From: Saprospiraceae bacterium
GTDB taxonomy: Bacteria; Bacteroidota; Bacteroidia; Chitinophagales; Saprospiraceae
Length of the DNA: 64,000 nt
Direction of reading: 5' to 3'
NCBI GenBank assembly: GCA_019187225.1
Contig: JABAQQ010000013.1
Location: forward strand, 338,066-402,065
Positions 1 through 64,000 of the stretch are shown here, piece by piece (the first letter of the stretch is position 1; each line of letters begins with the position of its first letter). The notes under the pieces were generated by a model that worked only from the letters and a program-made list of their open reading frames with translations, ran no database searches and was not told the DNA's origin. A program made the translations under genes and the position numbers.

Positions 1-2007
1 CTGCGAATTGTCGGGCAGGCGCTGCGGGCCGATGATCTGGACGCGGGTATTGAACATCCAGTTTTTGTCGGGTGTGGTATAGTCCAGCGTCACAAGGCCC
101 CGGTGTTTGGCAACAAGCGGCAAAGTGCGCAACACCCCGTCGGCATACGTTGCCCGCACGTCGTTCCATTTGTAGGCCAGTTTGACATCGAAACCGGGGA
201 ACGGATTATACTGAAAGGTGGTCAGGAGGCTATTGCTGAAGGATTTCCCGTCCACTGTGTAAAAGAACACTTCCGTCGGCGACTGGTCCACATCCACCAA
301 AACCTGTTGTATGAAATCGGTGCGATACAGGTCAATGCTAAAACTGGAGGTACGGCGGGCGATTTTGAAGTTTTGGGTAAAGTTCAGGCCATAATTCCAT
401 GCTTCTTCCAGGCCCGGGTTGCTTCCTGCCCCCCCAACCGGAGGGGAGAAAACGAGGCTGCGGTTGCTGGCCAGGAGGCTGATGTTTTCAGCCATGAGGT
501 GCGGAGAGCGAAAGCCGCGTCCTGCAGAAAGACGCGCTACGGCGTCGGCGGTGAAATTGTATTTGGCGCTCACCCGCGGTGCGAACAACAATTGGTCGAA
601 GCGGCTGTTCCAGTCGGCCCGCGCACCGACCACCACGACGAGGTCCGGAATTTCCATCTTCAGATTGGGGCGGCTGTAGGTATACTCCAGCATAGCGCCC
701 GGTACGGCTTCGCGGCGGTCGAGTTTGCCTTCATTCACACTTTCCTGAATATCATCGTATTGGAACGAAGGCGCCGCCACGATTTTATGGTCGGTGGTTC
801 CAATGATGGTTTGGTACAGCGACTGCCAGTAGAACGACCGCTGCTCGGCGGCGTAGATGTTGGGCCCGAACAGCGAATTGGTACGGTGCCAGGAAGTGGA
901 CACCATATTGCCCACCTGGTTATACGGTTTACCGCCCACGCCTTCGTAACCTATCTTGCCCCATACTTCCACGCGGTCGTTGTTCTGGTCAATGGCGAAC
1001 AAACCCGGCACGCCCTCGATGGGGTTGATCTGGCCGCCTTGCCGCCGGTCGGTAAGCGCCTGCACATTGAACTGGGCGCACATTTTCGGGCTTTCGTAAA
1101 ACAAGCGGTACAAACCGTTCAATTGCTGGCGGCTGGGAGAATCGTAAAAATTGTCGTCGTTCATGTCCCAGCGGTTCTCCACAAAACTGCCGTGCAACAA
1201 CACTCCGTTCGACACGCGGCCTTTGCCTTTATTATTAAGATGTACGTTCAACTCGCCGCGCCCCTCCGTCGAGGTAAAAGCGTTGACAAAAAGGGGCTTG
1301 TCCAGATGCGGTTTTACCAGTTCGGCATTGATCTGACCTGCAATGCCTGCGTTGCCATTTTTCACCGTGCTGGCGCCTTTTGCCAACTGAATGCCATCGA
1401 GCCAGGTACCGGGTAAGTACTCGAATGCGAACGGCGTGGCGATACCGCCGAGGGACGGGCGGTTTTCCACCATAAACTGACTGTAGACCCCGCGCAGGCC
1501 AAGCATTTGTATTTCTTTTACGCCGGTGAGCGCATTCGCATAAGCGACATCCACGGCGCCATTGGTCTCGAAACTTTCGGACAGGTTGCAACAAGGCGCT
1601 TTCCGCAGCTCTTTGCTGCTGATACTTTCTATGTTGCGGGTTTCGAGGGTGGATACCTTGTTGTCGAAACCGTGCTCCGTTACCGTCACTTCCTGCAACT
1701 GCGCGATACCGCTTATTTCGATCCAAAGATTGTTTTCAGTAGGCAGTACCCGTATTTCGGCAGGTGAATGCCCTGTGTACTGGACGGCCAGGGTAGCTTC
1801 GACTTCGCGGGCGGGCAGGCTGAAACGCCCTGCGGTGTCGGTCACCGTACCCACTTTTGTATCCTTCCAAAAAACGGTAGCGCCGGCGAGCAGTTCTTCG
1901 TGTTCATTGGTGACGATGCCGGTCAGGCGCGGAACGTTTTTTTGTTGGGAAAATAATGCCTGAACGAACAGGAAAAGTCCTGCGAGGAGGACGTATATCT
2001 TTTTCAT
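1..2007 (-). CDS. TonB-dependent outer-membrane receptor, 3' end cut by window edge
   Basis: The 669 codons from ATG at 2007 to base 1 contain no stop, so the C-terminus lies outside the window. The N-terminus has a signal peptide (MKKIYVLLAGLFLFVQALFS), a carboxypeptidase-regulatory-like beta-sandwich (about residues 28-105), then a plug domain with APCCNLSESFETN and the plug-like stretch GVKEIQMLGLRG, followed by barrel strands. The family imports a ligand across the outer membrane using TonB/ExbBD energy. The CC-N-LSESF motif and the Cys-rich partner upstream resemble Bacteroidota receptors linked to copper or other heavy metals. The substrate is inferred, the family is clear. The last visible codons (PQRLPDNSQ) look like the C-terminal fifth of a receptor, so little is missing. 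Confidence 0.93.
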   Translation of the reverse strand, partial: MKKIYVLLAGLFLFVQALFSQQKNVPRLTGIVTNEHEELLAGATVFWKDTKVGTVTDTAGRFSLPAREVEATLAVQYTGHSPAEIRVLPTENNLWIEISGIAQLQEVTVTEHGFDNKVSTLETRNIESISSKELRKAPCCNLSESFETNGAVDVAYANALTGVKEIQMLGLRGVYSQFMVENRPSLGGIATPFAFEYLPGTWLDGIQLAKGASTVKNGNAGIAGQINAELVKPHLDKPLFVNAFTSTEGRGELNVHLNNKGKGRVSNGVLLHGSFVENRWDMNDDNFYDSPSRQQLNGLYRLFYESPKMCAQFNVQALTDRRQGGQINPIEGVPGLFAIDQNNDRVEVWGKIGYEGVGGKPYNQVGNMVSTSWHRTNSLFGPNIYAAEQRSFYWQSLYQTIIGTTDHKIVAAPSFQYDDIQESVNEGKLDRREAVPGAMLEYTYSRPNLKMEIPDLVVVVGARADWNSRFDQLLFAPRVSAKYNFTADAVARLSAGRGFRSPHLMAENISLLASNRSLVFSPPVGGAGSNPGLEEAWNYGLNFTQNFKIARRTSSFSIDLYRTDFIQQVLVDVDQSPTEVFFYTVDGKSFSNSLLTTFQYNPFPGFDVKLAYKWNDVRATYADGVLRTLPLVAKHRGLVTLDYTTPDKNWMFNTRVQIIGPQRLPDNSQ

Positions 2008-2016
2008 TGCTGAACG

Positions 2017-2120
2017 ATTGTAGCGCGGACCCGATGGTCCGCAAATGAAAAAATGAAACCTCGAAATGATCTGAAATCAAAACGGCATTCATTCGCGGGC
2101 CAGGAGTCCCGCGCTACAAT
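2017..2120. repeat. Inverted repeat between receptor and Cys-rich gene
   Basis: ATTGTAGCGCGG (2017-2028) is matched by CCGCGCTACAAT (2109-2120). Inner parts also pair weakly (GGACCC/GGAGTCCC). It fills the 114-bp gap between the receptor start and the upstream gene's stop. It may be a dispersed intergenic repeat or an attenuating hairpin. Confidence 0.6.
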
Positions 2121-2121
2121 A

Positions 2122-2598
2122 CTAACAACGAAAAGTCTGGTGGCGCAGACAGATGTCGCGCCCTGAAAGGGGAGGCGGCAGTGATGTGCCGGAAATATTT
2201 GCCTCGCAGACGACGGGGCGGAAATAGCGCCGGAAGATCGGCATTTTTTCGATCCAAAGCGGGCAATCGAACGTCTTTTCAAACGGCTTGTCCACCAAAA
2301 ATTCGGTTTTCATCTGGAAAACCCTGGTGGATTTTTCCATACAACCGTCGTGTTCGCCGGAGCAGCTTTCGTCTTCCTTTCCGCAGCAGGATTGGGCTTC
2401 CGGAGCGGGCGTCGGTTGGCAGCATTCGGGCGCACCTGACCGTTCTTCGGCGACGCAGGCGTCATGGGCCCCGAAAATGGAGACAGTGGCTTCACCCATG
2501 CAGTAGCAGTAGATTTGCTGCACGCTCACCCCGACCGTCGCTGTCAGCAGGGCAGTCATCCAAATCCAGGCAAACGATTTTTTTGTGCGGGACGACAT
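2122..2598 (-). CDS. HYC_CC_PP-family Cys-rich exported protein
   Basis: 158 residues with an N-terminal membrane/signal segment (about 10-27), then YCYCMGE, several Cys pairs (ECCQ, SCCGKEDESC) and a C-terminal PPLSGRDICLRHQTF. This is the pattern of the small HYC_CC_PP family of Bacteroidota. Ten or more Cys outside the signal region suggest metal binding or disulfides in the periplasm. It is read in the same direction as the TonB-dependent receptor 114 bp downstream and probably forms an operon with it. Family assignment comes from the motifs; a role in metal (copper) handling is inferred from composition and neighbour. Confidence 0.75.
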   Translation of the reverse strand: MSSRTKKSFAWIWMTALLTATVGVSVQQIYCYCMGEATVSIFGAHDACVAEERSGAPECCQPTPAPEAQSCCGKEDESCSGEHDGCMEKSTRVFQMKTEFLVDKPFEKTFDCPLWIEKMPIFRRYFRPVVCEANISGTSLPPPLSGRDICLRHQTFRC

Positions 2599-3221
2599 GG
2601 GTAAAATTAATTCGGGTAATGAGGGGTAATTGAAGTAATTGGGAGTAATTGAGTTTTATTGACAGGTATTTGTCAGGAAACCACCTTGTGCAAGATATTC
2701 CGGACAAAAAACGTGCTGCAAAAATAAAGTCGAATTTTTAAAAAGACAAAGCGGGTGCAACGGTTTAAAAGACATTTGCAAATAATCGGGAAAATATAGG
2801 GAGGGCAATGCTAAAAACAGCACATTATTAAAAAGTGGTTTGACTTGTCATCAAGGCGCGTCATTACGCTGTTTGGCGTTAAATTTACTTCAATATTTGC
2901 ATCAAAATGGCAATTTCAAAGCAAAAATTGCCCCAAAACGAACAAAACAAAATGAATTTCTAAAAGCATTTGTTGGAAATTGTAAACCTCACACTATTTT
3001 TACCGCCACGAAAAAACCTCCTTTGAGCAGGAAAACGATTTTTCCACCTCCGGCAATATTTTTTTGTTGGCCGCACACCATTTTTTCCGGTGTTTGCATC
3101 TATGCAGACGAACGGGTTCAAAACAAGACGATGAAGTTCGGCGCCGGGTGGAAAAATGCGTTGTTCTGCGAGGAGTTACAGTCAAACTAAATTCATTCAT
3201 TAATTTAAACTTAAACGCAGC
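2599..3221. other. Intergenic region, 623 bp, no gene seen
   Basis: AT-rich divergent region between the Cys-rich gene and exbB. Bases 2615-2655 contain the word GGTAATTG/AGTAATTG repeated about four times. An open frame at 2840-3190 has no recognisable features, homopolymer-rich composition and no convincing start. Promoters for both flanking operons should lie here, but no clean TTTG-N19-TAnnTTTG pair was found. Confidence 0.6.
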
Positions 3222-4049
3222 ATGACAGCAGCAAAACCCACTCAAGCGAAACAACAGCAAGGCGGCGGCTTCTCGGCCATTTTTCCGTTTATCATTATCC
3301 CGCTATTGTACGTGGTTGCCTTTCTTATCTGGAAGTATGTATTCGGTGCATCGGGCAACTTCGTGGATGGCGACAACACAAAAGACCCGCTTCCGGGCAA
3401 CTACGCGGGTACGATTTACAAAGGCGGATTCGTGGTACCCATGCTTTTGACCCTGTTCTTTACGGTGATCGTGTTCGTGATCGAGCGTTTCATCACACTC
3501 CGCCAGGCACGGGGCGCCGGCAACATTGACGCATTCGTGCGTAGCATCAAAGGTTTCCTCGATCGGGGCGACATCAACGGCGCGATGGCCGCTTGCGACA
3601 AACAAAAAGGAGCAGTAGCCAACGTGGTGCGCGCAGGCCTTGCCAAGTACGATGAAATGACAAAAATGACAGGTATGGAAAAAGACGAAAAAGTGATCGC
3701 CATTCAAAAAGAGGTGGAAGAAGCGACAACGCTCGAATTGCCGATGCTGGAAAAAAACCTCAACATTCTGGCAACGATCGCATCTATCGCCACGCTGTTG
3801 GGTCTGTTCGGTACGGTATTGGGGATGATCCGTTCCTTCGCCGCTCTGGCTACTGCCGGCGCGCCGGACTCCACCGCGCTCGCAACCGGTATCTCTGAGG
3901 CTCTTATCAATACCGCTCTCGGTATCGGTACATCTGCGCTGGCTATCATTTTTTACAACTACTTCACAAGCCGTATCGACGCCATGACGTACCGGATTGA
4001 CGAAGCGGGGTACAGCCTCACGCAAACGTTCGCGGCAAAAGGACACTGA
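3222..4049 (+). CDS. exbB: ExbB/TolQ/MotA-family proton channel subunit
   Basis: 275 residues. It has transmembrane segments near residues 22-44, 65-88, 185-208 and 230-250. The last two form the conserved MotA/TolQ/ExbB domain with the glycine-rich turn LLGLFGTVLGMIRSF. ExbB oligomers surround ExbD and convert proton-motive force into movement of TonB at the inner membrane. It is first in an exbB-exbD-exbD-tonB-tonB run on one strand, so it should energise TonB-dependent receptors such as the one at the left edge. A periplasmic loop (about 45-65) after an extra N-terminal membrane segment is usual for the Bacteroidota type. Confidence 0.95.
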   Translation: MTAAKPTQAKQQQGGGFSAIFPFIIIPLLYVVAFLIWKYVFGASGNFVDGDNTKDPLPGNYAGTIYKGGFVVPMLLTLFFTVIVFVIERFITLRQARGAGNIDAFVRSIKGFLDRGDINGAMAACDKQKGAVANVVRAGLAKYDEMTKMTGMEKDEKVIAIQKEVEEATTLELPMLEKNLNILATIASIATLLGLFGTVLGMIRSFAALATAGAPDSTALATGISEALINTALGIGTSALAIIFYNYFTSRIDAMTYRIDEAGYSLTQTFAAKGH

Positions 4050-4153
4050 TTTTGAAATGATGAACGAAGAATGATGAACGGTGTGAATCCTCTGTGATTC
4101 ATCACTCCAAAAGCATTCGTAATTCATAATTCATCACGCATAATTGAAAAGAT
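4050..4153. repeat. Degenerate AATGATGAA-type words with inverted complement
   Basis: GAAATGATGAACGAAGAATGATG on one side faces GATTCATCACTCC and AATTCATAATTCATC on the other, giving a weak imperfect hairpin in the exbB-exbD gap. The same word family recurs near 19700 and 24490. Confidence 0.55.
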
Positions 4154-4828
4154 ATGCCAAAGCATAAACCCAAACGGGGCTCTCCGTTGATTGACATGAC
4201 CGCCATGACCGACGTGGCGTTCCTGCTGCTCACCTTCTTCATGCTTACCGCAAAAATGAAGCCGCAGGAAAATCTTGTCATAGACACGCCCTCGTCCATC
4301 TCCGAGACAAAGCTGCCGGAATCGGGCACTTTGTCCATCCTGATAGGTAAAGACGGCAGGATATTTCTCGACATGACCGGTCAACACACCCGCATGGATT
4401 TGATCAACAGCATGAACGAGCAATACCAGATGGGCTTGACCGAGCAGGAAAAAATCCTGTTTACCAACGTCGGCAGTTTCGGGGTGCCGCGCAGCCAACT
4501 CAAAAAGTATCTGAACACGATACCGACGGAGCGCACCAAGTTTCCTGCCCCCGGCATACCCGTCGATACCGCTGACGTCAACAAGAGCGAACTCGCCAAC
4601 TGGATCCACAACGCCCGCCTCGCCCAATTCAGAATGAAGCAGGAAGGCAAAGTGAAGGAGGAGTACGTCATGGTGGTGAAGGCCGACAAAGACACGCCTT
4701 ACCCGGCTGTCCAGAAGGTCATCAACACACTCGTGGACATCAACGTCAACAAATTCAACCTCATCACCGGCCTGGAAGCCGATCCGAATAAATTGGAAGC
4801 GGTGAATAAACAGGAAGGGGGGAAATGA
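4154..4828 (+). CDS. exbD: ExbD/TolR-family biopolymer transport protein (first copy)
   Basis: 224 residues: a short cytoplasmic tail (MPKHKPKRGSPLIDMTAM), one transmembrane helix starting at TDVAFLLLTFFMLT with the conserved proton-carrying Asp near residue 16, and a periplasmic domain of about 185 residues. ExbD pairs with ExbB in the TonB motor. The C-terminal part (VVKADKDTPYPAVQKVINTL) is the usual TolR/ExbD fold element. The periplasmic domain is longer than in Proteobacteria, typical of the long Bacteroidota ExbD. It lies 104 bp after exbB; a second, distinct ExbD follows. Confidence 0.94.
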   Translation: MPKHKPKRGSPLIDMTAMTDVAFLLLTFFMLTAKMKPQENLVIDTPSSISETKLPESGTLSILIGKDGRIFLDMTGQHTRMDLINSMNEQYQMGLTEQEKILFTNVGSFGVPRSQLKKYLNTIPTERTKFPAPGIPVDTADVNKSELANWIHNARLAQFRMKQEGKVKEEYVMVVKADKDTPYPAVQKVINTLVDINVNKFNLITGLEADPNKLEAVNKQEGGK

Positions 4829-4923
4829 TTGCGGATTGCGGATTGCGGATTGAAGGCATTTCGAGATTAGTTATCTGGCAATCAACAACAATTTTATTTC
4901 ATCACTAAAAAAGCAACAGCGAT
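4829..4923. repeat. ATTGCGG tandem words
   Basis: From 4830, the 9-bp word GATTGCGGA is repeated about three and a half times right after the exbD stop. The same word occurs at 63395-63420 and a related one at the start of the HMG-CoA lyase gene (54800-54830). Confidence 0.7.
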
Positions 4924-5544
4924 ATGGCTGAAATAGCACAAGAAGGTGGTGGTGGTCATAAGAAAGGTGGCAAGGTTCGCTCGAAAAAAATGTCCACGCG
5001 CATCGACTTCACGCCGATGGTGGACCTGGGCTTCCTGCTCATTACGTTCTTTATGCTCACAACGACCCTGGCCAAACCGCAGGTGATGGCCCTGGTGATG
5101 CCTGAAAAAGATATCAAAAAAGAAGATATCGAGCCGGTCAAAGAATCGAAAGTGCTCACGCTCCTGCTGGGCGCCAACGACAAGGTTTACTGGTACGAAG
5201 GCATTACGGATGCAAAACTTGATTCGACGGACTACTCCGCCGAGGGCTTGCGCAAAGTCATTTTGAACAAAATGGAAAAAGTGAAAGGCCAGTTCGGTTT
5301 GGAGGATTATGAAGACTTTAAGACGAAAGAACCCCGGAAAGGCTCTTTTATCAACGTCATCATAAAACCTACTGCAGAGTCGCGGTACAAAAATCTCGTG
5401 GACGCACTTGACGAAATGGCCATATGCAAAGTGCGCTACTACGTGATCCTCGACGTGTCGGATCTCGAAAAAGAATTCATCAAGAATCCTGCTGGCGGTC
5501 TGAAATTCAACGTGGAAGAGCAAATTCAGGCTGCTACACAATAA
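4924..5544 (+). CDS. exbD: ExbD/TolR-family biopolymer transport protein (second copy)
   Basis: 206 residues. A Lys/Gly-rich cytoplasmic tail (about 1-25) precedes STRIDFTPMVDLGFLLITFF, in which the Asp of MVDLGF is the conserved membrane carboxylate. A periplasmic domain ends in DALDEMAICKVRYYVILDV, the ExbD C-terminal motif. The two adjacent ExbD proteins differ along their length and probably form a hetero-oligomeric motor with ExbB. It lies in the same operon, 95 bp after the first exbD across a short repeat. Confidence 0.94.
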   Translation: MAEIAQEGGGGHKKGGKVRSKKMSTRIDFTPMVDLGFLLITFFMLTTTLAKPQVMALVMPEKDIKKEDIEPVKESKVLTLLLGANDKVYWYEGITDAKLDSTDYSAEGLRKVILNKMEKVKGQFGLEDYEDFKTKEPRKGSFINVIIKPTAESRYKNLVDALDEMAICKVRYYVILDVSDLEKEFIKNPAGGLKFNVEEQIQAATQ

Positions 5545-5660
5545 TTCGGACCTTTGATTGCCTGACGTTAGACGGGGATGCCGCCAAAACATCAAATGTC
5601 GAATGTCAAAAAATCGAACGTCCAGAAAAACACCATTCAAGAACTTAAATTCATCAACAA
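5545..5660. repeat. GACGTT/GTCGAATGTC-type words
   Basis: Degenerate copies of GACGTTAGAC, ATGTCGAATGTC and GAACGTCC occupy the exbD-tonB gap. They belong to the GTCCAATGTC/GACATTGGAC word family seen at 19083, 21245, 27690, 28440 and 42855. Confidence 0.5.
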
Positions 5661-6497
5661 ATGGCAGAAGAAAAAGGCTCAGTCGTGTATCGGGATATGC
5701 TGGATATCATCTTCTCCAACCGCAACAAAAGTTATGGGGCCTATCAGCTCCGCCGCGATTATACCAAGTATTTAATGCGCGCTTTTGTCATCGGTCTGGC
5801 GTTGATAGCTCTCGCTTTTGCGCTACCATCTATCCTGAGTGCCGTCAAGGGTTTGGTTCCCGAAGAAAGGCCCATTGATGTTGTGGCCGAACTCGGCCCG
5901 CCACCGGATATTGACCCGAACCAACCACCGCCACCTCCACCGCCGCCGCCGCCCACTCCTCCGCCGCCGACCCGCTCGACGGTGAAGTTTGTGCCGCCGG
6001 TAGTCAAAAAGGACGAAGAGGTACAGGAGGAAAAACCGCCGGCCGTGGAAGAACTCATCGAGAAAAAGGAGGACATCGGTACCGAAACAAAAAAGGGTAC
6101 GGATGAAGCCCCACCTGCGATTGATGAAAATCCGTCGGAACTTCAGATCGTGGAGGAGCCGAAGGTCGTAGAGGAGAAAACGTATGAGATGTTCGATATT
6201 CAGAAACCGCCCAGCTTTCCGGGCGGTGAGAAGGAATTGCTCAAGTTCCTGAGCGAGAACATCAAATACCCACCCTTGGCGCGCGAAAACAACATCCAGG
6301 GCACGGTTGCGCTCACTTTCGTAGTCGGCAAAAACGGCTCGGTAACAGATGTGCAGATCGTAAAAGACATCGGCGGCGGTTGCGGCAAGGAAGCCGTACG
6401 CGTGGTGCAGTCTATGCCGAAATGGAATCCCGGCGAGGCCAATGGCAACCCGGTGAAGGTGCGTTTCACCTTGCCGGTGCGTTTCCGTCTGGAATAG
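5661..6497 (+). CDS. tonB: TonB energy transducer (first paralogue)
   Basis: 278 residues. The N-terminus has the Bacteroidota TonB motif DIIFSNRNKSYGAYQLRRDY, then a membrane anchor near residues 36-58. A periplasmic Pro-rich spacer follows (about 78-105, including nine or more consecutive Pro), then a Glu/Lys-rich linker and the TonB C-terminal domain (about 180-278) with PPSFPGGEKELLKFL, IKYPPLARENNIQGTV and VKVRFTLPVRF. It transmits ExbBD motion to outer-membrane receptors. It is the fourth gene of the operon and is followed by a hairpin terminator and a second TonB. Confidence 0.95.
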   Translation: MAEEKGSVVYRDMLDIIFSNRNKSYGAYQLRRDYTKYLMRAFVIGLALIALAFALPSILSAVKGLVPEERPIDVVAELGPPPDIDPNQPPPPPPPPPPTPPPPTRSTVKFVPPVVKKDEEVQEEKPPAVEELIEKKEDIGTETKKGTDEAPPAIDENPSELQIVEEPKVVEEKTYEMFDIQKPPSFPGGEKELLKFLSENIKYPPLARENNIQGTVALTFVVGKNGSVTDVQIVKDIGGGCGKEAVRVVQSMPKWNPGEANGNPVKVRFTLPVRFRLE

Positions 6498-6529
6498 CAG
6501 TTCACCGAACAATATTTCGCATATAAGGA

Positions 6530-6566
6530 AGCGGCATCGCCTTTCAGGGCGGCGCCGCTTTTCTTT
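6530..6566 (+). terminator. Rho-independent terminator after tonB
   Basis: GCGGC...CGCC / GGCG...GCCGC hairpin followed by TTTTCTTTT, 33 bp after the tonB stop. Confidence 0.7.
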
Positions 6567-6722
6567 TGCTCCCCCACGGTATTCTCAGCAAAGGGGTAAA
6601 AAAATCAAAAAAACACACTTACACACCCACCAAAATCCTCACAGCCAGCATCTTACATCCAAAGGGCTCTTCGAAGGCTTTTGCTCCTCAAATACATTTT
6701 TTCACACTTAAACTTTTTCGTC

Positions 6723-7559
6723 ATGGCCACCTACGAATTCGTGTCCCCCCGGGACGCGCTGGACATCGTATTCGCGCACCGCAACCGCGCTTACGGCGCC
6801 TACCAACTGCGCCGGGCATATCCCCGTTACCTAAGCCGGGCATTCGCTATCGGTTTGCTGCTCATCTGTTTCGGCTTCGCCTTGCCGCAGATCCTGCACG
6901 CACTGGACGGCGATTTGGCCGAATCCGTTTACGTTGATATGGAGCGGGAACTCGGCCCTCCGCCCGATATTGATCCGGACCTTCCACCACCACCGCCGCC
7001 GCCGCCATCCACTCCGCCGCCGCCTGTACGCGCTACTGTGCGCTTTGTACCGCCCACTCCCACACCGGACGAACTGGTACAGGAAGAACAACCGCCATCC
7101 CAGGAGGAAATACTGAACACAGATGCAGAGGTGGACACAAAAGACCGCGCCTCCGAAGATGACGCTCCGCCTGCCCTCGATGAAGTTTCAGATTTTCCGC
7201 GGGCGGTGGAAACAGCGGCACACGCATCCGATGAAGGCGAATACGATATGGTGACGGTACAAAAGCCACCGACGTTCCCCGGTGGAGAGCACGCCTTGCT
7301 GAAATTCCTGGCCGACAACATACAATACCCACCCCTTGCCCGGGAAAACAACATTCAGGGCATCGTAGCGCTCTCCTTTGTCGTCAGCAAAGACGGCCGG
7401 GTCACGGATGTGAGCGTTCTGAAAGACATTGGGGGAGGATGCGGCAAGGAGGCTGTGCGGGTGGTGCAATCCATGCCGAAGTGGAGCCCGGGAGAAGCCA
7501 ACGGTCATGCCGTCAAGGTGCGGTTCACGCTGCCGGTAAAGTTTCAGCTGCTGAACTGA
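6723..7559 (+). CDS. tonB: TonB energy transducer (second paralogue)
   Basis: 278 residues from the ATG at 6723 (MATYEFVSPRDALDIVF). An upstream in-frame ATG at 6681 would add a non-conserved 14-residue tail. It has the same plan as the preceding gene: N-terminal NRAYGAYQLRRAYPRYL, membrane anchor (about 37-57), Pro-rich spacer (about 78-105), acidic linker, and a C-terminal domain with PPTFPGGEHALLKFL and VKVRFTLPVKFQLL. The two TonB proteins are clearly a tandem duplication, diverged mainly in the linker, and may serve different receptors. The upstream terminator suggests the second copy also has its own promoter. Confidence 0.94.
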   Translation: MATYEFVSPRDALDIVFAHRNRAYGAYQLRRAYPRYLSRAFAIGLLLICFGFALPQILHALDGDLAESVYVDMERELGPPPDIDPDLPPPPPPPPSTPPPPVRATVRFVPPTPTPDELVQEEQPPSQEEILNTDAEVDTKDRASEDDAPPALDEVSDFPRAVETAAHASDEGEYDMVTVQKPPTFPGGEHALLKFLADNIQYPPLARENNIQGIVALSFVVSKDGRVTDVSVLKDIGGGCGKEAVRVVQSMPKWSPGEANGHAVKVRFTLPVKFQLLN

Positions 7560-7610
7560 CAAGCTAAAAAAGGATCGAAGAGCAGTTTCGGGTCTTCTTG
7601 AGTAAGAATA

Positions 7611-7645
7611 TGAGTCATGCGAACCGGGGCAAGAACGCATGACTC
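7611..7645 (+). terminator. Hairpin after second tonB
   Basis: TGAGTCATGCG (7611-7621) and CGCATGACTCA (7635-7645) form an 11-bp perfect stem 52 bp past the stop. There is no strong T-tract, so termination is likely but not certain. Confidence 0.5.
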
Positions 7646-7681
7646 ATGTGAGTTTTGAAATTGCGTTGGAAAAAATGAAAA

Positions 7682-8074
7682 CTATACCGATCCGCGTTTC
7701 ACGATCCAGATGACCAGGCAAACGATCGCCAGAAAGGCTATGAGACCACCCAGGCCGACATTAAAAAAGGACAAGACGATGGCGATGCCCAAACCGAAAA
7801 GGCCGAACCAAAGCCACTGGTCCACCGGGTCGCTGAAATCCACCTGCATGCCGGATTTTTCTGCTTTGCGTTCCAAACGTTTGGCGAGGCGGTTCAGGCG
7901 TTTTTCCGTTTTTTTATTGGTTATTTTAGAAAAGTCTTCCGGGGTGATCCGCATTTTTTCCGCCACACCCGCGCGCATTTGTTCTTTGGAAACGGCAACG
8001 GAGGCGATGACACGCGTGGGAGTTGTGCTGGCAAGCAGCAGGCAGGCGAAAATAAAGATTACATGTTTTTTCAT
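7682..8074 (-). CDS. Small secreted/membrane protein, unknown function
   Basis: 130 residues. Signal peptide (MKKHVIFIFACLLLASTTPT, cleavage around 25), a Lys/Arg-rich helical stretch (about 50-75: KKTEKRLNRLAKRLERKAEK), then two closely spaced transmembrane helices (about 86-106 and 107-126). I do not recognise a domain. It is the last gene on this strand after the oxidase block but is separated from it by a strong hairpin, so it is probably a separate transcript. Confidence 0.7.
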   Translation of the reverse strand: MKKHVIFIFACLLLASTTPTRVIASVAVSKEQMRAGVAEKMRITPEDFSKITNKKTEKRLNRLAKRLERKAEKSGMQVDFSDPVDQWLWFGLFGLGIAIVLSFFNVGLGGLIAFLAIVCLVIWIVKRGSV

Positions 8075-8136
8075 ACGAAATGAGGAGGTATCGGTGAATG
8101 TTGAAAAGGCAAAAATAGGTGCATGGCCAACAAACG

Positions 8137-8172
8137 GCGACGCCCGGCAGAAAATTTTCTACCGGGCGTCGC
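8137..8172. terminator. Strong hairpin ending the respiratory block
   Basis: An 18-bp stem (8137-8154 with 8155-8172, one mismatch) whose apex is AGAAAATTTTCT. It lies just past the stop of the 93-residue gene and most likely ends the long minus-strand oxidase transcript. Confidence 0.7.
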
Positions 8173-8190
8173 TACTGTAAATTGTTTGGG

Positions 8191-8472
8191 TCAGGCAAAA
8201 TCTTCTTCGGAGAGTTCGGACACCTCCTGGTGTTCCTTTTTCCGGTTGCTCCACCACCAGTAACCTATGCCCGCCACGAGGAGGTAAGGCATGACCAGCA
8301 TGTATAAAATGCCCGCATTCAGCCCGCGCGGGTCACCACCGCCCGTTTTAAGGTTGGCTTCCGAAGAAGCTTTGCACATGGCGCATTGTGCGGCTGCAGG
8401 TTCGGCGATCAAGGCCGTAATTACCATTACAACCAACGCCAGGACTACGGATCTTACTACAAAATTTTTCAT
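8191..8472 (-). CDS. Small CxxC membrane protein of the oxidase locus
   Basis: 93 residues: a signal/anchor (about 5-28), the motif QCAMCKASSE with a CxxC pair facing the periplasm, a Gly-rich segment ending GLNAGILYMLVMPYLL, and a second membrane helix (about 55-75) ending WWWSNRKKEH. Small proteins of this pattern recur in Bacteroidota caa3/ACIII loci but, to my knowledge, have no assigned function. It directly follows DUF420 (16-bp gap), so it belongs to the same transcript. Redox or copper handling by the CxxC is an inference. Confidence 0.8.
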   Translation of the reverse strand: MKNFVVRSVVLALVVMVITALIAEPAAAQCAMCKASSEANLKTGGGDPRGLNAGILYMLVMPYLLVAGIGYWWWSNRKKEHQEVSELSEEDFA

Positions 8473-8488
8473 AGCCGTTTGTTTTATA

Positions 8489-9040
8489 TCATTGATAATA
8501 AGGCCGCAGCATAAGATAGCAAATCGGCCCGCTCACAGCAACATACAACCAAAGCGGAAACACCCAGCGCGCCATTTTTTTATGGCGCTCGAACTGGTGG
8601 GTGTAAGCCCGTGTAAAGGTAAGGAGAATAAACGGAAGAATGACGGCAGCCAACACAACGTGTGTGATGAGGAAAAAGAAATAAACCGCCCTCATCGCGC
8701 CCTCACCCCCATAACGCGTTTCCGGTGTGGTGAAATGGTACAACACATAAGAAACGAGGAACAAAGCCGAGCACGCCATCGCCGCATAAATTGCCCGGCG
8801 GTGGTTTTCCACTTGTTTGTTTTTGATAAAATAAAATGCGAAAAGCAAAATAACCGCACACAAGGCGTTCAGCGAGGCATGAATGGGCGGTAAAAAACTG
8901 AAATCTATGCCGAGATCAATCTTGACCCTGCGCATCAGTCCAACGAGCAACAGCACGACGACCGATACGATATATGCGACCACGTTCAGTCGTTTCTCCA
9001 GGGCGATGTTCGGTTGAAGCGTTGACGACATATTTATCAA
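8489..9040 (-). CDS. DUF420 membrane protein (CtaM-like oxidase maturation factor)
   Basis: 183 residues with five transmembrane helices. Conserved His residues lie in the second to fifth helices (IHASLNALCA, NHRRAIYAAM, THVVLAA, HKKMARWVFPLWLYVAVSG), the pattern of DUF420. In Bacilli the DUF420 protein CtaM is required for activity of heme A-containing oxidases. Location in the oxidase operon supports the same role here. The start is 5 bp after the stop of the SCO-like gene, which indicates tight coupling. Confidence 0.88.
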   Translation of the reverse strand: MINMSSTLQPNIALEKRLNVVAYIVSVVVLLLVGLMRRVKIDLGIDFSFLPPIHASLNALCAVILLFAFYFIKNKQVENHRRAIYAAMACSALFLVSYVLYHFTTPETRYGGEGAMRAVYFFFLITHVVLAAVILPFILLTFTRAYTHQFERHKKMARWVFPLWLYVAVSGPICYLMLRPYYQ

Positions 9041-9045
9041 AAGAT

Positions 9046-9672
9046 TTATTGTGCCGGAGGAAGTAAGATGGCGATGTGCTGAACCATGCGATCCACCTGA
9101 TCCTGGTCCAAAGCGTTGTAGAAACGGCGGATCGTTCCGGAAGTATCAGCCAGGGCAAAATACTCCGGGTCCGGTTTCACATTTTCTGCCAGACAAAAGG
9201 ACTCGTAACCATTATGAAGGATGGCCCGCCAATTGCCGACGCCGCCCGACCATACCCAGGTGGCGTAATCCACGCTGGGCATTTTTTGAAAATACGACTT
9301 GAAATCCGCCGTTCCGCCGGAGGCGATCATCGCCAACCTGAAATCGTGGTTTTGCCCGAATTGGTTGAACAATTTTTCAGCGGTATCGAGAATCTGACGG
9401 TTCCCGTCAGTAAGGTCCGGGTTTTCACCGAAGAGATGCACCACCACGACTTTTCCTTTGAGTTGATCCTCCCATGTTCCGTCGGGCCAGATAATGGTCG
9501 CCTTACCGATCTTTCCGTAGTCGGCCAGTTCGGCAACCGCTTCTTTGCGCCAGTTAAGACCATTGCGCAGGTAAATCCACGAAATGGCCGGCAAGCCGAC
9601 GAGAATGAGGAACAGGGCCGCCGCAATGTAGATCTTACGCCCTAATGAGGATTTTTTTTCAACGTTTTCCAT
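9046..9672 (-). CDS. SCO1/thioredoxin-like protein lacking the Cys pair
   Basis: 208 residues: one N-terminal membrane anchor (about 13-33) and a periplasmic thioredoxin-like domain. The core strand KVVVVHLF, where SCO proteins carry CxxxC, here continues GENPDLTDGN with no Cys. The protein has only one Cys in total (SFCLAEN). The C-terminal part (YFALADTSGTIRRFYNA...QDQVDRMVQHIAILLP) matches the SCO layout, in which a His lies shortly before the end. Position between cox4 and DUF420 is where a SCO copper chaperone is expected. It cannot load CuA by the standard Cys chemistry. Confidence 0.75.
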   Translation of the reverse strand: MENVEKKSSLGRKIYIAAALFLILVGLPAISWIYLRNGLNWRKEAVAELADYGKIGKATIIWPDGTWEDQLKGKVVVVHLFGENPDLTDGNRQILDTAEKLFNQFGQNHDFRLAMIASGGTADFKSYFQKMPSVDYATWVWSGGVGNWRAILHNGYESFCLAENVKPDPEYFALADTSGTIRRFYNALDQDQVDRMVQHIAILLPPAQ

Positions 9673-9697
9673 ATGCTAATACTCTGACCATCAACAA

Positions 9698-9726
9698 AAA
9701 AGGCGAGGTTTTGTTCCCCGCCGTTT
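9698..9726 (-). terminator. Possible terminator after cox4
   Basis: GGCGAGG and CCCCGCC flank a 7-base loop. On the minus strand the stem is followed by a T-run. It lies between the cox4 stop and the SCO-like start and may attenuate rather than end transcription. Confidence 0.5.
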
Positions 9727-9807
9727 TTGGTCGAATTGGTTGAAATCAGGTAGATTTGATCAGAATTGGTCTCCGCCTTCTTCCGGCAATTCAACCCCAT
9801 AACAATA

Positions 9808-10236
9808 TTATCCTTTCATTGTGCCGGGCAGTATATAACCTTGCGGCTTGCCGGCAGGTGCAGGATTGACGACTTCTTCGTTTTTCTCCTGAATTTGTTC
9901 CCGGCGGGCGCCCCAGGAACTGCCTTCCTGGAAGAAAGCGATGATCGCCCAGATCAGGAGCGCAGTGGGCAGCAGTACGCTCAATACCAGGCTGCGCACT
10001 TCGTATGCCATGTGCATGAAGTAAAAAATGATGAAATAGGCTTTGAAAAGCGAAAAGCCAATCATCAGCAGCATATACAAATAGTGCCCGAATCCTTCCG
10101 TGAACTTAATACTGGGCACGATGTGGCCTTTTGCAAAAAGCGCGATGATGACTTCCACGATGGTCACGACGCCAAGAATCATCAGCCCGCGAAATACGAG
10201 GGCTTTTTGTTCTTCATATGTTTGATGTCCAGCCAT
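9808..10236 (-). CDS. Cytochrome c oxidase subunit IV-type protein
   Basis: 142 residues from the ATG at 10236 (MAGHQTYEEQ). The longer open frame upstream overlaps cox3 and is not conserved-looking. Three transmembrane helices (about 16-35, 47-70, 78-100) with FGHYLYMLLMIGFSLFKAYFI in the middle are typical of the prokaryotic COX4/CtaF family of caa3 oxidases. The C-terminal tail is polar and Glu-rich. It has a structural or stabilising role in the inner-membrane oxidase and follows cox3 by 43 bp. Confidence 0.88.
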   Translation of the reverse strand: MAGHQTYEEQKALVFRGLMILGVVTIVEVIIALFAKGHIVPSIKFTEGFGHYLYMLLMIGFSLFKAYFIIFYFMHMAYEVRSLVLSVLLPTALLIWAIIAFFQEGSSWGARREQIQEKNEEVVNPAPAGKPQGYILPGTMKG

Positions 10237-10279
10237 GAGCGAGAGTATGTGAATGGTGAAAATGTGAGAGAATGAGGGG

Positions 10280-11182
10280 TTACAGCAGGTAGAACACAAG
10301 GAACACAAATACCCAAACCAAGTCAACGAAGTGCCAGTACAGGCCGATCTTCTCCACCATTTCATAACCGTTACGGCGCGCGGCATACAGACCGCTCATC
10401 GCATTGATCATGATAATGGTGAGGAACACCACGCCTGAAAACACGTGAAAACCGTGAAAACCTGTAATGAAGAAGAACAAGGCTCCGAATGCCTTCGGCC
10501 CCAACTCCTGGATGCCGGTCTGGCCGGCATAGGCGCCGGTCGTATATTTGAGTTTGCGCTGGATGAATTCATCTTTCGTCGAACCGTCTTCCTGAGTCAC
10601 CGGGTGCATGTGCAGCAGGTAAGATTGACCTTTGTGGAAAGTGTCGGGCGTGCCGTCGGGTTTTTTCGCCTCCGTGCCGTCGTCGTTCAGATAAACGCCG
10701 TCGGCAATATGACGTCCGAATGGGTTTTGCTGAACCGTCATGTTTTCCTTGACAATCAGGGTTGTCCATTCATAAGCCTGGCTACCCAAGAAGGTGGCCC
10801 CGCCCAAAATGGTGAGGAACATCCAAAACACAACGCCGCGCTGGTTTTCGCGATGCCCTTCCTGTACCGCACGCACCATGGTAACGGAACTGAAAATAAG
10901 AACGAACGTCATGAACGTTACGAAAACCAGAGGCCAGTGCGCCTTCACAAAGGGAAATGACGCGAACACAAAATCAGGTTCCGGCCAGGTGGGCATGCTG
11001 AAGCGCAATGCGCCGTAAGCGATGAGGAATCCGGCAAAGGTGAATGCGTCGGACACCAGAAAATACCACATCATCAGCTTGCCATAACTGGCTTTCATCG
11101 GCTCCCTGCCGCCTTCCCAAAGTTCGGGGCCCTCGCCGTGTCCGTGCGTTTCGTGTGCGTGTGAAACAGATGTTTCTGCCAT
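10280..11182 (-). CDS. ctaE: Cytochrome c oxidase subunit III
   Basis: 300 residues. A His-rich N-tail (AHETHGHGEG), membrane helices near 35-55, 80-105, 118-138, then a hydrophilic insert of about 75 residues (145-225) between helices, then FFFITGFHGFHVFSGVVFL and the final YWHFVDLVWVFVFLVFYL, the subunit III hallmark. Subunit III stabilises the catalytic core. The central insert probably faces the periplasm and could contact subunit II or the alternative complex III. A second, shorter subunit III-type gene lies immediately upstream. Confidence 0.94.
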   Translation of the reverse strand: MAETSVSHAHETHGHGEGPELWEGGREPMKASYGKLMMWYFLVSDAFTFAGFLIAYGALRFSMPTWPEPDFVFASFPFVKAHWPLVFVTFMTFVLIFSSVTMVRAVQEGHRENQRGVVFWMFLTILGGATFLGSQAYEWTTLIVKENMTVQQNPFGRHIADGVYLNDDGTEAKKPDGTPDTFHKGQSYLLHMHPVTQEDGSTKDEFIQRKLKYTTGAYAGQTGIQELGPKAFGALFFFITGFHGFHVFSGVVFLTIIMINAMSGLYAARRNGYEMVEKIGLYWHFVDLVWVFVFLVFYLL

Positions 11183-11199
11183 GATAATCAGTCAGTTAT

Positions 11200-11302
11200 T
11201 ATAGATCTTAGTTGGTTGATGAAGGTTGATGAGGGTTGATGAAGGTTGATATGGGTTGATAAGATAAACTTTCAGAAACCTTTATCAACCTTATCAATAT
11301 AT
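11200..11302. repeat. GGTTGATGAA words with inverted complement
   Basis: GGTTGATGAAGGTTGATGAG and further copies (five in all, period 9-11) are followed by CCTTTATCAACCTTATCAA, forming an imperfect hairpin between the two cox3-type genes. Confidence 0.65.
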
Positions 11303-11881
11303 TCAGGATTGAGTCAAAAAGAATCCGATCAGGTATATCCACAGCACATCCACAAAATGCCAGTATTGGCACACGAGTTCGAAGCGCTGTCTGCGGCGCG
11401 CAGTGGGCCTGAACGGCAACACAAAAGCGTGCACCATCGCCACGATCAGGGCGGCAATTCCGCCCAGAACATGCGCGGCGTGTATGCCGGAGATCACGTA
11501 AATGAACGAACTGGAAGGATTGACCGTAAAAGTCGCTCCGATATCCGTCATCGCCTGCCACCCTTTATACTGCAACACCACGAACAGAATCCCCAATAAA
11601 AACGTCGCGATCAACAAACCTTTGTACCATTTCTCCTTTCCTTTTTTGAAGGAAGTGTAGGCATAATGAAGCGTCACGCTGCTCATCACGATCACCACGG
11701 TATTCAAAAAGAAGATGTCGGGCAATTTGAACTCCAGCCAGTTGCCCGCCGACCTCCGCACCACATACGCGCTCGTGAAGGCGGCAAACATCATCACCAT
11801 GCTGCCGATGCCCACCCACAGCGCTAACTTCTGGGGGAGTATTTTACTTTGGTTGTATTCAGGAGATGGAATAGCTCCCAT
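11303..11881 (-). CDS. Heme-copper oxidase subunit III-type protein (short paralogue)
   Basis: 192 residues with five transmembrane helices. It ends with FELVCQYWHFVDVLWIYLIGFFL, the conserved subunit III terminus, and has HAAHVLGGIAALIVAM in the middle. It lacks the large hydrophilic insert of the downstream paralogue. Two subunit III-type genes in tandem are common in Bacteroidota caa3 loci, and one may replace helices missing from the other. It sits 31 bp after ctaB. Confidence 0.92.
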   Translation of the reverse strand: MGAIPSPEYNQSKILPQKLALWVGIGSMVMMFAAFTSAYVVRRSAGNWLEFKLPDIFFLNTVVIVMSSVTLHYAYTSFKKGKEKWYKGLLIATFLLGILFVVLQYKGWQAMTDIGATFTVNPSSSFIYVISGIHAAHVLGGIAALIVAMVHAFVLPFRPTARRRQRFELVCQYWHFVDVLWIYLIGFFLTQS

Positions 11882-11912
11882 ATTTAATATAGTTTGAGGC
11901 AGTTTGAGGTCT

Positions 11913-12812
11913 TTACAATTTATCTATCAAAAGCACGATCAGCGATACCGGCAAATGCAGGAACGACATGAACATCTGTTTGCGGGCGGCTTCGCGCGAA
12001 CAATCTTTATACAATCGCCAGCAAAGCCAGGCCCAATACGCATTCAATGCCACCAATATTCCCGTCGCCCATATTCCGACGTAACCCAGCACCCAGGCCA
12101 GAACGGCATTGCCTATCATCAACAGGCAAAAAATGAAAGACAAATAACCGGTCGCCGCGTCTTTTTGCCCGTTTTTTGAAGGCAAAAGATAAAATCCGGC
12201 TTTTTTATAGTCTTCGTCTGCCAGCCAGGCCACCGCCCAGAAGTGTGGGAACTGCCACAAAAACTGGAGCGAAAACAACATCATCGCCACCGGCGAAATA
12301 GTGCCTTCCTGTACCACACAGCCTATGACCAGCGGCAAAGCTCCCGGTATCGCTCCCACTACTACGGACAAAGGCGTCGTGCGTTTGAGCGGGGTGTACA
12401 CAAAGGCGTAACTGATCAGCGACAACATTCCCAAAAATCCGGCAATCGGATGAAGAAACGACAAAACCGTGATACCTCCCATCGCTAAAAGCCCTGCCCA
12501 CAACACCGCCGTCGAAACGCTCATGCGCCCGGTAGCAACGGGCCGATTGGCTGTACGCGTCATCAGCTTGTCATAATCGCGTTCGAGCACCTGGTTCAGC
12601 GCATTGGCGGCCCCGGTCACCATAAACCCACCAAATGCCAATAGTGCCATTGTTCCCCAGTCTACCTTTCCGTCGCTTACAATCGCGTAAGACATTACTG
12701 CTGAAAAAAGTACCAATAAAGTCAACTTGAACTTGACCAATAGTCCCAAATCGGTCACTGCTTGTATCAGGCCGTCCCAAACTAATATCCGGTTTGCCGC
12801 GTTGCGCTCCAT
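11913..12812 (-). CDS. ctaB: Protoheme IX farnesyltransferase (heme O synthase)
   Basis: 299 residues, about nine transmembrane helices. It has the UbiA-superfamily metal/prenyl site NQVLERDYDKLMTRTANRP (about residues 70-88) and the second Asp-rich loop ADEDYKKAGFYLLPS. The enzyme adds the farnesyl chain to heme B to make heme O, precursor of the heme A used by the oxidase. It lies within the oxidase block between cox1 and the cox3 genes. No heme A synthase (ctaA) is in the window and it must lie elsewhere. Confidence 0.95.
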   Translation of the reverse strand: MERNAANRILVWDGLIQAVTDLGLLVKFKLTLLVLFSAVMSYAIVSDGKVDWGTMALLAFGGFMVTGAANALNQVLERDYDKLMTRTANRPVATGRMSVSTAVLWAGLLAMGGITVLSFLHPIAGFLGMLSLISYAFVYTPLKRTTPLSVVVGAIPGALPLVIGCVVQEGTISPVAMMLFSLQFLWQFPHFWAVAWLADEDYKKAGFYLLPSKNGQKDAATGYLSFIFCLLMIGNAVLAWVLGYVGIWATGILVALNAYWAWLCWRLYKDCSREAARKQMFMSFLHLPVSLIVLLIDKL

Positions 12813-12824
12813 TTTATTTGTTTA

Positions 12825-12912
12825 TGAAGGTTGATAAGGGTTTATAAAAGTTGATTATTCGATGTCCATCATTAAAACTTTTATAAACACTTATCAACCT
12901 TTATCTACCTGA
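12825..12912. repeat. GGTTGATAAGG words forming a hairpin
   Basis: AAGGTTGATAAGGGTTTATAAAAGTTGAT faces its approximate reverse complement ending CACTTATCAACCTTTAT. Same word family as at 11200 and 19740. It fills the gap between cox1 and ctaB. Confidence 0.65.
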
Positions 12913-14772
12913 TTAATGCCCGTGATCGTGTTCCCCTTCTTTCAGCGGAACAAACTGTGGGATAAACTCTTCTCCGCCTTTTCCATAGTCATAAGACCAG
13001 CGTTGTACCGTCGGAATATTGCCCGGCCAGTTGCCGTGACCCGGCTGGATGGGAGTGGTCCATTCCAGCGTATTCGAGCCCCATGGATTCTTAACGGTCA
13101 GTTTGCGGCCGCTGAAAATGGAGTAAAAGAAGTTGATAATGAACAAAATCTGCAGGAAAAATACGACGATGGCCGCCACCGTGATGAACTTGTTCAAGTC
13201 CACAAAGTGTTTGAACGAGTCAAAGTTTTCGATGCTGTAATAACGACGCGGCACACCGGCCATGCCTGTGTAGTGCATGGGCCAGAAAATGGCGTAAGCG
13301 CCGATCAGCGTACCCCAGAAGTGAATTTTGCCGAGCGTTTCGTTCATAAACCGGCTGAACATCTTGGGGAACCAGTGGTATATACCGGCAAACATCCCGA
13401 AGAAGGCCGCAATACCCATCACAATGTGGAAGTGCGCCACTACGAAGTAGGTATCGTGCATCTGAATATCAATCGCAGAGTTGCCGAGGAAGATACCCGT
13501 CAGACCACCGGAAATAAACATGGACACAAAACCGACCGCAAACAAACTGGCGGCATTGAACCGGAAGTTGGATCCGTATATCGTTGAAATCCAGTTAAAC
13601 ACCTTAATCGCTGAAGGCACTGCTATGATCAGCGTGAATACGACGAAGAAATTGCTGATGAATGGATTGACTCCCGCCATGAACATATGGTGCGCCCACA
13701 CGATAAACGAGAGGAAACCGATGGCCAGGATCGAATAGATCATCGCGCGATAGCCGAAGATCGGCTTGCGGGCATGTACCGACAGCACTTCGGACACAAT
13801 ACCCATCGAAGGCAGGATGATGATGTACACTTCGGGGTGACCGAGGAACCAGAACAGGTGTTGGAAAAGAACCGGGCTACCGCCGATACGGTCAAGTATC
13901 TGGCCACCTACCACGATTTCACTCAGGTAGAACGAAGTGCCCATACTGCGGTCAAACATGAGCAGCAATACACCCGAGAGCAGTACCGGGAACGACAACA
14001 CGCCGAGTATGGCCGTAACGAGGATGGCCCAAATCGTGAGCGGCATGCGCCACATATTCATACCTTTCGTGCGCAGGTTCAGAATGGTCGTAATGTAGTT
14101 GATACCGCCCAACAATGACGACACTATGAACAACGCCATACCTACAATCCACATGGTCATGCCCGCTTTAGACCCATCGGAGGCCTGAGGCAGCGCGCTC
14201 AAGGGCGGATAGGCCGTCCATCCACCCGAAAATGGCCCGGTGCTGAGGAACAGCGACAAAAACATCACCACACCGGCCAGGAAGAAGAACCAGTAGGAGA
14301 AGGCATTGAGCAGAGGCGAGGCCATATCGCGGGCACCGATCTGCAACGGAATGAGCAAGTTGGCAAAAGTGCCGCTCAGGCCCGCCGTCAGCACGAAGAA
14401 CACGAGGATGGTACCGTGCATGGTCACCAGCGAGTAGTAAAATTCCGGATCGAGTTTGCCGATACCCGCATCATTTACTGTGATCCATTTGCCTAAAATT
14501 GGTTTCAGCCAAGCCATGTCCGCCTCCGGGAAACCGAGTTGCAGGCGGAAAACAATGGACATCGCGGCACCGACGAATGCCCAGAATATCCCTGTGATCA
14601 GGAACTGGCGCGCGATTATTTTGTGGTCGGTGCTGAAAATATAGGTCGTCAGGAAGTTCGACTGAAACTTATCGCCGTGATGATGCTCATGAAAATGGTC
14701 ATCATACCCCAATTCCTGGGTGAGTTTTTCTTCCAACGTATCTGCGGCGGTAACTGCGTGAGCCATAGCCAA
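12913..14772 (-). CDS. ctaD: Cytochrome c oxidase subunit I
   Basis: 619 residues, at least 12 transmembrane helices. Hallmarks: TMHGTILVFFVLT (low-spin heme His), WFLGHPEVYIIILPSMG with the CuB His and the cross-linked Tyr, WAHHMFMAG (CuB His pair), and HDTYFVVAHFHIVMG (heme His pair). It is the catalytic core that reduces oxygen to water and pumps protons. The His-rich N-tail (HFHEHHHGDKF) and C-terminus (EGEHDHGH) are lineage decorations. It follows cox2 after a repeat-filled 230-bp gap. Confidence 0.97.
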   Translation of the reverse strand: MAMAHAVTAADTLEEKLTQELGYDDHFHEHHHGDKFQSNFLTTYIFSTDHKIIARQFLITGIFWAFVGAAMSIVFRLQLGFPEADMAWLKPILGKWITVNDAGIGKLDPEFYYSLVTMHGTILVFFVLTAGLSGTFANLLIPLQIGARDMASPLLNAFSYWFFFLAGVVMFLSLFLSTGPFSGGWTAYPPLSALPQASDGSKAGMTMWIVGMALFIVSSLLGGINYITTILNLRTKGMNMWRMPLTIWAILVTAILGVLSFPVLLSGVLLLMFDRSMGTSFYLSEIVVGGQILDRIGGSPVLFQHLFWFLGHPEVYIIILPSMGIVSEVLSVHARKPIFGYRAMIYSILAIGFLSFIVWAHHMFMAGVNPFISNFFVVFTLIIAVPSAIKVFNWISTIYGSNFRFNAASLFAVGFVSMFISGGLTGIFLGNSAIDIQMHDTYFVVAHFHIVMGIAAFFGMFAGIYHWFPKMFSRFMNETLGKIHFWGTLIGAYAIFWPMHYTGMAGVPRRYYSIENFDSFKHFVDLNKFITVAAIVVFFLQILFIINFFYSIFSGRKLTVKNPWGSNTLEWTTPIQPGHGNWPGNIPTVQRWSYDYGKGGEEFIPQFVPLKEGEHDHGH

Positions 14773-14814
14773 TGAATTTTTTTTTTGTGAGACCTTTTGT
14801 CGGGTTCGGTGTCG

Positions 14815-15003
14815 GTTTTTAGTTATTGGTTCCTGGTTGTTGGTTATTGGTTGTTGGTTCCTGGTTGTTGGTTATTGGTTGTTGGTTGTTGGTTGTGGTA
14901 ATATGATTTGGGATCAACTATTCCTAACGCTTGAAACCAAGAACTAAGAACTAATAACCAGGAACCAAGAACTAATAACCAGGAACCAGGAACTAAAAAC
15001 CAA
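14815..15003. repeat. GGTTCCTGGTTGTT words facing their complement
   Basis: About 75 bp built of GGTTATT/GGTTGTT/GGTTCCT words is followed, after about 35 bp, by AACCAAGAACTAATAACC-type words that are the reverse complement. The whole can fold as a long imperfect hairpin in the cox2-cox1 gap. Confidence 0.75.
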
Positions 15004-15004
15004 C

Positions 15005-16510
15005 TCAAATATTCGGGGTCAGTATGGTAAATTCTGTCCGGCGATTCTTCGCGCGGTTTTCATCCGAGTCATTGGGAGCGAGCGGTTTGGTATCGCCGTA
15101 ACCCCGCGCCTGCAACCGGCTCTCGGATATACCGCGATCGGTGAGGTATTTCACTACCGAAGCCGCTCGAGCCTGCGAAAGGGTCATATTCGACGCCGGG
15201 TCGCCAACATTGTCCGTATGGCCTGCCACTTCGATCATCATATTCGGATAAGCATTCATTCCGGTCACGAGGTTGTCCAGTTCATAGCGGCTGTCTGCCG
15301 TAAGGTTGGCCGAACCCGTTTCAAAATTGACATATTTGAGGGCCAATGTTTTGTCCGAAGCATGTGCCGACTCGAGCGCTCTTTTCACACTTTCACTGAA
15401 TTCTTTGGCGCGTTGGCGCACTTCGACGTCAAGCACTTTGCCTTTGTTCGGATCGTCGTCTTTATTGCGGATTTGCGTCATATAGAACGACTCCTGTTTT
15501 CTGTACCACGCGTCATACTCTTCCTGCGTCACCACTTTGAAAATCCGTTTCATCGAATAGTGGCCTTTACCGCAGAGTTCGGCGCACGCCAGCTCATATT
15601 CGAACTTTTCCCAGCGCTTGGGTCCCGTCGGGTCGGCGGGGTCGGCAGGCACATTGAAATCATCGTATTTGCGCAGTTCGTTGCGGTATTCAGCCGTCGT
15701 TTTAATGGGTGTAAACACAAAGTAAGTAGGCATACCCGGCACCGCATCCATTTTAACACGGAAATGAGGCAGGTAGAAATTATGCAATACGTCTTTTGCA
15801 ATGATGCGCACGCGTACTTTTTTACCTACCGGCAGATAAAGTTCCTGACCCGGCAATACGTCGTCCCATGTTTTGGGATCGGTGAAATCCATGCCCAACT
15901 GGTTGTTGGCGGTCGTCAGTTTGAAGTTGCGCGTGCCAAGTTTGCCGTCAGGGCCGGGATAACGAATGATCCAGTTGAACTGCTGGCCTGTCGCTTCGAT
16001 TTCCATATAATCTTCATCGGGCTTCACATCGGCCATCACCGTATTCCAGGCATTGAGGCCGCGTACCACGAGGATGGTCATCACCACTGCCGGTACGGCA
16101 GTCCAGATCAACTCGAGTCGGTTGTCATGGGCAATGAATTGAGCTTTACGGCCTTCCTGCCAGCGATATTTGTAGGCGAACCAAAAAAGCGCGATGTGGG
16201 TGATCACAAACACAATTCCCGTCAGCACAAGGGTGATGTTGAACATGTCGTCCAACATACTGCCATGCGCCGACGCTGATTCGTGCGGACCGTAACCCAT
16301 CATTTCATTTTTGTATCCCCACGCGGAAACAAACACACCGACGAGGAAGAAAACTAAAAAGCCAACGGACAGCCAGCCATTCCATTTGCTGTTGTCACGA
16401 AACACTTCGCGCTCACCCTTGATTTGCGCGGTGAGTTCAGTGACTTTCCCGATTTGTACCAATACGATGGAGATCAGAAAGACGCAGAGTAATATGATTA
16501 GCGCAGTCAT
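15005..16510 (-). CDS. ctaC: Cytochrome c oxidase subunit II with C-terminal OmpA domain
   Basis: 501 residues. The N-terminus has a signal/anchor (1-21) and three further helices, including the two-helix subunit II hairpin (about 90-165). The periplasmic cupredoxin domain has the CuA ligands: His in LHNFYLPHFRVKMD and Cys, Cys, His, Met in CAELCGKGHYSM. After a helical linker (about 345-390) comes an OmpA/MotB-type domain (about 393-501) with FETGSANL, AGHTDNVGDPASNMTLSQAR and NRRTEF, the usual peptidoglycan-binding residues. Subunit II accepts electrons from cytochrome c. The extra domain would tether the oxidase to the cell wall. A c-heme, common in caa3 subunit II, is absent. Confidence 0.95.
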   Translation of the reverse strand: MTALIILLCVFLISIVLVQIGKVTELTAQIKGEREVFRDNSKWNGWLSVGFLVFFLVGVFVSAWGYKNEMMGYGPHESASAHGSMLDDMFNITLVLTGIVFVITHIALFWFAYKYRWQEGRKAQFIAHDNRLELIWTAVPAVVMTILVVRGLNAWNTVMADVKPDEDYMEIEATGQQFNWIIRYPGPDGKLGTRNFKLTTANNQLGMDFTDPKTWDDVLPGQELYLPVGKKVRVRIIAKDVLHNFYLPHFRVKMDAVPGMPTYFVFTPIKTTAEYRNELRKYDDFNVPADPADPTGPKRWEKFEYELACAELCGKGHYSMKRIFKVVTQEEYDAWYRKQESFYMTQIRNKDDDPNKGKVLDVEVRQRAKEFSESVKRALESAHASDKTLALKYVNFETGSANLTADSRYELDNLVTGMNAYPNMMIEVAGHTDNVGDPASNMTLSQARAASVVKYLTDRGISESRLQARGYGDTKPLAPNDSDENRAKNRRTEFTILTPNI

Positions 16511-16601
16511 TGAAAATTTTTTTTGCTTTAACCCAAAGGTAGAAAAGGTTGTTCGGTGTCTGGTCGAATGCCGCTTTTAATTAGAACGGATTTAAATTTT
16601 A

Positions 16602-18194
16602 TCAATGGTGGCCGCCGCCTTCCACTTGTTCGCTTTCGATGAGGGCCCCCGTTTCGTGGTGCAGGCTTTCTTCGAGGAACGGGTCTTTCCACGGAATGAG
16701 CGACACGCGTTCGAGTTGGCCGAAGAGGAAGAAAAGGAACAGACTGAGGAAGCCGATCATTACGCCAATCTCCTCCAATCCCGGAACGGTGAAGCCCAGG
16801 CGGAAACTGTTGGGTTCCGCCGCTTCAGCATGGCTGCCACCGTGTGCATCGCCGCCATGTCCGCCCTCGTCGCCATGACCGGCGGCTGCAGTTGCTGCTT
16901 CTGCTGCCGGTGTGCCATGATCGGCAGCGGATTCCGTTTGTGCTGCGGCTTCTTCGCTGTGAGCGGTATCCGCATCGCTGTGGGCTGCGGCGGGGTCTTC
17001 TGAATGCGTCTCAGCGGGCTGTTCGGCGGTTGTTGCAGTTTCTTCGTGTTGGGCACCCGAAATGGGCGCTGCGCTGTGCGAGGTTTCGTGACCTCCTTCC
17101 GCCAATTCTTTCGCTTCAAAAGCTGCGATGCGTGCACCCGGTTTGATCATATAGAAAAAGTCCCACCAGTGGCCGAAGAAAACGATGAGCGCCACGAAAA
17201 ACATCGTCCCGAATTTGCGTTTGGTATCGTTGCGCATGAGGATCAGGAAAGGCGCCACGAAGTTCATCAGGAGATTGCCCCAGAAGAGCACCGGGTAATG
17301 GTTCATCCGCTCTTTGAAGTAAATCGTCTCTTCGCCGTTGTTGGCATACCAGATGAGCATGAACTGGTCGAACCAAAGGTAAGTCCAGAAAACGCTGATG
17401 CCGAACAAATATTTACCCACGTCGTGCAGGTGATCGTGCGTAACATATTCGAGGTAACCCTTCGATTTCAGATAGATGATGATCAAAACGGTAAATGAAA
17501 TGGAACCCAGCCACATGGATGCGGTGGAATACCAGGCAAACATGGTGCTGTACCAATGGGGGTCGAGCGACATTACGGCCTGCCACAACAACACCGGGCT
17601 GAGGAATCCTGCAATCGGAAGGAAAGAGGCCGACCACCTGCGGATCTTTTTGTAGTAGTCGAAGGAGGCGGTTTCTTCGGTATCCTGCGCAATGGAGAGT
17701 TTGCGGACATTGCGGGCCCAGAAATACCACAGGGCCAGAAAGCCTACCGTTGCGATGGTGAAAAAGACCGGGTTCAAAAAACCTTTCTTGCCGGCAATGA
17801 TGCGGTCGTAATGCGGCGCAGCCGGATCGGTGACATTGACGTTCGGGTCGTTCCAGTGATACAAATGGTGAAAATGCAACCACACTCCCGCCGCAATGAT
17901 ACCCATGAGGATAATACCGACCCACATAAATTGGCTGGTCCCCTCCAAAATGCGGCGGATAACTGTATTCCAGCCGGCAAACGCAGTGATCTGCGCCGCC
18001 ATAAAGAACATCGCCATCAACGCAATGCCGGTGAAATACACCGAGTTGTGCAGGAAATTGGTCCAGAAACGGGTGTGGTATTCGTCGTCGTTGAGGAACG
18101 ACAGGACGAGGCACAACACACCCAGCGCCATGCCGCCGTAGAGGATGCGCTTGGTTTTGCCTTCAAATACAAATTGCGTATTGGTCAGATTCAT
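16602..18194 (-). CDS. actF: Alternative complex III subunit ActF (quinol:cytochrome c oxidoreductase)
   Basis: 530 residues. About ten transmembrane helices in the NrfD-like arrangement, beginning MNLTNTQFVFEGKTKRILYGG, with LDPHWYSTMFAWYSTASMWLG in the middle. ActF is one of the two large quinol-side membrane subunits of ACIII. Between the penultimate helices lies a striking Ala/Glu/His/Thr-rich stretch (about 370-465). The stretch is low-complexity and hydrophilic, and its side of the membrane depends on helix count. It is the last act gene before cox2. Confidence 0.93.
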   Translation of the reverse strand: MNLTNTQFVFEGKTKRILYGGMALGVLCLVLSFLNDDEYHTRFWTNFLHNSVYFTGIALMAMFFMAAQITAFAGWNTVIRRILEGTSQFMWVGIILMGIIAAGVWLHFHHLYHWNDPNVNVTDPAAPHYDRIIAGKKGFLNPVFFTIATVGFLALWYFWARNVRKLSIAQDTEETASFDYYKKIRRWSASFLPIAGFLSPVLLWQAVMSLDPHWYSTMFAWYSTASMWLGSISFTVLIIIYLKSKGYLEYVTHDHLHDVGKYLFGISVFWTYLWFDQFMLIWYANNGEETIYFKERMNHYPVLFWGNLLMNFVAPFLILMRNDTKRKFGTMFFVALIVFFGHWWDFFYMIKPGARIAAFEAKELAEGGHETSHSAAPISGAQHEETATTAEQPAETHSEDPAAAHSDADTAHSEEAAAQTESAADHGTPAAEAATAAAGHGDEGGHGGDAHGGSHAEAAEPNSFRLGFTVPGLEEIGVMIGFLSLFLFFLFGQLERVSLIPWKDPFLEESLHHETGALIESEQVEGGGHH

Positions 18195-18257
18195 ATCGCA
18201 AAATCGGGTCGCCCCGACGATTTGATGTTTAGTTATGCAGGTTTCAGCGTATTAAGG

Positions 18258-19073
18258 TTATTGCACAGGCGGTGGAGCCGGAGCGACACGCGCCGGGCCG
18301 GTGGCCTCGCCTTTTGCCGGTTTTTCAATATTGCTCAGCGTATTGGCCGTTTCGTTGTATTCGAGGTTTTTCGCTTTCGCTTGCAGGGAGCGGATGTAAT
18401 GGATCACCTGCCAACGCTCTTCAAACGAAAGTTTGTCAGAGTAACCGCCCATCACGTTTCTGCCGTACATAATGCCAAAGTAGAAACGGCCATTGCCGGC
18501 AGCGATCATGTCGTCGCCGATCAGGTTTTTCGGCTGCGCCGGGTATTTACTGTCAGGCATCGCCACGAGCCAGCCCTGTCCGTCGCCTTTTTCACCGTGG
18601 CAGATGCCGCAGTTGACGTTGTACAGCAGCTTGGCTTGTTCAAGACCGGCTTTGGTAATCGGAAAGGGATTATTCACCATCTCTTGTTCGCAACGGAGAC
18701 GCTCTTCTTCCGTGTTTTGATAATAAAAAGGCGCCTGCCCGTTCACCGGAGCCGCAATGGCATTGGAAGCGTTTTTGCCGCGTACCACGTCCAGCGCGGA
18801 AGCGTCGCCATAATAGACCGCCGTATAACCGCGGGGAATGGTGCCTTCCACCTTGCCATGCGGTTGGGAAAGCTGCGCCTTGGAGAAGGTATTTTTGTCG
18901 TCGTCCCAGTGGTTCCAATAATAATCATTGAAATGATTGGCTTCGTAGCCGACTGAGTGGAACATATCGGGCATGTATTCATGACCGGGTTTGTTGATGC
19001 CCGCCGGCGAACAGAGCGAAAAGAACCAGGCAAATAATGCAACTCCGAGAATCGCGCCAATTGCGTATTTCAT
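18258..19073 (-). CDS. actE: Alternative complex III subunit ActE, mono-heme cytochrome c
   Basis: 271 residues. N-terminal signal ending FFSLCSPAG, which reads as a lipobox, so it is probably a lipoprotein on the periplasmic face. One c-heme site CGICH (about residue 150) in LLYNVNCGICHGEKGDGQG, with a distal Met candidate in YGRNVMGGYSDKLS. The C-terminus is Pro/Ala-rich. ActE carries electrons inside ACIII toward the oxidase. It lies between actD and actF. Confidence 0.93.
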   Translation of the reverse strand: MKYAIGAILGVALFAWFFSLCSPAGINKPGHEYMPDMFHSVGYEANHFNDYYWNHWDDDKNTFSKAQLSQPHGKVEGTIPRGYTAVYYGDASALDVVRGKNASNAIAAPVNGQAPFYYQNTEEERLRCEQEMVNNPFPITKAGLEQAKLLYNVNCGICHGEKGDGQGWLVAMPDSKYPAQPKNLIGDDMIAAGNGRFYFGIMYGRNVMGGYSDKLSFEERWQVIHYIRSLQAKAKNLEYNETANTLSNIEKPAKGEATGPARVAPAPPPVQ

Positions 19074-19082
19074 AATTTTTTA

Positions 19083-19165
19083 GACTTTTGATTTTTGGAC
19101 GTTGGACGTTGGACTTGCACGCGCGGATTTCCAACGTCGAGTTGTCCAGTGTCCAATGTCAAATT
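19083..19165. repeat. GGACGTTGGAC words with inverted complement
   Basis: TTGGACGTTGGACGTTGGAC followed by CCAACGTCGAGTTGTCCAGT and GTCCAATGTC in the actD-actE gap. Confidence 0.65.
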
Positions 19166-19696
19166 TTACATCATTTTCACATTCACCTCCGCTGCGCCGG
19201 TTTTGGTAAAAAATCCCTGGAGGTTTTTCACATCACCTTCCGGCGCATCGCTTACGTCGAAGGCGATGCAGAATTTGTCGTCTGTGATGCGGTTGTCCAA
19301 CGTCTTGGCTTTCACACCCGGCCACATGCCGCAGACGGTGTAAAAAGTAATGGTCATGCCCCAGGCGGAATACAACACAGTGTTTTCGAAAACGATGGGA
19401 ATAAACGCCGGCACCGACCAATAGGGTTTGCCCCCGAATACGATCGGCCAGTCGCTGGTAAATATCCAGGTCATCGCCAGGAATGCGAACAAAGCGCCAA
19501 TTGCGCCGTAAACGAAGCCCATGATGTGCAGGCGGCTTTCTTTTAAACCCAGGATCGGGTCCAGACCGTGCACCGGAAACGGCGTGAACACATCCATGAT
19601 GTCCAGATGTTGCGCATTGGCCGTTTTGATGGCGCTTTTCAATTCTTCTTCGTCGTTGTACAGTCCGTAGAGGACTTTTTTGCTTTGAGCAGCCAT
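19166..19696 (-). CDS. actD: Alternative complex III subunit ActD (DUF3341)
   Basis: 176 residues. A cytoplasmic domain starts with KKVLYGLYNDEEELKSAIK and DVFTPFPVHGLDP, the DUF3341 signature. Two transmembrane helices follow (about 58-80 and 98-122), then a C-terminal cytoplasmic segment with AFDVSDAPEGDVKNLQGFF. ActD is a structural membrane subunit of ACIII without cofactors. It is preceded by actC and followed by actE in the standard act order. Confidence 0.93.
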   Translation of the reverse strand: MAAQSKKVLYGLYNDEEELKSAIKTANAQHLDIMDVFTPFPVHGLDPILGLKESRLHIMGFVYGAIGALFAFLAMTWIFTSDWPIVFGGKPYWSVPAFIPIVFENTVLYSAWGMTITFYTVCGMWPGVKAKTLDNRITDDKFCIAFDVSDAPEGDVKNLQGFFTKTGAAEVNVKMM

Positions 19697-19699
19697 TTA

Positions 19700-19808
19700 T
19701 CGTAGAATGATGAATGTTGAATGATCAATGATGAATGGGGTTTAGAGGGTTTAGAGAGGGTTGATGAGGGTGGTTTATCAACTTTTATAAACCTTCATCA
19801 ACCTTGCT
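19700..19808. repeat. Mixed AATGATGAATG and GGTTGATGAGGG words
   Basis: Two word families meet here: GAATGATGAATGTTGAATGATC and GGGTTTAGAGAGGGTTGATG, the latter facing TTTATAAACCTTCATCAACC. It lies in the actC-actD gap. Confidence 0.6.
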
Positions 19809-21242
<1,434 letters not shown>

Positions 21243-21333
21243 AATTTATTTGACGTTGGACTTTTGGACTTCGGACATTAGACATCCGACGCAGTTCTGT
21301 CGAATGTCCAATGTCTATTGATCCAATGTCTAT
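21243..21333. repeat. GGACATTAGACAT words with inverted complement
   Basis: GACGTTGGACTTTTGGACTTC and GGACATTAGACATC face GAATGTCCAATGTC and CCAATGTC. Same family as 19083 and 28440. Confidence 0.65.
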
Positions 21334-24300
21334 TTAAGAATAAAGTTCTTCGTTGCTGTTATTGACTTTCGCCGAGTAGCTGACTCCCGGACGAACGTTG
21401 ATTTCTTCCAATACTTTGTATGCGATAGGCGCATTTGCCTTCGTCAGTTTGCTCACTTCGCTGTCGGGGTTGTTGAGGTTGCCGAACACGATGGCGCCGG
21501 TGGGGCAAGCCGTCTGACAAGCCGTGCGCACGTCATTGTCCATGATGGCGCGCCCTTCGCGTTTGGCCGTGAGTTTGCCCTCCTGGATGCGCTGAATGCA
21601 GAATGTGCATTTTTCGATGACACCGCGCGTACGAACAGTGACATCGGGATTGAGCACCATACGAACGAGATTGTCGGCGAGGAAGGGTTTGTCGTCGCCT
21701 TCGAGGCGGAACACTTTCTCTTCGTTGGCGGGCCAGACGTCGGCAGTCGTATAATCGAGCCAGTTGAAACGGCGCACTTTGTAGGGGCAGTTATTGGCGC
21801 AGTAACGCGTACCGATACAGCGGTTGTATGCCATTTGATTGATGCCTTCCATCGAGTGGTTGGTGGCATTCACCGGGCACACATTTTCGCACGGAGCGTT
21901 GTCGCAGTGCTGGCACATCATCGGCTGATACACCACTTTCGGGTTTTCAAAATCGCCGTAGAAATAGCGGTCAATGCGAAGCCACGTCATTTCATGGTGG
22001 CGGTGTACTTCTTTCTTACCTACGACCGGCACGTTGTTTTCGCTCACGCAGGCTACCTGGCAGGCGCCGCATCCGACGCACGCATTCATGTCCACATACA
22101 TCCCCCATTTCACCCCCGTCCCGAAAAAGTCGGTGCGGTCGGGGTACAGTGTCTGGACGTTGAGGTGTTCGGCTTCTTCGTGGAAAGCCTCCATTTTTTC
22201 CGCGAACTTGGGCAGTTCGTTGACATGCGTATGGAAAATGATGGAGCGGTCGGTCAAAGCGCCCTGGAAACCTTTCCAGCCGAGGGTTTTTTCGTCCACA
22301 TTGATGACTTTGCCCTCGTCCTTGCCCATCGCCTGGACGCCCATGGTGTGGTGGAACTGGACGCTGGGGAAGTGTTTGTCGGCGCCCACTTTGTCCGACA
22401 CTTTTACATTGCCGGCAAAATACTGGATCAGACCGCCTTCCACCGGCAGCACAGGATTCACATACACGCCGTAACCGACACCGCAGCCGCCGGATTCGCG
22501 GCCTCCGCCGAGGGCGATGGCCACCGTGCCGGCAGGCTGACCGAAAGTGCGGACGACCGTGCAGGCCAGCTTTTGGCCGTTGATCTCTACTTCCACGTTG
22601 TCGCCGTCGTTGAGACCTTTCCAGCCATTGATCTCGTTCACGCCATCCCATTCAACCGGAATGCTGAGATAGTTGCCCCATACGGTACGGGTCACCGGGT
22701 CGGGCATTTCCTGCAGCCAGGGATTGTGGGCGTACTGACCGCCGCCGATGTTGACGGTTTCGTAGAAAGAAATTTCGAGTTCGCTGCCGGAGGGTTTCGT
22801 TACGGCATCGGGATTGAGCGACACCTCATTCATCACGGCGCCGACTTCGGTAGCGGGGAACTCCAGCACACCATCGTGAAGGCTCATGTCCCAAAACGCG
22901 GCAGCTGTGCTGTACTTCGTCTGGCGGCTGAACAGGTCACTTGTCCAATGCGATTTAAGATATTGATAATAAGGCTGTTCGTCCTGGCGGTTGAGGTTGG
23001 GGCTGTCGGCCCATTCGAGCAGCGTGTGCTCGGCCTGGCGGGTTTTGAACAACGGCGCGATGGTCGGTTGGATGAGGCTGAGGTGACCGGCTTTCGGCTC
23101 GGCATCGCCCCATGACTCGAGGATATGGTGCGCCGGAGCGGAATGGGTGCATTCGGCGGTCGTTTCATCTATGATGCCGTTGAATGAGATGCGCGTACCG
23201 ACTTTGGCGAATGCTTCTTTGAATTTGGCGGCATTGGGCAGATCCCAAGCGGGATTGGCACCCCATACAATGGCGACCGAAACCTGTCCGGCGTTCATTT
23301 CATCTATCAGGCGCATCATTTCGCGTTCGTCGCCCTGGCGCTGATACGAAACGGCGTTGAAATCAATCGTCGTGTTCAGGTTGCCGAGCATACGGTTGAT
23401 CTCATTGACATAGAGTTGCTCCATGACGTTGTTGGAGCCGCTCACCACCAGCGATTTGCCTTTGTGGTTGGCGAGGTCCTGCGCCATTTTTTTGATGGCG
23501 GCAGCGGATTTTTCATTGCTGAGTTTGGGCCCGCCGCTGTTGCCGGTCAGTTCGTTGTACAGCGCAACGATGGCTGCGCCTGTTTCGCTCGGCTTGATGA
23601 GAATGCGATTGTCGGCATTCGAGCCGGTGAGCGACATGTGGCTTTCCACCTGGTAATGGCGCGACATTTTAGCGCCTTTTGCGCCGCGGATCTTGCGATT
23701 TTTCGCGTATTCACGGGCGTATTCCACCGGGCTGATCCAGGTGCCGAGGAAATCGGCGCCAAAAGAAACGATGACATCCGCTTCGCCGAATTTGAAATTC
23801 GGGATCACCCGTGCGCCGAACGATTGTTCGTTGGCAGCGAGCAGGGCCGCACTGGAAACGGGGTCGTATGTGACCACGCGAGCGGTCGGGTATTTGGTCG
23901 TAAATTCCGCAAGCGCTTTTTTCGCCGTCGGGCTGATGATGGTCTGCGTGATCAGGCGGATGTTGCCCCCCGCAGATAGTTTCGATTTTACCTCGCGGTC
24001 GAGTGCATTCCACTCCATTTTGTTCACATTGCCCTCCTTCACGGCCCCCGGATGCTGGATGCGGCGCGTATCGTACAGGCTCAAAACGGAAGCCTGGGCG
24101 CGGGCGCTGGTACCGCCTTTAGTGACGCTGCTCAGGGTGTTGCCTTCGATCTTGATAGGGCGGCCTTCGCGCGTTTTTACCAGAACGGCGCAATAATCGC
24201 CGCCATTGACAAAAGACGATGCGAAATAATTGGCCACGCCCGGCACGATTTCGTCGGGCTTGGAGACATAAGGAATGGCTTTTTTGACCGGGATTTCGCA

Positions 24301-24489
24301 GGAAGCGGCAACCGTCGCCGCACCGAGACCGAAACCGAGCAGTTTCAAAAAATCGCGACGGTTGGTTTCCCATTTACCGTCGGTTTGGTCCAAGTTCTCG
24401 ACCGAAAATTCCTTTTCGGCCGCCTGCAGGAACGACTCGTCCCGCATCAAATCTTCGGTGCTGACCCAAATACCGTTATCGTGGTGCAT
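21334..24489 (-). CDS. actB: Alternative complex III subunit ActB (molybdopterin-oxidoreductase-like plus Fe-S ferredoxin)
   Basis: 1051 residues. An atypical Tat signal (RRDFLKLLGFGLGAATVAASC, about 44-64) lies some 40 residues in, after a cytoplasmic leader, as in the 'TAT-variant' family, and its Cys may be lipidated. A large molybdopterin-enzyme-like domain (about 70-740) lacks the pterin cofactor in characterised ACIII. The C-terminal ferredoxin region (about 780-1010) has Cys motifs CVGCGACQVAC, CQHCDNAPCENVCP, CIGTRYCANNCP and CTFC...CQTACP for four clusters. It links quinol oxidation to the cytochromes. The tatA gene near 35 kb may serve its export. Confidence 0.96.
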   Translation of the reverse strand: MHHDNGIWVSTEDLMRDESFLQAAEKEFSVENLDQTDGKWETNRRDFLKLLGFGLGAATVAASCEIPVKKAIPYVSKPDEIVPGVANYFASSFVNGGDYCAVLVKTREGRPIKIEGNTLSSVTKGGTSARAQASVLSLYDTRRIQHPGAVKEGNVNKMEWNALDREVKSKLSAGGNIRLITQTIISPTAKKALAEFTTKYPTARVVTYDPVSSAALLAANEQSFGARVIPNFKFGEADVIVSFGADFLGTWISPVEYAREYAKNRKIRGAKGAKMSRHYQVESHMSLTGSNADNRILIKPSETGAAIVALYNELTGNSGGPKLSNEKSAAAIKKMAQDLANHKGKSLVVSGSNNVMEQLYVNEINRMLGNLNTTIDFNAVSYQRQGDEREMMRLIDEMNAGQVSVAIVWGANPAWDLPNAAKFKEAFAKVGTRISFNGIIDETTAECTHSAPAHHILESWGDAEPKAGHLSLIQPTIAPLFKTRQAEHTLLEWADSPNLNRQDEQPYYQYLKSHWTSDLFSRQTKYSTAAAFWDMSLHDGVLEFPATEVGAVMNEVSLNPDAVTKPSGSELEISFYETVNIGGGQYAHNPWLQEMPDPVTRTVWGNYLSIPVEWDGVNEINGWKGLNDGDNVEVEINGQKLACTVVRTFGQPAGTVAIALGGGRESGGCGVGYGVYVNPVLPVEGGLIQYFAGNVKVSDKVGADKHFPSVQFHHTMGVQAMGKDEGKVINVDEKTLGWKGFQGALTDRSIIFHTHVNELPKFAEKMEAFHEEAEHLNVQTLYPDRTDFFGTGVKWGMYVDMNACVGCGACQVACVSENNVPVVGKKEVHRHHEMTWLRIDRYFYGDFENPKVVYQPMMCQHCDNAPCENVCPVNATNHSMEGINQMAYNRCIGTRYCANNCPYKVRRFNWLDYTTADVWPANEEKVFRLEGDDKPFLADNLVRMVLNPDVTVRTRGVIEKCTFCIQRIQEGKLTAKREGRAIMDNDVRTACQTACPTGAIVFGNLNNPDSEVSKLTKANAPIAYKVLEEINVRPGVSYSAKVNNSNEELYS

Positions 24490-24627
<138 letters not shown>

Positions 24628-26028
24628 CTAATAATGGCATTTTTGGCATTCCAGTCCGCCGATATCTTCGACGGTGACCTTTTCACGGGTGCCGTCTTTG
24701 AGTTCATTGTGATAGCGCTCGTACTGGTCGTAGTAAGGGTTGTCTTTGAATTTCACTTCGGTCTCCCGGTGACAATTGATGCACCAGCCCATACCGAGTG
24801 TGGAATATTGGTATACCACCTCCATTTGTTCGACCGGGCCGTGGCATTTCTGGCAAGCCACCTGACCGACGGCAACGTGCTGGGAATGGTTGAAGTAGGC
24901 GTGGTCGGGCAGGTTATGGATACGTACCCATTCGATGGGTCCCTGTATCTTGCCGTTGGAGTCGTTTTTCAAAGCCTTTACGATGCCTTCCCATTGATTG
25001 GCAACGGTCATGCGGCCGTTTTCATCCATCGAAGTCAGGTTATTGGCCGCCATGTATTCCTGGCCGATCCATTTTTTATAAAGGTCTTCGATTTGTTTTT
25101 CGCTCCAGTATTCGTAGTCAGCAATGTATTTGCTCTGAATAGGGTCGAAACCGATGGACGCAAATATTTTAGTGATCTCGGAGGTGCCGGTGATCGTCCC
25201 TTTTTTCACTGCCGCGTGGCAATTCATACAGGTATTCGTGCCGGGAATGGACGAGTGTTTGGAGCGGCGGGCCGAGTCGTGACAATACTGGCAATCAATT
25301 TTATTGACCCCCGCGTGGATTTTATGGCTGAACGCTATGGGTTGGTCAGGTTGATAGTTCTGCTGACGTCCCATATTGGTGGCGTTGTCCACCGTTTTGT
25401 ATCCAAAGATCAGCGTAAGGGCAAAAACAAGAAAAGCGATGGCGCCTTTGCTGGTGAGTGTTTGCACCAGTGTTTTCTGTACGGGCGCCTGCCCTGCCTG
25501 CACGCGGGTGATGTTAGCCAGGTTGTTGATGATGCGCATCAGAGCGAATGCGAGGAGCCCCAGAATGACGGCGAGACCGACAAAAAGCCAGGGGGTTCCT
25601 GATTTTTTTTCGGTCGTTGCAACATCGGTCGGAGTTGTGCCGCCAGCGCCTCCGGGTTTCTTATTGTATTCCTGGTTGACATACAATATGATCCCTTCGA
25701 TCTGATCGTCGGTCAGGCCCGTGAAGTTGTTCATCAGCACCGGTTTCCACTTGCCCCACAATTCATTGGCGTAGGGATGGCCGGTAGCGATGAGCGCCTG
25801 CGAATTGCGGATCCATGCATAAAGGTCTTTGCGCGGATAGGCCGACCAGCGTTCCTCCATGCCTCCGAGTGCGGGGCCGGTGAGGTTGTCCTTCATGTTT
25901 TTGTTGTGGCAGGCGGCGCAGTTGGCGATAAAAAGGTTTTTACCTTCCTCGACGTTGGGCGCTGCAGTGAGCGAGATCGTGGCAGTGATGGCGAGCACGA
26001 TGACCCAACAAATGCGTTTCAGCAACAT
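24628..26028 (-). CDS. actA: Alternative complex III subunit ActA, multiheme cytochrome c
   Basis: 466 residues from the ATG at 26028, chosen because MLLKRICWVIVLAITATISL is then a clean signal peptide; an ATG at 26052 adds eight residues. Six CxxCH sites: CAACH in an N-terminal mono-heme domain (about 25-105), then two membrane helices (about 130-155 and 175-195), then CQYCH, CMNCH, CQKCH, CINCH and CQKCH in the pentaheme domain. The pentaheme part is standard ActA; the N-terminal cytochrome domain is an extra heme group. It is the first gene of the block behind a canonical promoter. Confidence 0.95.
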   Translation of the reverse strand: MLLKRICWVIVLAITATISLTAAPNVEEGKNLFIANCAACHNKNMKDNLTGPALGGMEERWSAYPRKDLYAWIRNSQALIATGHPYANELWGKWKPVLMNNFTGLTDDQIEGIILYVNQEYNKKPGGAGGTTPTDVATTEKKSGTPWLFVGLAVILGLLAFALMRIINNLANITRVQAGQAPVQKTLVQTLTSKGAIAFLVFALTLIFGYKTVDNATNMGRQQNYQPDQPIAFSHKIHAGVNKIDCQYCHDSARRSKHSSIPGTNTCMNCHAAVKKGTITGTSEITKIFASIGFDPIQSKYIADYEYWSEKQIEDLYKKWIGQEYMAANNLTSMDENGRMTVANQWEGIVKALKNDSNGKIQGPIEWVRIHNLPDHAYFNHSQHVAVGQVACQKCHGPVEQMEVVYQYSTLGMGWCINCHRETEVKFKDNPYYDQYERYHNELKDGTREKVTVEDIGGLECQKCHY

Positions 26029-26118
26029 ATCGTGTGTAGTTGTTTTTCTCAAATCAGGGCAAAAAGTTTGTTTTTCGTTGTTTTTCGGAGTAAGACCAAT
26101 GTCAGCGTTTTGTCAGCG

Positions 26119-26149
26119 CAAAGGTAAAAACGCTCTTTTTTCCACCAAA
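26119..26149 (-). promoter_or_regulatory. Promoter of the act-cox operon
   Basis: Reading the minus strand, TTTG (26149-26146), 19 bases, then TACCTTTG (26126-26119) exactly fits the Bacteroidota -33/-7 consensus. Transcription would start near 26112, about 85 bp before actA. A second, weaker pair (CTTG-N19-TACCTTTG) lies at 26267-26237. Confidence 0.8.
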
Positions 26150-26288
26150 CGAAGTGTTAAGAAACACGCCTATTTAGATGCGCTATAAATCGCGGTATTC
26201 GCCGGGCGGTTAACAAAGCGTTAAAACAAAGTGGCGCAAAGGTAGAAAAGGTGCGCTCGTTTGCAAGCGAAGGGAAAATAATTTGCTT

Positions 26289-27539
26289 TTATTCCCAATC
26301 TGCCATCACCCGTTCGATAATTCCGCAGCAGTCTTCCATCTGTTCCCGTGTCATGACAAGCGGCGGCGCGAAGCGAATGATGTTGCCATGCGTCGGTTTG
26401 GCGAGCAATCCGTTGTCGGCAAGGGCTAAACAAATGTTCCAGGCGGTTTTGCTTTCTTCCGAGTCATTGATAACAATGGCATTCAGCAGGCCTTTGCCGC
26501 GTACCAATTGAATAAGATCAGGGCGCCGGTTTTTCAGAGCTTCCATCCGGGTGCGAAAAATTTTACCCAGAACCTCGGCGTTTTCGGCCAGTTTTTCTTC
26601 CTCCACCACCTTGAGCGCCTCCATGGCCACGGCGCAGGCAAGCGGGTTGCCGCCAAAGGTGGAGCCGTGTTCGCCGGGTTTGATGGTGAGCATGACTTCG
26701 TCGCTGCTGAGCACTGCGCTGACGGGCAATACACCGCCTGAAAGGGCTTTTCCGAGGATCAGAATGTCGGGTTTGAATCCATAATGATCGCAGCAAAGGC
26801 GTTTGCCCGTTCTGGCAATACCGGTCTGTACTTCATCGGCAATAAAAAGCACATGGCGCTGCCGGCACATTTCAAATGCTTTTGGCAAATAGTCTTCGTC
26901 CGGTACGTTCACGCCGGCTTCACCCTGGATCGGCTCGACGAGAAAACCAGCCACTGAAGGGTCTTTCAGGGCTGTCTCCAGCGCCGTAAGGTCGTTGTAA
27001 GGGATGACTACATAACCCGGCATATAGGGACCAAATCCCTTACGGCTGTCCGGATCGGTACTGGCCGAAATCGCCCCCAATGTCCGCCCATGAAAATTGC
27101 CTTCAACAAAAATGATCTTCGCCTGATCATCGGCCACGCCTTTAATATTATATGCCCAGCGGCGTGCAAGTTTGATGGCAGTCTCCACGCCTTCCACTCC
27201 CGTATTCATCGGCAGGACGCGGTCATGGTCGAAGTAATGCGTAATGAACTCGGCATACTCACCCAACAGGTTGTTGTAGAAAGCCCTCGATGTAAGGGTT
27301 AATTTTTGCGCCTGCTCTGTCAGCGCCCCGATGATTCGCGGATGGCAATGGCCCTGATTCACAGCGCTGTAAGCCGAGAGAAAATCATAATAGCGCTTAC
27401 CTTCCACGTCCCAGACATGGACGCCGCGACCGCGTTCCAATACCACCGGGATGGGGTGGTAGTTGTGCGCATTGTAACGGTCTTCGAGTTCCATCAGTTC
27501 GGCGGAGGACAAGGTGGTGGTGTTGGTCAGGACTTCCAT
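26289..27539 (-). CDS. rocD: Ornithine-oxo-acid aminotransferase
   Basis: 416 residues from the ATG at 27539 ([20 protein letters not shown]). The longer frame reads through an upstream repeat. It is a class III PLP aminotransferase: [15 protein letters not shown] (substrate side), [28 protein letters not shown] (PLP-ring Asp) and [12 protein letters not shown] (Schiff-base Lys). [14 protein letters not shown] and [17 protein letters not shown] are typical of ornithine aminotransferase. It converts ornithine plus 2-oxoglutarate to glutamate semialdehyde and glutamate, linking arginine and proline metabolism. An arginine deiminase lies 15 kb away. Confidence 0.94.
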
Positions 27540-27576
27540 GTGTGAGAGACGTGAGTGACGTGAGAGACGTGAGAAA
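27540..27576. repeat. GTGAGAGACGTGAGTGAC words
   Basis: A 10-11 bp word (GTGAGAGAC/GTGAGTGAC) is repeated four times immediately upstream of the rocD start codon. Confidence 0.65.
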
Positions 27577-27649
27577 ACGAGAGGGAGAATCTTGGATTTC
27601 CGGAGCAAAACTAACAGTTTTCAGCGGAACAACTGAAAGATAAAACAAA

Positions 27650-27684
27650 ACCGGCGGCTCCGGGACAAACCCGAAACCGCCGGT
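27650..27684 (-). terminator. Terminator of the 205-residue barrel gene
   Basis: ACCGGCGG (27650-27657) and CCGCCGGT (27677-27684), with an inner CGGG/CCCG pairing. On the minus strand the stem is followed by TTTTGTTTT. It lies about 50 bp past the stop at 27737. Confidence 0.8.
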
Positions 27685-27689
27685 GGGAA

Positions 27690-27736
27690 CGTTGAATTGT
27701 CAAACGTCCAATATCCAACAGTCCAATATCCAAAGT
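27690..27736. repeat. GTCCAATATCCA words
   Basis: CAAACGTCCAATATCCAACA and GTCCAATATCCAAAGTC repeat a 14-bp word directly after the stop of the barrel gene. This is the GTCCAATGTC family. Confidence 0.6.
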
Positions 27737-28354
27737 CTATCGCTCATAATTCTCCCTGTAATCCCGTTTCTTGTGATAGCGCCCCCAGGAAAAGCCGAAT
27801 TTGAGGGTGGCCCTGCCAAATGCGCCGGAAAGGTCTCCGTCGCTCAGACTTACGTAGTCCACATCGCGAACAAAACGGTAGCCGCCTTCCAGCCCGAGGC
27901 GGAACCAACGGAATACGTTGATCTCCACACCCGCTGATGGCTGTATCGTAAGTGTTTTGTCTCTTCCTTCCTGGCTGTGCTGCGCTCTGCCCTGCCCTAT
28001 TTCAAGATTAAGGGTGGGATGGATCGCTTTATAAGGCATAAAAGCATAGCCGATGAAACCACCGTTGTAATTGAAGTCAAATCGCTGCGGTTCGCCGGGG
28101 ACCAGGGCGATATCGTCGATCAGGCGGAAGTGCGACCAGCCGACATGGAGCGACCTGCCGAATTCGAAGCCGAAGAATCCCCTGCGGTTGAAGGCTTCGA
28201 CACTGTTGTATGGTGTATAGTCCCATGAAACGCCGCCCCAGAGACCGGAAAATCCCCAGCCCCGTTCACCAAGCACGGTTTCTTCCCGTTGGCTGAAAAC
28301 GGACAGTGAAGTCAGCAGAAATGCAATGGCCAGTAAGCAAGATTTGGTACGCAT
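27737..28354 (-). CDS. Outer-membrane beta-barrel protein, unknown role
   Basis: 205 residues. Signal peptide (MRTKSCLLAIAFLLTSLSVF, cleavage near 22). The rest alternates hydrophobic and polar residues with many aromatic and Gly positions (GFFGFEFGRSLHVGWSHF, RWFRLGLEGGYRFV, ATLKFGFSWGRYHKKRDY), as in small eight- to ten-stranded barrels. I recognise no specific family. It is followed by its own terminator and separated by 400 bp of repeats from the next gene, so it is probably monocistronic. Confidence 0.8.
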   Translation of the reverse strand: MRTKSCLLAIAFLLTSLSVFSQREETVLGERGWGFSGLWGGVSWDYTPYNSVEAFNRRGFFGFEFGRSLHVGWSHFRLIDDIALVPGEPQRFDFNYNGGFIGYAFMPYKAIHPTLNLEIGQGRAQHSQEGRDKTLTIQPSAGVEINVFRWFRLGLEGGYRFVRDVDYVSLSDGDLSGAFGRATLKFGFSWGRYHKKRDYRENYER

Positions 28355-28757
28355 GACATAATGGTTGATTCGATGAATGGTTGATTTGTTGATGATCGGT
28401 CTCAGGGGGGAATTCGGGTAATTGGGTAATTGGGGTAATTTTTAATTAAGTAGCCGGACATTGGATTTTAGACATTGGACATCAGACTAAATGATTGGTT
28501 TCCAAGGTCTAATAGTCCAACGTCCAATGTCAAACTATTTTGTCCGCATACTTACATTTAATTACCCCAACTCTTCCTCGACGCACGAACTGACAGCAAG
28601 GTTACAGGCCGGGTTGCAGCATGGCAAATAAAAAAGGCAAATGCGGGCGACATTCACCTTTTTCTAACGGGTTTTAACCGGTTTTAACTAAAAATAATGT
28701 TCTTCAGAACGGCAACCGGAACACACAGGTAGTATCCCGGAACGGCGTTCGGGGACG
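28355..28757. repeat. Gap with GACATTGGAC and GGTAATTGG words
   Basis: 403 bp without a gene. It holds GGTAATTGGGTAATTGGGGT (28419 on) and a GACATTGGA / TTTAGACATTGGACATC block facing GTCCAACGTCCAATGTC (about 28455-28540), a weak hairpin. Confidence 0.65.
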
Positions 28758-29270
28758 CTATTTCCGCCGCAACACAAGCGACGACACGAGCGATACCAGC
28801 AATCCCATGGGGAAAGGCTCCAGGAATGTGATGGCCACGCGGAACAACGGATTTTGATACATCGTTTTGTATTGCTCCATTTGAGCGGCTTGCTGTTGTA
28901 TCTGTTCCTCCGTAGCACCCGAAGATTTCATTTGCGCCAGCGAATTCTCGATAAATTTATCCATAAAATCGGGCATCAAAGTGTGGTAAATGATGAGCCA
29001 GGCGACCACATAAAAAACGCAGGAGATCACCGTTATCAAAATAGCCACTTTGAACGCTTCTCCAAAACTCAGGGTTCCGGAAGCGGTGTTGTCGCGGTAA
29101 GCCTTCGTGCCGAAATAGACAAGCAGCATACTCAGCAATATACCCGCATAGCCGATGATCTCGCCGTTGTCGAACTCCATCGAGTTTTTATAGTACAGGG
29201 CGGTGCCGAGCATGAGAAGGGATGAGATCGCGCCGGAGATAAGGCCGTAGGTAAGAATGGTCTTTTTCAT
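28758..29270 (-). CDS. DUF4199 membrane protein
   Basis: 170 residues from the ATG at 29270 (MKKTILTYGLISGAISSLLM); 30 upstream codons in frame are unlikely. Four transmembrane helices (about 5-25, 38-58, 75-98, 140-165) with YAGILLSMLLVYFGTKAYRD and the motif LSFGEAFKVAILITVISC are typical of DUF4199. A Gln/Met-rich loop (QIQQQAAQMEQYKTMYQNP) precedes the last helix. The family is common in Bacteroidota and has no established function. It has its own start region. Confidence 0.85.
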   Translation of the reverse strand: MKKTILTYGLISGAISSLLMLGTALYYKNSMEFDNGEIIGYAGILLSMLLVYFGTKAYRDNTASGTLSFGEAFKVAILITVISCVFYVVAWLIIYHTLMPDFMDKFIENSLAQMKSSGATEEQIQQQAAQMEQYKTMYQNPLFRVAITFLEPFPMGLLVSLVSSLVLRRK

Positions 29271-29399
29271 ATTGCAAAAATATTGGTGAAAACTGCTGCA
29301 AATGAATAGACTCAGCCGTCGGATATGCATCATCCGTTCGGGTGATTCGGCAAAAATCACACTTTCGGGTGAACAAAGAAAAAGGGGCGCGCTGCTACC

Positions 29400-30569
<1,170 letters not shown>

Positions 30570-30746
30570 AAAAAAGAAGAGTCATTAAAGATATTAAAGG
30601 TCATTGCATCGTCAGTCATTGCGCCTTCGGATGTCGCACCTTACCGGAATACGACTGTGCGCATCGTGTTTCGCATTCAGGGGGAGAAAGGGCACAAAGA
30701 AAAATTCTTTCGCCCACTTCGCCTGCATAATGAACTGTTATTTTTC

Positions 30747-30778
30747 TCTGTTTTTTTTACTTTTGAAATTTACCTTTG
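30747..30778 (+). promoter_or_regulatory. Promoter of the coiled-coil protein gene
   Basis: TCTG (30747-30750), 20 bases, TACCTTTG (30771-30778). The -7 box is perfect and the -33 box has one mismatch. Transcription would start near 30785, which favours the ATG at 30820 over the one at 30781. Confidence 0.65.
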
Positions 30779-30819
30779 TTATGATAACTATTTCCCACAT
30801 CACTACAAATCTTATACTT

Positions 30820-31500
30820 ATGCAATTCAAAACGATTCTCCCACTCCTGATACTGTTGACCAGCGCCTTTATTTCAGAGGCGCAGCGCAACGTCAGAGAA
30901 ACTGAAAGAATGATGTCTTTCGGAAGCCGCCCGGGGTTCAGGCTCGAATTTCCAGGCGCTACCACGTCCGTGGTGGAAGATCAATGGAAAGACTGGACAA
31001 AAAAACATTACAGCGCCAAACTCAAAAAGAAAAAGAACGAATGGTCGGCCAGCGAGCTGAAATCGAGCATGCTTGGGCCCGATCCGTTCTCGCTCTACTC
31101 TGTCATTGAAAAAACTGCCGACGGCGCTGCGTTGACCGTATGGTATGACATGGGATCCTCCTTTCTCAACAGCCGCGACAATCCACTGAGCGCCAGAGAG
31201 ACCTCCAGCGCACTGCAACAGTTTTACTACGATGTCCGCCGTGCCACCTATGATATGCAGGCAAAAAACGAAGAGAAAAAACTGAAGGATCTGGAGGACA
31301 ACAACAAAGCGATGGAGAAAAAATCGAAGGAATTGCAAAAAAGCATTGAGGATTACAGAAACAAGATCAAAAAAGCCGAAGAAGAAATCCTCCAACTGGC
31401 AAAAAACCAGGAAGTGGGTCTGATCAACATCGAAAATCAGAAAAAAGTGATCGAAGACGTCAAACAACGAAAATTAAACGTTGAAAGCGAAGGAAATTAA
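30820..31500 (+). CDS. Secreted protein with long C-terminal coiled coil
   Basis: 226 residues from ATG 30820, choosing the start that gives a clean signal peptide (MQFKTILPLLILLTSAFISEA) downstream of the predicted transcription start. The N-terminal half contains MMSFGSRPGFRLEFPGA and SVVEDQWKDWTKKHYSAK. The second half (about 145-226) is a continuous Lys/Glu-rich coiled coil (KKLKDLEDNNKAMEKKSKEL). Similar exported proteins occur in Bacteroidota without known function. It is probably periplasmic. It stands alone, with a strong terminator directly after it. Confidence 0.8.
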   Translation: MQFKTILPLLILLTSAFISEAQRNVRETERMMSFGSRPGFRLEFPGATTSVVEDQWKDWTKKHYSAKLKKKKNEWSASELKSSMLGPDPFSLYSVIEKTADGAALTVWYDMGSSFLNSRDNPLSARETSSALQQFYYDVRRATYDMQAKNEEKKLKDLEDNNKAMEKKSKELQKSIEDYRNKIKKAEEEILQLAKNQEVGLINIENQKKVIEDVKQRKLNVESEGN

Positions 31501-31526
31501 GAGCCTGTAACCAATTTTTTGTTTTG

Positions 31527-31563
31527 AAAAGCCTGCTCCCCCGATTGGGAGCAGGCTTTTTTT
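31527..31563 (+). terminator. Strong Rho-independent terminator
   Basis: A 14-bp perfect stem (31527-31540 with 31547-31560), 6-base loop, then T7, 27 bp after the coiled-coil gene stop. Confidence 0.92.
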
Positions 31564-31599
31564 GTGCGTCTTTGTATGCCCTACAAAAAGAAACGGCAG

Positions 31600-31975
31600 A
31601 TTACATGAGAAAACGGCAATATATTATTATAATTTAAAAACTCAAATAGTTTTATATCGCCGAAAGGGCGTTTTTGTTTTTTAAAACAGAAATTTTTAAT
31701 TTTGTCGGCGAAAACCGCACAAAAAAAATTTTTGCACTGTGGATAATTTACATTCTCTTAACCAAAAGTACATCCGGGGAAAAAACCGGAATACGTTCGT
31801 TTGTCCGGCGGCGAAATTCTAATCCGCTGCTTTTTATAGTGTTAAGACATTTGCGTTTCCATCAACCGAAGAGCATAATACCGTGCCGGAAAATGTGAAA
31901 AACCCCAAACCAATGTGGATAACTCAGCGAATATGGGCTGTTATCCACACTCTCCGGCGGGGTTTTCCACAGATT
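31600..31975. other. oriC: Candidate replication origin: DnaA-box cluster with AT-rich flank
   Basis: Three perfect DnaA boxes TTATCCACA: 31738-31746 (minus), 31914-31922 (minus), 31941-31949 (plus), plus a one-mismatch TTTTCCACA at 31963-31971. To the left (about 31600-31740) lies an A/T-rich stretch with long A and T runs suitable for unwinding. The region is non-coding and directly upstream of dnaB. It could instead be DnaA-regulated control of dnaB; the window gives no GC-skew proof. Confidence 0.55.
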
Positions 31976-32023
31976 CACAGCGATACGGATTGTTTGGAAA
32001 TCGCAATGGCCCGAATTTCAAAG

Positions 32024-32031
32024 TACGTTTG
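32024..32031 (+). promoter_or_regulatory. -7 box candidate for dnaB
   Basis: TACGTTTG fits the TAnnTTTG consensus and lies 65 bp before the dnaB start. The only upstream TTTG (31993-31996) is 27 bases away, longer than usual. Confidence 0.4.
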
Positions 32032-32095
32032 TCACCCGGCTTTACGGCTCAAAGCACGGGCAAAAAGCAACCATTAAATAAATGCAGGCCCATCC

Positions 32096-34651
32096 ATGAA
32101 CGACGCGAACAAAGACGAGCAAGGCAAGCAATCCCAACGCCGCGCGCACCAGCGCCAGGCGAATAACCAGGACGGCCTTTCCAATTATGTGTTCGGCAAG
32201 ATACAGCCTCAGGCGATCCCCCTGGAAGAAGCGGTGCTCGGCGCGCTCATGCTCGACCGCGAAGCGCTGCCGATGGTCATGGACATCCTGCGGCCGGAGA
32301 GTTTTTATCTCGAAGCGCACCAGCTCATTTACCGGGCCATTATCCGGCTGTTCGAGCGCTCCAACCCCGTTGACCTGCTGACAGTGACGGAAGAGATGCG
32401 TAAAAGCGGCGACCTCGACAAAGTAGGCGGCGGCTACTACCTCGTGGAACTCAGCCATCGCGTCGCCTCGGCAGCCAACATCGAATACCACGCCCGCATC
32501 ATCGCCCAAAAACACATCCAGCGCGAACTCATCAGCGTCAGCACCCGCACCATCCGCGACGCCTATGAAGACACAACCGACGTGTTCACCCTGCTCGACG
32601 AGGCGGAAAAAGGACTGTTTGGCATCACCCAAAACAACCTCAGCCGCAGCTACGAAAGCATGGGCACGCTCAGCAGCCGCGTGCTGAAACAGATCGAAGA
32701 ACTCGCAGGAAAAACCGACGGGCTTACCGGAGTGCCGACGGGATTTACCGACCTCGACAGGATCACGTCGGGGTGGCAACCGTCTGATTTGGTCATCATA
32801 GCGGCGCGGCCGGGCATGGGGAAGTGCCTGGGTAGAGGTACCCGCGTCCTGATGTTCGACGGCTCGCTGAAAAACGTGGAAGAAATCACACCTGGCGATG
32901 CGCTTATGGGCGACGATTCTACGCCGCGCAATGTATTGTCCGTCACTTCCGGGCGCGAAAAAATGTATTGGATCAGGCAGAACAAAGGAATTGACTACCG
33001 GGTGAACGAAAGCCACATCCTTTCCCTCAAACGCAGCCGAACGGAATGGCAGCACCACAACAGAGACGTGCTCAACATCAGCGTCAGGGAATACCTCTCT
33101 AGATCGCCTAAATTCAAAAGCAATTATAAAGGCTACAAAGTAGCGGTGGAATTTCCCGAACGGCCGCTTCCGCTTCACCCCTACTTTCTCGGACTCTGGC
33201 TTGGCGACGGCACTTCTACGAACAGCAACATCGCTGCAACAGACGCCGAAATCGTCGGTTTTCTGGAAACTTATGCCTCCGGGCTGGGATTGAAATTGAA
33301 AAAACAGAACAATGACCCAAAAAAATGTCCGGTTTACCGCTTGTCCAATGACCGGCATGAAGCCCTGGGGTTTTCTATGCAGGGAATTCTGCGGCAAATA
33401 AACCTGCTCGGCAATAAACACATCCCCCGCGATTTTTTGATCAATTCAACGCAAAAGCGTCTCGAACTGCTCGCCGGATTGATCGACAGCGATGGACACT
33501 ACCTTGTTGAGTCCAACGGTCTCGAAATCACGCAGAAAAATGAAACGCTGGCCCGGCAAATCAAATTCTTGTGCGACACCCTGGGGTTCCGCACCTCGTT
33601 TACGGCCAAAAAAGCACCCATCAAAAAAATCAATTTTGAGACAACTGTCTGGCGAATAAGAGTTTATGGAGATATTCACCGGATACCATTGAAAGTAAAA
33701 CGAAAAATACCGAAACCCTGGAACAGCCCCGTCAACTGGCAGGTCACAGGTATAAGCGTTGAGGAGGATATTATAGACGATTATTATGGATTTGAATTGG
33801 ACGGGAACGGACTTTTCCTGCTCGAAGACATGACCGTGACGCACAACACCTCCCTCGTGCTCGCCATTATGCTCAATGCTGCCAAAGACTTCGGCAAACC
33901 CGTCGCCATGTTTTCCCTCGAAATGGCCAGCACCCAACTCGTGCAGCGCCTCATCTCGATGGAAGCCGAAATCCCCGGCTCCAAAATGCGCAGCGGCAAA
34001 CTCGAAGACTACGAATGGCAGCAACTCCAGACCACCGTCGAACGACTCAACACCGTGCCGATCTTTATTGACGACACACCGGCCATCAACATCTTCGAAC
34101 TGCGCGCCAAATGCCGCCGCCTGAAAATGCAGCACGATATTCAGTTGGTTATCATTGACTATCTGCAATTGATGACCGGCGCTTCGGAAAACAACCGCAA
34201 CGCCAACCGGGAACAGGAGATCGCAGGCATTTCGCGGGCACTGAAATCATTGGCCAAGGAACTGAGCATCCCGGTTATAGCCCTGGCGCAGCTCAGCCGG
34301 GCGGTGGAAGTGCGGGGAGGAAGCAAAAGGCCGCAGCTGAGCGACTTGCGTGAAAGTGGCAGTATCGAGCAAGATGCTGATATTGTGTCATTTATATATA
34401 GGCCGGAATACTATCAGATTCTCGAAGACGAGAATGGCCAAAGCCTCAAAGGCATCGCGGAGATCATCATCGCCAAACACCGCCACGGTGCATTGGACAC
34501 CGTGCGGCTCAAATTCACCGATACCTTCGCGAAATTCGGCAACCTCGATGATCCGGCGTTCGCGGGACTCAGCGACCCGCTTTCCGGGCCATTCTCACCC
34601 AGCGGCATCACCATGCCTTCGCGCATGAACGAAGAGGATATACCTTTCTGA
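32096..34651 (+). CDS. dnaB: Replicative DNA helicase DnaB interrupted by an intein
   Basis: 851 residues before splicing, about 510 after. N-terminal primase-interacting domain (about 30-140, PLEEAVLGALMLD), then the RecA-like helicase. The Walker A motif ARPGMGK|TS is split after Lys 243 by the intein, and TSLVLAIML resumes at residue 585. Later motifs VIIDYLQLM (Walker B), SRALKSLAKEL, SRAVEVRGG and RESGSIEQDADIV are intact. DnaB unwinds DNA at the fork; without splicing the ATP site cannot form, so activity depends on the intein. It lies beside a DnaA-box cluster. The gene stands alone and is followed by a large palindrome. Confidence 0.97.
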   Translation: MNDANKDEQGKQSQRRAHQRQANNQDGLSNYVFGKIQPQAIPLEEAVLGALMLDREALPMVMDILRPESFYLEAHQLIYRAIIRLFERSNPVDLLTVTEEMRKSGDLDKVGGGYYLVELSHRVASAANIEYHARIIAQKHIQRELISVSTRTIRDAYEDTTDVFTLLDEAEKGLFGITQNNLSRSYESMGTLSSRVLKQIEELAGKTDGLTGVPTGFTDLDRITSGWQPSDLVIIAARPGMGKCLGRGTRVLMFDGSLKNVEEITPGDALMGDDSTPRNVLSVTSGREKMYWIRQNKGIDYRVNESHILSLKRSRTEWQHHNRDVLNISVREYLSRSPKFKSNYKGYKVAVEFPERPLPLHPYFLGLWLGDGTSTNSNIAATDAEIVGFLETYASGLGLKLKKQNNDPKKCPVYRLSNDRHEALGFSMQGILRQINLLGNKHIPRDFLINSTQKRLELLAGLIDSDGHYLVESNGLEITQKNETLARQIKFLCDTLGFRTSFTAKKAPIKKINFETTVWRIRVYGDIHRIPLKVKRKIPKPWNSPVNWQVTGISVEEDIIDDYYGFELDGNGLFLLEDMTVTHNTSLVLAIMLNAAKDFGKPVAMFSLEMASTQLVQRLISMEAEIPGSKMRSGKLEDYEWQQLQTTVERLNTVPIFIDDTPAINIFELRAKCRRLKMQHDIQLVIIDYLQLMTGASENNRNANREQEIAGISRALKSLAKELSIPVIALAQLSRAVEVRGGSKRPQLSDLRESGSIEQDADIVSFIYRPEYYQILEDENGQSLKGIAEIIIAKHRHGALDTVRLKFTDTFAKFGNLDDPAFAGLSDPLSGPFSPSGITMPSRMNEEDIPF
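32825..33847 (+). mobile_element. DnaB intein with LAGLIDADG homing endonuclease
   Basis: 341 residues (244-584 of the precursor). It begins CLGRGTRVLMFDG with the required Cys1, has the block-B-like VNESHIL, and ends EDMTVTHN with the His-Asn pair. The +1 extein residue is Thr. Between them lie two endonuclease motifs, FLGLWLGDGTS and LLAGLIDSDGHY, the paired LAGLIDADG signature including the acidic catalytic residues. It is therefore a full-size, probably active splicing and homing element at the P-loop site of DnaB. Confidence 0.95.
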
Positions 34652-34717
34652 CTGTTCTGCACAGGTACATAATCCATGCGAATCAGTGGTGAAGGACACT
34701 CAACCTGGCGTTTGCAA

Positions 34718-34840
34718 CGTGGAGTCATTTCCCGCAGATTTTCGCAGAAAAAAAATGACGCGGATTTCCGCAGATTGAGGTCAAAATCTGCGGAAATCTG
34801 CGTATTTTTTCTGCGAAAATCTGCGGGAAATGACTCTACG
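34718..34840. repeat. Near-perfect 123-bp palindrome after dnaB
   Basis: The left half (34718-34779) and right half (34780-34840) are reverse complements with a few mismatches, built from CGCAGATTTTCGCAGA and TCTGCGGAAATCTGCG words. It lies 67 bp past the dnaB stop and could act as a terminator. A further copy of the word AAATCTGCGGGAA follows at about 34872. Confidence 0.85.
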
Positions 34841-34912
34841 CCATCTACAACGGGTTTTCGTGATCCTGTGTAAATCTGCGGGAAACCCGCAAACTCGTAT
34901 AAACGAAAAAAA

Positions 34913-34950
34913 GCGAACCCTGTCCCGCAAAATAACAGGACAGGGTTCGC
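34913..34950 (-). terminator. Terminator of tatA
   Basis: GCGAACCCTGTCC (34913-34925) and GGACAGGGTTCGC (34938-34950) form a perfect 13-bp stem followed by a T-run on the minus strand, 50 bp past the tatA stop. Confidence 0.9.
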
Positions 34951-34999
34951 CGGACGGTAAACCTGAAATCTTTAAATCGCGAAACCGGAGACTACAAAA

Positions 35000-35215
35000 T
35001 TATTTCTCTATGTTTTTTTTCTCCGCCTCGCGCATGCCCTGGCGGATTTCGTCTTCCACCGAATTTTTAGCGCTGTTGAATTCGCGGATGCCGCGCCCCA
35101 GACCGCGCATGAGTTCGGGTATTTTTTGACCGCCGAACAGCAGCAATACCACGAGGAAAATGAGTACAAATTCCGTAGCGCCGAGGTTGCCGAGGAATAA
35201 AAGCGTCGAAGTCAT
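35000..35215 (-). CDS. tatA: Sec-independent (Tat) translocase subunit TatA
   Basis: 71 residues from the ATG at 35215; the longer in-frame extension has no conserved features. Short N-terminus, one transmembrane helix (about 10-27), the [20 protein letters not shown] hinge and amphipathic helix that define TatA/B, then a charged tail ([18 protein letters not shown]). It forms the pore part of the twin-arginine pathway, which exports folded proteins such as ActB. Monocistronic with a strong terminator. No tatC in the window. Confidence 0.95.
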
Positions 35216-35435
35216 AATCGTAGAATGTTGAAAAGTGTAGGTAAATACGGCTTTTGGGCGCCGATTATTGTCCTGTCCCTTTGAACGGAAGCGACGGACA
35301 AAGTTACATCGCCCACCGGTCAAATATTTACCGTTTGATGTAAATTAACCTTATGCAGGCAATTCTGACTTTAAAACGACAAAACTCCGGCGTTTCCCGG
35401 TTGTTTAGAAATTTGCCGTTTTAAAAAGTGCAGAT

Positions 35436-36227
35436 ATGACGAAAATCAAAGAGATCCTTACCGCGCTCGAATCGGTCGCCCCCCCATTTTTGCAGGAATC
35501 CTACGACAATGCCGGCCTTATTGTCGGCGATCCGGAAGCGACGGTGACCGGAGTGCTGTTCTGCCTCGACTCTACTGAAGCCGTCGTGGAGGAAGCCGTT
35601 GCAAAAGGTTGTAACCTCGTTGTGGCGCACCATCCCATCGTGTTCCGGGGGCTGAAACGCTTCAACGGCTCGACTTATGTGGAGCGCACGGTCATGCAGG
35701 CCATCCGCCAACGTGTGGCGATTTATGCCATTCATACCAACCTCGACAATGTTTACCATCAGGGGGTAAATGCCAAAATTGCCGAAAAGATCGGACTTGT
35801 CAACACCCGCATCCTGGCGCCTAAAGCCGGCATAGATACCAACACCGGCGCAGGAATGCTGGGAGAGTTAACCTCCCCCATGTCCGAAACAGACTTTTTA
35901 CAGCATGTGAAAAAATCACTGCACGCCGGGTGTGTGCGTCATACCCTGCTGCGCGGAAAGCCTGTGCGAACCGTCGCAGTATGCGGCGGCAGCGGCAGTT
36001 TTCTCCTGCCTGAAGCACTAAAAGCCGGCGCCGATGCGTTTGTGACCGCCGACTTTAAATACCACGAATTTTTCGATGCCGAAGGCAAACTCGTTGTCGC
36101 AGACGTCGGTCATTACGAAAGCGAACAATTTACCATCGAACTTTTATACGAAATTGTCAGGGAAAAATTCCATACTTTTGCGCTCCATTTGACGGAGACC
36201 AATACCAACCCCGTCTTTTATGCCTGA
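35436..36227 (+). CDS. Nif3-like dinuclear metal center protein (GTP cyclohydrolase I type 2 family)
   Basis: 263 residues. Metal-binding residues are visible in VAHHPIVFRGLKRF and IYAIHTNLDN near the middle of the N-terminal half, and FKYHEFFDAEGK plus DVGHYESEQFTIELL at the C-terminus. These are the His/Asp/Glu ligands of the Nif3 (DUF34) family, which forms hexamers with a two-metal site. It is the short form, without the PII-like insert (about 100 residues) found in many Firmicutes and Bacteroidota members. Exact function in the family is unsettled. It is 56 bp before the zinc-ribbon gene, a pairing common in Bacteroidota. Confidence 0.93.
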   Translation: MTKIKEILTALESVAPPFLQESYDNAGLIVGDPEATVTGVLFCLDSTEAVVEEAVAKGCNLVVAHHPIVFRGLKRFNGSTYVERTVMQAIRQRVAIYAIHTNLDNVYHQGVNAKIAEKIGLVNTRILAPKAGIDTNTGAGMLGELTSPMSETDFLQHVKKSLHAGCVRHTLLRGKPVRTVAVCGGSGSFLLPEALKAGADAFVTADFKYHEFFDAEGKLVVADVGHYESEQFTIELLYEIVREKFHTFALHLTETNTNPVFYA

Positions 36228-36283
36228 AAACCACGCGAATACTCATGACTCACCACTCATAACTCATCTACTTTTTATAAAGA

Positions 36284-37039
36284 ATGGCTGTAGAAGCATC
36301 TGTTGCAGAAAAACTCCGTGCGCTGTGGAATTTGCAGCAAATAGATTCCCAACTGGATGAAATCCAGATCCTCAAGGGCGAACTGCCGATGGAAGTCTCC
36401 GACCTGGAAGACGAAATCGCAGGTCTCGATACCCGTGTGAAAAAACTGAAGGCGATCCTGAAAGAAAGCGAGCAGGAAATCGCCAAGATGCAGACGACGG
36501 CTAAAGAGGCCGACGCCAACATCAAGAAATACATGAAGCAGCTCGACGAAGTGCGCAACGACCGCGAGTACGAGGCGCTTCAAAAAGAAATCGAACTCGC
36601 CAAACTCGACATTCAATTAGCCGAAAAGAAAGTGCGCGAGGCCAAAGCGGGGTTGGATTCCAAAAAAGACAACCTCTCCGTAGCGGAAGCAAAGATGGAA
36701 GCCAAACAAAAGGAACTCGAGGCAAAAAAGGTTGAATTGCAGGGAATTATTGAAAAAACGGAAGAAGAGGAAAGACTCCTTCGCGCGCGCAGTGAAAAAG
36801 CACGTCAAGGCATCGAAGAACGCCTCCTGAACGCTTATGACAAAACCCGCCGTACCTACCGGAATGGGCTTTCGGTGGTGACGGTGGAACGCAACTCCTG
36901 CGGCGGCTGCTTCAACAGCGTACCGCCACAAGTGCAACTCGAAATCGGACTGCACAAAAAAATCATCGCCTGCGAACACTGCGGACGCATCCTGGTGGAT
37001 CAGTCCATCGCCCACCCTGAAGCGGTGGAAACGATGTAG
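36284..37039 (+). CDS. Coiled-coil protein with C4 zinc ribbon
   Basis: 251 residues. Residues 5-190 are one long coiled coil (WNLQQIDSQLDEIQILKGE and repeated KK/EE heptads). The C-terminal C4 zinc ribbon uses CGGC and CEHC (in SCGGCFNSVPPQVQ and KKIIACEHCGRILV). This fits the zf-RING_7/DUF164 family, thought to bind nucleic acids. It follows Nif3 and is likely co-transcribed with it. A terminator follows. Confidence 0.93.
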   Translation: MAVEASVAEKLRALWNLQQIDSQLDEIQILKGELPMEVSDLEDEIAGLDTRVKKLKAILKESEQEIAKMQTTAKEADANIKKYMKQLDEVRNDREYEALQKEIELAKLDIQLAEKKVREAKAGLDSKKDNLSVAEAKMEAKQKELEAKKVELQGIIEKTEEEERLLRARSEKARQGIEERLLNAYDKTRRTYRNGLSVVTVERNSCGGCFNSVPPQVQLEIGLHKKIIACEHCGRILVDQSIAHPEAVETM

Positions 37040-37069
37040 CCCCATTCATCCAACACTTTATTTCCGCAA

Positions 37070-37108
37070 AAATCTCTTTGGATTATGCCCTCCAAAGGGA
37101 TTTTTTCT
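37070..37108 (+). terminator. Terminator after the zinc-ribbon gene
   Basis: AAATCTCTTTGGA (37070-37082) and TCCAAAGGGATTT (37091-37103), one G-T pair, then T-rich sequence. Confidence 0.85.
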
Positions 37109-37219
37109 TTTAAAAAATGGTATTTTCAGTTTTTTCGTCGGAAAAATTGTTAAAATCGCTGGATATTTCGGGACTTATTCGTTCCTTGCAATCGTTTTTT
37201 TAATAATCTGTTTTTCAAC

Positions 37220-37774
37220 GTGCCTATGTACCCGTATCGGTCCTCTCGTCTTATCGTACTCTTGCTCTGTTTGCTGGCTTTTTCCAAAGCCCAGGCGCAG
37301 GAGTTCGCTGTCTACGACAGCCTTCCTCAACTCATCTCCCGCATACAACAAGCCGGCAATTCCACCTTGGTGCTCAATTTCTGGGCTACCTGGTGCAAAC
37401 CCTGTGTGGAAGAATTGCCCTGCTTCGAGGAATTGCGCAAACAATATGCCGAAAAGAATGTGCAGGTGTTATTGGTGAGCCTCGATTTCAAAAGCCAGTT
37501 GGAGAAAAAATTCATTCCCTTCCTCAAAGCGCAGCAGCTCAAATCAGATGTGGTTCTATTCGCCGACCAGGATGCCAATACCTGGATCCCATATATCCAT
37601 GAGGAATGGGATGGCGCGATTCCGGTGACATTGATCATTAAAGGCAAGGTAAAGGCCATTTCCCATGGCAAATTTGAAGAATACGCGGACCTGGAAAAAT
37701 TCGTGCTGCCCTTTATAGCCGACAATTCAAATATTTCCCTAAAGAATTTAGTTAATTGCAACAGCGGCAAGTAA
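37220..37774 (+). CDS. Periplasmic TlpA-like thioredoxin
   Basis: 184 residues. Signal peptide (about 1-26, ending FSKAQAQE), then a thioredoxin fold with the active site ATWCKPCVEELP (CxxC) and the cis-Pro region GAIPVTLIIKGK. TlpA/ResA-type proteins reduce disulfides outside the membrane, for example in cytochrome c or oxidase maturation. The many c-type cytochromes in the window make that plausible here. The next gene, another thioredoxin-fold protein, starts 96 bp downstream. Confidence 0.9.
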   Translation: MPMYPYRSSRLIVLLLCLLAFSKAQAQEFAVYDSLPQLISRIQQAGNSTLVLNFWATWCKPCVEELPCFEELRKQYAEKNVQVLLVSLDFKSQLEKKFIPFLKAQQLKSDVVLFADQDANTWIPYIHEEWDGAIPVTLIIKGKVKAISHGKFEEYADLEKFVLPFIADNSNISLKNLVNCNSGK

Positions 37775-37870
37775 TCGCCCGCGCGCTTTGTGCGCCGGGG
37801 AATGATGCTGTCTTTTCGGTTATTACACGCGATCATTTATCCCATTCATCGTTCATTTTTTCTTTTATTC

Positions 37871-38476
37871 ATGAAAAGTCTCGTCTTCGCGGCTTTTGCA
37901 CTGGCAGGCACTCTGATGCTTTTCAGCGCCACCGCCCCCTCCGGTTACGTAGTCGGTGACAAAGCCGACGATTTTTCCCTCTTAAATGTGGACGGGAACA
38001 TGGTGTCCCTTTCAGACTATAAAGACGTGAAAGGCTACATTGTCATTTTCACCTGCAACCACTGTCCCTACGCCCAAATGTATGAAGAGCGCATCATCGC
38101 GCTGCACAACAAATACAAACCCAAGGGCTTCCCGGTCATCGCCATCAACCCCAACAGCCCCCTCATCGTGCCGGAAGACAGCTATGAGGAAATGAAAAAA
38201 CGCGCCCGGGACATGAAATACCCTTTCCCCTACCTCTTCGATGAAGCGCAAACTGTGTATCCAAAGTTTGGCGCCACCCGCACTCCACACGTATTTATTA
38301 TGGATACCAATCGCGTGGTGCGCTACATCGGCGCCATCGACGACAATCCCGAATTGCCCTCCATGGCAAAAAACCACTGGGTGGAAAATGCCCTCGAATC
38401 TCTCTTGCGCGGCGAATCCCCCAAGCCCGAAGTCACGCTTGCCATTGGCTGTACGGTGAAAAAAAAACCGAAATGA
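37871..38476 (+). CDS. Thioredoxin-family protein (AhpC/TSA type)
   Basis: 201 residues from the ATG at 37871 (MKSLVFAAFALAGTLMLFSA), which gives a signal peptide; an earlier start overlaps an unlikely leader. The peroxiredoxin/thioredoxin-like domain has KGYIVIFTCNHCPYAQMYEE, carrying CxxC in the usual place, and GATRTPHVFIMD around the cis-Pro. This matches the exported AhpC/TSA subgroup common in Bacteroidota. Likely a periplasmic redox protein. It is in tandem with the TlpA-like gene and ends before a strong terminator. Confidence 0.9.
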   Translation: MKSLVFAAFALAGTLMLFSATAPSGYVVGDKADDFSLLNVDGNMVSLSDYKDVKGYIVIFTCNHCPYAQMYEERIIALHNKYKPKGFPVIAINPNSPLIVPEDSYEEMKKRARDMKYPFPYLFDEAQTVYPKFGATRTPHVFIMDTNRVVRYIGAIDDNPELPSMAKNHWVENALESLLRGESPKPEVTLAIGCTVKKKPK

Positions 38477-38551
38477 TCAGGAAATTCTTTCAAAGAGACT
38501 CAGTCACTTCCCGCCATTAGATTGATATTCAAAGAGTAATACTCACACTCC

Positions 38552-38586
38552 AGCCGGCTCTTTTGCAAAAGAGCCGGCTTTTTTTA
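38552..38586. terminator. Bidirectional terminator
   Basis: AGCCGGCTCTTTT (38552-38564) and AAAAGAGCCGGCT (38567-38579) followed by T-run on plus and A-run/T-run on minus. It separates the thioredoxin gene (plus) from the M48 protease (minus). Confidence 0.9.
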
Positions 38587-38660
38587 TTGTATTGCAGCCG
38601 CCTTAAAATACCCGTGCGCAATGACGCAATGCCCCCCAATGAATGACCCTTAATTACCCC

Positions 38661-39485
38661 TCATTTCCCCAACTTCCCTTTCCACTCTTCAATGGCACGT
38701 TGAATTTCGGCCTGGCGGTTTTCGGGGTCGGGGTGGGTGCTCTGAAATTCGGGGACGCGGTTGGGACCGGAAGCCTGCTTGAGTACTTCCATCACCTGAA
38801 TCAGATATTCGGGATTGTAGCCTGCCTCGAGCATGAAGCGTACACCGAGGTTGTCACTCTCCAATTCCTGGTCGCGGCCGTATTTCATCGTGATCATATT
38901 GGCTACCGATTGGGCGATGTAAGCAGTATTGGGATTCGACGGATCGTAGGTTGCCATGGTGACAGCCCCCGTAAGCCCCTGCGCCAGTTCCATTTGCGCC
39001 ATGCGCTCGGCGCTGTGGCGGGCGACGACGTGACCGACTTCGTGGCCCAACACCCCGGCGAGCATGTTCTCATTGAGCGAGCGGCCATCGGAAGTGAGAC
39101 GCATAAGCAGACCTTCGGTGATAAATATCTGGCCGCCGGGCAACGCGAACGCATTGATGGTTTGGGGGTCAGCGAGCAGGTGAAAGTCGTATTGATAGGG
39201 GGATTGCCGGGCTGCCGAGTTTTGCACGACTTTTTGGCCGACCTGCTTGACGATGGCGGTCGCTTCCCGGTTGCTGCTCAGGCCGCCCATTTCCTGCGCC
39301 ATTTGCGGCGCGCTTTGCAGCCCCAGGGCGATTTCCTGCTCAGTCGTAATAGCAATGTGCTGCTTTTCGCCCGTGATCTCGTTGAAAGAGGTGTTGCTGT
39401 AATATTTGCACAAAGCAAAACCCGCCAGGACGACGGCGATGAGTATTTTAATAGGAATACCGCTGCGCTGATTTTGACCGAACAT
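38661..39485 (-). CDS. M48-family metallopeptidase
   Basis: 274 residues. One N-terminal transmembrane segment (about 12-28), then the M48 catalytic domain with zinc motif GHEVGHVVARHSAERM (HExxH) and the third ligand Glu in RDQELESDNLGVRFMLEAGY. It ends STHPDPENRQAEI, the conserved M48 C-terminal HPxxxxR. Length and lack of TPR repeats fit the small periplasmic or anchored type (BepA/LoiP-like core). It probably degrades or assists assembly of envelope proteins. It stands alone. Confidence 0.94.
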   Translation of the reverse strand: MFGQNQRSGIPIKILIAVVLAGFALCKYYSNTSFNEITGEKQHIAITTEQEIALGLQSAPQMAQEMGGLSSNREATAIVKQVGQKVVQNSAARQSPYQYDFHLLADPQTINAFALPGGQIFITEGLLMRLTSDGRSLNENMLAGVLGHEVGHVVARHSAERMAQMELAQGLTGAVTMATYDPSNPNTAYIAQSVANMITMKYGRDQELESDNLGVRFMLEAGYNPEYLIQVMEVLKQASGPNRVPEFQSTHPDPENRQAEIQRAIEEWKGKLGK

Positions 39486-39517
39486 CGTTTTTCTCGTTTT
39501 GTGATGAACATAAAAAA

Positions 39518-39540
39518 GGCGAAAGGTGCCGCCTTTCGCC
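39518..39540 (-). terminator. Hairpin between MoxR-like and M48 genes
   Basis: GGCGAAAGG (39518-39526) and CCTTTCGCC (39532-39540), followed by a T-run on the minus strand. It ends the MoxR-like transcript. Confidence 0.85.
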
Positions 39541-39578
39541 CGCTAAGATAGTTTTTTTTGAAAACCTGAAATTGGAAT

Positions 39579-41069
39579 TTAGTTGAACAAATCCCGCATA
39601 TCCCTTTCATCATCATCCTTCAGATTCCCCGTCAGGAAATCCCTGAAAACCCATTTGGTCTGTATGAATTCTTTGCTCAGCACTTCGAACTCGGCGAGGC
39701 CGTGCAGGATGAGTTCCATAAATGTGTACATCTCCAGTTCGTCCGCTTTGGCCGTTTCGGCCACTTTTTTGAGGCCCGCAACCTGGTCGAGTTCCTGGAA
39801 AAACTTTTTGGCGGGCAGATCGGTGAACAAATCCACTGTATTTCCCGCTGCAAACCAGGCTTTCACAACGCCGTAGGGATCGCGTTCCTGGCCGCGTTTT
39901 AATTTCGTGGGGTCGGGAAAATATTGGAGAAACAATTTTTTAATGGCACGGCCGATGAGGTGGAGGGCTACCGCGTAAGGCCCTTCCTGTTCGCCTTCAT
40001 ACACCATTTCCACCTTGCCCGTAATGGCGGGGATGACGCCCCAGAAGTCGGTGATGCGGGCGGTGGTTTTGTCTTCGCTATTGCGCAGCAGGCGGCGTTC
40101 GGCGGTGGAATACAGGTTTTCGTAAGCCGAGATGGTGAGGCGCGCACTCACGCCGCTTTTTTTGTCCACGAATTCGCTCTCGCGGGCAGCGAAAGCGATC
40201 TCTTCGATCAGGTCTTTCAGCACTTCGGGAATCCTTATCTTATTGCGTTGTTCGGCAGTGATGCGTGATTCCTGTTCGGTGATACGGCGACCGATCTCGA
40301 TAGCGGTCGGATAGTGGGTCGTGATCTGGCTTTCGATGCGGTCTTTGAGTGGGGTGATGATGCTGCCGCGATTGGTGTAGTCTTCGGGATTGGCCGTAAA
40401 AATAAACTCCACATCGAGCGGCAGGCGAAGTTTGAAGCCCCGGATTTGCATGTCTCCTTCCTGAAGCACGTTGAACAGGGACACCTGAATGCGTGCCTGC
40501 AGGTCGGGCAATTCGTTGATAACGAACAAACAACGGTGGGCGCGCGGGATCAGGCCGAAGTGGATCACCCGTTCGTCGGAATAGGGCAGGCGCAGATTGG
40601 CGGCCTTGATGGGGTCCACATCGCCCACAAGATCGGCGATGCTCACGTCGGGCGTGGCCAGTTTTTCCACATAACGTTCGTCGCGGTGCAACCACCCGAT
40701 GGGCGTGTCATCGCCTTTTTCAGCAATGATGTCTTTGGCGTAGCGGCTGATGGGCGCCAGCGGGTCGTCGTTGAGTTCGCTGCCCGCCACCACCGGGACG
40801 TACTCGTCCAGCAGGCTGACGAGCATCCGCGCGATGCGGGTTTTGGCCTGGCCGCGCAGGCCGAGCAGCAGGATGTTGTGCCGGCTCAGCACGGCGCGTT
40901 CCACATCGGGCAACACCGTATCATCGAAGCCGAAGATGCCGGGAAAAATGGTCTCTTTTTTAAGGATTTTTTCGATGAGGTTGGCGCGAAGTTCTTCTTT
41001 GACCGAGCGGGGCTGATAGCCACTCTTTTTCAACTCGCCGAGCGTGCGAATCCGGTGGATGTCTTTCAT
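39579..41069 (-). CDS. MoxR/magnesium-chelatase-like AAA+ ATPase
   Basis: 496 residues from the ATG at 41069 (MKDIHRIRTLGELKKSGYQP); upstream in-frame codons are probably not translated. The ATPase has an unusual P-loop GLRGQAKT (Ala replaces the Gly before Lys), Walker B HRCLFVINELPDL, the sensor FIFTANPEDYTNRGSIITPL and the arginine-finger region KDRIESQITTHYPTA. The C-terminal third is helical. The family acts as a chaperone with VWA-domain partners, but no VWA gene is adjacent. The P-loop variant is typical of this subfamily as far as I recall. Confidence 0.88.
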   Translation of the reverse strand: MKDIHRIRTLGELKKSGYQPRSVKEELRANLIEKILKKETIFPGIFGFDDTVLPDVERAVLSRHNILLLGLRGQAKTRIARMLVSLLDEYVPVVAGSELNDDPLAPISRYAKDIIAEKGDDTPIGWLHRDERYVEKLATPDVSIADLVGDVDPIKAANLRLPYSDERVIHFGLIPRAHRCLFVINELPDLQARIQVSLFNVLQEGDMQIRGFKLRLPLDVEFIFTANPEDYTNRGSIITPLKDRIESQITTHYPTAIEIGRRITEQESRITAEQRNKIRIPEVLKDLIEEIAFAARESEFVDKKSGVSARLTISAYENLYSTAERRLLRNSEDKTTARITDFWGVIPAITGKVEMVYEGEQEGPYAVALHLIGRAIKKLFLQYFPDPTKLKRGQERDPYGVVKAWFAAGNTVDLFTDLPAKKFFQELDQVAGLKKVAETAKADELEMYTFMELILHGLAEFEVLSKEFIQTKWVFRDFLTGNLKDDDERDMRDLFN

Positions 41070-41270
41070 GGGGGGCAAAACAAGGGCAGAGCGGTTTTGT
41101 TTGCAAAAATACAGACGATGCTGAACAAACGCCGTCCCATCCCCAACGTCGTACAGTTTGTTACCTACGAACCCCGGCAATTGCTGGAGGTAGTGCTCAA
41201 CCTCGTTTTGGCTCAATCACACACAACCATCCATGCGATGAGTGCCAACGGCGCCGGTGATGGAAGGCCC

Positions 41271-42350
41271 TCATTTTGAGGGACTCCGCTCCGGTTTTTC
41301 CGTTTGCTTTTCACGCCCCCGGTCTCTCAACACCGCAATCCCCGCGTTCAATTCAAAGCCGAGGAGCAGGATCATGCAGTTCAACTGGATCCACAGCATC
41401 AGCACGATGAGTGTGCCGATGGAGCCGTAGAGCGCGTTGTAATTGCCAAAATTGTCCACATAAAATGAAAATCCCCAGGAAGTCAGGATCGAAAGCGGCG
41501 TAGCGATGACGGCGCCGGAATTGAAAAACGGGATCTTCCGCCGTGTGGACGAGCCGTAGCGGTAAATCATGGAAAACAACGTATAGAACAACAGCACGAC
41601 CACTACCCAGCGCAGGGAGAAAAAAGCGAATTTCGTCAGAATATCTACTTTAACGTATTGAAAGACGAAGTGAAGAATGGTGTTACCCAGAATGACCAAA
41701 ATGACCGATGCTACCAGAACGACACCGACCAGGAAGGTCAGTTGAATAGCGATCATGCGTTTTTCAAAATCCGTGCGGCGTTTGAACGTGGTTTTGTAGT
41801 TTTTTTCTAATCCCCGCATCATGGAGAGCATGCCGTTGGAGGCAAACCAAATAGCGAGAAAAAAACCGAACGACAACAGTCCGCTCTGGGGTTTGGTCGC
41901 AATTTCCCTGATGGTGTTGAACAACATATTGCCCGCTTCGCCCGGCATGATCTCTTTGATATTGCTGCGCAGCAAATCCTCGAATTGTTGAGGCTGCCCG
42001 TCCACTTCCACTTTCATTTCATACAAAGGAGTATAAGGCAGCAAAGTGATCAACACGATAATGGAAGGGAATATCGCCATGAACAGGCTGAACGCCATCG
42101 AATTGGCGCGGGTGGTGATGGCGTCGTCGCGGGTTTCCCTGTCAATAAAAATAACGAGGTTGTACAACGGGATCCGCTGCAATCCCGGCAGGGTGTGCGT
42201 TTTGGACCACTCCACCGTCCGCACCCACAAGGGATGCCGGATGAAATAGCGATAAGCATGGTCCACCAGATCGGAAATCTTATCCCCCAACCCGGTAACG
42301 AATTGAACGGTCTTTCTGAAAATGCGGACGATGGAGTCGGATTTTTTCAT
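41271..42350 (-). CDS. YihY/BrkB-family inner-membrane protein
   Basis: 359 residues. Six transmembrane helices of the YihY/BrkB family. Characteristic pieces: RANSMAFSLFMAIFPSIIVL, FASNGMLSMMRGLEKNYKT and GSIGTLIVLMLWIQLNCMIL. The N-terminus has a cytoplasmic lead of about 80 residues. Often annotated as ribonuclease BN-like in older literature, but that assignment is incorrect; the family is probably a transporter of unknown substrate. It is followed by the MoxR-like gene and preceded by a thioesterase gene, all on the same strand. Confidence 0.92.
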   Translation of the reverse strand: MKKSDSIVRIFRKTVQFVTGLGDKISDLVDHAYRYFIRHPLWVRTVEWSKTHTLPGLQRIPLYNLVIFIDRETRDDAITTRANSMAFSLFMAIFPSIIVLITLLPYTPLYEMKVEVDGQPQQFEDLLRSNIKEIMPGEAGNMLFNTIREIATKPQSGLLSFGFFLAIWFASNGMLSMMRGLEKNYKTTFKRRTDFEKRMIAIQLTFLVGVVLVASVILVILGNTILHFVFQYVKVDILTKFAFFSLRWVVVVLLFYTLFSMIYRYGSSTRRKIPFFNSGAVIATPLSILTSWGFSFYVDNFGNYNALYGSIGTLIVLMLWIQLNCMILLLGFELNAGIAVLRDRGREKQTEKPERSPSK

Positions 42351-42353
42351 TGC

Positions 42354-42440
42354 AAAGGTGGAGGGTGGAGGGTAGAGGGTAGAAGGTGGAGGGAAGAGGG
42401 TCAGATCAACCTTCTACCCTCCACCTTCTACCCTCTACCG
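42354..42440. repeat. GGTAGAGGGTAGAAGGTGGA words with inverted complement
   Basis: About 45 bp of GGTGGAGGG/GGTAGAGGG/GGTAGAAGG words, then CTTCTACCCTCCACC and its kin as the reverse complement, running into the 3' end of the thioesterase gene. ACCCTCTACCCTCTACC recurs at 49928. Confidence 0.75.
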
Positions 42441-42853
42441 TCCACCGTAAAATACGGCCTCAACTTTTCCAGCAAATATTCGGGCGCGGGCACCACTTTT
42501 TTTAGTTTTGAATCGAAAAAACACAGCCGCACCCGGCCTGCATTGACGAGTTTTTTCTTTTCGTTGAGCACTTCTACGTGGAAAATAATGTATTCGCCGG
42601 GCAATTCACGGAGCGTGGAACGCACGGTCAGCAGGTCGTCGTAGTATGCCGGGCGCACGAAGCGCATATCAAGACTCACCACCGGCAGCCAGATGCCATG
42701 CACTTCTTCCAACTCTTTGTAGGTCAAACCTAAGGAGCGAATGGTCTCCACCCGGCCCACTTCGTAATATTGGGCGTAATTGCCGTAGTAGAGGTAGCCC
42801 ATCTGGTCGGTTTCTCCGTAGCGGACGCGGATCTGGACTTCGTGCGTGTACAT
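42428..42853 (-). CDS. Acyl-CoA thioesterase (4-hydroxybenzoyl-CoA thioesterase family)
   Basis: 141 residues from the ATG at 42853 (MYTHEVQIRVRYGETDQMGY), avoiding a repeat-encoded extension. It is a hot-dog fold protein with the catalytic-loop motif YGETDQMGYLYYGNYAQYYEVGR, where the Asp is the catalytic residue, and later VSLDMRFVRPAYYDDLLTV. The family hydrolyses short or medium acyl-CoAs in the cytoplasm. Its stop lies inside a repeat hairpin shared with the gap before the BrkB-like gene. It lies downstream of arcA across a repeat region. Confidence 0.92.
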   Translation of the reverse strand: MYTHEVQIRVRYGETDQMGYLYYGNYAQYYEVGRVETIRSLGLTYKELEEVHGIWLPVVSLDMRFVRPAYYDDLLTVRSTLRELPGEYIIFHVEVLNEKKKLVNAGRVRLCFFDSKLKKVVPAPEYLLEKLRPYFTVDGRG

Positions 42854-42854
42854 A

Positions 42855-42960
42855 GTTTGACTTTGGACTGTTTGACATTGGACTTTGGACTGTTTGACAT
42901 TGGACTTTGGACAGAGCACGTGATAAGTCAAACGTCTAATGTCAAAAAATCCAAAGTCCG
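42855..42960. repeat. GACTTTGGACTGTTTGACAT tandem
   Basis: Three degenerate copies of a 26-27-bp unit built of TTTGGACTGTTTGACATTGG, then AAACGTCTAATGTC and CCAAAGTCC as complement. It lies between arcA and the thioesterase gene. Confidence 0.7.
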
Positions 42961-42963
42961 GAT

Positions 42964-44232
42964 TCAAATCTCCTCCCTTTCAATCGGACATGTCATACAA
43001 TGGCTTCCGCCCCTTGCCCGCGACAGTTCGTTCGACGGGATGGTGATGATCGTGTTTTCCACTTTATCCGGCGTGATCTTGCCGTTGTCAATATCGCGAA
43101 GGAGTTTTTCGGCGCCCACCACCTTGTAGCCAAACTCTTTGAATGCCTTTTCCGTCACCGGGTTGCGGTCGTAGGTGATGGCTACGCCGGGTTTGAGTGC
43201 CACGAGGTTGCAGCCGTCGGTCCATTGCTCGCGCTCCTGGTAGGGGCTTTCGCCGCGGCCGGCCCAGATGAATTCCATTTGGGGGTTTACTTCGGCCAGC
43301 AGGAAATCGCGCAGGCTGGGGTATTCGACGGTTTCGCCGTTGGAGCGATGCACGTCCACGTAAGAGCCGAGGCCTTCCTTCACGATGGGGAAGTAGCCGA
43401 CCATGTGGTTGTGGTTGATCTGGGTGAACACCGTATCTATGTGCATATAGGTCCGTTCGGCGGGAATGTTTACCTGCACCACATTTTTGATGATGCCCCG
43501 GTCGAAGAGGTAATTTTTTATCATTTGGAAAGCGTACTCGTTGGTACGTTCGGAGCAGCCGATGAGCAGATAGTCCTTGTTGAGCACCATCACGTCGCCA
43601 CCTTCGATGCTGATGGTTTCGCCTTTTTTGTTGGGCGGGAATTTGTCCACGCGGTTGAGGTTAATGGTTCTGCCGTCGGCTTTGAGGCGGCGAAACACGG
43701 GGTGGCTGCTGAAGATCAGCCGGGTGAGGAAGTTCTCCCGAAATCGGGCCGTCTTGTTGGCTTTCGTGATGATGACATGCCCTTTCACCGTCACGGCAAT
43801 GTCGCGGGTGAAGATGAGGTTGGGGATGGGGTCGAAAAGGATGCGGTCTTCGGGTTCGAGGTAGCCGGTAATGAGTGTGTCGGCCAATTGTTCGGGGGAA
43901 AGTCCTGCCAGGCGCGGTATGAACGAGTACGGAAGTTCCTCGAAATCCGTGATCTTGTTGATGACCTCGTATTTGCTTTCTTCGTCGCGGGTACTTTCGG
44001 CGAGCAGGTCGCGCACTTCGAGCACGTTCTCTTTGCCTACGAATGCCTTGAGCACGTTGATGAATATGTCGTGCTCGTCCTGCATGTTGGGCAGGTGCAC
44101 GATGTCGTCGAACAGGAGTTCGCCGGCGCGTTTGGGGGTGATGCGGGCAATGCCCTCGTCGGGGCGGTGCACGATGACTTTTTTGAGACGTCCGATTTCG
44201 GAATCAACGTAGATGCGGCTGTTCGCGTCCAT
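42964..44232 (-). CDS. arcA: Arginine deiminase
   Basis: 422 residues. Amidinotransferase-fold motifs: SEIGRLKKVIVHRPDEG at the N-terminus, the Asp/His region FTRDIAVTVKGHVIITK, SIEGGDVMVLNKDYLLIG, MHIDTVFTQINHNHMVGYFP and the C-terminal active-site Cys in GGSHCMTCPIER. It hydrolyses arginine to citrulline and ammonia. The usual partners (ornithine carbamoyltransferase, carbamate kinase, ArcD) are not adjacent, so a role in arginine catabolism or peptide deimination is open. It is divergent from the DUF3179 gene. Confidence 0.94.
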   Translation of the reverse strand: MDANSRIYVDSEIGRLKKVIVHRPDEGIARITPKRAGELLFDDIVHLPNMQDEHDIFINVLKAFVGKENVLEVRDLLAESTRDEESKYEVINKITDFEELPYSFIPRLAGLSPEQLADTLITGYLEPEDRILFDPIPNLIFTRDIAVTVKGHVIITKANKTARFRENFLTRLIFSSHPVFRRLKADGRTINLNRVDKFPPNKKGETISIEGGDVMVLNKDYLLIGCSERTNEYAFQMIKNYLFDRGIIKNVVQVNIPAERTYMHIDTVFTQINHNHMVGYFPIVKEGLGSYVDVHRSNGETVEYPSLRDFLLAEVNPQMEFIWAGRGESPYQEREQWTDGCNLVALKPGVAITYDRNPVTEKAFKEFGYKVVGAEKLLRDIDNGKITPDKVENTIITIPSNELSRARGGSHCMTCPIEREEI

Positions 44233-44460
44233 AAAACGGGTTTGATAATAGATTGGGTTGGGCGTGACCCGCCTTCGTTGAAACTACGGCGGGTAAAAAC
44301 GCGGGCGAAGGTAGGAGGAAAAATCGGGGTGGTGAAAACTTGGAATGCGACGATTTTAGGACTGAAATGCTGCAAATCTGTTTTTGGCTTTTGTCGCAGC
44401 GCACAAAATCTAAAGAAATTCTAACTTTTTCCCTTTGCGGCATCCCCTTCCTTTGCCGGA

Positions 44461-45612
44461 ATGATTCGCAAAATACTTTTTTATGCCGGCATAGGAGGAC
44501 TGATCCTATTTGAATTCGCCAATGTGTATTTCATCATGCCCATGCCCGGCAGCCAGCGCATGGAAAGTCTCGATGCCGCCTACTTTTTGTACCAATGGAG
44601 GTGGGTATTTCGCACTGCTTTCGGGGTGCTTCTGTTGATTGGATTGTTGCCCGCTTTTCGCACGAACAAGTGGGCAACCTGCGCCTCGATCGCTGTCTGG
44701 GCCGTCGCCGTTTACATGTTCAACTTTCAAATGGCAGCGGAAAAGATGTTTTATCAGCCGACGGTGTTGCTGATGATCGATTCGACCGACAACAAAGTGA
44801 ACCCGGACAAACTGGTGCTGGGCATCGAACGGAACGGGCAGGCAAAAGCCTACCCCATTCAGTTCCTGGGTTACCACCACCAGGTGCGCGACACGGTGGG
44901 CGGCGAGCCGGTGATGGTGACTTATTGCACGGTGTGTCGCACCGGGCGCGTATATTCCCCAAAGGTGGAGGGAAAAAACGAGACTTTTCGGCTGGTGGGT
45001 ATGGATCATTTCAACGCCATGTTCGAGGATGTCACCACAAAAACCTGGTGGCGGCAGGTGACGGGCGAAGCGGTGGCCGGCCCGTTGAAAGGTGCACAAC
45101 TACCTGAAATACATGCGACGCAAACCGCCCTGCGCGAATGGCTCAGATTGTATCCCAACAGTCTTATCATGCAGGCAGACAGCACGTTTTCAGAGGAGTA
45201 CGCCGATATGGACAGTTACGACATCGGTCTGAATCGGGGTAAACTGACCACGACCGACACCCTGTCGTGGAAAGACAAATCCTGGGTGATCGGCATAGAA
45301 GTAAACGACAAGGCTTCAAAGGCTTTCGACTGGAATCGCCTGGAGCAGGAACGCGTCATCAACGATAAAGTGGGCGGGCAACCTGTTGTGATAGCGCTTG
45401 CCGGAGACGGAAAGAGCTTTTTCGCTTTCGAGCGACCTGACCCGGAGACGACTTTTTCGATCCGGAACGACACCTTATTCAGTGGCGAAAGATCCTGGAA
45501 TCTTCTGGGCATGGCTATTGACTCTCCCCGACAGGATTTGAAAAAGATCACAGCCTACCAGGAATTCTGGCACAGTTGGAGCACCTTTCATCCCCATACG
45601 ACGCGATATTGA
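44461..45612 (+). CDS. DUF3179 membrane-anchored protein
   Basis: 383 residues. Three N-terminal transmembrane segments (about 5-25, 48-68, 78-95) followed by the DUF3179 domain, marked by GERNGQAKAYPIQFL-like GIERNGQAKAYPIQFLGYHH and VMVTYCTVCRTGRVY with its CxxC. DUF3179 proteins are widespread and not characterised; the CxxC in a rigid loop suggests a metal or redox site outside the membrane. The stop is 1 bp before the start of the MFS gene, so the two are co-translated. Confidence 0.9.
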   Translation: MIRKILFYAGIGGLILFEFANVYFIMPMPGSQRMESLDAAYFLYQWRWVFRTAFGVLLLIGLLPAFRTNKWATCASIAVWAVAVYMFNFQMAAEKMFYQPTVLLMIDSTDNKVNPDKLVLGIERNGQAKAYPIQFLGYHHQVRDTVGGEPVMVTYCTVCRTGRVYSPKVEGKNETFRLVGMDHFNAMFEDVTTKTWWRQVTGEAVAGPLKGAQLPEIHATQTALREWLRLYPNSLIMQADSTFSEEYADMDSYDIGLNRGKLTTTDTLSWKDKSWVIGIEVNDKASKAFDWNRLEQERVINDKVGGQPVVIALAGDGKSFFAFERPDPETTFSIRNDTLFSGERSWNLLGMAIDSPRQDLKKITAYQEFWHSWSTFHPHTTRY

Positions 45613-45613
45613 C

Positions 45614-46846
45614 ATGCAGACAAGCCTTTTTTACAATTACCGCCTGTTTGTGCTCTGCTTCCTGAGCGTAGCCCTGGGCGCCATGGATTCCGTGTTATCC
45701 TCGGCTTATTTGCCCGACATCGTGCGCGACCTGACCGGGCAAACAGGCGATGCGGTCATAGGCAAGGTCGGGTCATGGGTGAATTTTGCTTTTTTGGCCG
45801 GCGGCGCCCTCGGCGGAATCGTATTGGGTTTTCTCACCGACCGCATCGGGCGGCGGGTCGTGCTCATGCTGGCGCTTTTGTGTTATGGAACTGGAAGTGG
45901 TTTGGGAGCATTATCTGAGAGTTGGGAAATGCTGACTGCCACCCGTTTGTTGGTCGGCGCAGGGGTCGGCGCCGCTTTGGTCGTGTCGGCAGTTATCCTG
46001 TCGGAAACTTGGGAAGCGCGCACCCGGGCAGTAGCCCTCGGCATCCTGTCGGTTGCCTATCAGGTGGGAGTTATCGCCTCTGGGATCATCACCTCGACGG
46101 TAAAAGACTGGCGCATCGCTTTCTTCGCGGGCGCGTCGGCTTTACTGCTGCTATGGCCGGTCCGCCGATCGTTGCAGGAGTCGCAGGCATGGTCGGAAAG
46201 TAAAAACGCCCTGGCAACGCCGGCATTGAGCCGTCATAAAGCCGAACTTGTCGCCGGTATTCTGATCTACGGGGCGATGTTGATAGGATTGTGGGCCACC
46301 TTTTCCTGGTTGCCGACCTGGGTGCAAAGCCTGCTTGGCGACAATGCGCCGGAAGGTCAGTCACAACGCGGGCTTTCGGTGGCATTGCTGGGTATGGGCG
46401 GTCTGGCAGGAGGGATTGTCTCCGGTTTTTTGGCCAACCGATACGGCGGAAAAGCAGTGCAGGCGGTCTGTTTCGCCGTTTGTTTTTTGTTGTCGTATTT
46501 TTTATTTCAGGTAAACACGGCTTACTCGATTCGGGTAACAACGGGTATCGCGCTTTTGGGCCTTTGTTTCGGCGTCAGCCAGGGCACGCTGAACACTTAC
46601 ATTCCGGAGTTATTCCCGGTAGCATTGCGTTCGGCGGCGACGGGCCTTTGTTTTCATGTGGGGCGCATTTTTACCGCCGTTGGGGTTTTTTTTGTGGGTG
46701 CGCTGGTGGTGTGGTTTGGCGGCTACGGCAATGCTATTTTTGCATTTTCAATGATCTATATCGCCGGTCTGCTCGCGCTTGTTTTTGTAAAAAAATCGAA
46801 TACGAATGCCTCACAATACAACTCTACTCCTCCTTCCGGCTCCTGA
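45614..46846 (+). CDS. Major facilitator superfamily transporter
   Basis: 410 residues with about 12 transmembrane helices in two six-helix halves. The signature loop after helix 2 is FLTDRIGRRVVLMLALLCYG (GxxxDRxGRR), and the equivalent in the second half is FLANRYGGKAVQAVCF. It resembles the sugar/aromatic-acid-type MFS, but the substrate cannot be told. It starts 1 bp after the DUF3179 gene and is followed by two AhpD-like genes, perhaps one locus. Confidence 0.92.
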   Translation: MQTSLFYNYRLFVLCFLSVALGAMDSVLSSAYLPDIVRDLTGQTGDAVIGKVGSWVNFAFLAGGALGGIVLGFLTDRIGRRVVLMLALLCYGTGSGLGALSESWEMLTATRLLVGAGVGAALVVSAVILSETWEARTRAVALGILSVAYQVGVIASGIITSTVKDWRIAFFAGASALLLLWPVRRSLQESQAWSESKNALATPALSRHKAELVAGILIYGAMLIGLWATFSWLPTWVQSLLGDNAPEGQSQRGLSVALLGMGGLAGGIVSGFLANRYGGKAVQAVCFAVCFLLSYFLFQVNTAYSIRVTTGIALLGLCFGVSQGTLNTYIPELFPVALRSAATGLCFHVGRIFTAVGVFFVGALVVWFGGYGNAIFAFSMIYIAGLLALVFVKKSNTNASQYNSTPPSGS

Positions 46847-46888
46847 CCCTGAAATTTCGCAACCTTGAAACCTTGCAACCTTCGTTTT

Positions 46889-47461
46889 ATGCCACATATT
46901 TCCCTTCGCTCCGACCTCTACGGCATCACCAGTCTGCTGGATTTTCGCCCTCAAACCGCTGCGCCGCTCTGCGAATTGACGCATTTGTTGCTGCGTGGCC
47001 CTTCCACCCTGACCGAAGCCGAACGCGAACTCATCGCTACTTACACGTCTTATCTGAACGATTGCATGTTCTGCCAAACCGCGCACGGTGCGGCGACCTG
47101 CCAATTACCCGGTGGAAGCCACGAACAATTGGAAGCGGTAAAAAAAGACCTCGCCACCGCACCGCTCAGCGATAAATTGAGGATGTTGCTGCACATTGCC
47201 GGTAAAGTACAAAAAAGCGGCCGCGCCGTCACCGCCGGTGACGTAGAGGCCGCCCGCCATGCCGGCGCTACCGATATGGAAATCCACGACACGGTATTGA
47301 TCGCCGCATTGTTTTGCCTCTACAACCGGTATGTGGACGGCCTGGCCACTGCCACGCCTGCCGACCCGGCATTCTACGAGGCGCTGGGCAAACGTATTTC
47401 TGTGCGCGGCTACACCATGCCATCAAATGGCTATCATCCACTGGTCATTGAAAAAGTTTAA
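46889..47461 (+). CDS. AhpD-like carboxymuconolactone decarboxylase family protein (copy 1)
   Basis: 190 residues from the ATG at 46889 (MPHISLRSDLYGITSLLDF); the upstream extension is repeat-like. All-alpha AhpD fold with the active site YLNDCMFCQTAHG (CxxCxxxH), which in AhpD peroxidases is the redox pair plus proton relay. Later parts (EIHDTVLIAALFCLYNRYVDG) are nearly shared with the next gene. It probably reduces peroxides or acts as an alkylhydroperoxidase-like protein. Paralogue 216 bp downstream. Confidence 0.92.
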   Translation: MPHISLRSDLYGITSLLDFRPQTAAPLCELTHLLLRGPSTLTEAERELIATYTSYLNDCMFCQTAHGAATCQLPGGSHEQLEAVKKDLATAPLSDKLRMLLHIAGKVQKSGRAVTAGDVEAARHAGATDMEIHDTVLIAALFCLYNRYVDGLATATPADPAFYEALGKRISVRGYTMPSNGYHPLVIEKV

Positions 47462-47546
47462 GAGGTTTAGAGGGTTTAGAAAATCCTTCATATCCATAAA
47501 TCATGCGAATCAAGGGTAAAAATTCGTCGTTGATTTCCAAGGGTTT

Positions 47547-47579
47547 ACGTTTACGAAACTTTGAAAGTTTCGTAAACGT
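47547..47579. repeat. Perfect 33-nt palindrome between the AhpD-like genes
   Basis: ACGTTTACGAAACTTT (47547-47562) and AAAGTTTCGTAAACGT (47564-47579) with one base between. No T-tract. Probably a dispersed palindromic repeat of a type common in Bacteroidota. Confidence 0.7.
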
Positions 47580-47677
47580 GCTACCTAAGTAATTGAAGTC
47601 CAATGCGCATGAGTGTTTTGCTCCTGATTCGCATAAATCATATTATCGTTCATCTCTCATAACTCATTTCTCAAAAA

Positions 47678-48229
47678 ATGCCTTACATCCAAACACCCGA
47701 CAATATTCCCGGTATACGCGGCCTGATGAATTTCCGCCCCGATGCGGCGCTCGCTCTGAATGCACTGGCACAGGCACTATTGGTGGAAGATTCGCCACTC
47801 CCACGCAGCGAGCGCGAACTCATTGCTTCCTATGTTTCCAGTAGGAATGAATGTAAATTCTGCATGACTTCGCACGGCGCGATTGCCGCTCACCTGCCCG
47901 GTTGCGATGATGACCTGGTGAAAGCCGTTTGGGATGATTACCAAAAAGCCGACATCAGCGATAAAATGAAATCTCTTTTGAACATTGCCGGAAAAGTGCA
48001 GCAAGGCGGAAAGTTCGTAACGGAAACCGATATCGCCGCCGCCCGCGAACAAGGGGCGAATGATTTGGAAATCCACGACACGGTATTGATCGCGGCGGCA
48101 TTCTGTATGTTCAACCGCTATGTGGACGGCCTGGGCGCCACCACACCCGACGACCCGGCATTTTACGACATCGTAGGCCGGCAACGCGCCGCCGAAGGGT
48201 ATATGACGAAGTCGGTGCTGATGACATAA
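47678..48229 (+). CDS. AhpD-like carboxymuconolactone decarboxylase family protein (copy 2)
   Basis: 183 residues. Same fold as the preceding gene with CxxCxxxH in SRNECKFCMTSHGAIAAHLP and the matching tail EIHDTVLIAAAFCMFNRYVDG. The two copies share the core but differ at both ends, so duplication is not recent. Both keep the catalytic Cys pair and should be active. It is followed immediately by a truncated gene. Confidence 0.92.
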   Translation: MPYIQTPDNIPGIRGLMNFRPDAALALNALAQALLVEDSPLPRSERELIASYVSSRNECKFCMTSHGAIAAHLPGCDDDLVKAVWDDYQKADISDKMKSLLNIAGKVQQGGKFVTETDIAAAREQGANDLEIHDTVLIAAAFCMFNRYVDGLGATTPDDPAFYDIVGRQRAAEGYMTKSVLMT

Positions 48230-48244
48230 ATGAACTGCTATTAG

Positions 48245-48853
48245 TTGATCTACACCGCGTTCCAATTGCCAAACGGTGTGGTGGCCGACGCACCGGGCAA
48301 CAATGCCACCTACACTTCGCCGGGTGGCCACAGTTATGACGTGCGCAACCCGAATTTCTCGCCATTATATTCGGTACGATTCAAAGAGCAAGGCAGCAAC
48401 GGCATCGCCAACGGACAAATGGACATCTTTGAATACACGCTGCCGGCACAGGCCAATCCGAACTACATCCACGTTGTTTCCCGCACAGGATCGTCTGGCT
48501 ATCACGAGGCCTATCTCAATGTGTTCAACTGCACGGTGGGCACACAAACTTTCGGCGACCTGCGCGGCGAGGATCGCCAGAATGCTTCAATTTCACTGGA
48601 AAACAATGAATTGCATGTATTTCCGAATCCGACCAGCGGTATCATGTTCGCCGATTTATCTCCCTGGGCAGACGAACAGGTTCAAATCCGCGCGTTCAAC
48701 GCGCAGGGTCAGGTGGTACTGAATTATACAGTGAAAGGACTTGAAATGGAACAGATCGAATTCCCGGAAAACCTGACGAACGGCCTGTATTTCCTGGAAT
48801 TTTCTTCCGCAAACGGTGAAAAACAAGTGAAACGAATGGTGTTGAAGCGTTGA
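48245..48853 (+). pseudogene. C-terminal fragment of a T9SS cargo protein
   Basis: The open frame (202 residues if a TTG at 48245 is used) has no ATG start, no signal peptide, and is preceded in frame by a stop at 48242. The C-terminal 80 residues are a type IX secretion sorting domain (ELHVFPNPTSGIMFADLSPW...LTNGLYFLEFSSANGEKQVKRMVLKR). The N-terminal part resembles a conserved extracellular domain (NYIHVVSRTGSSGYHEAY). Such cargo needs a signal peptide, so this is most likely a remnant, broken at its 5' end. Confidence 0.65.
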
Positions 48854-48865
48854 AACGTTTGCACG

Positions 48866-48898
48866 AGTGGTGGCACGATTTCAAGTCGTGCCACCACT
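48866..48898 (+). terminator. Hairpin after the T9SS fragment
   Basis: AGTGGTGGCACGA (48866-48878) and TCGTGCCACCACT (48886-48898), 13-bp stem. Only a TTT follows, so it may be a palindromic repeat rather than a terminator. Confidence 0.55.
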
Positions 48899-49007
48899 TT
48901 ACCCCGAAAACCCGAAGGATATGTATTTCTAAGCCTATTCTAATCTTCTGCCTTTTCCAAAGCATATACGTTTGCAATCAGTTTTTTGAACAAAAATCCA
49001 TTCGTAT

Positions 49008-49928
49008 ATGCGCAAACTTTTACTCGCAGCCGTACTGCTCACGGCTGTTTTTCAAATTGCATCCGCCCAAATGCCCAACGACGGGCTGATGATGGGGAAT
49101 CGGCAATGGTGCACTCTCCTCCAGTATACCCACACCAGTTGGGACGAATACTGGGAAGGAACGAACAAACGTTCCAACCTCAATCTTGGCACTTTTACAG
49201 GCCAAAACGTAATGCTGATGACCAACTTCGGCATCACCGACAACCTCAACGTCATGGCCGGCGTGCCTTACGTCTGGACCGACAGCGATAGTTACCTCGA
49301 CGGACAAAGCGGCCTGCAAGACCTTTCGGTGTTCCTTAAATACCAGCCGTTCAAAACCGCCATGGGAGGCGGCGATTTCAAGGTGCAGGTAACCGGCGGC
49401 GCTTCCATTCCGGTGACTGATTATGTACCCGACTTTTTACCGCTCAGCATTGGTCTGCAAAGCAAAACCGCTTCTTTGCGTGGAATCCTCAACTTCACAC
49501 ACGGCTCCGGCTTTTACGTCACTGCCCAGGCCGGCCACACTTGGCGCAGCAACATCACCATTGACCGCGAAGCCTATTTGTACGACAATGAGTTGTACTA
49601 CACCGATGAAATGCCGGTGCCGAATGTGTTCGACGCAACGGGTCGCCTCGGTTTTATCAACAACAGGATCCAGGCCGAAGTCATGCTCGACTACTTCACC
49701 GGTCTTTCGGGCGACGACATCCGCTACAACGAAATGCCTTTGCCCTGCAACAAAATGCAGGCAACGACAGCGGGCGTTTTTGCAAAATACTTCATCTGGC
49801 AGGGATTGGCTGTACAAGCCAGTTACGGACAGGTATTATCTGGCCGCAACTTCGGCCAGGGCACCACGATCTCAGGAGGGGTTACCTATTTTTTCACTTT
49901 AGGCGGACAAAGTCAAAGCACTGAATAA
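49008..49928 (+). CDS. Outer-membrane transporter-like protein
   Basis: 306 residues. Signal peptide (MRKLLLAAVLLTAVFQIASA, cleavage after about 20). The mature part alternates beta strands and turns (NVMLMTNFGITDNLNVMAGV, FLKYQPFKTA...GGDFKVQVTGG, AGHTWRSNITIDREAY) and ends in an aromatic-rich strand FFTLGG. This resembles the MetA/phenol-degradation type 'transporter' barrels, but the substrate is unknown. It is followed 36 bp later by the haloperoxidase-like gene, with which it may be co-transcribed. Confidence 0.8.
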   Translation: MRKLLLAAVLLTAVFQIASAQMPNDGLMMGNRQWCTLLQYTHTSWDEYWEGTNKRSNLNLGTFTGQNVMLMTNFGITDNLNVMAGVPYVWTDSDSYLDGQSGLQDLSVFLKYQPFKTAMGGGDFKVQVTGGASIPVTDYVPDFLPLSIGLQSKTASLRGILNFTHGSGFYVTAQAGHTWRSNITIDREAYLYDNELYYTDEMPVPNVFDATGRLGFINNRIQAEVMLDYFTGLSGDDIRYNEMPLPCNKMQATTAGVFAKYFIWQGLAVQASYGQVLSGRNFGQGTTISGGVTYFFTLGGQSQSTE

Positions 49929-49964
49929 CCCTCTACCCTCTACCTTCCATACATCTGATCTTCC

Positions 49965-51512
49965 ATGAAAAAAATACACTTTACATATCGCCTTGCCATT
50001 TGCACCGTCCTCATCTTCGCATTCAACCAGTGCGACAAAACTGTCGAGGACACATATTTCGAGCCTTATCCAGAAACCAGCCTCGATGCCGACGCAGGCA
50101 ATTGGAAAACCTACATCCTTGCCAACGGCTCCGAGATTCCGGTGCCGGCTCCCGAAGATGCCTCTTCTACGGCTTATCAAAGCGAATTGGCCGACCTGAA
50201 AGCGAAAATGGCCGCTGCCACTGCCGAGCAGCAGGAACTGGCCAGGCGATGGGGCGCCAACGGCGTGTCGCGCTGGCACGAGATCGCCCGCGAACTGGCC
50301 GCTCAATACAATGTGCCGCCGAACTACAACGCCGACGGCACCTATCCCGCCCCCGATCCGATGAACCCGACGGCCTACCCCCGTTTCCCATTTGCCAATC
50401 CGCCTTATGCTTCACGCGCCTTCGCGTTGCTTGCCGTAGCGCAATACGATGCGTTGGTAACGGCCTGGCACGCCAAGTTTCAGTACAACCGCCTCGCACC
50501 GTACAAAAACGATGCTTCCATTCAACCGCTCATTCCGGCAAACGACCTGCCCTCCTACCCTTCCGAGGACGCCGTGGTTGCCGCCGCGTCGCGGGAATTG
50601 CTGAAATTCCTTTTTCCCGGTGAGAAAGAACTGGTGACAGCCCTGGCAGAAGAACACAAAAACAGCCGACTCTGGGCGGGCTCCAACGTGCAAAGCGACC
50701 TGTCGGCCGGCGACTCGCTCGGCGCTGCCGTCGCAGCACGTATCATCGCTTACGCAAAAACCGACAAAATGGGGCAGGCCAACAACCAAGCCGCTTTCCC
50801 GAACCTGCGTGCCGATGCCGAAGCCCGCGGCATCACCCAACAGTGGCACAGTCTCGATATTCCGGTGCGCGCGCCGATGTTGCCTTTTTACGGCAATGTA
50901 AAAACCTGGAATTTCGACCAGGCTACGCTGGTGGCCATCCGCCCGCCGGCGCCACCGGCAATCGGCAGCGCCGAATTTGAAACGGCGCTGAACGAACTGC
51001 GCACTATGTCTCAAAACCGCACCCGCGAACAATTCCGCATCACCACCTTCTGGGCTGATGGCGTGGGTACTTATACCCCGCCGGGGCACTGGAGCCGCCG
51101 CGCTTCCGAGTTGATCGCCGAAAAACAACTCAACGAGATCCGCGCCGCCCGCGTCATGGCGCTTCTGACTACCGCCATGCAGGACGCAGGAATCGCTTGC
51201 TGGGAAGCCAAATTTTACTACATGTTTCCCCGCCCCACTGAAGTTGACCCTGCTGTCACCACCGCCACCGGTATCCCCAATTTCCCGGCTTATGCTTCGG
51301 GGCACAGCACTTTCTCCGCAGCGGCAGCTGAAGTGTTGTCTTACCTGTTCCCCGACCATGAAAGCGATTTGAGGGCATGGGCACAAGAAGCCGCCGATTC
51401 CCGGGTCTACGGCTGTATCCACTACCGCTTCGACAGCGAAAACGGCCTGGATCACGGCAAAAAAATAGGAGAATACGCCGTGCAGCGCGGGCAGACGGAT
51501 GGGTCTGAATAA
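49965..51512 (+). CDS. Vanadium-dependent haloperoxidase/PAP2-related protein
   Basis: 515 residues. N-terminal signal with a possible lipobox (FAFNQCDKTVED), so likely a surface or periplasmic lipoprotein. The C-terminal half has the vanadate/phosphate-binding triad of the PAP2/haloperoxidase superfamily: FYYMFPRPTEVDP, ASGHSTFSAAAAEVLSYLFP and SRVYGCIHYRFDSENGL. In the N-terminal half YNVPPNYNADGTYPAPDP precedes AFALLAVAQYDALVTAW. Halide specificity cannot be told. It could also act as an acid phosphatase. It forms a probable pair with the upstream barrel protein. Confidence 0.88.
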   Translation: MKKIHFTYRLAICTVLIFAFNQCDKTVEDTYFEPYPETSLDADAGNWKTYILANGSEIPVPAPEDASSTAYQSELADLKAKMAAATAEQQELARRWGANGVSRWHEIARELAAQYNVPPNYNADGTYPAPDPMNPTAYPRFPFANPPYASRAFALLAVAQYDALVTAWHAKFQYNRLAPYKNDASIQPLIPANDLPSYPSEDAVVAAASRELLKFLFPGEKELVTALAEEHKNSRLWAGSNVQSDLSAGDSLGAAVAARIIAYAKTDKMGQANNQAAFPNLRADAEARGITQQWHSLDIPVRAPMLPFYGNVKTWNFDQATLVAIRPPAPPAIGSAEFETALNELRTMSQNRTREQFRITTFWADGVGTYTPPGHWSRRASELIAEKQLNEIRAARVMALLTTAMQDAGIACWEAKFYYMFPRPTEVDPAVTTATGIPNFPAYASGHSTFSAAAAEVLSYLFPDHESDLRAWAQEAADSRVYGCIHYRFDSENGLDHGKKIGEYAVQRGQTDGSE

Positions 51513-51544
51513 GAAAAAGAGTTTGGTTAAAGTATAATTACGAG

Positions 51545-51576
51545 GCCGTCTCTCCATTTGGTGAGACGGCTTTTTA
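51545..51576. terminator. Terminator between converging genes
   Basis: GCCGTCTC (51545-51552) and GAGACGGC (51563-51570) then TTTTTA. It lies 33 bp past the haloperoxidase stop and at the end of the minus-strand crystallin gene. Confidence 0.85.
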
Positions 51577-52209
51577 TTGTTTGCCGGACGCTATGCGCAA
51601 CGACCGCGTTTCTTCCCGCCAATTCACCGATTTGTTGGTTGTGGAAACAGCACCCTCAAAAGCAATTTTTATAAAACTGTTGATACGTACCTCCTCTTTC
51701 GAGGCGTTAATAACCAGTTGTTCGCCTTTGAATTTCGGCTGATTATACAGCGTTACCACCCAACCTTTCGGCACAATGAGCGAGCCGATAAAATTCAGGC
51801 AATCGCCGTCTTCTTTGCATTCCCTGCGGTCTGTAGCAAAACGCTCAACTTTCCCCTGAAAATTGGTTTTGCTGAACATTGCGATGCCTTGCTGTGCCCG
51901 GAAGATATAGTCCGACAGGTCTTTGGCGCGTTTGAACGATTTGATTTCGTCCGCACCGGCATTTACCTGGAACTGCCCTTCCAATGCCTCGACGAGCTCC
52001 TTTCGCTTCTTTTTGTTCTTGATTTTGAAGGAAGGCTCTACGTTTTTTTCTCCAAAAATCTGTTCCGTTTTGATGCGCACGCCTTCCCGGATGGTAGCGC
52101 TGTCGAGTTGGCGCAGCAGGGTAAAAGGCCGGTTCTCAGTCTCTTGTGTATTGTTTACTTGAGCCGAAACGGAATTAATTACGATAAAAAAAAGCAAAAT
52201 TGTCCTCAT
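51574..52209 (-). CDS. Secreted protein with beta/gamma-crystallin-like domain
   Basis: 211 residues from the ATG at 52209 (MRTILLFFIVINSVSAQVNN), giving a signal peptide ending SAQ. The middle (about 55-110) is helical and charged (KNKKKRKELVEALEGQFQ). The C-terminal half has Greek-key motifs IAMFSKTNFQGKVERFAT and VTLYNQPKFKGEQLVIN, the Y/F-x-x-x-x-F-x-G pattern of beta/gamma-crystallins. Such domains often bind calcium. Function unknown; probably extracellular or periplasmic. Confidence 0.78.
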   Translation of the reverse strand: MRTILLFFIVINSVSAQVNNTQETENRPFTLLRQLDSATIREGVRIKTEQIFGEKNVEPSFKIKNKKKRKELVEALEGQFQVNAGADEIKSFKRAKDLSDYIFRAQQGIAMFSKTNFQGKVERFATDRRECKEDGDCLNFIGSLIVPKGWVVTLYNQPKFKGEQLVINASKEEVRINSFIKIAFEGAVSTTNKSVNWREETRSLRIASGKQ

Positions 52210-52299
52210 TTTGAGCAGACTTTTGGTGCGAAAATAGAGGATTGGAACGGAAAGCGCCTGTTTCATTCCAGCCTGATGCGGACCGGGAGCAAAATGCTT

Positions 52300-52746
52300 T
52301 CAGCCTTTTTTCTTCTTTTTCTCATCCCCTTCCAATCTGAACCGGACAGGCAAGGTGAATCTCACTTTCACCGGCTGTCCGTCCGCTTCGCCGGGAATCC
52401 AGGCCGGCATAAATGACAACACGCGAAGCACCTCCAGACCACACCCGCCGCCAATATCTTTGATGATAACCGCATCCGACACGCTGCCGTCCCTGTTGAC
52501 AATAAAAGTAGCGGCTACAGTCCCCTGGATGTTGTTTGCGCGCGCCAGTTCGGGGTATTGTATGGTGGTTGCCAAAAACTGGAGCAACCCGGCTTCACCT
52601 CCCGGGAAGGAAGGCGGGCGATCCAAACTCTCATTAAACATTTCAAAAGGAACGTCTGCACCGCCCAGCGCCAAAGAATCAGCCTGGGCTGGAAGGTCCA
52701 AAGAAAAAAAACAGGAAAGCAGCAGGAAAAAACAATTGGTTTTCAT
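52300..52746 (-). CDS. Secreted TonB C-terminal domain protein
   Basis: 148 residues: a signal peptide (about 1-22) then directly a TonB C-terminal domain with PPSFPGGEAGLLQFLATTIQ, YPELARANNIQGTVAATF, KDIGGGCGLEVLRV and VKVRFTLPVRFRLEG. It ends in a Lys run. It lacks the membrane anchor and Pro-rich spacer of the two full TonB proteins at 5.7 and 6.7 kb, which it resembles closely. Without an anchor it cannot transduce ExbBD energy directly. It may bind receptors as a soluble partner. Confidence 0.88.
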   Translation of the reverse strand: MKTNCFFLLLSCFFSLDLPAQADSLALGGADVPFEMFNESLDRPPSFPGGEAGLLQFLATTIQYPELARANNIQGTVAATFIVNRDGSVSDAVIIKDIGGGCGLEVLRVLSFMPAWIPGEADGQPVKVRFTLPVRFRLEGDEKKKKKG

Positions 52747-52863
52747 GGCATTTGATTTTTTGAATGAAAATTAGACTGCCGAACTGCTTGTTTTGCGTCA
52801 AAGTTCCGCGAAAGGAAGGCTCACAAAAATGCAAGCACAGACCTTACATTACAAATCTCTGTA

Positions 52864-52937
52864 AATGAGAACGTTGTGCCGGAGGTTAAAAAATTTTTCT
52901 CAAAAAATTTTTTAACCTCCGGCACAACGTTCTCATT
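52864..52937. repeat. Perfect 35-bp hairpin directly after rtcB
   Basis: Arms 52864-52898 and 52903-52937 pair perfectly with a 4-base loop. The outer end reads AATGAGA, the apex AAAAAATTTTT. It lies 3 bp past the rtcB stop. Its outer 22 bp match the hairpin upstream of rtcB at 15 positions. Confidence 0.95.
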
Positions 52938-52940
52938 CCC

Positions 52941-54137
52941 CTAATCCTTGTAAGGATCATACATATCCGGCGCAGCCATCGCCACGCCGATGGGCTTGAG
53001 ACGGTGGCAAACCTCAATGGTGCCTTCGTGAAAAGCCAACACCTGGTAGAGTTTTTTATAACACTCCGGGGCTTCGTCGGCCCCACCGCCGCGCAGGACG
53101 ATGCCTTTCTTTTTCATCTCTTTTTTCACTTTCGGCCAGTCCACCACTCCTTTGCTGAGGTATTCCACGCGACCATTTTTCCATCGCTTTTTACCGGCAG
53201 CCTGGTTACGGCTCATGGTACGACCCGCGCCATGCACGGTGGAGTACAATCCCTGGCGGCTCGTTTCAGAGTCCACCCCTTTTACAATGACCGACATATC
53301 AGCCATATTCGCACCGATAAAACCATACTGGCCCGGGAATGCCGGCGTTGCGCCTTTTCGCACGACGTAGTATTTTTCCCCGAAATGCTCCTCTTTCCAC
53401 AGGAAGTTATGGTGGTTGTGGACTTCAAAAACGGACTCCGCACCGAGTATCTCCAATACTTTCGAAACCACGACATCACGGCCCGCATAAGCGTATTCGC
53501 CTGCGAGACGCACGGCAGCGAGGTAGTCCTGGCCGAGTTCCGAACCGGCGTCGAACAGGATGGGCGGCGCATCCATGCCTCCTTCATTCACGTGGTCGTC
53601 GAAGGTCTTGCCTTGGGACAAAGCGATGAAGCCCGTGGTCGTTTTGTGGCCGAAACCGCGCGAACCGAAGTGCACCCCGATCCAAACCCAGCCTTCTTCA
53701 TCCTCGAACAAATCCACGAAATGATTGCCGGAGCCGACCGTACCGAGTTGGTTCATGGCCAGTTGCATCATTTTTTGCTGCGGTTTGAATTCGGCTTTGG
53801 CGATGTGGTCGAACACCGGATGGTCAATCGGTTTAGGATTCGGGCGTCCGATACCGAAACCGATCTGTTTAAAAATCTCATCCATCACCTTTTCTATATC
53901 CAGGTCGGAAGCGCGGATATTGGTTTGGCATGCCTTGTTACCGCAGGCGATGTCAAAACCCACGCCCGACAGGCTGATCTTGTCCCTGTAGGCCATCACC
54001 CCACCAATCGGGTGGCCGTAACCATAATGCGCGTCGGCGGTAAGTGTGCCCAAGTCCTCCGCCGAAGCCGCGCAGCGGCGGATTTGCCCGATGGCTTTTT
54101 CGTCAATGATGGGCTCGCCGAAAATGTGTAATTTCAT
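52941..54137 (-). CDS. rtcB: RNA ligase RtcB
   Basis: 398 residues from the ATG at 54137 (MKLHIFGEPIIDEKAIGQIR); an upstream frame would read through the hairpin. Conserved RtcB elements: GVGFDIACGNKACQTN (metal-binding Cys), GTVGSGNHFVDLFEDE, VHFGSRGFGHKT and STVHGAGRTMSRNQA, the last containing the His that receives GMP. RtcB joins 2',3'-cyclic phosphate or 3'-phosphate RNA ends to 5'-OH ends using GTP and Mn2+, for RNA repair or tRNA splicing. It has no archease or RtcA neighbour. The gene is enclosed by two related perfect hairpins. Confidence 0.95.
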   Translation of the reverse strand: MKLHIFGEPIIDEKAIGQIRRCAASAEDLGTLTADAHYGYGHPIGGVMAYRDKISLSGVGFDIACGNKACQTNIRASDLDIEKVMDEIFKQIGFGIGRPNPKPIDHPVFDHIAKAEFKPQQKMMQLAMNQLGTVGSGNHFVDLFEDEEGWVWIGVHFGSRGFGHKTTTGFIALSQGKTFDDHVNEGGMDAPPILFDAGSELGQDYLAAVRLAGEYAYAGRDVVVSKVLEILGAESVFEVHNHHNFLWKEEHFGEKYYVVRKGATPAFPGQYGFIGANMADMSVIVKGVDSETSRQGLYSTVHGAGRTMSRNQAAGKKRWKNGRVEYLSKGVVDWPKVKKEMKKKGIVLRGGGADEAPECYKKLYQVLAFHEGTIEVCHRLKPIGVAMAAPDMYDPYKD

Positions 54138-54147
54138 GGGATAGGGG

Positions 54148-54222
54148 AATGAGATTGTTGGGCGGAGAGGGAAATAAAATTTTTTCAAAATTTTATTTCC
54201 CTCTCCGCCCAACAATCTCATT
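54148..54222. repeat. Perfect 36-bp hairpin directly upstream of rtcB
   Basis: Arms 54148-54183 and 54187-54222 pair perfectly with a 3-base loop. The outer end reads AATGAGA, the apex AAAATTTTTT. It ends 10 bp before the rtcB start codon, so it would form in the 5' leader of the mRNA. Confidence 0.95.
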
Positions 54223-54402
54223 TACAATTTTTTAGGAGGCAAAAAAAGAATGTTTTACGACAGTAAACGCATTTTCAAACAATAATGATCGCTTGCCCGC
54301 CTTAAAATCCACGCCGAAACACGAAGTTCTGCTCCCAAAGTTCCAATGCCCAAAAATGCAGGCTGTAGCAGGCGCATGTCGCATGTCCTATGTCGTAAGT
54401 CA

Positions 54403-54636
54403 TCATTCCCCGCCACTTTCCTGCCGTTCGCGCTCCCAATCGGTGCGCGCCAGCACGATGATGACAAAACCTGCGATGACCATGATGACCTTGGTCACGA
54501 AAGCGAACAAACGCCCCGGTATTTCGAGAAAGGAGAGGAAGGCCCATTGTGTGCCGATCATTTGCAGGATGACAGCAGTGAGGCCGACAATGATAAGCGA
54601 CAAGCCAAGGATGGTCCAGAGACTTTTCTTTGTCAT
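54403..54636 (-). CDS. Small two-helix membrane protein, unknown
   Basis: 77 residues: two transmembrane helices (about 5-27 and 40-63, LGLSLIIVGLTAVILQM and FVTKVIMVIAGFVIIVLA) and a charged C-tail (RTDWERERQESGGE). The codon pattern and helix layout suggest a real gene. I recognise no family. Together with rtcB it could form a minus-strand pair, but the 5' hairpin and 180 bp between them argue for separate transcripts. Confidence 0.6.
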   Translation of the reverse strand: MTKKSLWTILGLSLIIVGLTAVILQMIGTQWAFLSFLEIPGRLFAFVTKVIMVIAGFVIIVLARTDWERERQESGGE

Positions 54637-54793
54637 AAATATTCAATCAGGATTTACACGATGAACAAAGATTTTGAAGGATTGCAGCGTTGTCTTTCGG
54701 AACCAAGCAATTTTTGGAATGTTGTAGTCGCGCGAACGCATAACTTTGGCCTGCCAAATTTGTTCTGCCTGACCAATTAAAATCACCGCCACC

Positions 54794-55678
54794 TTGCCGA
54801 AATCCGAAATCCGAAATCCGAAATCCGAAGTCAAGATCGTCGAATGCCCGCGTGACGCGATGCAGGGCCTGACCGATTTTATTGAAACCGATGTGAAAGC
54901 CGCATACATCAACCAATTGTTGCGCGTCGGTTTCGATACGATTGACTTTGGGTCGTTTGTCAGTCCGAAAGCCATTCCGCAGATGCGCGATACCGCCGAA
55001 GTACTGGCAAAGTTAGACCTTTCCGGCACGACGACGAAATTGCTTGCCATAGTTGCCAACGAACGCGGCGCACAAGACGCCTGTCAATTTCCTGAAATTC
55101 AATATCTTGGCTACCCTTTCAGCATCAGCGAAACTTTCCAGTTGCGCAACACCAACGCCACAATTGCCGAGAGTGTGGAGCGCACGAAGGCGATCCAGGA
55201 ATTGTGCGAGCGGCACGGCAAGCAGTTGGTGCTTTATATCTCGATGGGCTTCGGTAATCCCTACGGCGATCCCTGGAATGTGGACATCGTGCAGCGCTGG
55301 GTGAACGAAATGGCGCCGCTCGGCATCCGCATCTTTTCTCTGTCCGACACCATCGGCTGCTCCAATCAGAATAACATTTCCTACCTGTTCGGCAATCTGA
55401 TCCCGGCTTATCCCGATATCGAATTCGGCGCACACCTGCACACACAACCGCACAACTGGCGCGAAAAAATAGACGCCGCCTGGCGCAATGGCTGCCGCCG
55501 CTACGACGGCGCCATGCGCGGCTTCGGCGGCTGCCCGATGGCGAAGGACGAACTCACGGGTAATATGGCAACGGAAAATCTGGTATCGTTTTTCGACGAC
55601 GTGCAGGCGGATTTAAGGATGGATCGCGCGGCGTTTGGAGAGAGTCTGAGGATGGCAGGGGAGGTGTTTCCGCATTAG
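54794..55678 (+). CDS. Hydroxymethylglutaryl-CoA lyase
   Basis: 294 residues if started at the TTG of 54794; no ATG precedes the conserved start VKIVECPRDAMQGLTDFI. TIM-barrel HMG-CoA lyase family: the substrate-binding ECPRDAMQG, DFGSFVSPKAIPQM, FSLSDTIGCSN and the C-terminal signature RGFGGCPMAKDELTGNMAT with the catalytic Cys. It cleaves HMG-CoA to acetyl-CoA and acetoacetate in leucine breakdown. The first 12 codons are made entirely of a CCGAAATC tandem repeat, which seems to have replaced the normal start region. Confidence 0.9.
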   Translation: MPKSEIRNPKSEVKIVECPRDAMQGLTDFIETDVKAAYINQLLRVGFDTIDFGSFVSPKAIPQMRDTAEVLAKLDLSGTTTKLLAIVANERGAQDACQFPEIQYLGYPFSISETFQLRNTNATIAESVERTKAIQELCERHGKQLVLYISMGFGNPYGDPWNVDIVQRWVNEMAPLGIRIFSLSDTIGCSNQNNISYLFGNLIPAYPDIEFGAHLHTQPHNWREKIDAAWRNGCRRYDGAMRGFGGCPMAKDELTGNMATENLVSFFDDVQADLRMDRAAFGESLRMAGEVFPH

Positions 55679-56060
55679 AGGAGTTTGAATCAGAATTCCC
55701 TCGATGCCTAAGCATTTGGCAGGACGTATACTTCACATGCCGCCTCATGCTGCCGTCCGAACAATAGGCACTGGCTGGCGCAAGTCTCCGGCTGGTGCGA
55801 GTCTCCGGCTCGTGCCTACTATTCCGACGTCTCCGACGTGATCGCAGGAGACCGGCATTTGATCAGCAAAAAGAAATGTGGTTGCGTCGGAGATGCGAAG
55901 ATATCTGGCACGAGTCGGAGACTCGCGCCAGCCGTGCGACAAGTCACCATGCGGGTTGACCGGCCATTGAAAAAGGCAGCCAGATTTCCCACCATTAACC
56001 ACGCAATCTGAAAGATAAAATTAGCGTTTCCCAATTCCTACTCCCCATTCCTCAATTATC
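55679..56060. repeat. Composite inverted-repeat element, no gene
   Basis: 382 bp between HMG-CoA lyase and MBOAT genes. GGCTGGCGCAAGTCTCCGGC and two further AGTCTCCGGCT copies (55773-55816) are mirrored by GGCACGAGTCGGAGACTCGC and GCCAGCC at 55907-55933. In between, GACGTCTCCGACGT forms a smaller palindrome. Looks like a small non-autonomous element or complex terminator. Confidence 0.6.
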
Positions 56061-56068
56061 TACTTTTG
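56061..56068 (+). promoter_or_regulatory. -7 box candidate for the MBOAT gene
   Basis: TACTTTTG fits the -7 consensus; no clear -33 TTTG. Transcription would start near 56075, about 30-38 bp before the likely TTG or GTG start. Confidence 0.45.
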
Positions 56069-56103
56069 CCCCCGTTTTTCAACCGGCCGGATAAATTTGG
56101 CCG

Positions 56104-57741
56104 TTGCGTCACGTGTTCCACTTCGACCTCGACAAAATTCTCGACCAGTTCGCCTACCACCCGGAGTCGCCGCTGATCTTCAGCAGCGGCCTTTTTTTGT
56201 TTTTGTTCCTGGGTTTTCTGCTGGTTTACAAATTGTTGCAACCGCATGAGCGGTTGCGCATCCTGTGGTGCACGATTTTTTCGGTGTATTTCTACTACAA
56301 AAGCAGCGGCATTTTTTTCCTGTTGCTGGTGGCGAGCGTCGTCGTGGACTTCAACCTGGCGAAATGGATCGAGCAGGCGAAAACGAAACGGTCGAAAACG
56401 TGGCTGCTGGTGTTGAGTCTTGTAGCCAATCTCGGCATGTTGGTATATTTCAAATACACCAACTACTTCGCCGAGCTCTGGAACGGCGCGACAGGCATGG
56501 GCATCGGTCCCTTCGACATTTTCCTGCCGGTGGGCATTTCATTTTTTACCTTCCAGTCGCTGAGCTATACGATCGATGTGTACCGGGGGCAGTTGAAGGC
56601 GCTCGACGACATTTGGGATTACGCCTTTTTCGTCACATTTTTCCCCCAGATGGTCGCGGGACCGATCGTGCGGGCAGCGGATTTTTTGCCGCAGATACAC
56701 CGGCCCTTGTGGGTATCGAAAGAAGATTTCGGGCGGGGGATATTCCTGTTCTGCATTGGTTTGTTCAAAAAAGCCGTCATTTCGGATTATATCAGCGTCA
56801 ATTTTGTCGAGCGCGTGTTCGAGTCACCGCAGCAGTACACCGGACTGGAAAACCTGATGGGCGTGTACGGTTACGCCCTGCAGATTTACTGCGATTTCAG
56901 CGGCTATACCGATATGGCCATCGGTATCGGGCTGCTGCTGGGTTTTCATTTTCCCATCAATTTTGATTCGCCCTACCAATCATTGAGCATTACCGAATTC
57001 TGGCGGCGCTGGCATATTTCGCTCTCGACCTGGCTGCGCGACTATTTGTATATTCCGCTCGGCGGCAGCCGGGGGAGCAGTCTCGGCACCTGGTTGTTCC
57101 CGGGTATGTTTTTGGCCATTTCATTCGGAGCAGCGGTTATGGCCGGCGTGAGCATGGACGAATGGGTGTGGCTGGGTTTGTGGTCGGTGGTGACGGTTAT
57201 CATGGTTCTGCCGCCTTTGTTGCAGCGCGACCGGCAGGCGCTGGCGACCAATTTCAACCTGTTCGCAACGATGTTGCTGGGGGGGCTTTGGCACGGCGCA
57301 GCCACGCGGTTTATCATCTGGGGCGCTTTGCACGGACTGGCCCTGTCGGCAGAAAGGTGGGTGAAAGCGATGATCCCCGGCAAACACGGGGGTTGGCGCC
57401 GGACCTTGGGCGGTTTGTGGACTTTTCACTTTGTTTGTTTTTGCTGGATATTTTTCCGGGCTGAAAACCTCGATATCGCAAACGCCATGCTCCGTCAGAT
57501 CGCTTTCGACTTCAGGCCGGAGATTTTTCCGGATTTTCTGGAGGGTTACGCGCCGGTGGTGTTCTGGATGGCGCTGGGTTTCGGGCTGCATCTGTTGCCA
57601 AAGTCATTGGAATTGAGAGCGCAGGATGCCGTCACGGCGCTGCCGCTCGCAGGCAAGGCTGTTTTACTCACCCTGTTCATTGCCCTCGTGATGCAGGTAA
57701 AATCATCGGACGTGCAGCCGTTTATTTATTTCCAGTTTTAG
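56104..57741 (+). CDS. MBOAT-family O-acyltransferase (AlgI-like)
   Basis: 545 residues from TTG 56104; GTG at 56113 (MFHFDLDKILDQFAYHPESP) is equally possible, and no ATG is available. About ten transmembrane helices of the MBOAT family, with GISFFTFQSLSYTIDVYRGQ, FFPQMVAGPIVRAADFLPQI, YCDFSGYTDMAIGIG and LLGGLWHGAATRFIIWGALHG with its invariant His. It acetylates or acylates secreted polymers with a periplasmic partner. The usual AlgX/AlgJ-type SGNH partner is not adjacent here. It overlaps the 3' end of the next gene by 20 bp on the other strand. Confidence 0.93.
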   Translation: MRHVFHFDLDKILDQFAYHPESPLIFSSGLFLFLFLGFLLVYKLLQPHERLRILWCTIFSVYFYYKSSGIFFLLLVASVVVDFNLAKWIEQAKTKRSKTWLLVLSLVANLGMLVYFKYTNYFAELWNGATGMGIGPFDIFLPVGISFFTFQSLSYTIDVYRGQLKALDDIWDYAFFVTFFPQMVAGPIVRAADFLPQIHRPLWVSKEDFGRGIFLFCIGLFKKAVISDYISVNFVERVFESPQQYTGLENLMGVYGYALQIYCDFSGYTDMAIGIGLLLGFHFPINFDSPYQSLSITEFWRRWHISLSTWLRDYLYIPLGGSRGSSLGTWLFPGMFLAISFGAAVMAGVSMDEWVWLGLWSVVTVIMVLPPLLQRDRQALATNFNLFATMLLGGLWHGAATRFIIWGALHGLALSAERWVKAMIPGKHGGWRRTLGGLWTFHFVCFCWIFFRAENLDIANAMLRQIAFDFRPEIFPDFLEGYAPVVFWMALGFGLHLLPKSLELRAQDAVTALPLAGKAVLLTLFIALVMQVKSSDVQPFIYFQF

Positions 57742-59410
57742 AAGTTGCGAGTTCGCCGCATTTTTCGAGCAACCATTCTTTTTCAATCACATGGGCGGCG
57801 GCAATTTCTGTGCGCAAAGCGTCCAGTTTGCCGTTGATGTCCGCATTTTTCAGCCTTTTTTTCATTTTTAGTTTAAAAATCTCCCTCGCGTATTTGGCAA
57901 AATGCAAGTGCGCTTCCCGGTCATGTGGTTTCATGGTCGTGTCTTCTTTGATGCGTTTGGTGGTGGCACGCACCATGTTGATGCCTTGTTCATCTTCCAG
58001 CGTGTCCAATTCGTAGCAGATTTTCACATTGACCAGCATGGCTATGGCGTACATTTGGAAGTCGCCAAAGTCACCGTACACATAGTAATGCGGCAGCGTT
58101 TGCGCTGCCTCGGCATATCGCTTTTGCGCCAGGCGTACCATTGCCCACCAAAGCGCCCGGCAAATATCCGGTTGATTGGTACCTGTAATCCGGTGTTCGT
58201 ATTCGAGCAGTATTTGTTCTGCTTTTTCAAGTTTCAAGAGTTTTAGGGAGGTTAAAACAATATTGAGCAGATGGCTGGCAGGGATAAATTCATGGGGTTT
58301 CATGTTTTGGAGTTGGTCAGTTTGCAAGTTGAAGATACGCTCTACAAAACGCAGGTCACGTGTTTGACGATAACGTCGGGCCCAATGGGCTCTGAGCATA
58401 ATCTTAAAATCACTGACGCGGGAAGCAGTTATTGAATGGCCGTATTCACGCAGTAAGATGTCAAAAAGATCGGCAGCCTGATCGGCTAATGATGAATCAT
58501 CGAGGGTTAAAAAATGCAATAGGGCGCTGTACATTTGGATACCAGGAGTTAGCATGTAGTTTTTTTGGTTCAGGAAATCAAGCAACAAGAGCGTGATTTC
58601 CCGGTTGTAATTGAGTCGCTGGTACTCTTGTGAATCCGGCGGATAAGGAAGGGCCAATTTTTCCTGATGGGACAGGCGGCTCATCATATCCAATTTTGTC
58701 AAAAGGTAAAACTTATCAAGTTCTTCAATTGCTACCAGCAGGTTGTCATCACCTGCACGCTTATCAGAAAGACTATCGAACAAGGCTTTTTCCTGCTCGA
58801 GCAAAAAACGAAAGTAAAGAATATCGTTAAAATCATATTCGTCGTATTGACTAAAATTACTTTGTCTGGCCAGCGCCTCTTTCAGTTTCCGGTATTGGTT
58901 CAGAAAAAAATTTTCAACATGGCGCGGTGTTTTTCCTTTTTCAGTTTTGGTATCCGTCTTTTCCTGGGCAATATTATATGTGGCGTTGGGGTGCTGATGT
59001 AACCGTTCGCTGTAAAACCGCATCAACGCCAATTGCTGCCGGGCAAAGCTGGTCAGATCGCCCGTTGATTCTTCTTCACGTACATCGGAAGATGATGTAA
59101 GACTCCCCTTTACTGCAAAATATTGGAAATGAATAAACTGACGAACAATGCGCATCAGTTGCGACATGGCTTTTTCCAATTCCAGCACGCTGTTTTTTCG
59201 TTCACCAAAGAGTTTTTGAGCGACAATCTCTTTTTTAAGTACTTCAGTGTCAAATTCGGGATAATGGGGTTTCAGGTACTCGAACAGGTTTTTTTTGTCG
59301 TGAAAGCGGTTGGCTTCGTTGAAAATGGGAGAGTCAACAAACAGGTGCAGGCGTTCGATCTCGGCCTGAGTAAATAAACGCAGGGTTTGGAGCAGGGTGC
59401 TGTTTTGCAT
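57722..59410 (-). CDS. Module protein A1, ~560 residues, unknown function
   Basis: 562 residues, no signal peptide or membrane segment: probably cytoplasmic and mostly alpha-helical. The start LLQTLRLFTQAEIERLHLFV runs into DSPIFNEANRFHDKKNLFEY. Later KNSVLELEKAMSQLM, RQFIHFQYFAVKG and KLDMMSRLSHQEKLALPYP. All have counterparts in the paralogue at 61276-62961. Families starting with L..F...E...F..F..SPIFN occur in many copies in Bacteroidota and have no known function. It is divergent from the secreted FN3 protein, with the shared upstream element between them. Confidence 0.85.
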   Translation of the reverse strand: MQNSTLLQTLRLFTQAEIERLHLFVDSPIFNEANRFHDKKNLFEYLKPHYPEFDTEVLKKEIVAQKLFGERKNSVLELEKAMSQLMRIVRQFIHFQYFAVKGSLTSSSDVREEESTGDLTSFARQQLALMRFYSERLHQHPNATYNIAQEKTDTKTEKGKTPRHVENFFLNQYRKLKEALARQSNFSQYDEYDFNDILYFRFLLEQEKALFDSLSDKRAGDDNLLVAIEELDKFYLLTKLDMMSRLSHQEKLALPYPPDSQEYQRLNYNREITLLLLDFLNQKNYMLTPGIQMYSALLHFLTLDDSSLADQAADLFDILLREYGHSITASRVSDFKIMLRAHWARRYRQTRDLRFVERIFNLQTDQLQNMKPHEFIPASHLLNIVLTSLKLLKLEKAEQILLEYEHRITGTNQPDICRALWWAMVRLAQKRYAEAAQTLPHYYVYGDFGDFQMYAIAMLVNVKICYELDTLEDEQGINMVRATTKRIKEDTTMKPHDREAHLHFAKYAREIFKLKMKKRLKNADINGKLDALRTEIAAAHVIEKEWLLEKCGELATSKTGNK

Positions 59411-59440
59411 AAAGGCGGGGGATGAGCGAACGTATTGTTG

Positions 59441-59495
59441 TGGAAGTAATCGGGATTTTTGTGCAAATTTAATTCGCTACTGCCAACTACTTTTG
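59441..59495 (+). promoter_or_regulatory. Module promoter copy 1 (upstream of FN3 protein)
   Basis: Upstream element TGGAAGTAATCG (59441-59452) and -7 box TACTTTTG (59488-59495). The -33 region is degenerate. It lies between A1 and the FN3 gene and could influence both strands. Confidence 0.6.
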
Positions 59496-59513
59496 TTCAA
59501 AAATCTGTACATC

Positions 59514-60305
59514 ATGAAATTTGATCGAATTTTCCCCTATCTGATCGCACTGTTTCTGGGCTTTGCCATCGGTTATCAGGTCGCCCTACAAATGGAACCC
59601 TCAGCCGATTGCCCGGCTCCCGACAGCTTGGCAGAGGTTATGGACACAGAAGCCTCTGTCACCGTTTCCTGGAATCAGGTCCAGGACGCAAGATACTACA
59701 CCGTCATCGCCCGCGACTCTGCCGCGCTGACGGATGTGGCCAGCAGCATCGTGGTGGAAGGCACTTCGGCCGTTATTCCCGATCTGAAACCCCAAACCGG
59801 ATACGCCGTTGACGTATTCACCATCTGTGAAAAAGACGGCAAGTTTTACATCAGCGAAACGCCGACCACGATTGGGGTGTCAACCGGTTGGATCGTAACG
59901 GATGATGTAGTGCTGCTCCAGGGTCAACCCTGTCCGTTCAGTATATGCACCACCAATGTCGCCGCCCCGAACAACTGTTTTGACTGGGGTGCCGGCACAC
60001 AATATTACCAGGTCGAGATCGTGCACAATGCGAGCACCACGGTGGTAGCGCGGACTTATCTGGAAAAATCGGTCACGGGAGCCGGTATTCGGATCAACAA
60101 CTACAACACAGCCACTTGTGGAGGGCTTCCTGTACTGGAGGCGCCTGTTGAGTGCCCTACATTTAGTTTCTGTGGTGATTTCACACAACCCGGCACATCC
60201 ACCACGGTGAATTACAAACTCACAGCAAGTCTGACGCAATGCTGCCTCGATCTGCCCGCCGCCGACTACACGCTGCGGGTGCGCTCCTGCAACATTGATG
60301 AGTAA
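59514..60305 (+). CDS. Secreted protein with fibronectin type III domain
   Basis: 263 residues from the ATG at 59514 (MKFDRIFPYLIALFLGFAIG), giving a signal anchor; earlier frame has no start features. Residues about 35-120 form a fibronectin type III-like domain (SVTVSWNQVQDARYYTVIAR...LKPQTGYAVDVFTICE). The C-terminal part is Cys-rich (CPFSICTTN, CPTFSFCGDF, TQCCLDLPAADYTLRVRSC). Probably exported and disulfide-bonded; unknown function. It lies in the A/B module. Its stop overlaps a small open frame (TAATG). Confidence 0.75.
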   Translation: MKFDRIFPYLIALFLGFAIGYQVALQMEPSADCPAPDSLAEVMDTEASVTVSWNQVQDARYYTVIARDSAALTDVASSIVVEGTSAVIPDLKPQTGYAVDVFTICEKDGKFYISETPTTIGVSTGWIVTDDVVLLQGQPCPFSICTTNVAAPNNCFDWGAGTQYYQVEIVHNASTTVVARTYLEKSVTGAGIRINNYNTATCGGLPVLEAPVECPTFSFCGDFTQPGTSTTVNYKLTASLTQCCLDLPAADYTLRVRSCNIDE

Positions 60306-60466
60306 TGCCGGAAATGCTATGGAAGTATGTGCTGAAACCGTGTTTGTTTTTACTTTCAGGAGGATGGCATCTTTGTCCTGTCAACACGATCGAAGCAAAT
60401 GATCTTCCCAAAAAGACCGGCCCCAAAAAACCGAATTTTATCAACCGCCTTATTTATCTTCCGTAA
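60305..60466 (+). CDS. Possible 53-residue peptide overlapping the FN3 gene
   Basis: ATG at 60305 overlaps the FN3 stop by one base (TAATG), suggesting translational coupling. The product has a hydrophobic core (KYVLKPCLFLLSGGWHLCPV) and a basic, Pro/Lys-rich tail (DLPKKTGPKKPNFINRL). But the second module promoter lies inside it, so the open frame may be accidental. Confidence 0.3.
   Translation: MPEMLWKYVLKPCLFLLSGGWHLCPVNTIEANDLPKKTGPKKPNFINRLIYLP
60320..60375 (+). promoter_or_regulatory. Module promoter copy 2 (upstream of B1)
   Basis: Upstream element TGGAAGTATGTGC (60320-60332), -33 TTTG (60343-60346), 21 bases, -7 CATCTTTG (60368-60375), then GTCAAC at the likely start site. B1 begins 106 bp after the -7 box. 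Confidence 0.7.
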
Positions 60467-60481
60467 TCACCTACCCTACCA

Positions 60482-60874
60482 ATGAACGCTGTTTTAATCG
60501 AAGTCCAATGCACCCTCGGCAACGACGCGCAGCAATGGAGCGGCATCCGCAGCATCGCGCTCGAAATCGGTTACCCCGGCCTGAAAGGCCAAACCCTGTG
60601 GAAGAACATCGGCTGGTTGCGGGAACGCACGGCTCCGGCAACCAGCACTTCCGCCCACTCCATGTGGGACCGCGCCATGCCGGAGCACATTCTGGTGTTC
60701 GACTTTCACCCGTTTTTGCTGCCCGGCCATGCCGAACCTGAAAAATCGTATTGCATCCGGCGGATCATCACCCACGAGGATGGCCGCCGCAAAGTATCGA
60801 GACCCATTACCGTGCGGGAAGGGAAGTACAGCGATGCGTTTTTTTCCTGTACGCCGACGTATCCCGAACCGTAA
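60482..60874 (+). CDS. Module protein B1, ~130 residues, unknown function
   Basis: 130 residues, no signal peptide. Conserved with the paralogue at 63470: IEVQCTLGNDAQQWSGIRSI, LEIGYPGLKGQTLWKNIGWL, ILVFDFHPFLLPG, RKVSRPITVREGKYSDAFFS. The spacing of aromatic and charged residues looks like a small beta-rich domain. I recognise no family. It lies directly behind a module promoter and next to the ~560-residue genes, so the two kinds of protein probably work together. Confidence 0.8.
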   Translation: MNAVLIEVQCTLGNDAQQWSGIRSIALEIGYPGLKGQTLWKNIGWLRERTAPATSTSAHSMWDRAMPEHILVFDFHPFLLPGHAEPEKSYCIRRIITHEDGRRKVSRPITVREGKYSDAFFSCTPTYPEP

Positions 60875-61275
60875 GTGAAAGTTGAAAAGAACAATTTTTA
60901 CCGGAGTGCAAAAAAACGCTGTGGAAGTAACCGCCGATTTCGTGTTTGATTTTGGCGAACTACCTGTTGACCTTTGTACCGTTAATCCCAAGAAACCATC
61001 CATCATCAAAAAGAACCACTTCAATACAACCGACGGCTAATATCCCAAAGGTAGTTTCCTGATCCAAATTGAAAACTAAAATCCTGATTGACCAAACCCC
61101 ATGACCAGCCCTTTTAAACCGCCCCAATGACCCCATTAACCTTTTTTTGAAACATCCACACCCTAATGCCGGCGGGCGCTCCCAAACGCTCGCCGGCAGA
61201 ACTGACTCCAAATCCCTGTTTTACCTCAGTCCAGATGAGCAATCGCCCGTTTCTTTACCCAAGGAAGCGGGCATT
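60875..61275. other. Gap after B1, with module promoter copy 3
   Basis: 401 bp without a recognisable gene. It holds the third promoter copy (60922-60976), then sequence resembling the region after copy 2, and a run of CCATCCATCATC. The gene this promoter once served may have been lost. Confidence 0.5.
60922..60976 (+). promoter_or_regulatory. Module promoter copy 3 (no obvious gene)
   Basis: Upstream element TGGAAGTAACCGC (60922-60934), -33 TTTG (60945-60948), 20 bases, -7 GACCTTTG (60969-60976), then GTTAAT. No open frame of useful length follows on this strand before the A2 gene end. Confidence 0.65.
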
Positions 61276-62961
61276 TTATTTGGCTTTGGCCAGTTCGCGG
61301 ATCTTTTCTTCGAGCCATTCCCAATCCACCGTCGGGTTCGAGTCCAGCATTTCCTGAATTTCATTCAAATCCTTCGAGATATCTGCGTTGCGGCGGGTTT
61401 CTTTTTTGGTTTTCAGATGGAACAATTTGCGGGCGGTCCGGAAAAACCGCAGGCGTTCGTCGCGGCGCTCCTTCGGCAGATCGCGGTTGCGCTCGATGCG
61501 CGCCATACAATTGCGGATGAGGTTGTCGTCCAGGGCGTTCAGTTCGTATTGTATCTTCACGTCGGTAGCGGCAGCCACGGCGAAGAAATAAACATCGTCC
61601 ATATCGCTGTACCTGGCGTAGTCGGGCATCGTATCGGCGGCTTTCCGGTATTCTTCTTCAGCAAAATACAACATGGCCCACCAGATGCGCACGGCGTATT
61701 TGGGATGGGGGCGGCCGCGGGGCGTTTTGGCGCCCGGCTCTTCGTTCAAAGCGCCGGCGTATTCGCGCAGGAATTGAACTGCCCAGGCGATCTTGTGCAG
61801 TTTAAGCGCTGTGTTGAGCATGTTGGTCACCTGGATCATCGGCAGGTTTTTATGGGCGGGCAGGCGCTGGAGTTGCTCGCGGTGCATCCCGTGCAGGCGT
61901 CCGATGAACACGGGGTCTTTGGTGTGGCGATAGCGGCGGTTCCAGTAGCTGCGCAGCAGCACGTTGAAGTCGTCGAGCCGGTTTTTGGGCAGGGCATCTA
62001 TGTGCCGGGCGAGCATATCGGCGAAGCGGTCGGAGGCTTTGTCGGCGGCCTCGTTGTTTTCGGGTAAAAATTCGAGCAGCGTCGTATACAAAGCAATGCC
62101 AGGGGTATCCTGCCAGTATTGGTGTTGGCGCATCAGCCCGACCATTTCCAGAGTAATGTCGCGGTTGGCGATGAGGCGTTGGTATTTTTTGGGGTCATCG
62201 GCAAACATCTGTGCAATGTTCTGGTAATGAACCAGGCGGCTCATCAATTCCAGTTTGGAATACAGGTAGAAACGGTCGAGTTCTTCTAAGGCAGCCAGCA
62301 TATTCAGGTCGGCCTCGATCTCTTCCCGGTGATGGTCGTACAGTGCTTTTTCCTGTTCCACCAAGTATCGCAAAATGAGGTAGTCGCTGAATTCGTAATC
62401 TTCGAAGTGGTCGAACTTCCCTTGTCCGGTCATCAGTTCGCGCAATTCGGTATAGAGGTTCTGGAAATAATTTTCGGTGCGTTTCACCTTTTGTCCCTTG
62501 CCGGAAGCCGCAGTTTTCGCATTGGCGATGCCGCCCTTTTGATGGAGTCGCTCGCTGTAAAAGCGAAGCAAGGCCAGTTGCTGACGGGTATAATTGAGCA
62601 GCAACAGGGGTTTTTCGGAAAACTCTTTTTTAGAACTGCGGCGGACGGTTTTCCCGCCTTTTACGGCCGAATAACGGAAATTGATGAATTGTTTGAGGAT
62701 GTGCATCAATTCCGACATGGCTTTTTCCACCTCGCCGGCGGCGTTTTTCCTTTCCGGAAAAAGGATCTTTCCTGCCTCCTCTTTTGTCAGTTTTTCACTT
62801 TCAAAGTCGGGATAATACAGACGAATGTGTTCGAACAATCGCACGGTATCGTGATAGCGCGCCGCTTCATTGAATATCGGCGATGCCACGAAAAGGTAAA
62901 ATTGCTCGAATTCTTCGGGATCGAGCAATTGCAAAGAGCGGATGAGCGGACTGTCAAGCAT
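61276..62961 (-). CDS. Module protein A2, ~560 residues, paralogue of A1
   Basis: 561 residues, no signal or membrane segment. Aligns along its length with A1: LFVASPIFNEAARYHDTVRL, FPERKNAAGEVEKAMSELM, FINFRYSAVKG, LYSKLELMSRLVHYQ, SYWNRRYRHTKDPVFIGRL, WWAMLYFAEEEYRKAADTMP and the C-terminal TVDWEWLEEKIRELAK. Basic stretches (KKETRRNADISKDLNEIQ) suggest helical repeats. Function unknown. The 1.9-kb separation of the A1 and A2 genes, with a B gene associated with each, indicates module duplication. Confidence 0.85.
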   Translation of the reverse strand: MLDSPLIRSLQLLDPEEFEQFYLFVASPIFNEAARYHDTVRLFEHIRLYYPDFESEKLTKEEAGKILFPERKNAAGEVEKAMSELMHILKQFINFRYSAVKGGKTVRRSSKKEFSEKPLLLLNYTRQQLALLRFYSERLHQKGGIANAKTAASGKGQKVKRTENYFQNLYTELRELMTGQGKFDHFEDYEFSDYLILRYLVEQEKALYDHHREEIEADLNMLAALEELDRFYLYSKLELMSRLVHYQNIAQMFADDPKKYQRLIANRDITLEMVGLMRQHQYWQDTPGIALYTTLLEFLPENNEAADKASDRFADMLARHIDALPKNRLDDFNVLLRSYWNRRYRHTKDPVFIGRLHGMHREQLQRLPAHKNLPMIQVTNMLNTALKLHKIAWAVQFLREYAGALNEEPGAKTPRGRPHPKYAVRIWWAMLYFAEEEYRKAADTMPDYARYSDMDDVYFFAVAAATDVKIQYELNALDDNLIRNCMARIERNRDLPKERRDERLRFFRTARKLFHLKTKKETRRNADISKDLNEIQEMLDSNPTVDWEWLEEKIRELAKAK

Positions 62962-63469
62962 TTTTTTACGGCAGGTGAGGGGTAGTCTTGTTGGAACTTA
63001 TGGCATTCGGTGTGCCGCGTATTTTGGAAAGGACAGGGACTAAAACCGCACAAAAGTCTTTAAAACGGGCAAACCGGCCAATTTTTCGCAAAAAAAGATG
63101 AAACCCGGTTTTGGAAGTAAACGCAAAATGCATGTTTGCTTTCCCTGCCCTGCTGCCCCCACCTTTGTTTTGTCAACGATGATGAACGAGGTTGACAACC
63201 GTCAGAAATAGAATGTGAAAGCCCAACGGCCCTGAAAGCCGGAAAACAACTGAAAACCCTATCCACCTCAAACCGCCAGGCTTATGCGGGAAGCCCTCTG
63301 AAACCACCTGGCCATTACAACCTGACCGGCGCCACTCCAACTCCAAAAAACGTGTGCGAAAGATGAAAAGCGGGGGCGCCGGCAGGGGTCGGGGAGTTTA
63401 GATTGCAGATTGCGGATTGGAGTTGCTTCGCTCCAACATTTTTTCACCCCACAATAAAAGTTATGCTTC
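62962..63469. other. Gap between A2 and B2, 508 bp
   Basis: Holds module promoter copy 4 (63112-63167), a short ATGATGAACGAGGTTGAC frame with ten codons only, GATTGCAGATTGCGGATTGG words (about 63403-63422) and a TTGGAG...CTCCAA hairpin with a TTCG-type loop (about 63416-63436). No gene was recognised. Confidence 0.6.
63112..63167 (+). promoter_or_regulatory. Module promoter copy 4 (upstream of B2)
   Basis: Upstream element TGGAAGTAAACGC (63112-63124), -33 TTTG (63135-63138), 21 bases, -7 CACCTTTG (63160-63167), then GTCAAC. B2 starts about 300 bp downstream. Confidence 0.7.
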
Positions 63470-63865
63470 ATGACACCATTGGTAATCGAGGTTCGCTGCA
63501 ACCTCACACCCGAAAGTCCGCTTTGGCAGGACATCAACAGTCTGACGCTTGAGATCGGTTATCCCGGTCGCGGCGGTCAGATGCTCTGGAAACATATTGG
63601 CTGGCTGCGCGATCACGTAGTGCCCGCCGGAAAAAGCATCGCCCACGCTTTGTGGAATCAAACATCCGCCGGTCTGGTGCTCATCTTCGACTTCCTCCCG
63701 GTGATGCTGCCCAATAGTTCAGGCGTCAACAAAACATATCGCATCCGCAAAAAAATAAAAGCCGCCAACGGGCGGTCGCGCATATCAAGATCAGGTGTCC
63801 TGCAAGGGGAATATATGGACGAGCATTTTACCCTTTCGCCTAAGTACCCGGAAGATAGACATTGA
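63470..63865 (+). CDS. Module protein B2, ~130 residues, paralogue of B1
   Basis: 131 residues. Shares with B1: VIEVRCNLTPESPLWQDINS, LEIGYPGRGGQMLWKHIGWL, LVLIFDFLPVMLPN and RISRSGVLQGEYMDEHFTLS. No signal peptide. The stop codon TGA (63863-63865) lies inside the first unit of the 8-bp tandem array that runs off the window, so the extreme C-terminus (KYPEDRH) has been shaped by, or ends at, the repeat. Unknown function; pairs with A2. Confidence 0.8.
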   Translation: MTPLVIEVRCNLTPESPLWQDINSLTLEIGYPGRGGQMLWKHIGWLRDHVVPAGKSIAHALWNQTSAGLVLIFDFLPVMLPNSSGVNKTYRIRKKIKAANGRSRISRSGVLQGEYMDEHFTLSPKYPEDRH

Positions 63866-64000
63866 GATATTGAGATATTGAGATATTGAGATATTGAGAT
63901 ATTGAGATATTGAGATATTGAGATATTGAGATATTGAGATATTGAGATATTGAGATATTGAGATATTGAGATATTGAGATATTGAGATATTGAGATATTG
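63861..64000. repeat. Perfect 8-bp tandem array (ATTGAGAT), 17.5 copies, runs off the edge
   Basis: From 63861 to the end of the window the unit ATTGAGAT repeats without any mismatch, beginning in the last sense codon (CAT) and covering the stop codon of B2. True length is unknown because the window ends. Confidence 0.97.

Follow-up and report, generated by a model that had tools for sequence, protein, structure and literature searches.

Two paralogous A/B units in the window

The window, a stretch of 64,000 nucleotides from a Saprospiraceae bacterium, contains two adjoining units with an A gene each, accompanied by two B genes, a gene for an FN3-type exported protein and four copies of a promoter box in all (Table 1). 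A first-pass annotation had described a duplicated A/B module of undescribed families under selection, and this description stands: the four A/B reading frames lie where it had placed them, A1 and A2 share 40% identity over 571 columns (E 1e-141), and B1 and B2 share 43% identity (E 2e-41). The dN/dS values, calculated by NG86 for five locus pairs with synonymous sites that are partly saturated, amount to 0.04–0.12 for A and 0.11–0.20 for B. All four are real genes, form two paralogous pairs and evolve under purifying selection. The FN3-type protein of the first unit was also correctly recognized; it carries an fn3 domain (E 1.7e-5, with a query that began two codons upstream of the ATG at 59514 in the same frame), besides this a weak NDNF match only, and a single, N-terminal hydrophobic stretch. 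The MBOAT O-acyltransferase gene is a conserved neighbour at many core A loci. Absent from the first-pass annotation were the promoter element with its four copies, one of them degenerate, the predicted transcript and terminator between B1 and A2, and the long leader with a conserved stem ahead of B2.

Table 1. Genes and predicted elements of the A/B module (positions in the window)
Feature	Position	Strand	Description
MBOAT O-acyltransferase	56104..57741	+	convergent with A1; outside the module
A1	57722..59410	-	562 aa; core member of the A family with N-terminal SPxFN domain and predicted helical solenoid
Degenerate box copy	59441..59465	+	TGGAAGTAATCGGGATTTTTGTGCA; module promoter element; precedes the FN3 gene
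FN3-type exported protein	59514..60305	+	starts with ATG; N-terminal hydrophobic anchor, fn3 domain
Promoter element 2	60320..60375	+	TGGAAGT-N13-GTGTTTG and CATCTTTG; ahead of B1
B1	60482..60874	+	130 aa; predicted beta-sandwich family, without export signal
Promoter element 3	60922..60976	+	TGGAAGT-N13-GTGTTTG, then ACCTTTG one base nearer; no same-strand gene behind
Predicted short non-coding transcript	60976..61283	+	z-score -3.2; stem TGCCGGCGGGCG/CGCTCGCCGGCA
Terminator-like hairpin	61245..61272	+	12 pairs and T-rich tail
A2	61276..62961	-	561 aa; core A family, structure model made for A2
Promoter element 4	63112..63167	+	TGGAAGT-N13-ATGTTTG and CACCTTTG; precedes the B2 leader
B2 long leader	63168..63469	+	related to the equivalent region in L065–L068
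B2	63470..63865	+	131 aa; B1 paralogue

A belongs to a wider family with a predicted helical solenoid

In agreement with the first-pass annotation, which had recognized no domain in either protein, all Pfam and NCBIfam matches of A and of B stayed below the cut-offs, and a Pfam search of A1, A2 and the 38 A members returned no HTH or other DNA-binding family. No export signal was noticed in A. Its best-conserved stretch comprises residues 1–50, the net charge of which is negative, and the structure model of A2 consists of helices throughout (pLDDT 86). The best fold match of A, at E 0.06, is not significant; the weak top matches are TPR-type solenoids, among them NprR (E 0.19, probability 0.92), and RapF, a PPR-type solenoid and other binding solenoids also occur among the weak matches. 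A is a member of a wider, unnamed Bacteroidota family that combines an N-terminal SPxFN domain with a predicted helical solenoid. For B, the model is a beta-sandwich (pLDDT 87), and its comparison with the PDB gave nothing below E 0.001. An anti-phage defence system was considered and rejected, as PADLOC and PHROGs each assigned the six proteins to 0 families.

B was found in one genus only

B is carried by 13 of the 42 genomes of the Saprospiraceae genus, many of which are incomplete, with 14 B genes altogether. Thirteen of these are divergent to an A gene on the same contig, the two being separated by about 340–1260 bases on opposite strands, and the 14th (genome G310) is located at a contig end. 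The arrangement does not correspond to a toxin–antitoxin-like pair of adjacent, co-transcribed genes. Among 298 genomes of the order, B was found in four, all belonging to this genus. When 84,980 species were scanned with a pattern, a search that was not exhaustive in that it missed G272, G254 and G301, nine B loci came up, all on contigs equal in length to those from the genus search; plasmids, phages and viral contigs yielded no B. A phylum-wide A/B unit is therefore rejected.

A and B might be partners in one complex. That almost every B gene adjoins an A gene would fit this, as would the correlated divergences of the two (Mantel r 0.81 over 11 loci, reached by none of 5000 permutations), a value that shared species history alone could produce. 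We nevertheless regard a complex as very improbable, as no B was seen at 18 of 31 core and at any of the 24 sampled non-core A loci, and B acts as one alternative among several in a slot whose content changed four to five times on the A tree. The initial claim that A and B recur together thus holds within the genus and is not supported for a general unit, and the counter-case named with it, homologues lying mostly apart, is what we find for A but not for B. The A/B pairing is real, though local: it was seen in one Saprospiraceae genus.

Outside the core lineage A usually faces an exported-protein gene

At the 24 sampled non-core loci, a gene for an exported protein lies divergent to A in 19 cases by script and in 22 by eye, compared with 31.6% of 136 divergent genes in the control; the resulting P of about 2e-6 is too low, since several of the 24 loci are close kin. 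Loci collected after this rule had been noted gave an exported divergent partner in five of seven cases (profile score of at least 70). No such partner was found at L018 and L174 nor, in the later set, at L217 and L224. Type IX secretion tails occur in the partners of 13 of the 24 non-core loci, one of them under the Pfam cut-off and with 19 of the 24 partners covered by the scan, against a background of at least 150 such tails in the genome, which measures 7.18 Mb. Only L218 and L219 (both G498) have small exported partners, of 73–79 aa. Hence, A has a conserved divergent neighbour of the kind that a divergent regulator–target pair displays, and outside the core lineage its usual partner is a divergent exported-protein gene, not B.

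The slot is occupied differently at the 31 core loci, where FN3 plus B lies divergent to A at 3 loci, B alone at 10 and, as far as we could see, no gene at 18. Relatives of the FN3-type protein (cluster c16, defined by all-against-all comparison) adjoin A at L069 and L073. Many A partners resemble type IX cargo in bearing its tail (Por_Secre_tail, PF18962), whereas Pfam and NCBIfam searches found this tail neither in the FN3 protein of the window nor in B.

These partners invite the reading that A is no regulator but serves its partner surface protein in the cytosol as a chaperone or export adaptor. In its favour, the partners are exported proteins, many of which bear a type IX tail, TPR-like solenoids often bind peptides, and other binding solenoids are found among the weak fold matches of A. 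However, no exported protein was found in 28 of the 31 core slots, yet A is under purifying selection there and the box is mostly kept; moreover, A and its partner are divergent and not encoded on the same strand. We thus consider a chaperone unlikely.

A promoter box is retained when the target changes

The pattern TGGAAGT-N13-RTGTTTG with a fixed distance to the -7 element is present at 25 of the 31 core loci, GGAAGT lies 5′ of 28 of the 31 core A genes, and the box is kept when the target changes. The 36 matches to the pattern in the 42 genomes comprise the 25 A/B loci, one detached copy at an RNA and 10 elsewhere, which exceeds the 5 matches of a reversed-pattern control. None of six other matches that were examined has the -7 element, and the spacing of this element is identical in 30 of 31 A-linked promoters that fit the pattern with one letter of slack and differs by one base in the remaining one. 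These 31 exclude the promoters of L087, L069, L073 and window position 59441, which fall outside the strict pattern. Because the patterns were derived from the A/B loci, their enrichment is partly by construction, and independent support for the box comes from its rarity elsewhere and from the -7 spacing.

A second A clade, about 25% identical and with a target unrelated to those of the core, has a related box, TGGNAYA-N12-TGTCTTTG, in the same position; of its eight matches in 42 genomes, five are at the five source A loci (control, 1). An operator-like box in the shared intergenic stretch was recognized in these two A clades only; most A clades gave none, and neither did loci L080 and L093. 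By eye, boxes of a similar kind lie near the start of A itself at some loci.

Conceivably another factor reads the element as a strong inherited promoter, with A as a bystander. The box copies at 60320, 60922 and G302:C91, which have no directly divergent A, would fit such a situation, but the pattern is nearly restricted to A loci in the 42 genomes, and a distant A clade, whose target is unrelated, has the related box in the equivalent place. We judge a bystander role of A to be of low probability.

A candidate non-coding RNA behind the box

The transcript predicted between B1 and A2 would terminate at a hairpin adjoining the A2 stop, which has the longest stem among 15 such matches in 57000–64000, where shuffles give 10.5 matches. 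In the B2 leader, a stem is formed by CCTGACCGGCGCC (63321–63333) and GGCGCCGGCAGG (63375–63386); the whole leader (63166–63469) as a structured RNA was rejected, as its z of +0.24 indicates no excess of fold stability, and the central stem alone is put forward as putatively structured.

The stretches behind the box are conserved, with 80-base windows reaching 99% in two genome groups, and less so in the window's own group. That the gene-less stretch is better conserved than protein genes holds only in part: its best 80-column window exceeds the best one of the A gene in 6 of 14 pairs, and in 3 of 14 its mean identity is above that of A. The stretch is structured in several groups. Its stems hardly vary inside a group but change from one group to the next, and alignment across groups was not reliable; the common element of the core groups is the DNA box and not a single RNA structure. 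A small conserved ORF in place of an RNA (group G1, cluster c6) was rejected because single-base indels among close relatives break its frame and because, by eye, the box sits in differing frames in different groups. TGAAAAC and similar words from a short-word search in the RNA were too weak for use. Like the large structured RNAs in Rfam, the candidate is intergenic and has its own promoter, terminator-like hairpins and conserved stems; unlike them, it matches no Rfam family at the gathering threshold in window positions 57000–64000 and 20 loci. The same holds at threshold for seven loci, where nine sub-threshold matches fell on one L105 hairpin. Judged from sequence, the conserved gene-less stretch may be a new non-coding RNA.

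With such a stretch beside A, strongly conserved in some groups and structured in several, and with a PPR-type solenoid among its weak fold matches, A could instead be an RNA-binding protein that stabilizes or silences this RNA or leader. At most non-core A loci, however, there is an ordinary exported-protein gene whose upstream region is short, and no such RNA was seen there, the core groups have a DNA box in common and not one RNA structure, and in genome G302 box and RNA are located away from A. An RNA-binding role is, in our estimation, quite unlikely.

A possible dedicated regulator and its targets

We tentatively favour, well aware that it may prove wrong, that A is a cytosolic TPR-like regulator dedicated to its divergent transcript and acting via the box. 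A would regulate the transcript initiated in the opposite direction beside its own gene, and the site of action, for A itself or for a factor tied to it, would be the TGGAAGT box, which lies some 20 bases 5′ of the -33 element. In the sampled relatives, the target would mostly be an exported surface protein, often type IX secreted, and the core lineage of the genus would have retained the promoter and swapped the target for an exported FN3 protein plus B, for B alone behind a leader, or for a gene-less stretch taken as a non-coding RNA. Here we infer A as the reader of the box and the transcription of the RNA, and likewise anything that concerns what A may sense or what B may do. Possible, albeit doubtful, is the wider claim that A founds a new Bacteroidota regulator family, each member serving one divergent surface-protein gene, which was rewired in one Saprospiraceae genus to drive a new non-coding RNA of about 300–700 bases whose transcript expresses the genus-specific B where present.

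RRNPP regulators such as NprR, Rap and PlcR are Firmicutes proteins that join an N-terminal HTH DNA-binding domain to a peptide-binding TPR solenoid and are encoded next to a small secreted signal peptide. A likewise adjoins a gene for an exported product, its modelled helical solenoid, next to a separate N-terminal domain, may be of the TPR type, and NprR and RapF are among its weak, non-significant fold matches. It differs in being longer and lacking a recognized HTH, and its partners are mostly large surface proteins and not propeptides, the small partners in G498 being the nearest to these. Divergent pairs of one-component regulator and target are conserved back-to-back genes with a box in the shared intergenic stretch. 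The A loci share this layout and box, whereas A has no known DNA-binding domain and its targets include a gene-less stretch.

The portions of the literature available to our search contain no mention of the A family or the candidate RNA and, for type IX cargo, nothing on a dedicated divergent partner. To our knowledge, little is known about the switching of individual type IX cargo genes, and a dedicated partner family would offer a handle on it in a genome with so many type IX tails. The gene-less stretch, conserved beyond the neighbouring A in two groups and without an Rfam match, is a candidate for a new RNA class.

The duplicated module and the A family

The four genes of the duplicated module lie where the first-pass annotation had placed them, A1 and A2 on the minus strand and B1 and B2 on the plus strand, with 40% identity between A1 and A2 and 43% between B1 and B2. 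Its view that A and B contain no recognisable domain holds, as neither Pfam nor NCBIfam gave a match at the curated cut-off, and the selection it had proposed is evident as purifying selection in five locus pairs (dN/dS 0.04–0.12 for A and 0.11–0.20 for B). The neighbouring MBOAT gene is also conserved beside many core A loci, i.e. the orthologue group of the window's A genes in one Saprospiraceae genus, and is absent beside the A2-type genes of G272 and G286. A tandem repeat of 35 copies of the 8-base unit AGATATTG overlaps the last codons of B2; a short N run seems to break it and X appears in translations across it.

Features in the window and at compared loci
Feature	Location	Context
MBOAT acyltransferase	window 56104-57741	convergent with A1
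FN3 protein gene	window 59514-60305	between A1 and B1
RNA-like unit	window 60976-61283	ends in a terminator-like stem
AGATATTG repeat	window 63857-64000, on to L013:8203	begins at B2 end
Detached RNA-like stretch	L164:1207-2000 (G302:C91)	no A gene in the stretch examined
LytTR DNA-binding protein	L217:5501-5869 (G044)	between A-family gene and exported protein
Small exported protein	L218:7323-7544 (G498)	divergent to A-family gene
Small exported protein	L219:382-621 (G498)	divergent to A-family gene
Exported protein of the IIITDDILML-like group	L016:2724-3326	accompanies A-family gene

A search with the single protein A2 matched 38 of the 42 genomes of the genus. Among 198 genomes sampled from the phylum, profile A3 (at 1e-5) matched seven and the broader profile A4 matched 37, nine with long, strong matches and the others with short ones that were not counted as A members. 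Both profiles combined reveal nine A-family genes in the window's genome. Most genomes of family f42 hold an ORF of ~515–524 aa, one A4 match per genome, which fits weakly to the C-terminal part of the A profile and is possibly a distant relative. AlphaFold models A2 (38 sequences) as all helical (pLDDT 86, pTM 0.78); Foldseek returned no match below E 0.001, and the weaker matches listed include TPR and PPR solenoids such as NprR.

A promoter box shared by most core A loci

The core promoters share the order TGGAAGT (the box), 13 bases, RTGTTTG, which we take to be the Bacteroidota −33 element, and CAYCTTTG. GGAAGT lies upstream of A in 28 of 31 core loci, and the promoters of 25 of 31 core A genes fit the longer pattern when one deviating letter is allowed. 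In the window's genome a looser pattern has three matches, all in the module (reversed control, 4), and a fixed 27-base pattern has three there and one elsewhere. Across the 42 genomes the fixed pattern matches 36 times (reversed control, 5): we assign 25 to A/B loci, one to a detached RNA-like locus (G302:C91) and ten to other sites. The −7 element stands at one distance in 30 of the 31 A-linked promoters of the pattern, a set outside which L087, L069, L073 and window 59441 fall because they do not fit it; the promoter at window 60922 is one base off. The detached copy also has the −7 element, which is absent from the six examined of the ten non-A matches. The promoters of the FN3 lipoprotein genes in a distant A clade (L096, L097, L098 twice and L172) have TGGNAYA-N12-TGTCTTTG in the corresponding position, with eight matches in 42 genomes, five of them at the source loci (control, 1). 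Since both patterns were derived from loci they find, what counts as independent evidence is how rare they are elsewhere, together with the constant −7 spacing.

The slot read from this promoter, divergent to A, varies in content: in the 31 core loci with upstream sequence it holds FN3 followed by B in three, B alone in ten and no gene that we found in 18.

B as an occupant of the slot

Both B copies of the window's genome lie inside the module. B occurs in 4 of 298 genomes sampled from the order, all of the window's own genus, and there in 13 of 42 genomes (9 of the 29 more complete ones). A scan of 84,980 species by pattern, which is not exhaustive in that G272, G254 and G301 were not returned, gave nine B loci, each on a contig equal in length to one already found in the genus. 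They come from MAGs titled Saprospiraceae or Bacteroidota, apart from one labelled Thermoanaerobaculia. The latter contig (L155, JAKLJF010000295.1) is as long as G319:C444 from a genome of the genus, so that label or binning looks wrong. B was absent from the viral contigs, plasmids and phages searched.

Thirteen of 14 B genes are divergent to an A on the same contig, the contig of the 14th (G310) ending before that position, and FN3 intervenes in three of the 13 (window B1, G312 and G254). A and B show correlated pairwise distances (Mantel r 0.81, 11 loci). B is scattered across the A tree (33 rows) with four to five changes, and was therefore probably gained early and lost often. Its structure model (13 sequences) is a beta-sandwich (pLDDT 87, pTM 0.80) without a PDB match at E < 0.001. 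B is most readily viewed as an addition to the target slot at the level of the genus, with a predicted beta-sandwich fold and no export signal. At L072 (G310:C215), as at window 60922, B is followed by a box promoter of the same orientation; behind the L072 promoter comes C/A-rich sequence containing long tandem repeats, as judged by eye.

A candidate non-coding RNA

Where core loci lack B, the region behind the promoter has no conserved ORF. Eight pairs of these gene-less loci reach 81–99% identity in their best 80-column window within the first 276 bases and 58–87% over the whole stretch, against 28–51% at the 4-fold degenerate sites of A. For six pairs involving a B locus, in which the compared stretch may extend into B at L067, L068, L070 and L076, the values are 79–89%, 44–73% and 33–57%; among these, L013/L068 has a lower value for the whole stretch (0.44) than for the 4-fold sites (0.48). 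The A gene itself (~1650 columns) served as control, and its best window is 84–95% identical. The RNA window exceeds it in 6 of 14 pairs, namely five gene-less ones (groups G1 and G2) and L085/L070, and lies below it in the window's own group. The strongest pair is L085/L091, at 99%; A's best window there has 86% and the 4-fold sites 28%. Single-base indels between close relatives argue against the stretch encoding protein.

The lowest-energy 110-base window folds with z < −2 in 17 of 32 promoters (median −2.2), although picking by energy before scoring biases these values towards low z and some windows lie in B. Visual inspection showed terminator-like hairpins downstream in several groups. 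The RNA-like unit in the window has a z of −3.2 and closes with a terminator-like stem that is the longest in the scanned region; taken as a whole, the B2 leader shows no excess stability (z +0.24). Rfam gave no match at threshold in the window part, 20 loci or 7 loci (E up to 1), and the nine sub-threshold hits of the 7-locus search all fall on one L105 hairpin. The detached stretch in G302 combines a box promoter, an RNA-like stretch and a terminator-like hairpin, and repeats a unit like CCTTGGCGGGGGA..GCCCCAAAAACCGGTGAAAACTAA.

Exported partners of non-core A genes and a proposed role for A

Non-core A loci were picked from match lists blind to their neighbours, giving 24 off contig edges; L166, L173 and L017 (contig edges) and L077 and L081 (A fragments) were left out. 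A simple hydrophobicity script found a divergent neighbour with an export signal at 19 of the 24, and three more were recognised by eye (L019, L156, L157); L018 and L174 have no such neighbour. In the control, 31.6% of 136 divergent genes have such a signal, a P value against which is too low because several of the 24 loci are close kin. Pfam, applied to 19 of the 24 partners, detected a type IX sorting tail in 13, twelve above cut-off. A later set of 20 regions, fetched after this rule had been noted, contains seven with an A gene scoring at least 70, and five of these have a divergent exported neighbour (L214, L215, L216, L218, L219), with type IX tails in L214, L215 and, below cut-off, L216. 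At L217 the first neighbour is a LytTR gene, and L224 has a same-strand gene instead. Four weaker hits comprise L222 with an exported-looking divergent neighbour, L225 with none, and L232 and L233, which are not A-like.

The two G498 proteins are similar to each other, 73 and 79 aa long, with VTPVxxPP-like tails. A recurrent exported protein with an IIITDDILML-like motif accompanies the A-family genes of L165, L168, L169 and L016; that of L168 has no Pfam match.

Exported partners might suggest that A is a chaperone and the partner its client. With A and the box constant across the loci and what the box drives variable, this fits less well than a regulator and its target, because 28 of the 31 core loci showed no exported client. 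We therefore tentatively read A as a regulator of the box-driven target, with a presumed binding activity, and give this slightly less than an even chance, since no DNA-binding domain was recognised in A and its most conserved part carries net negative charge.
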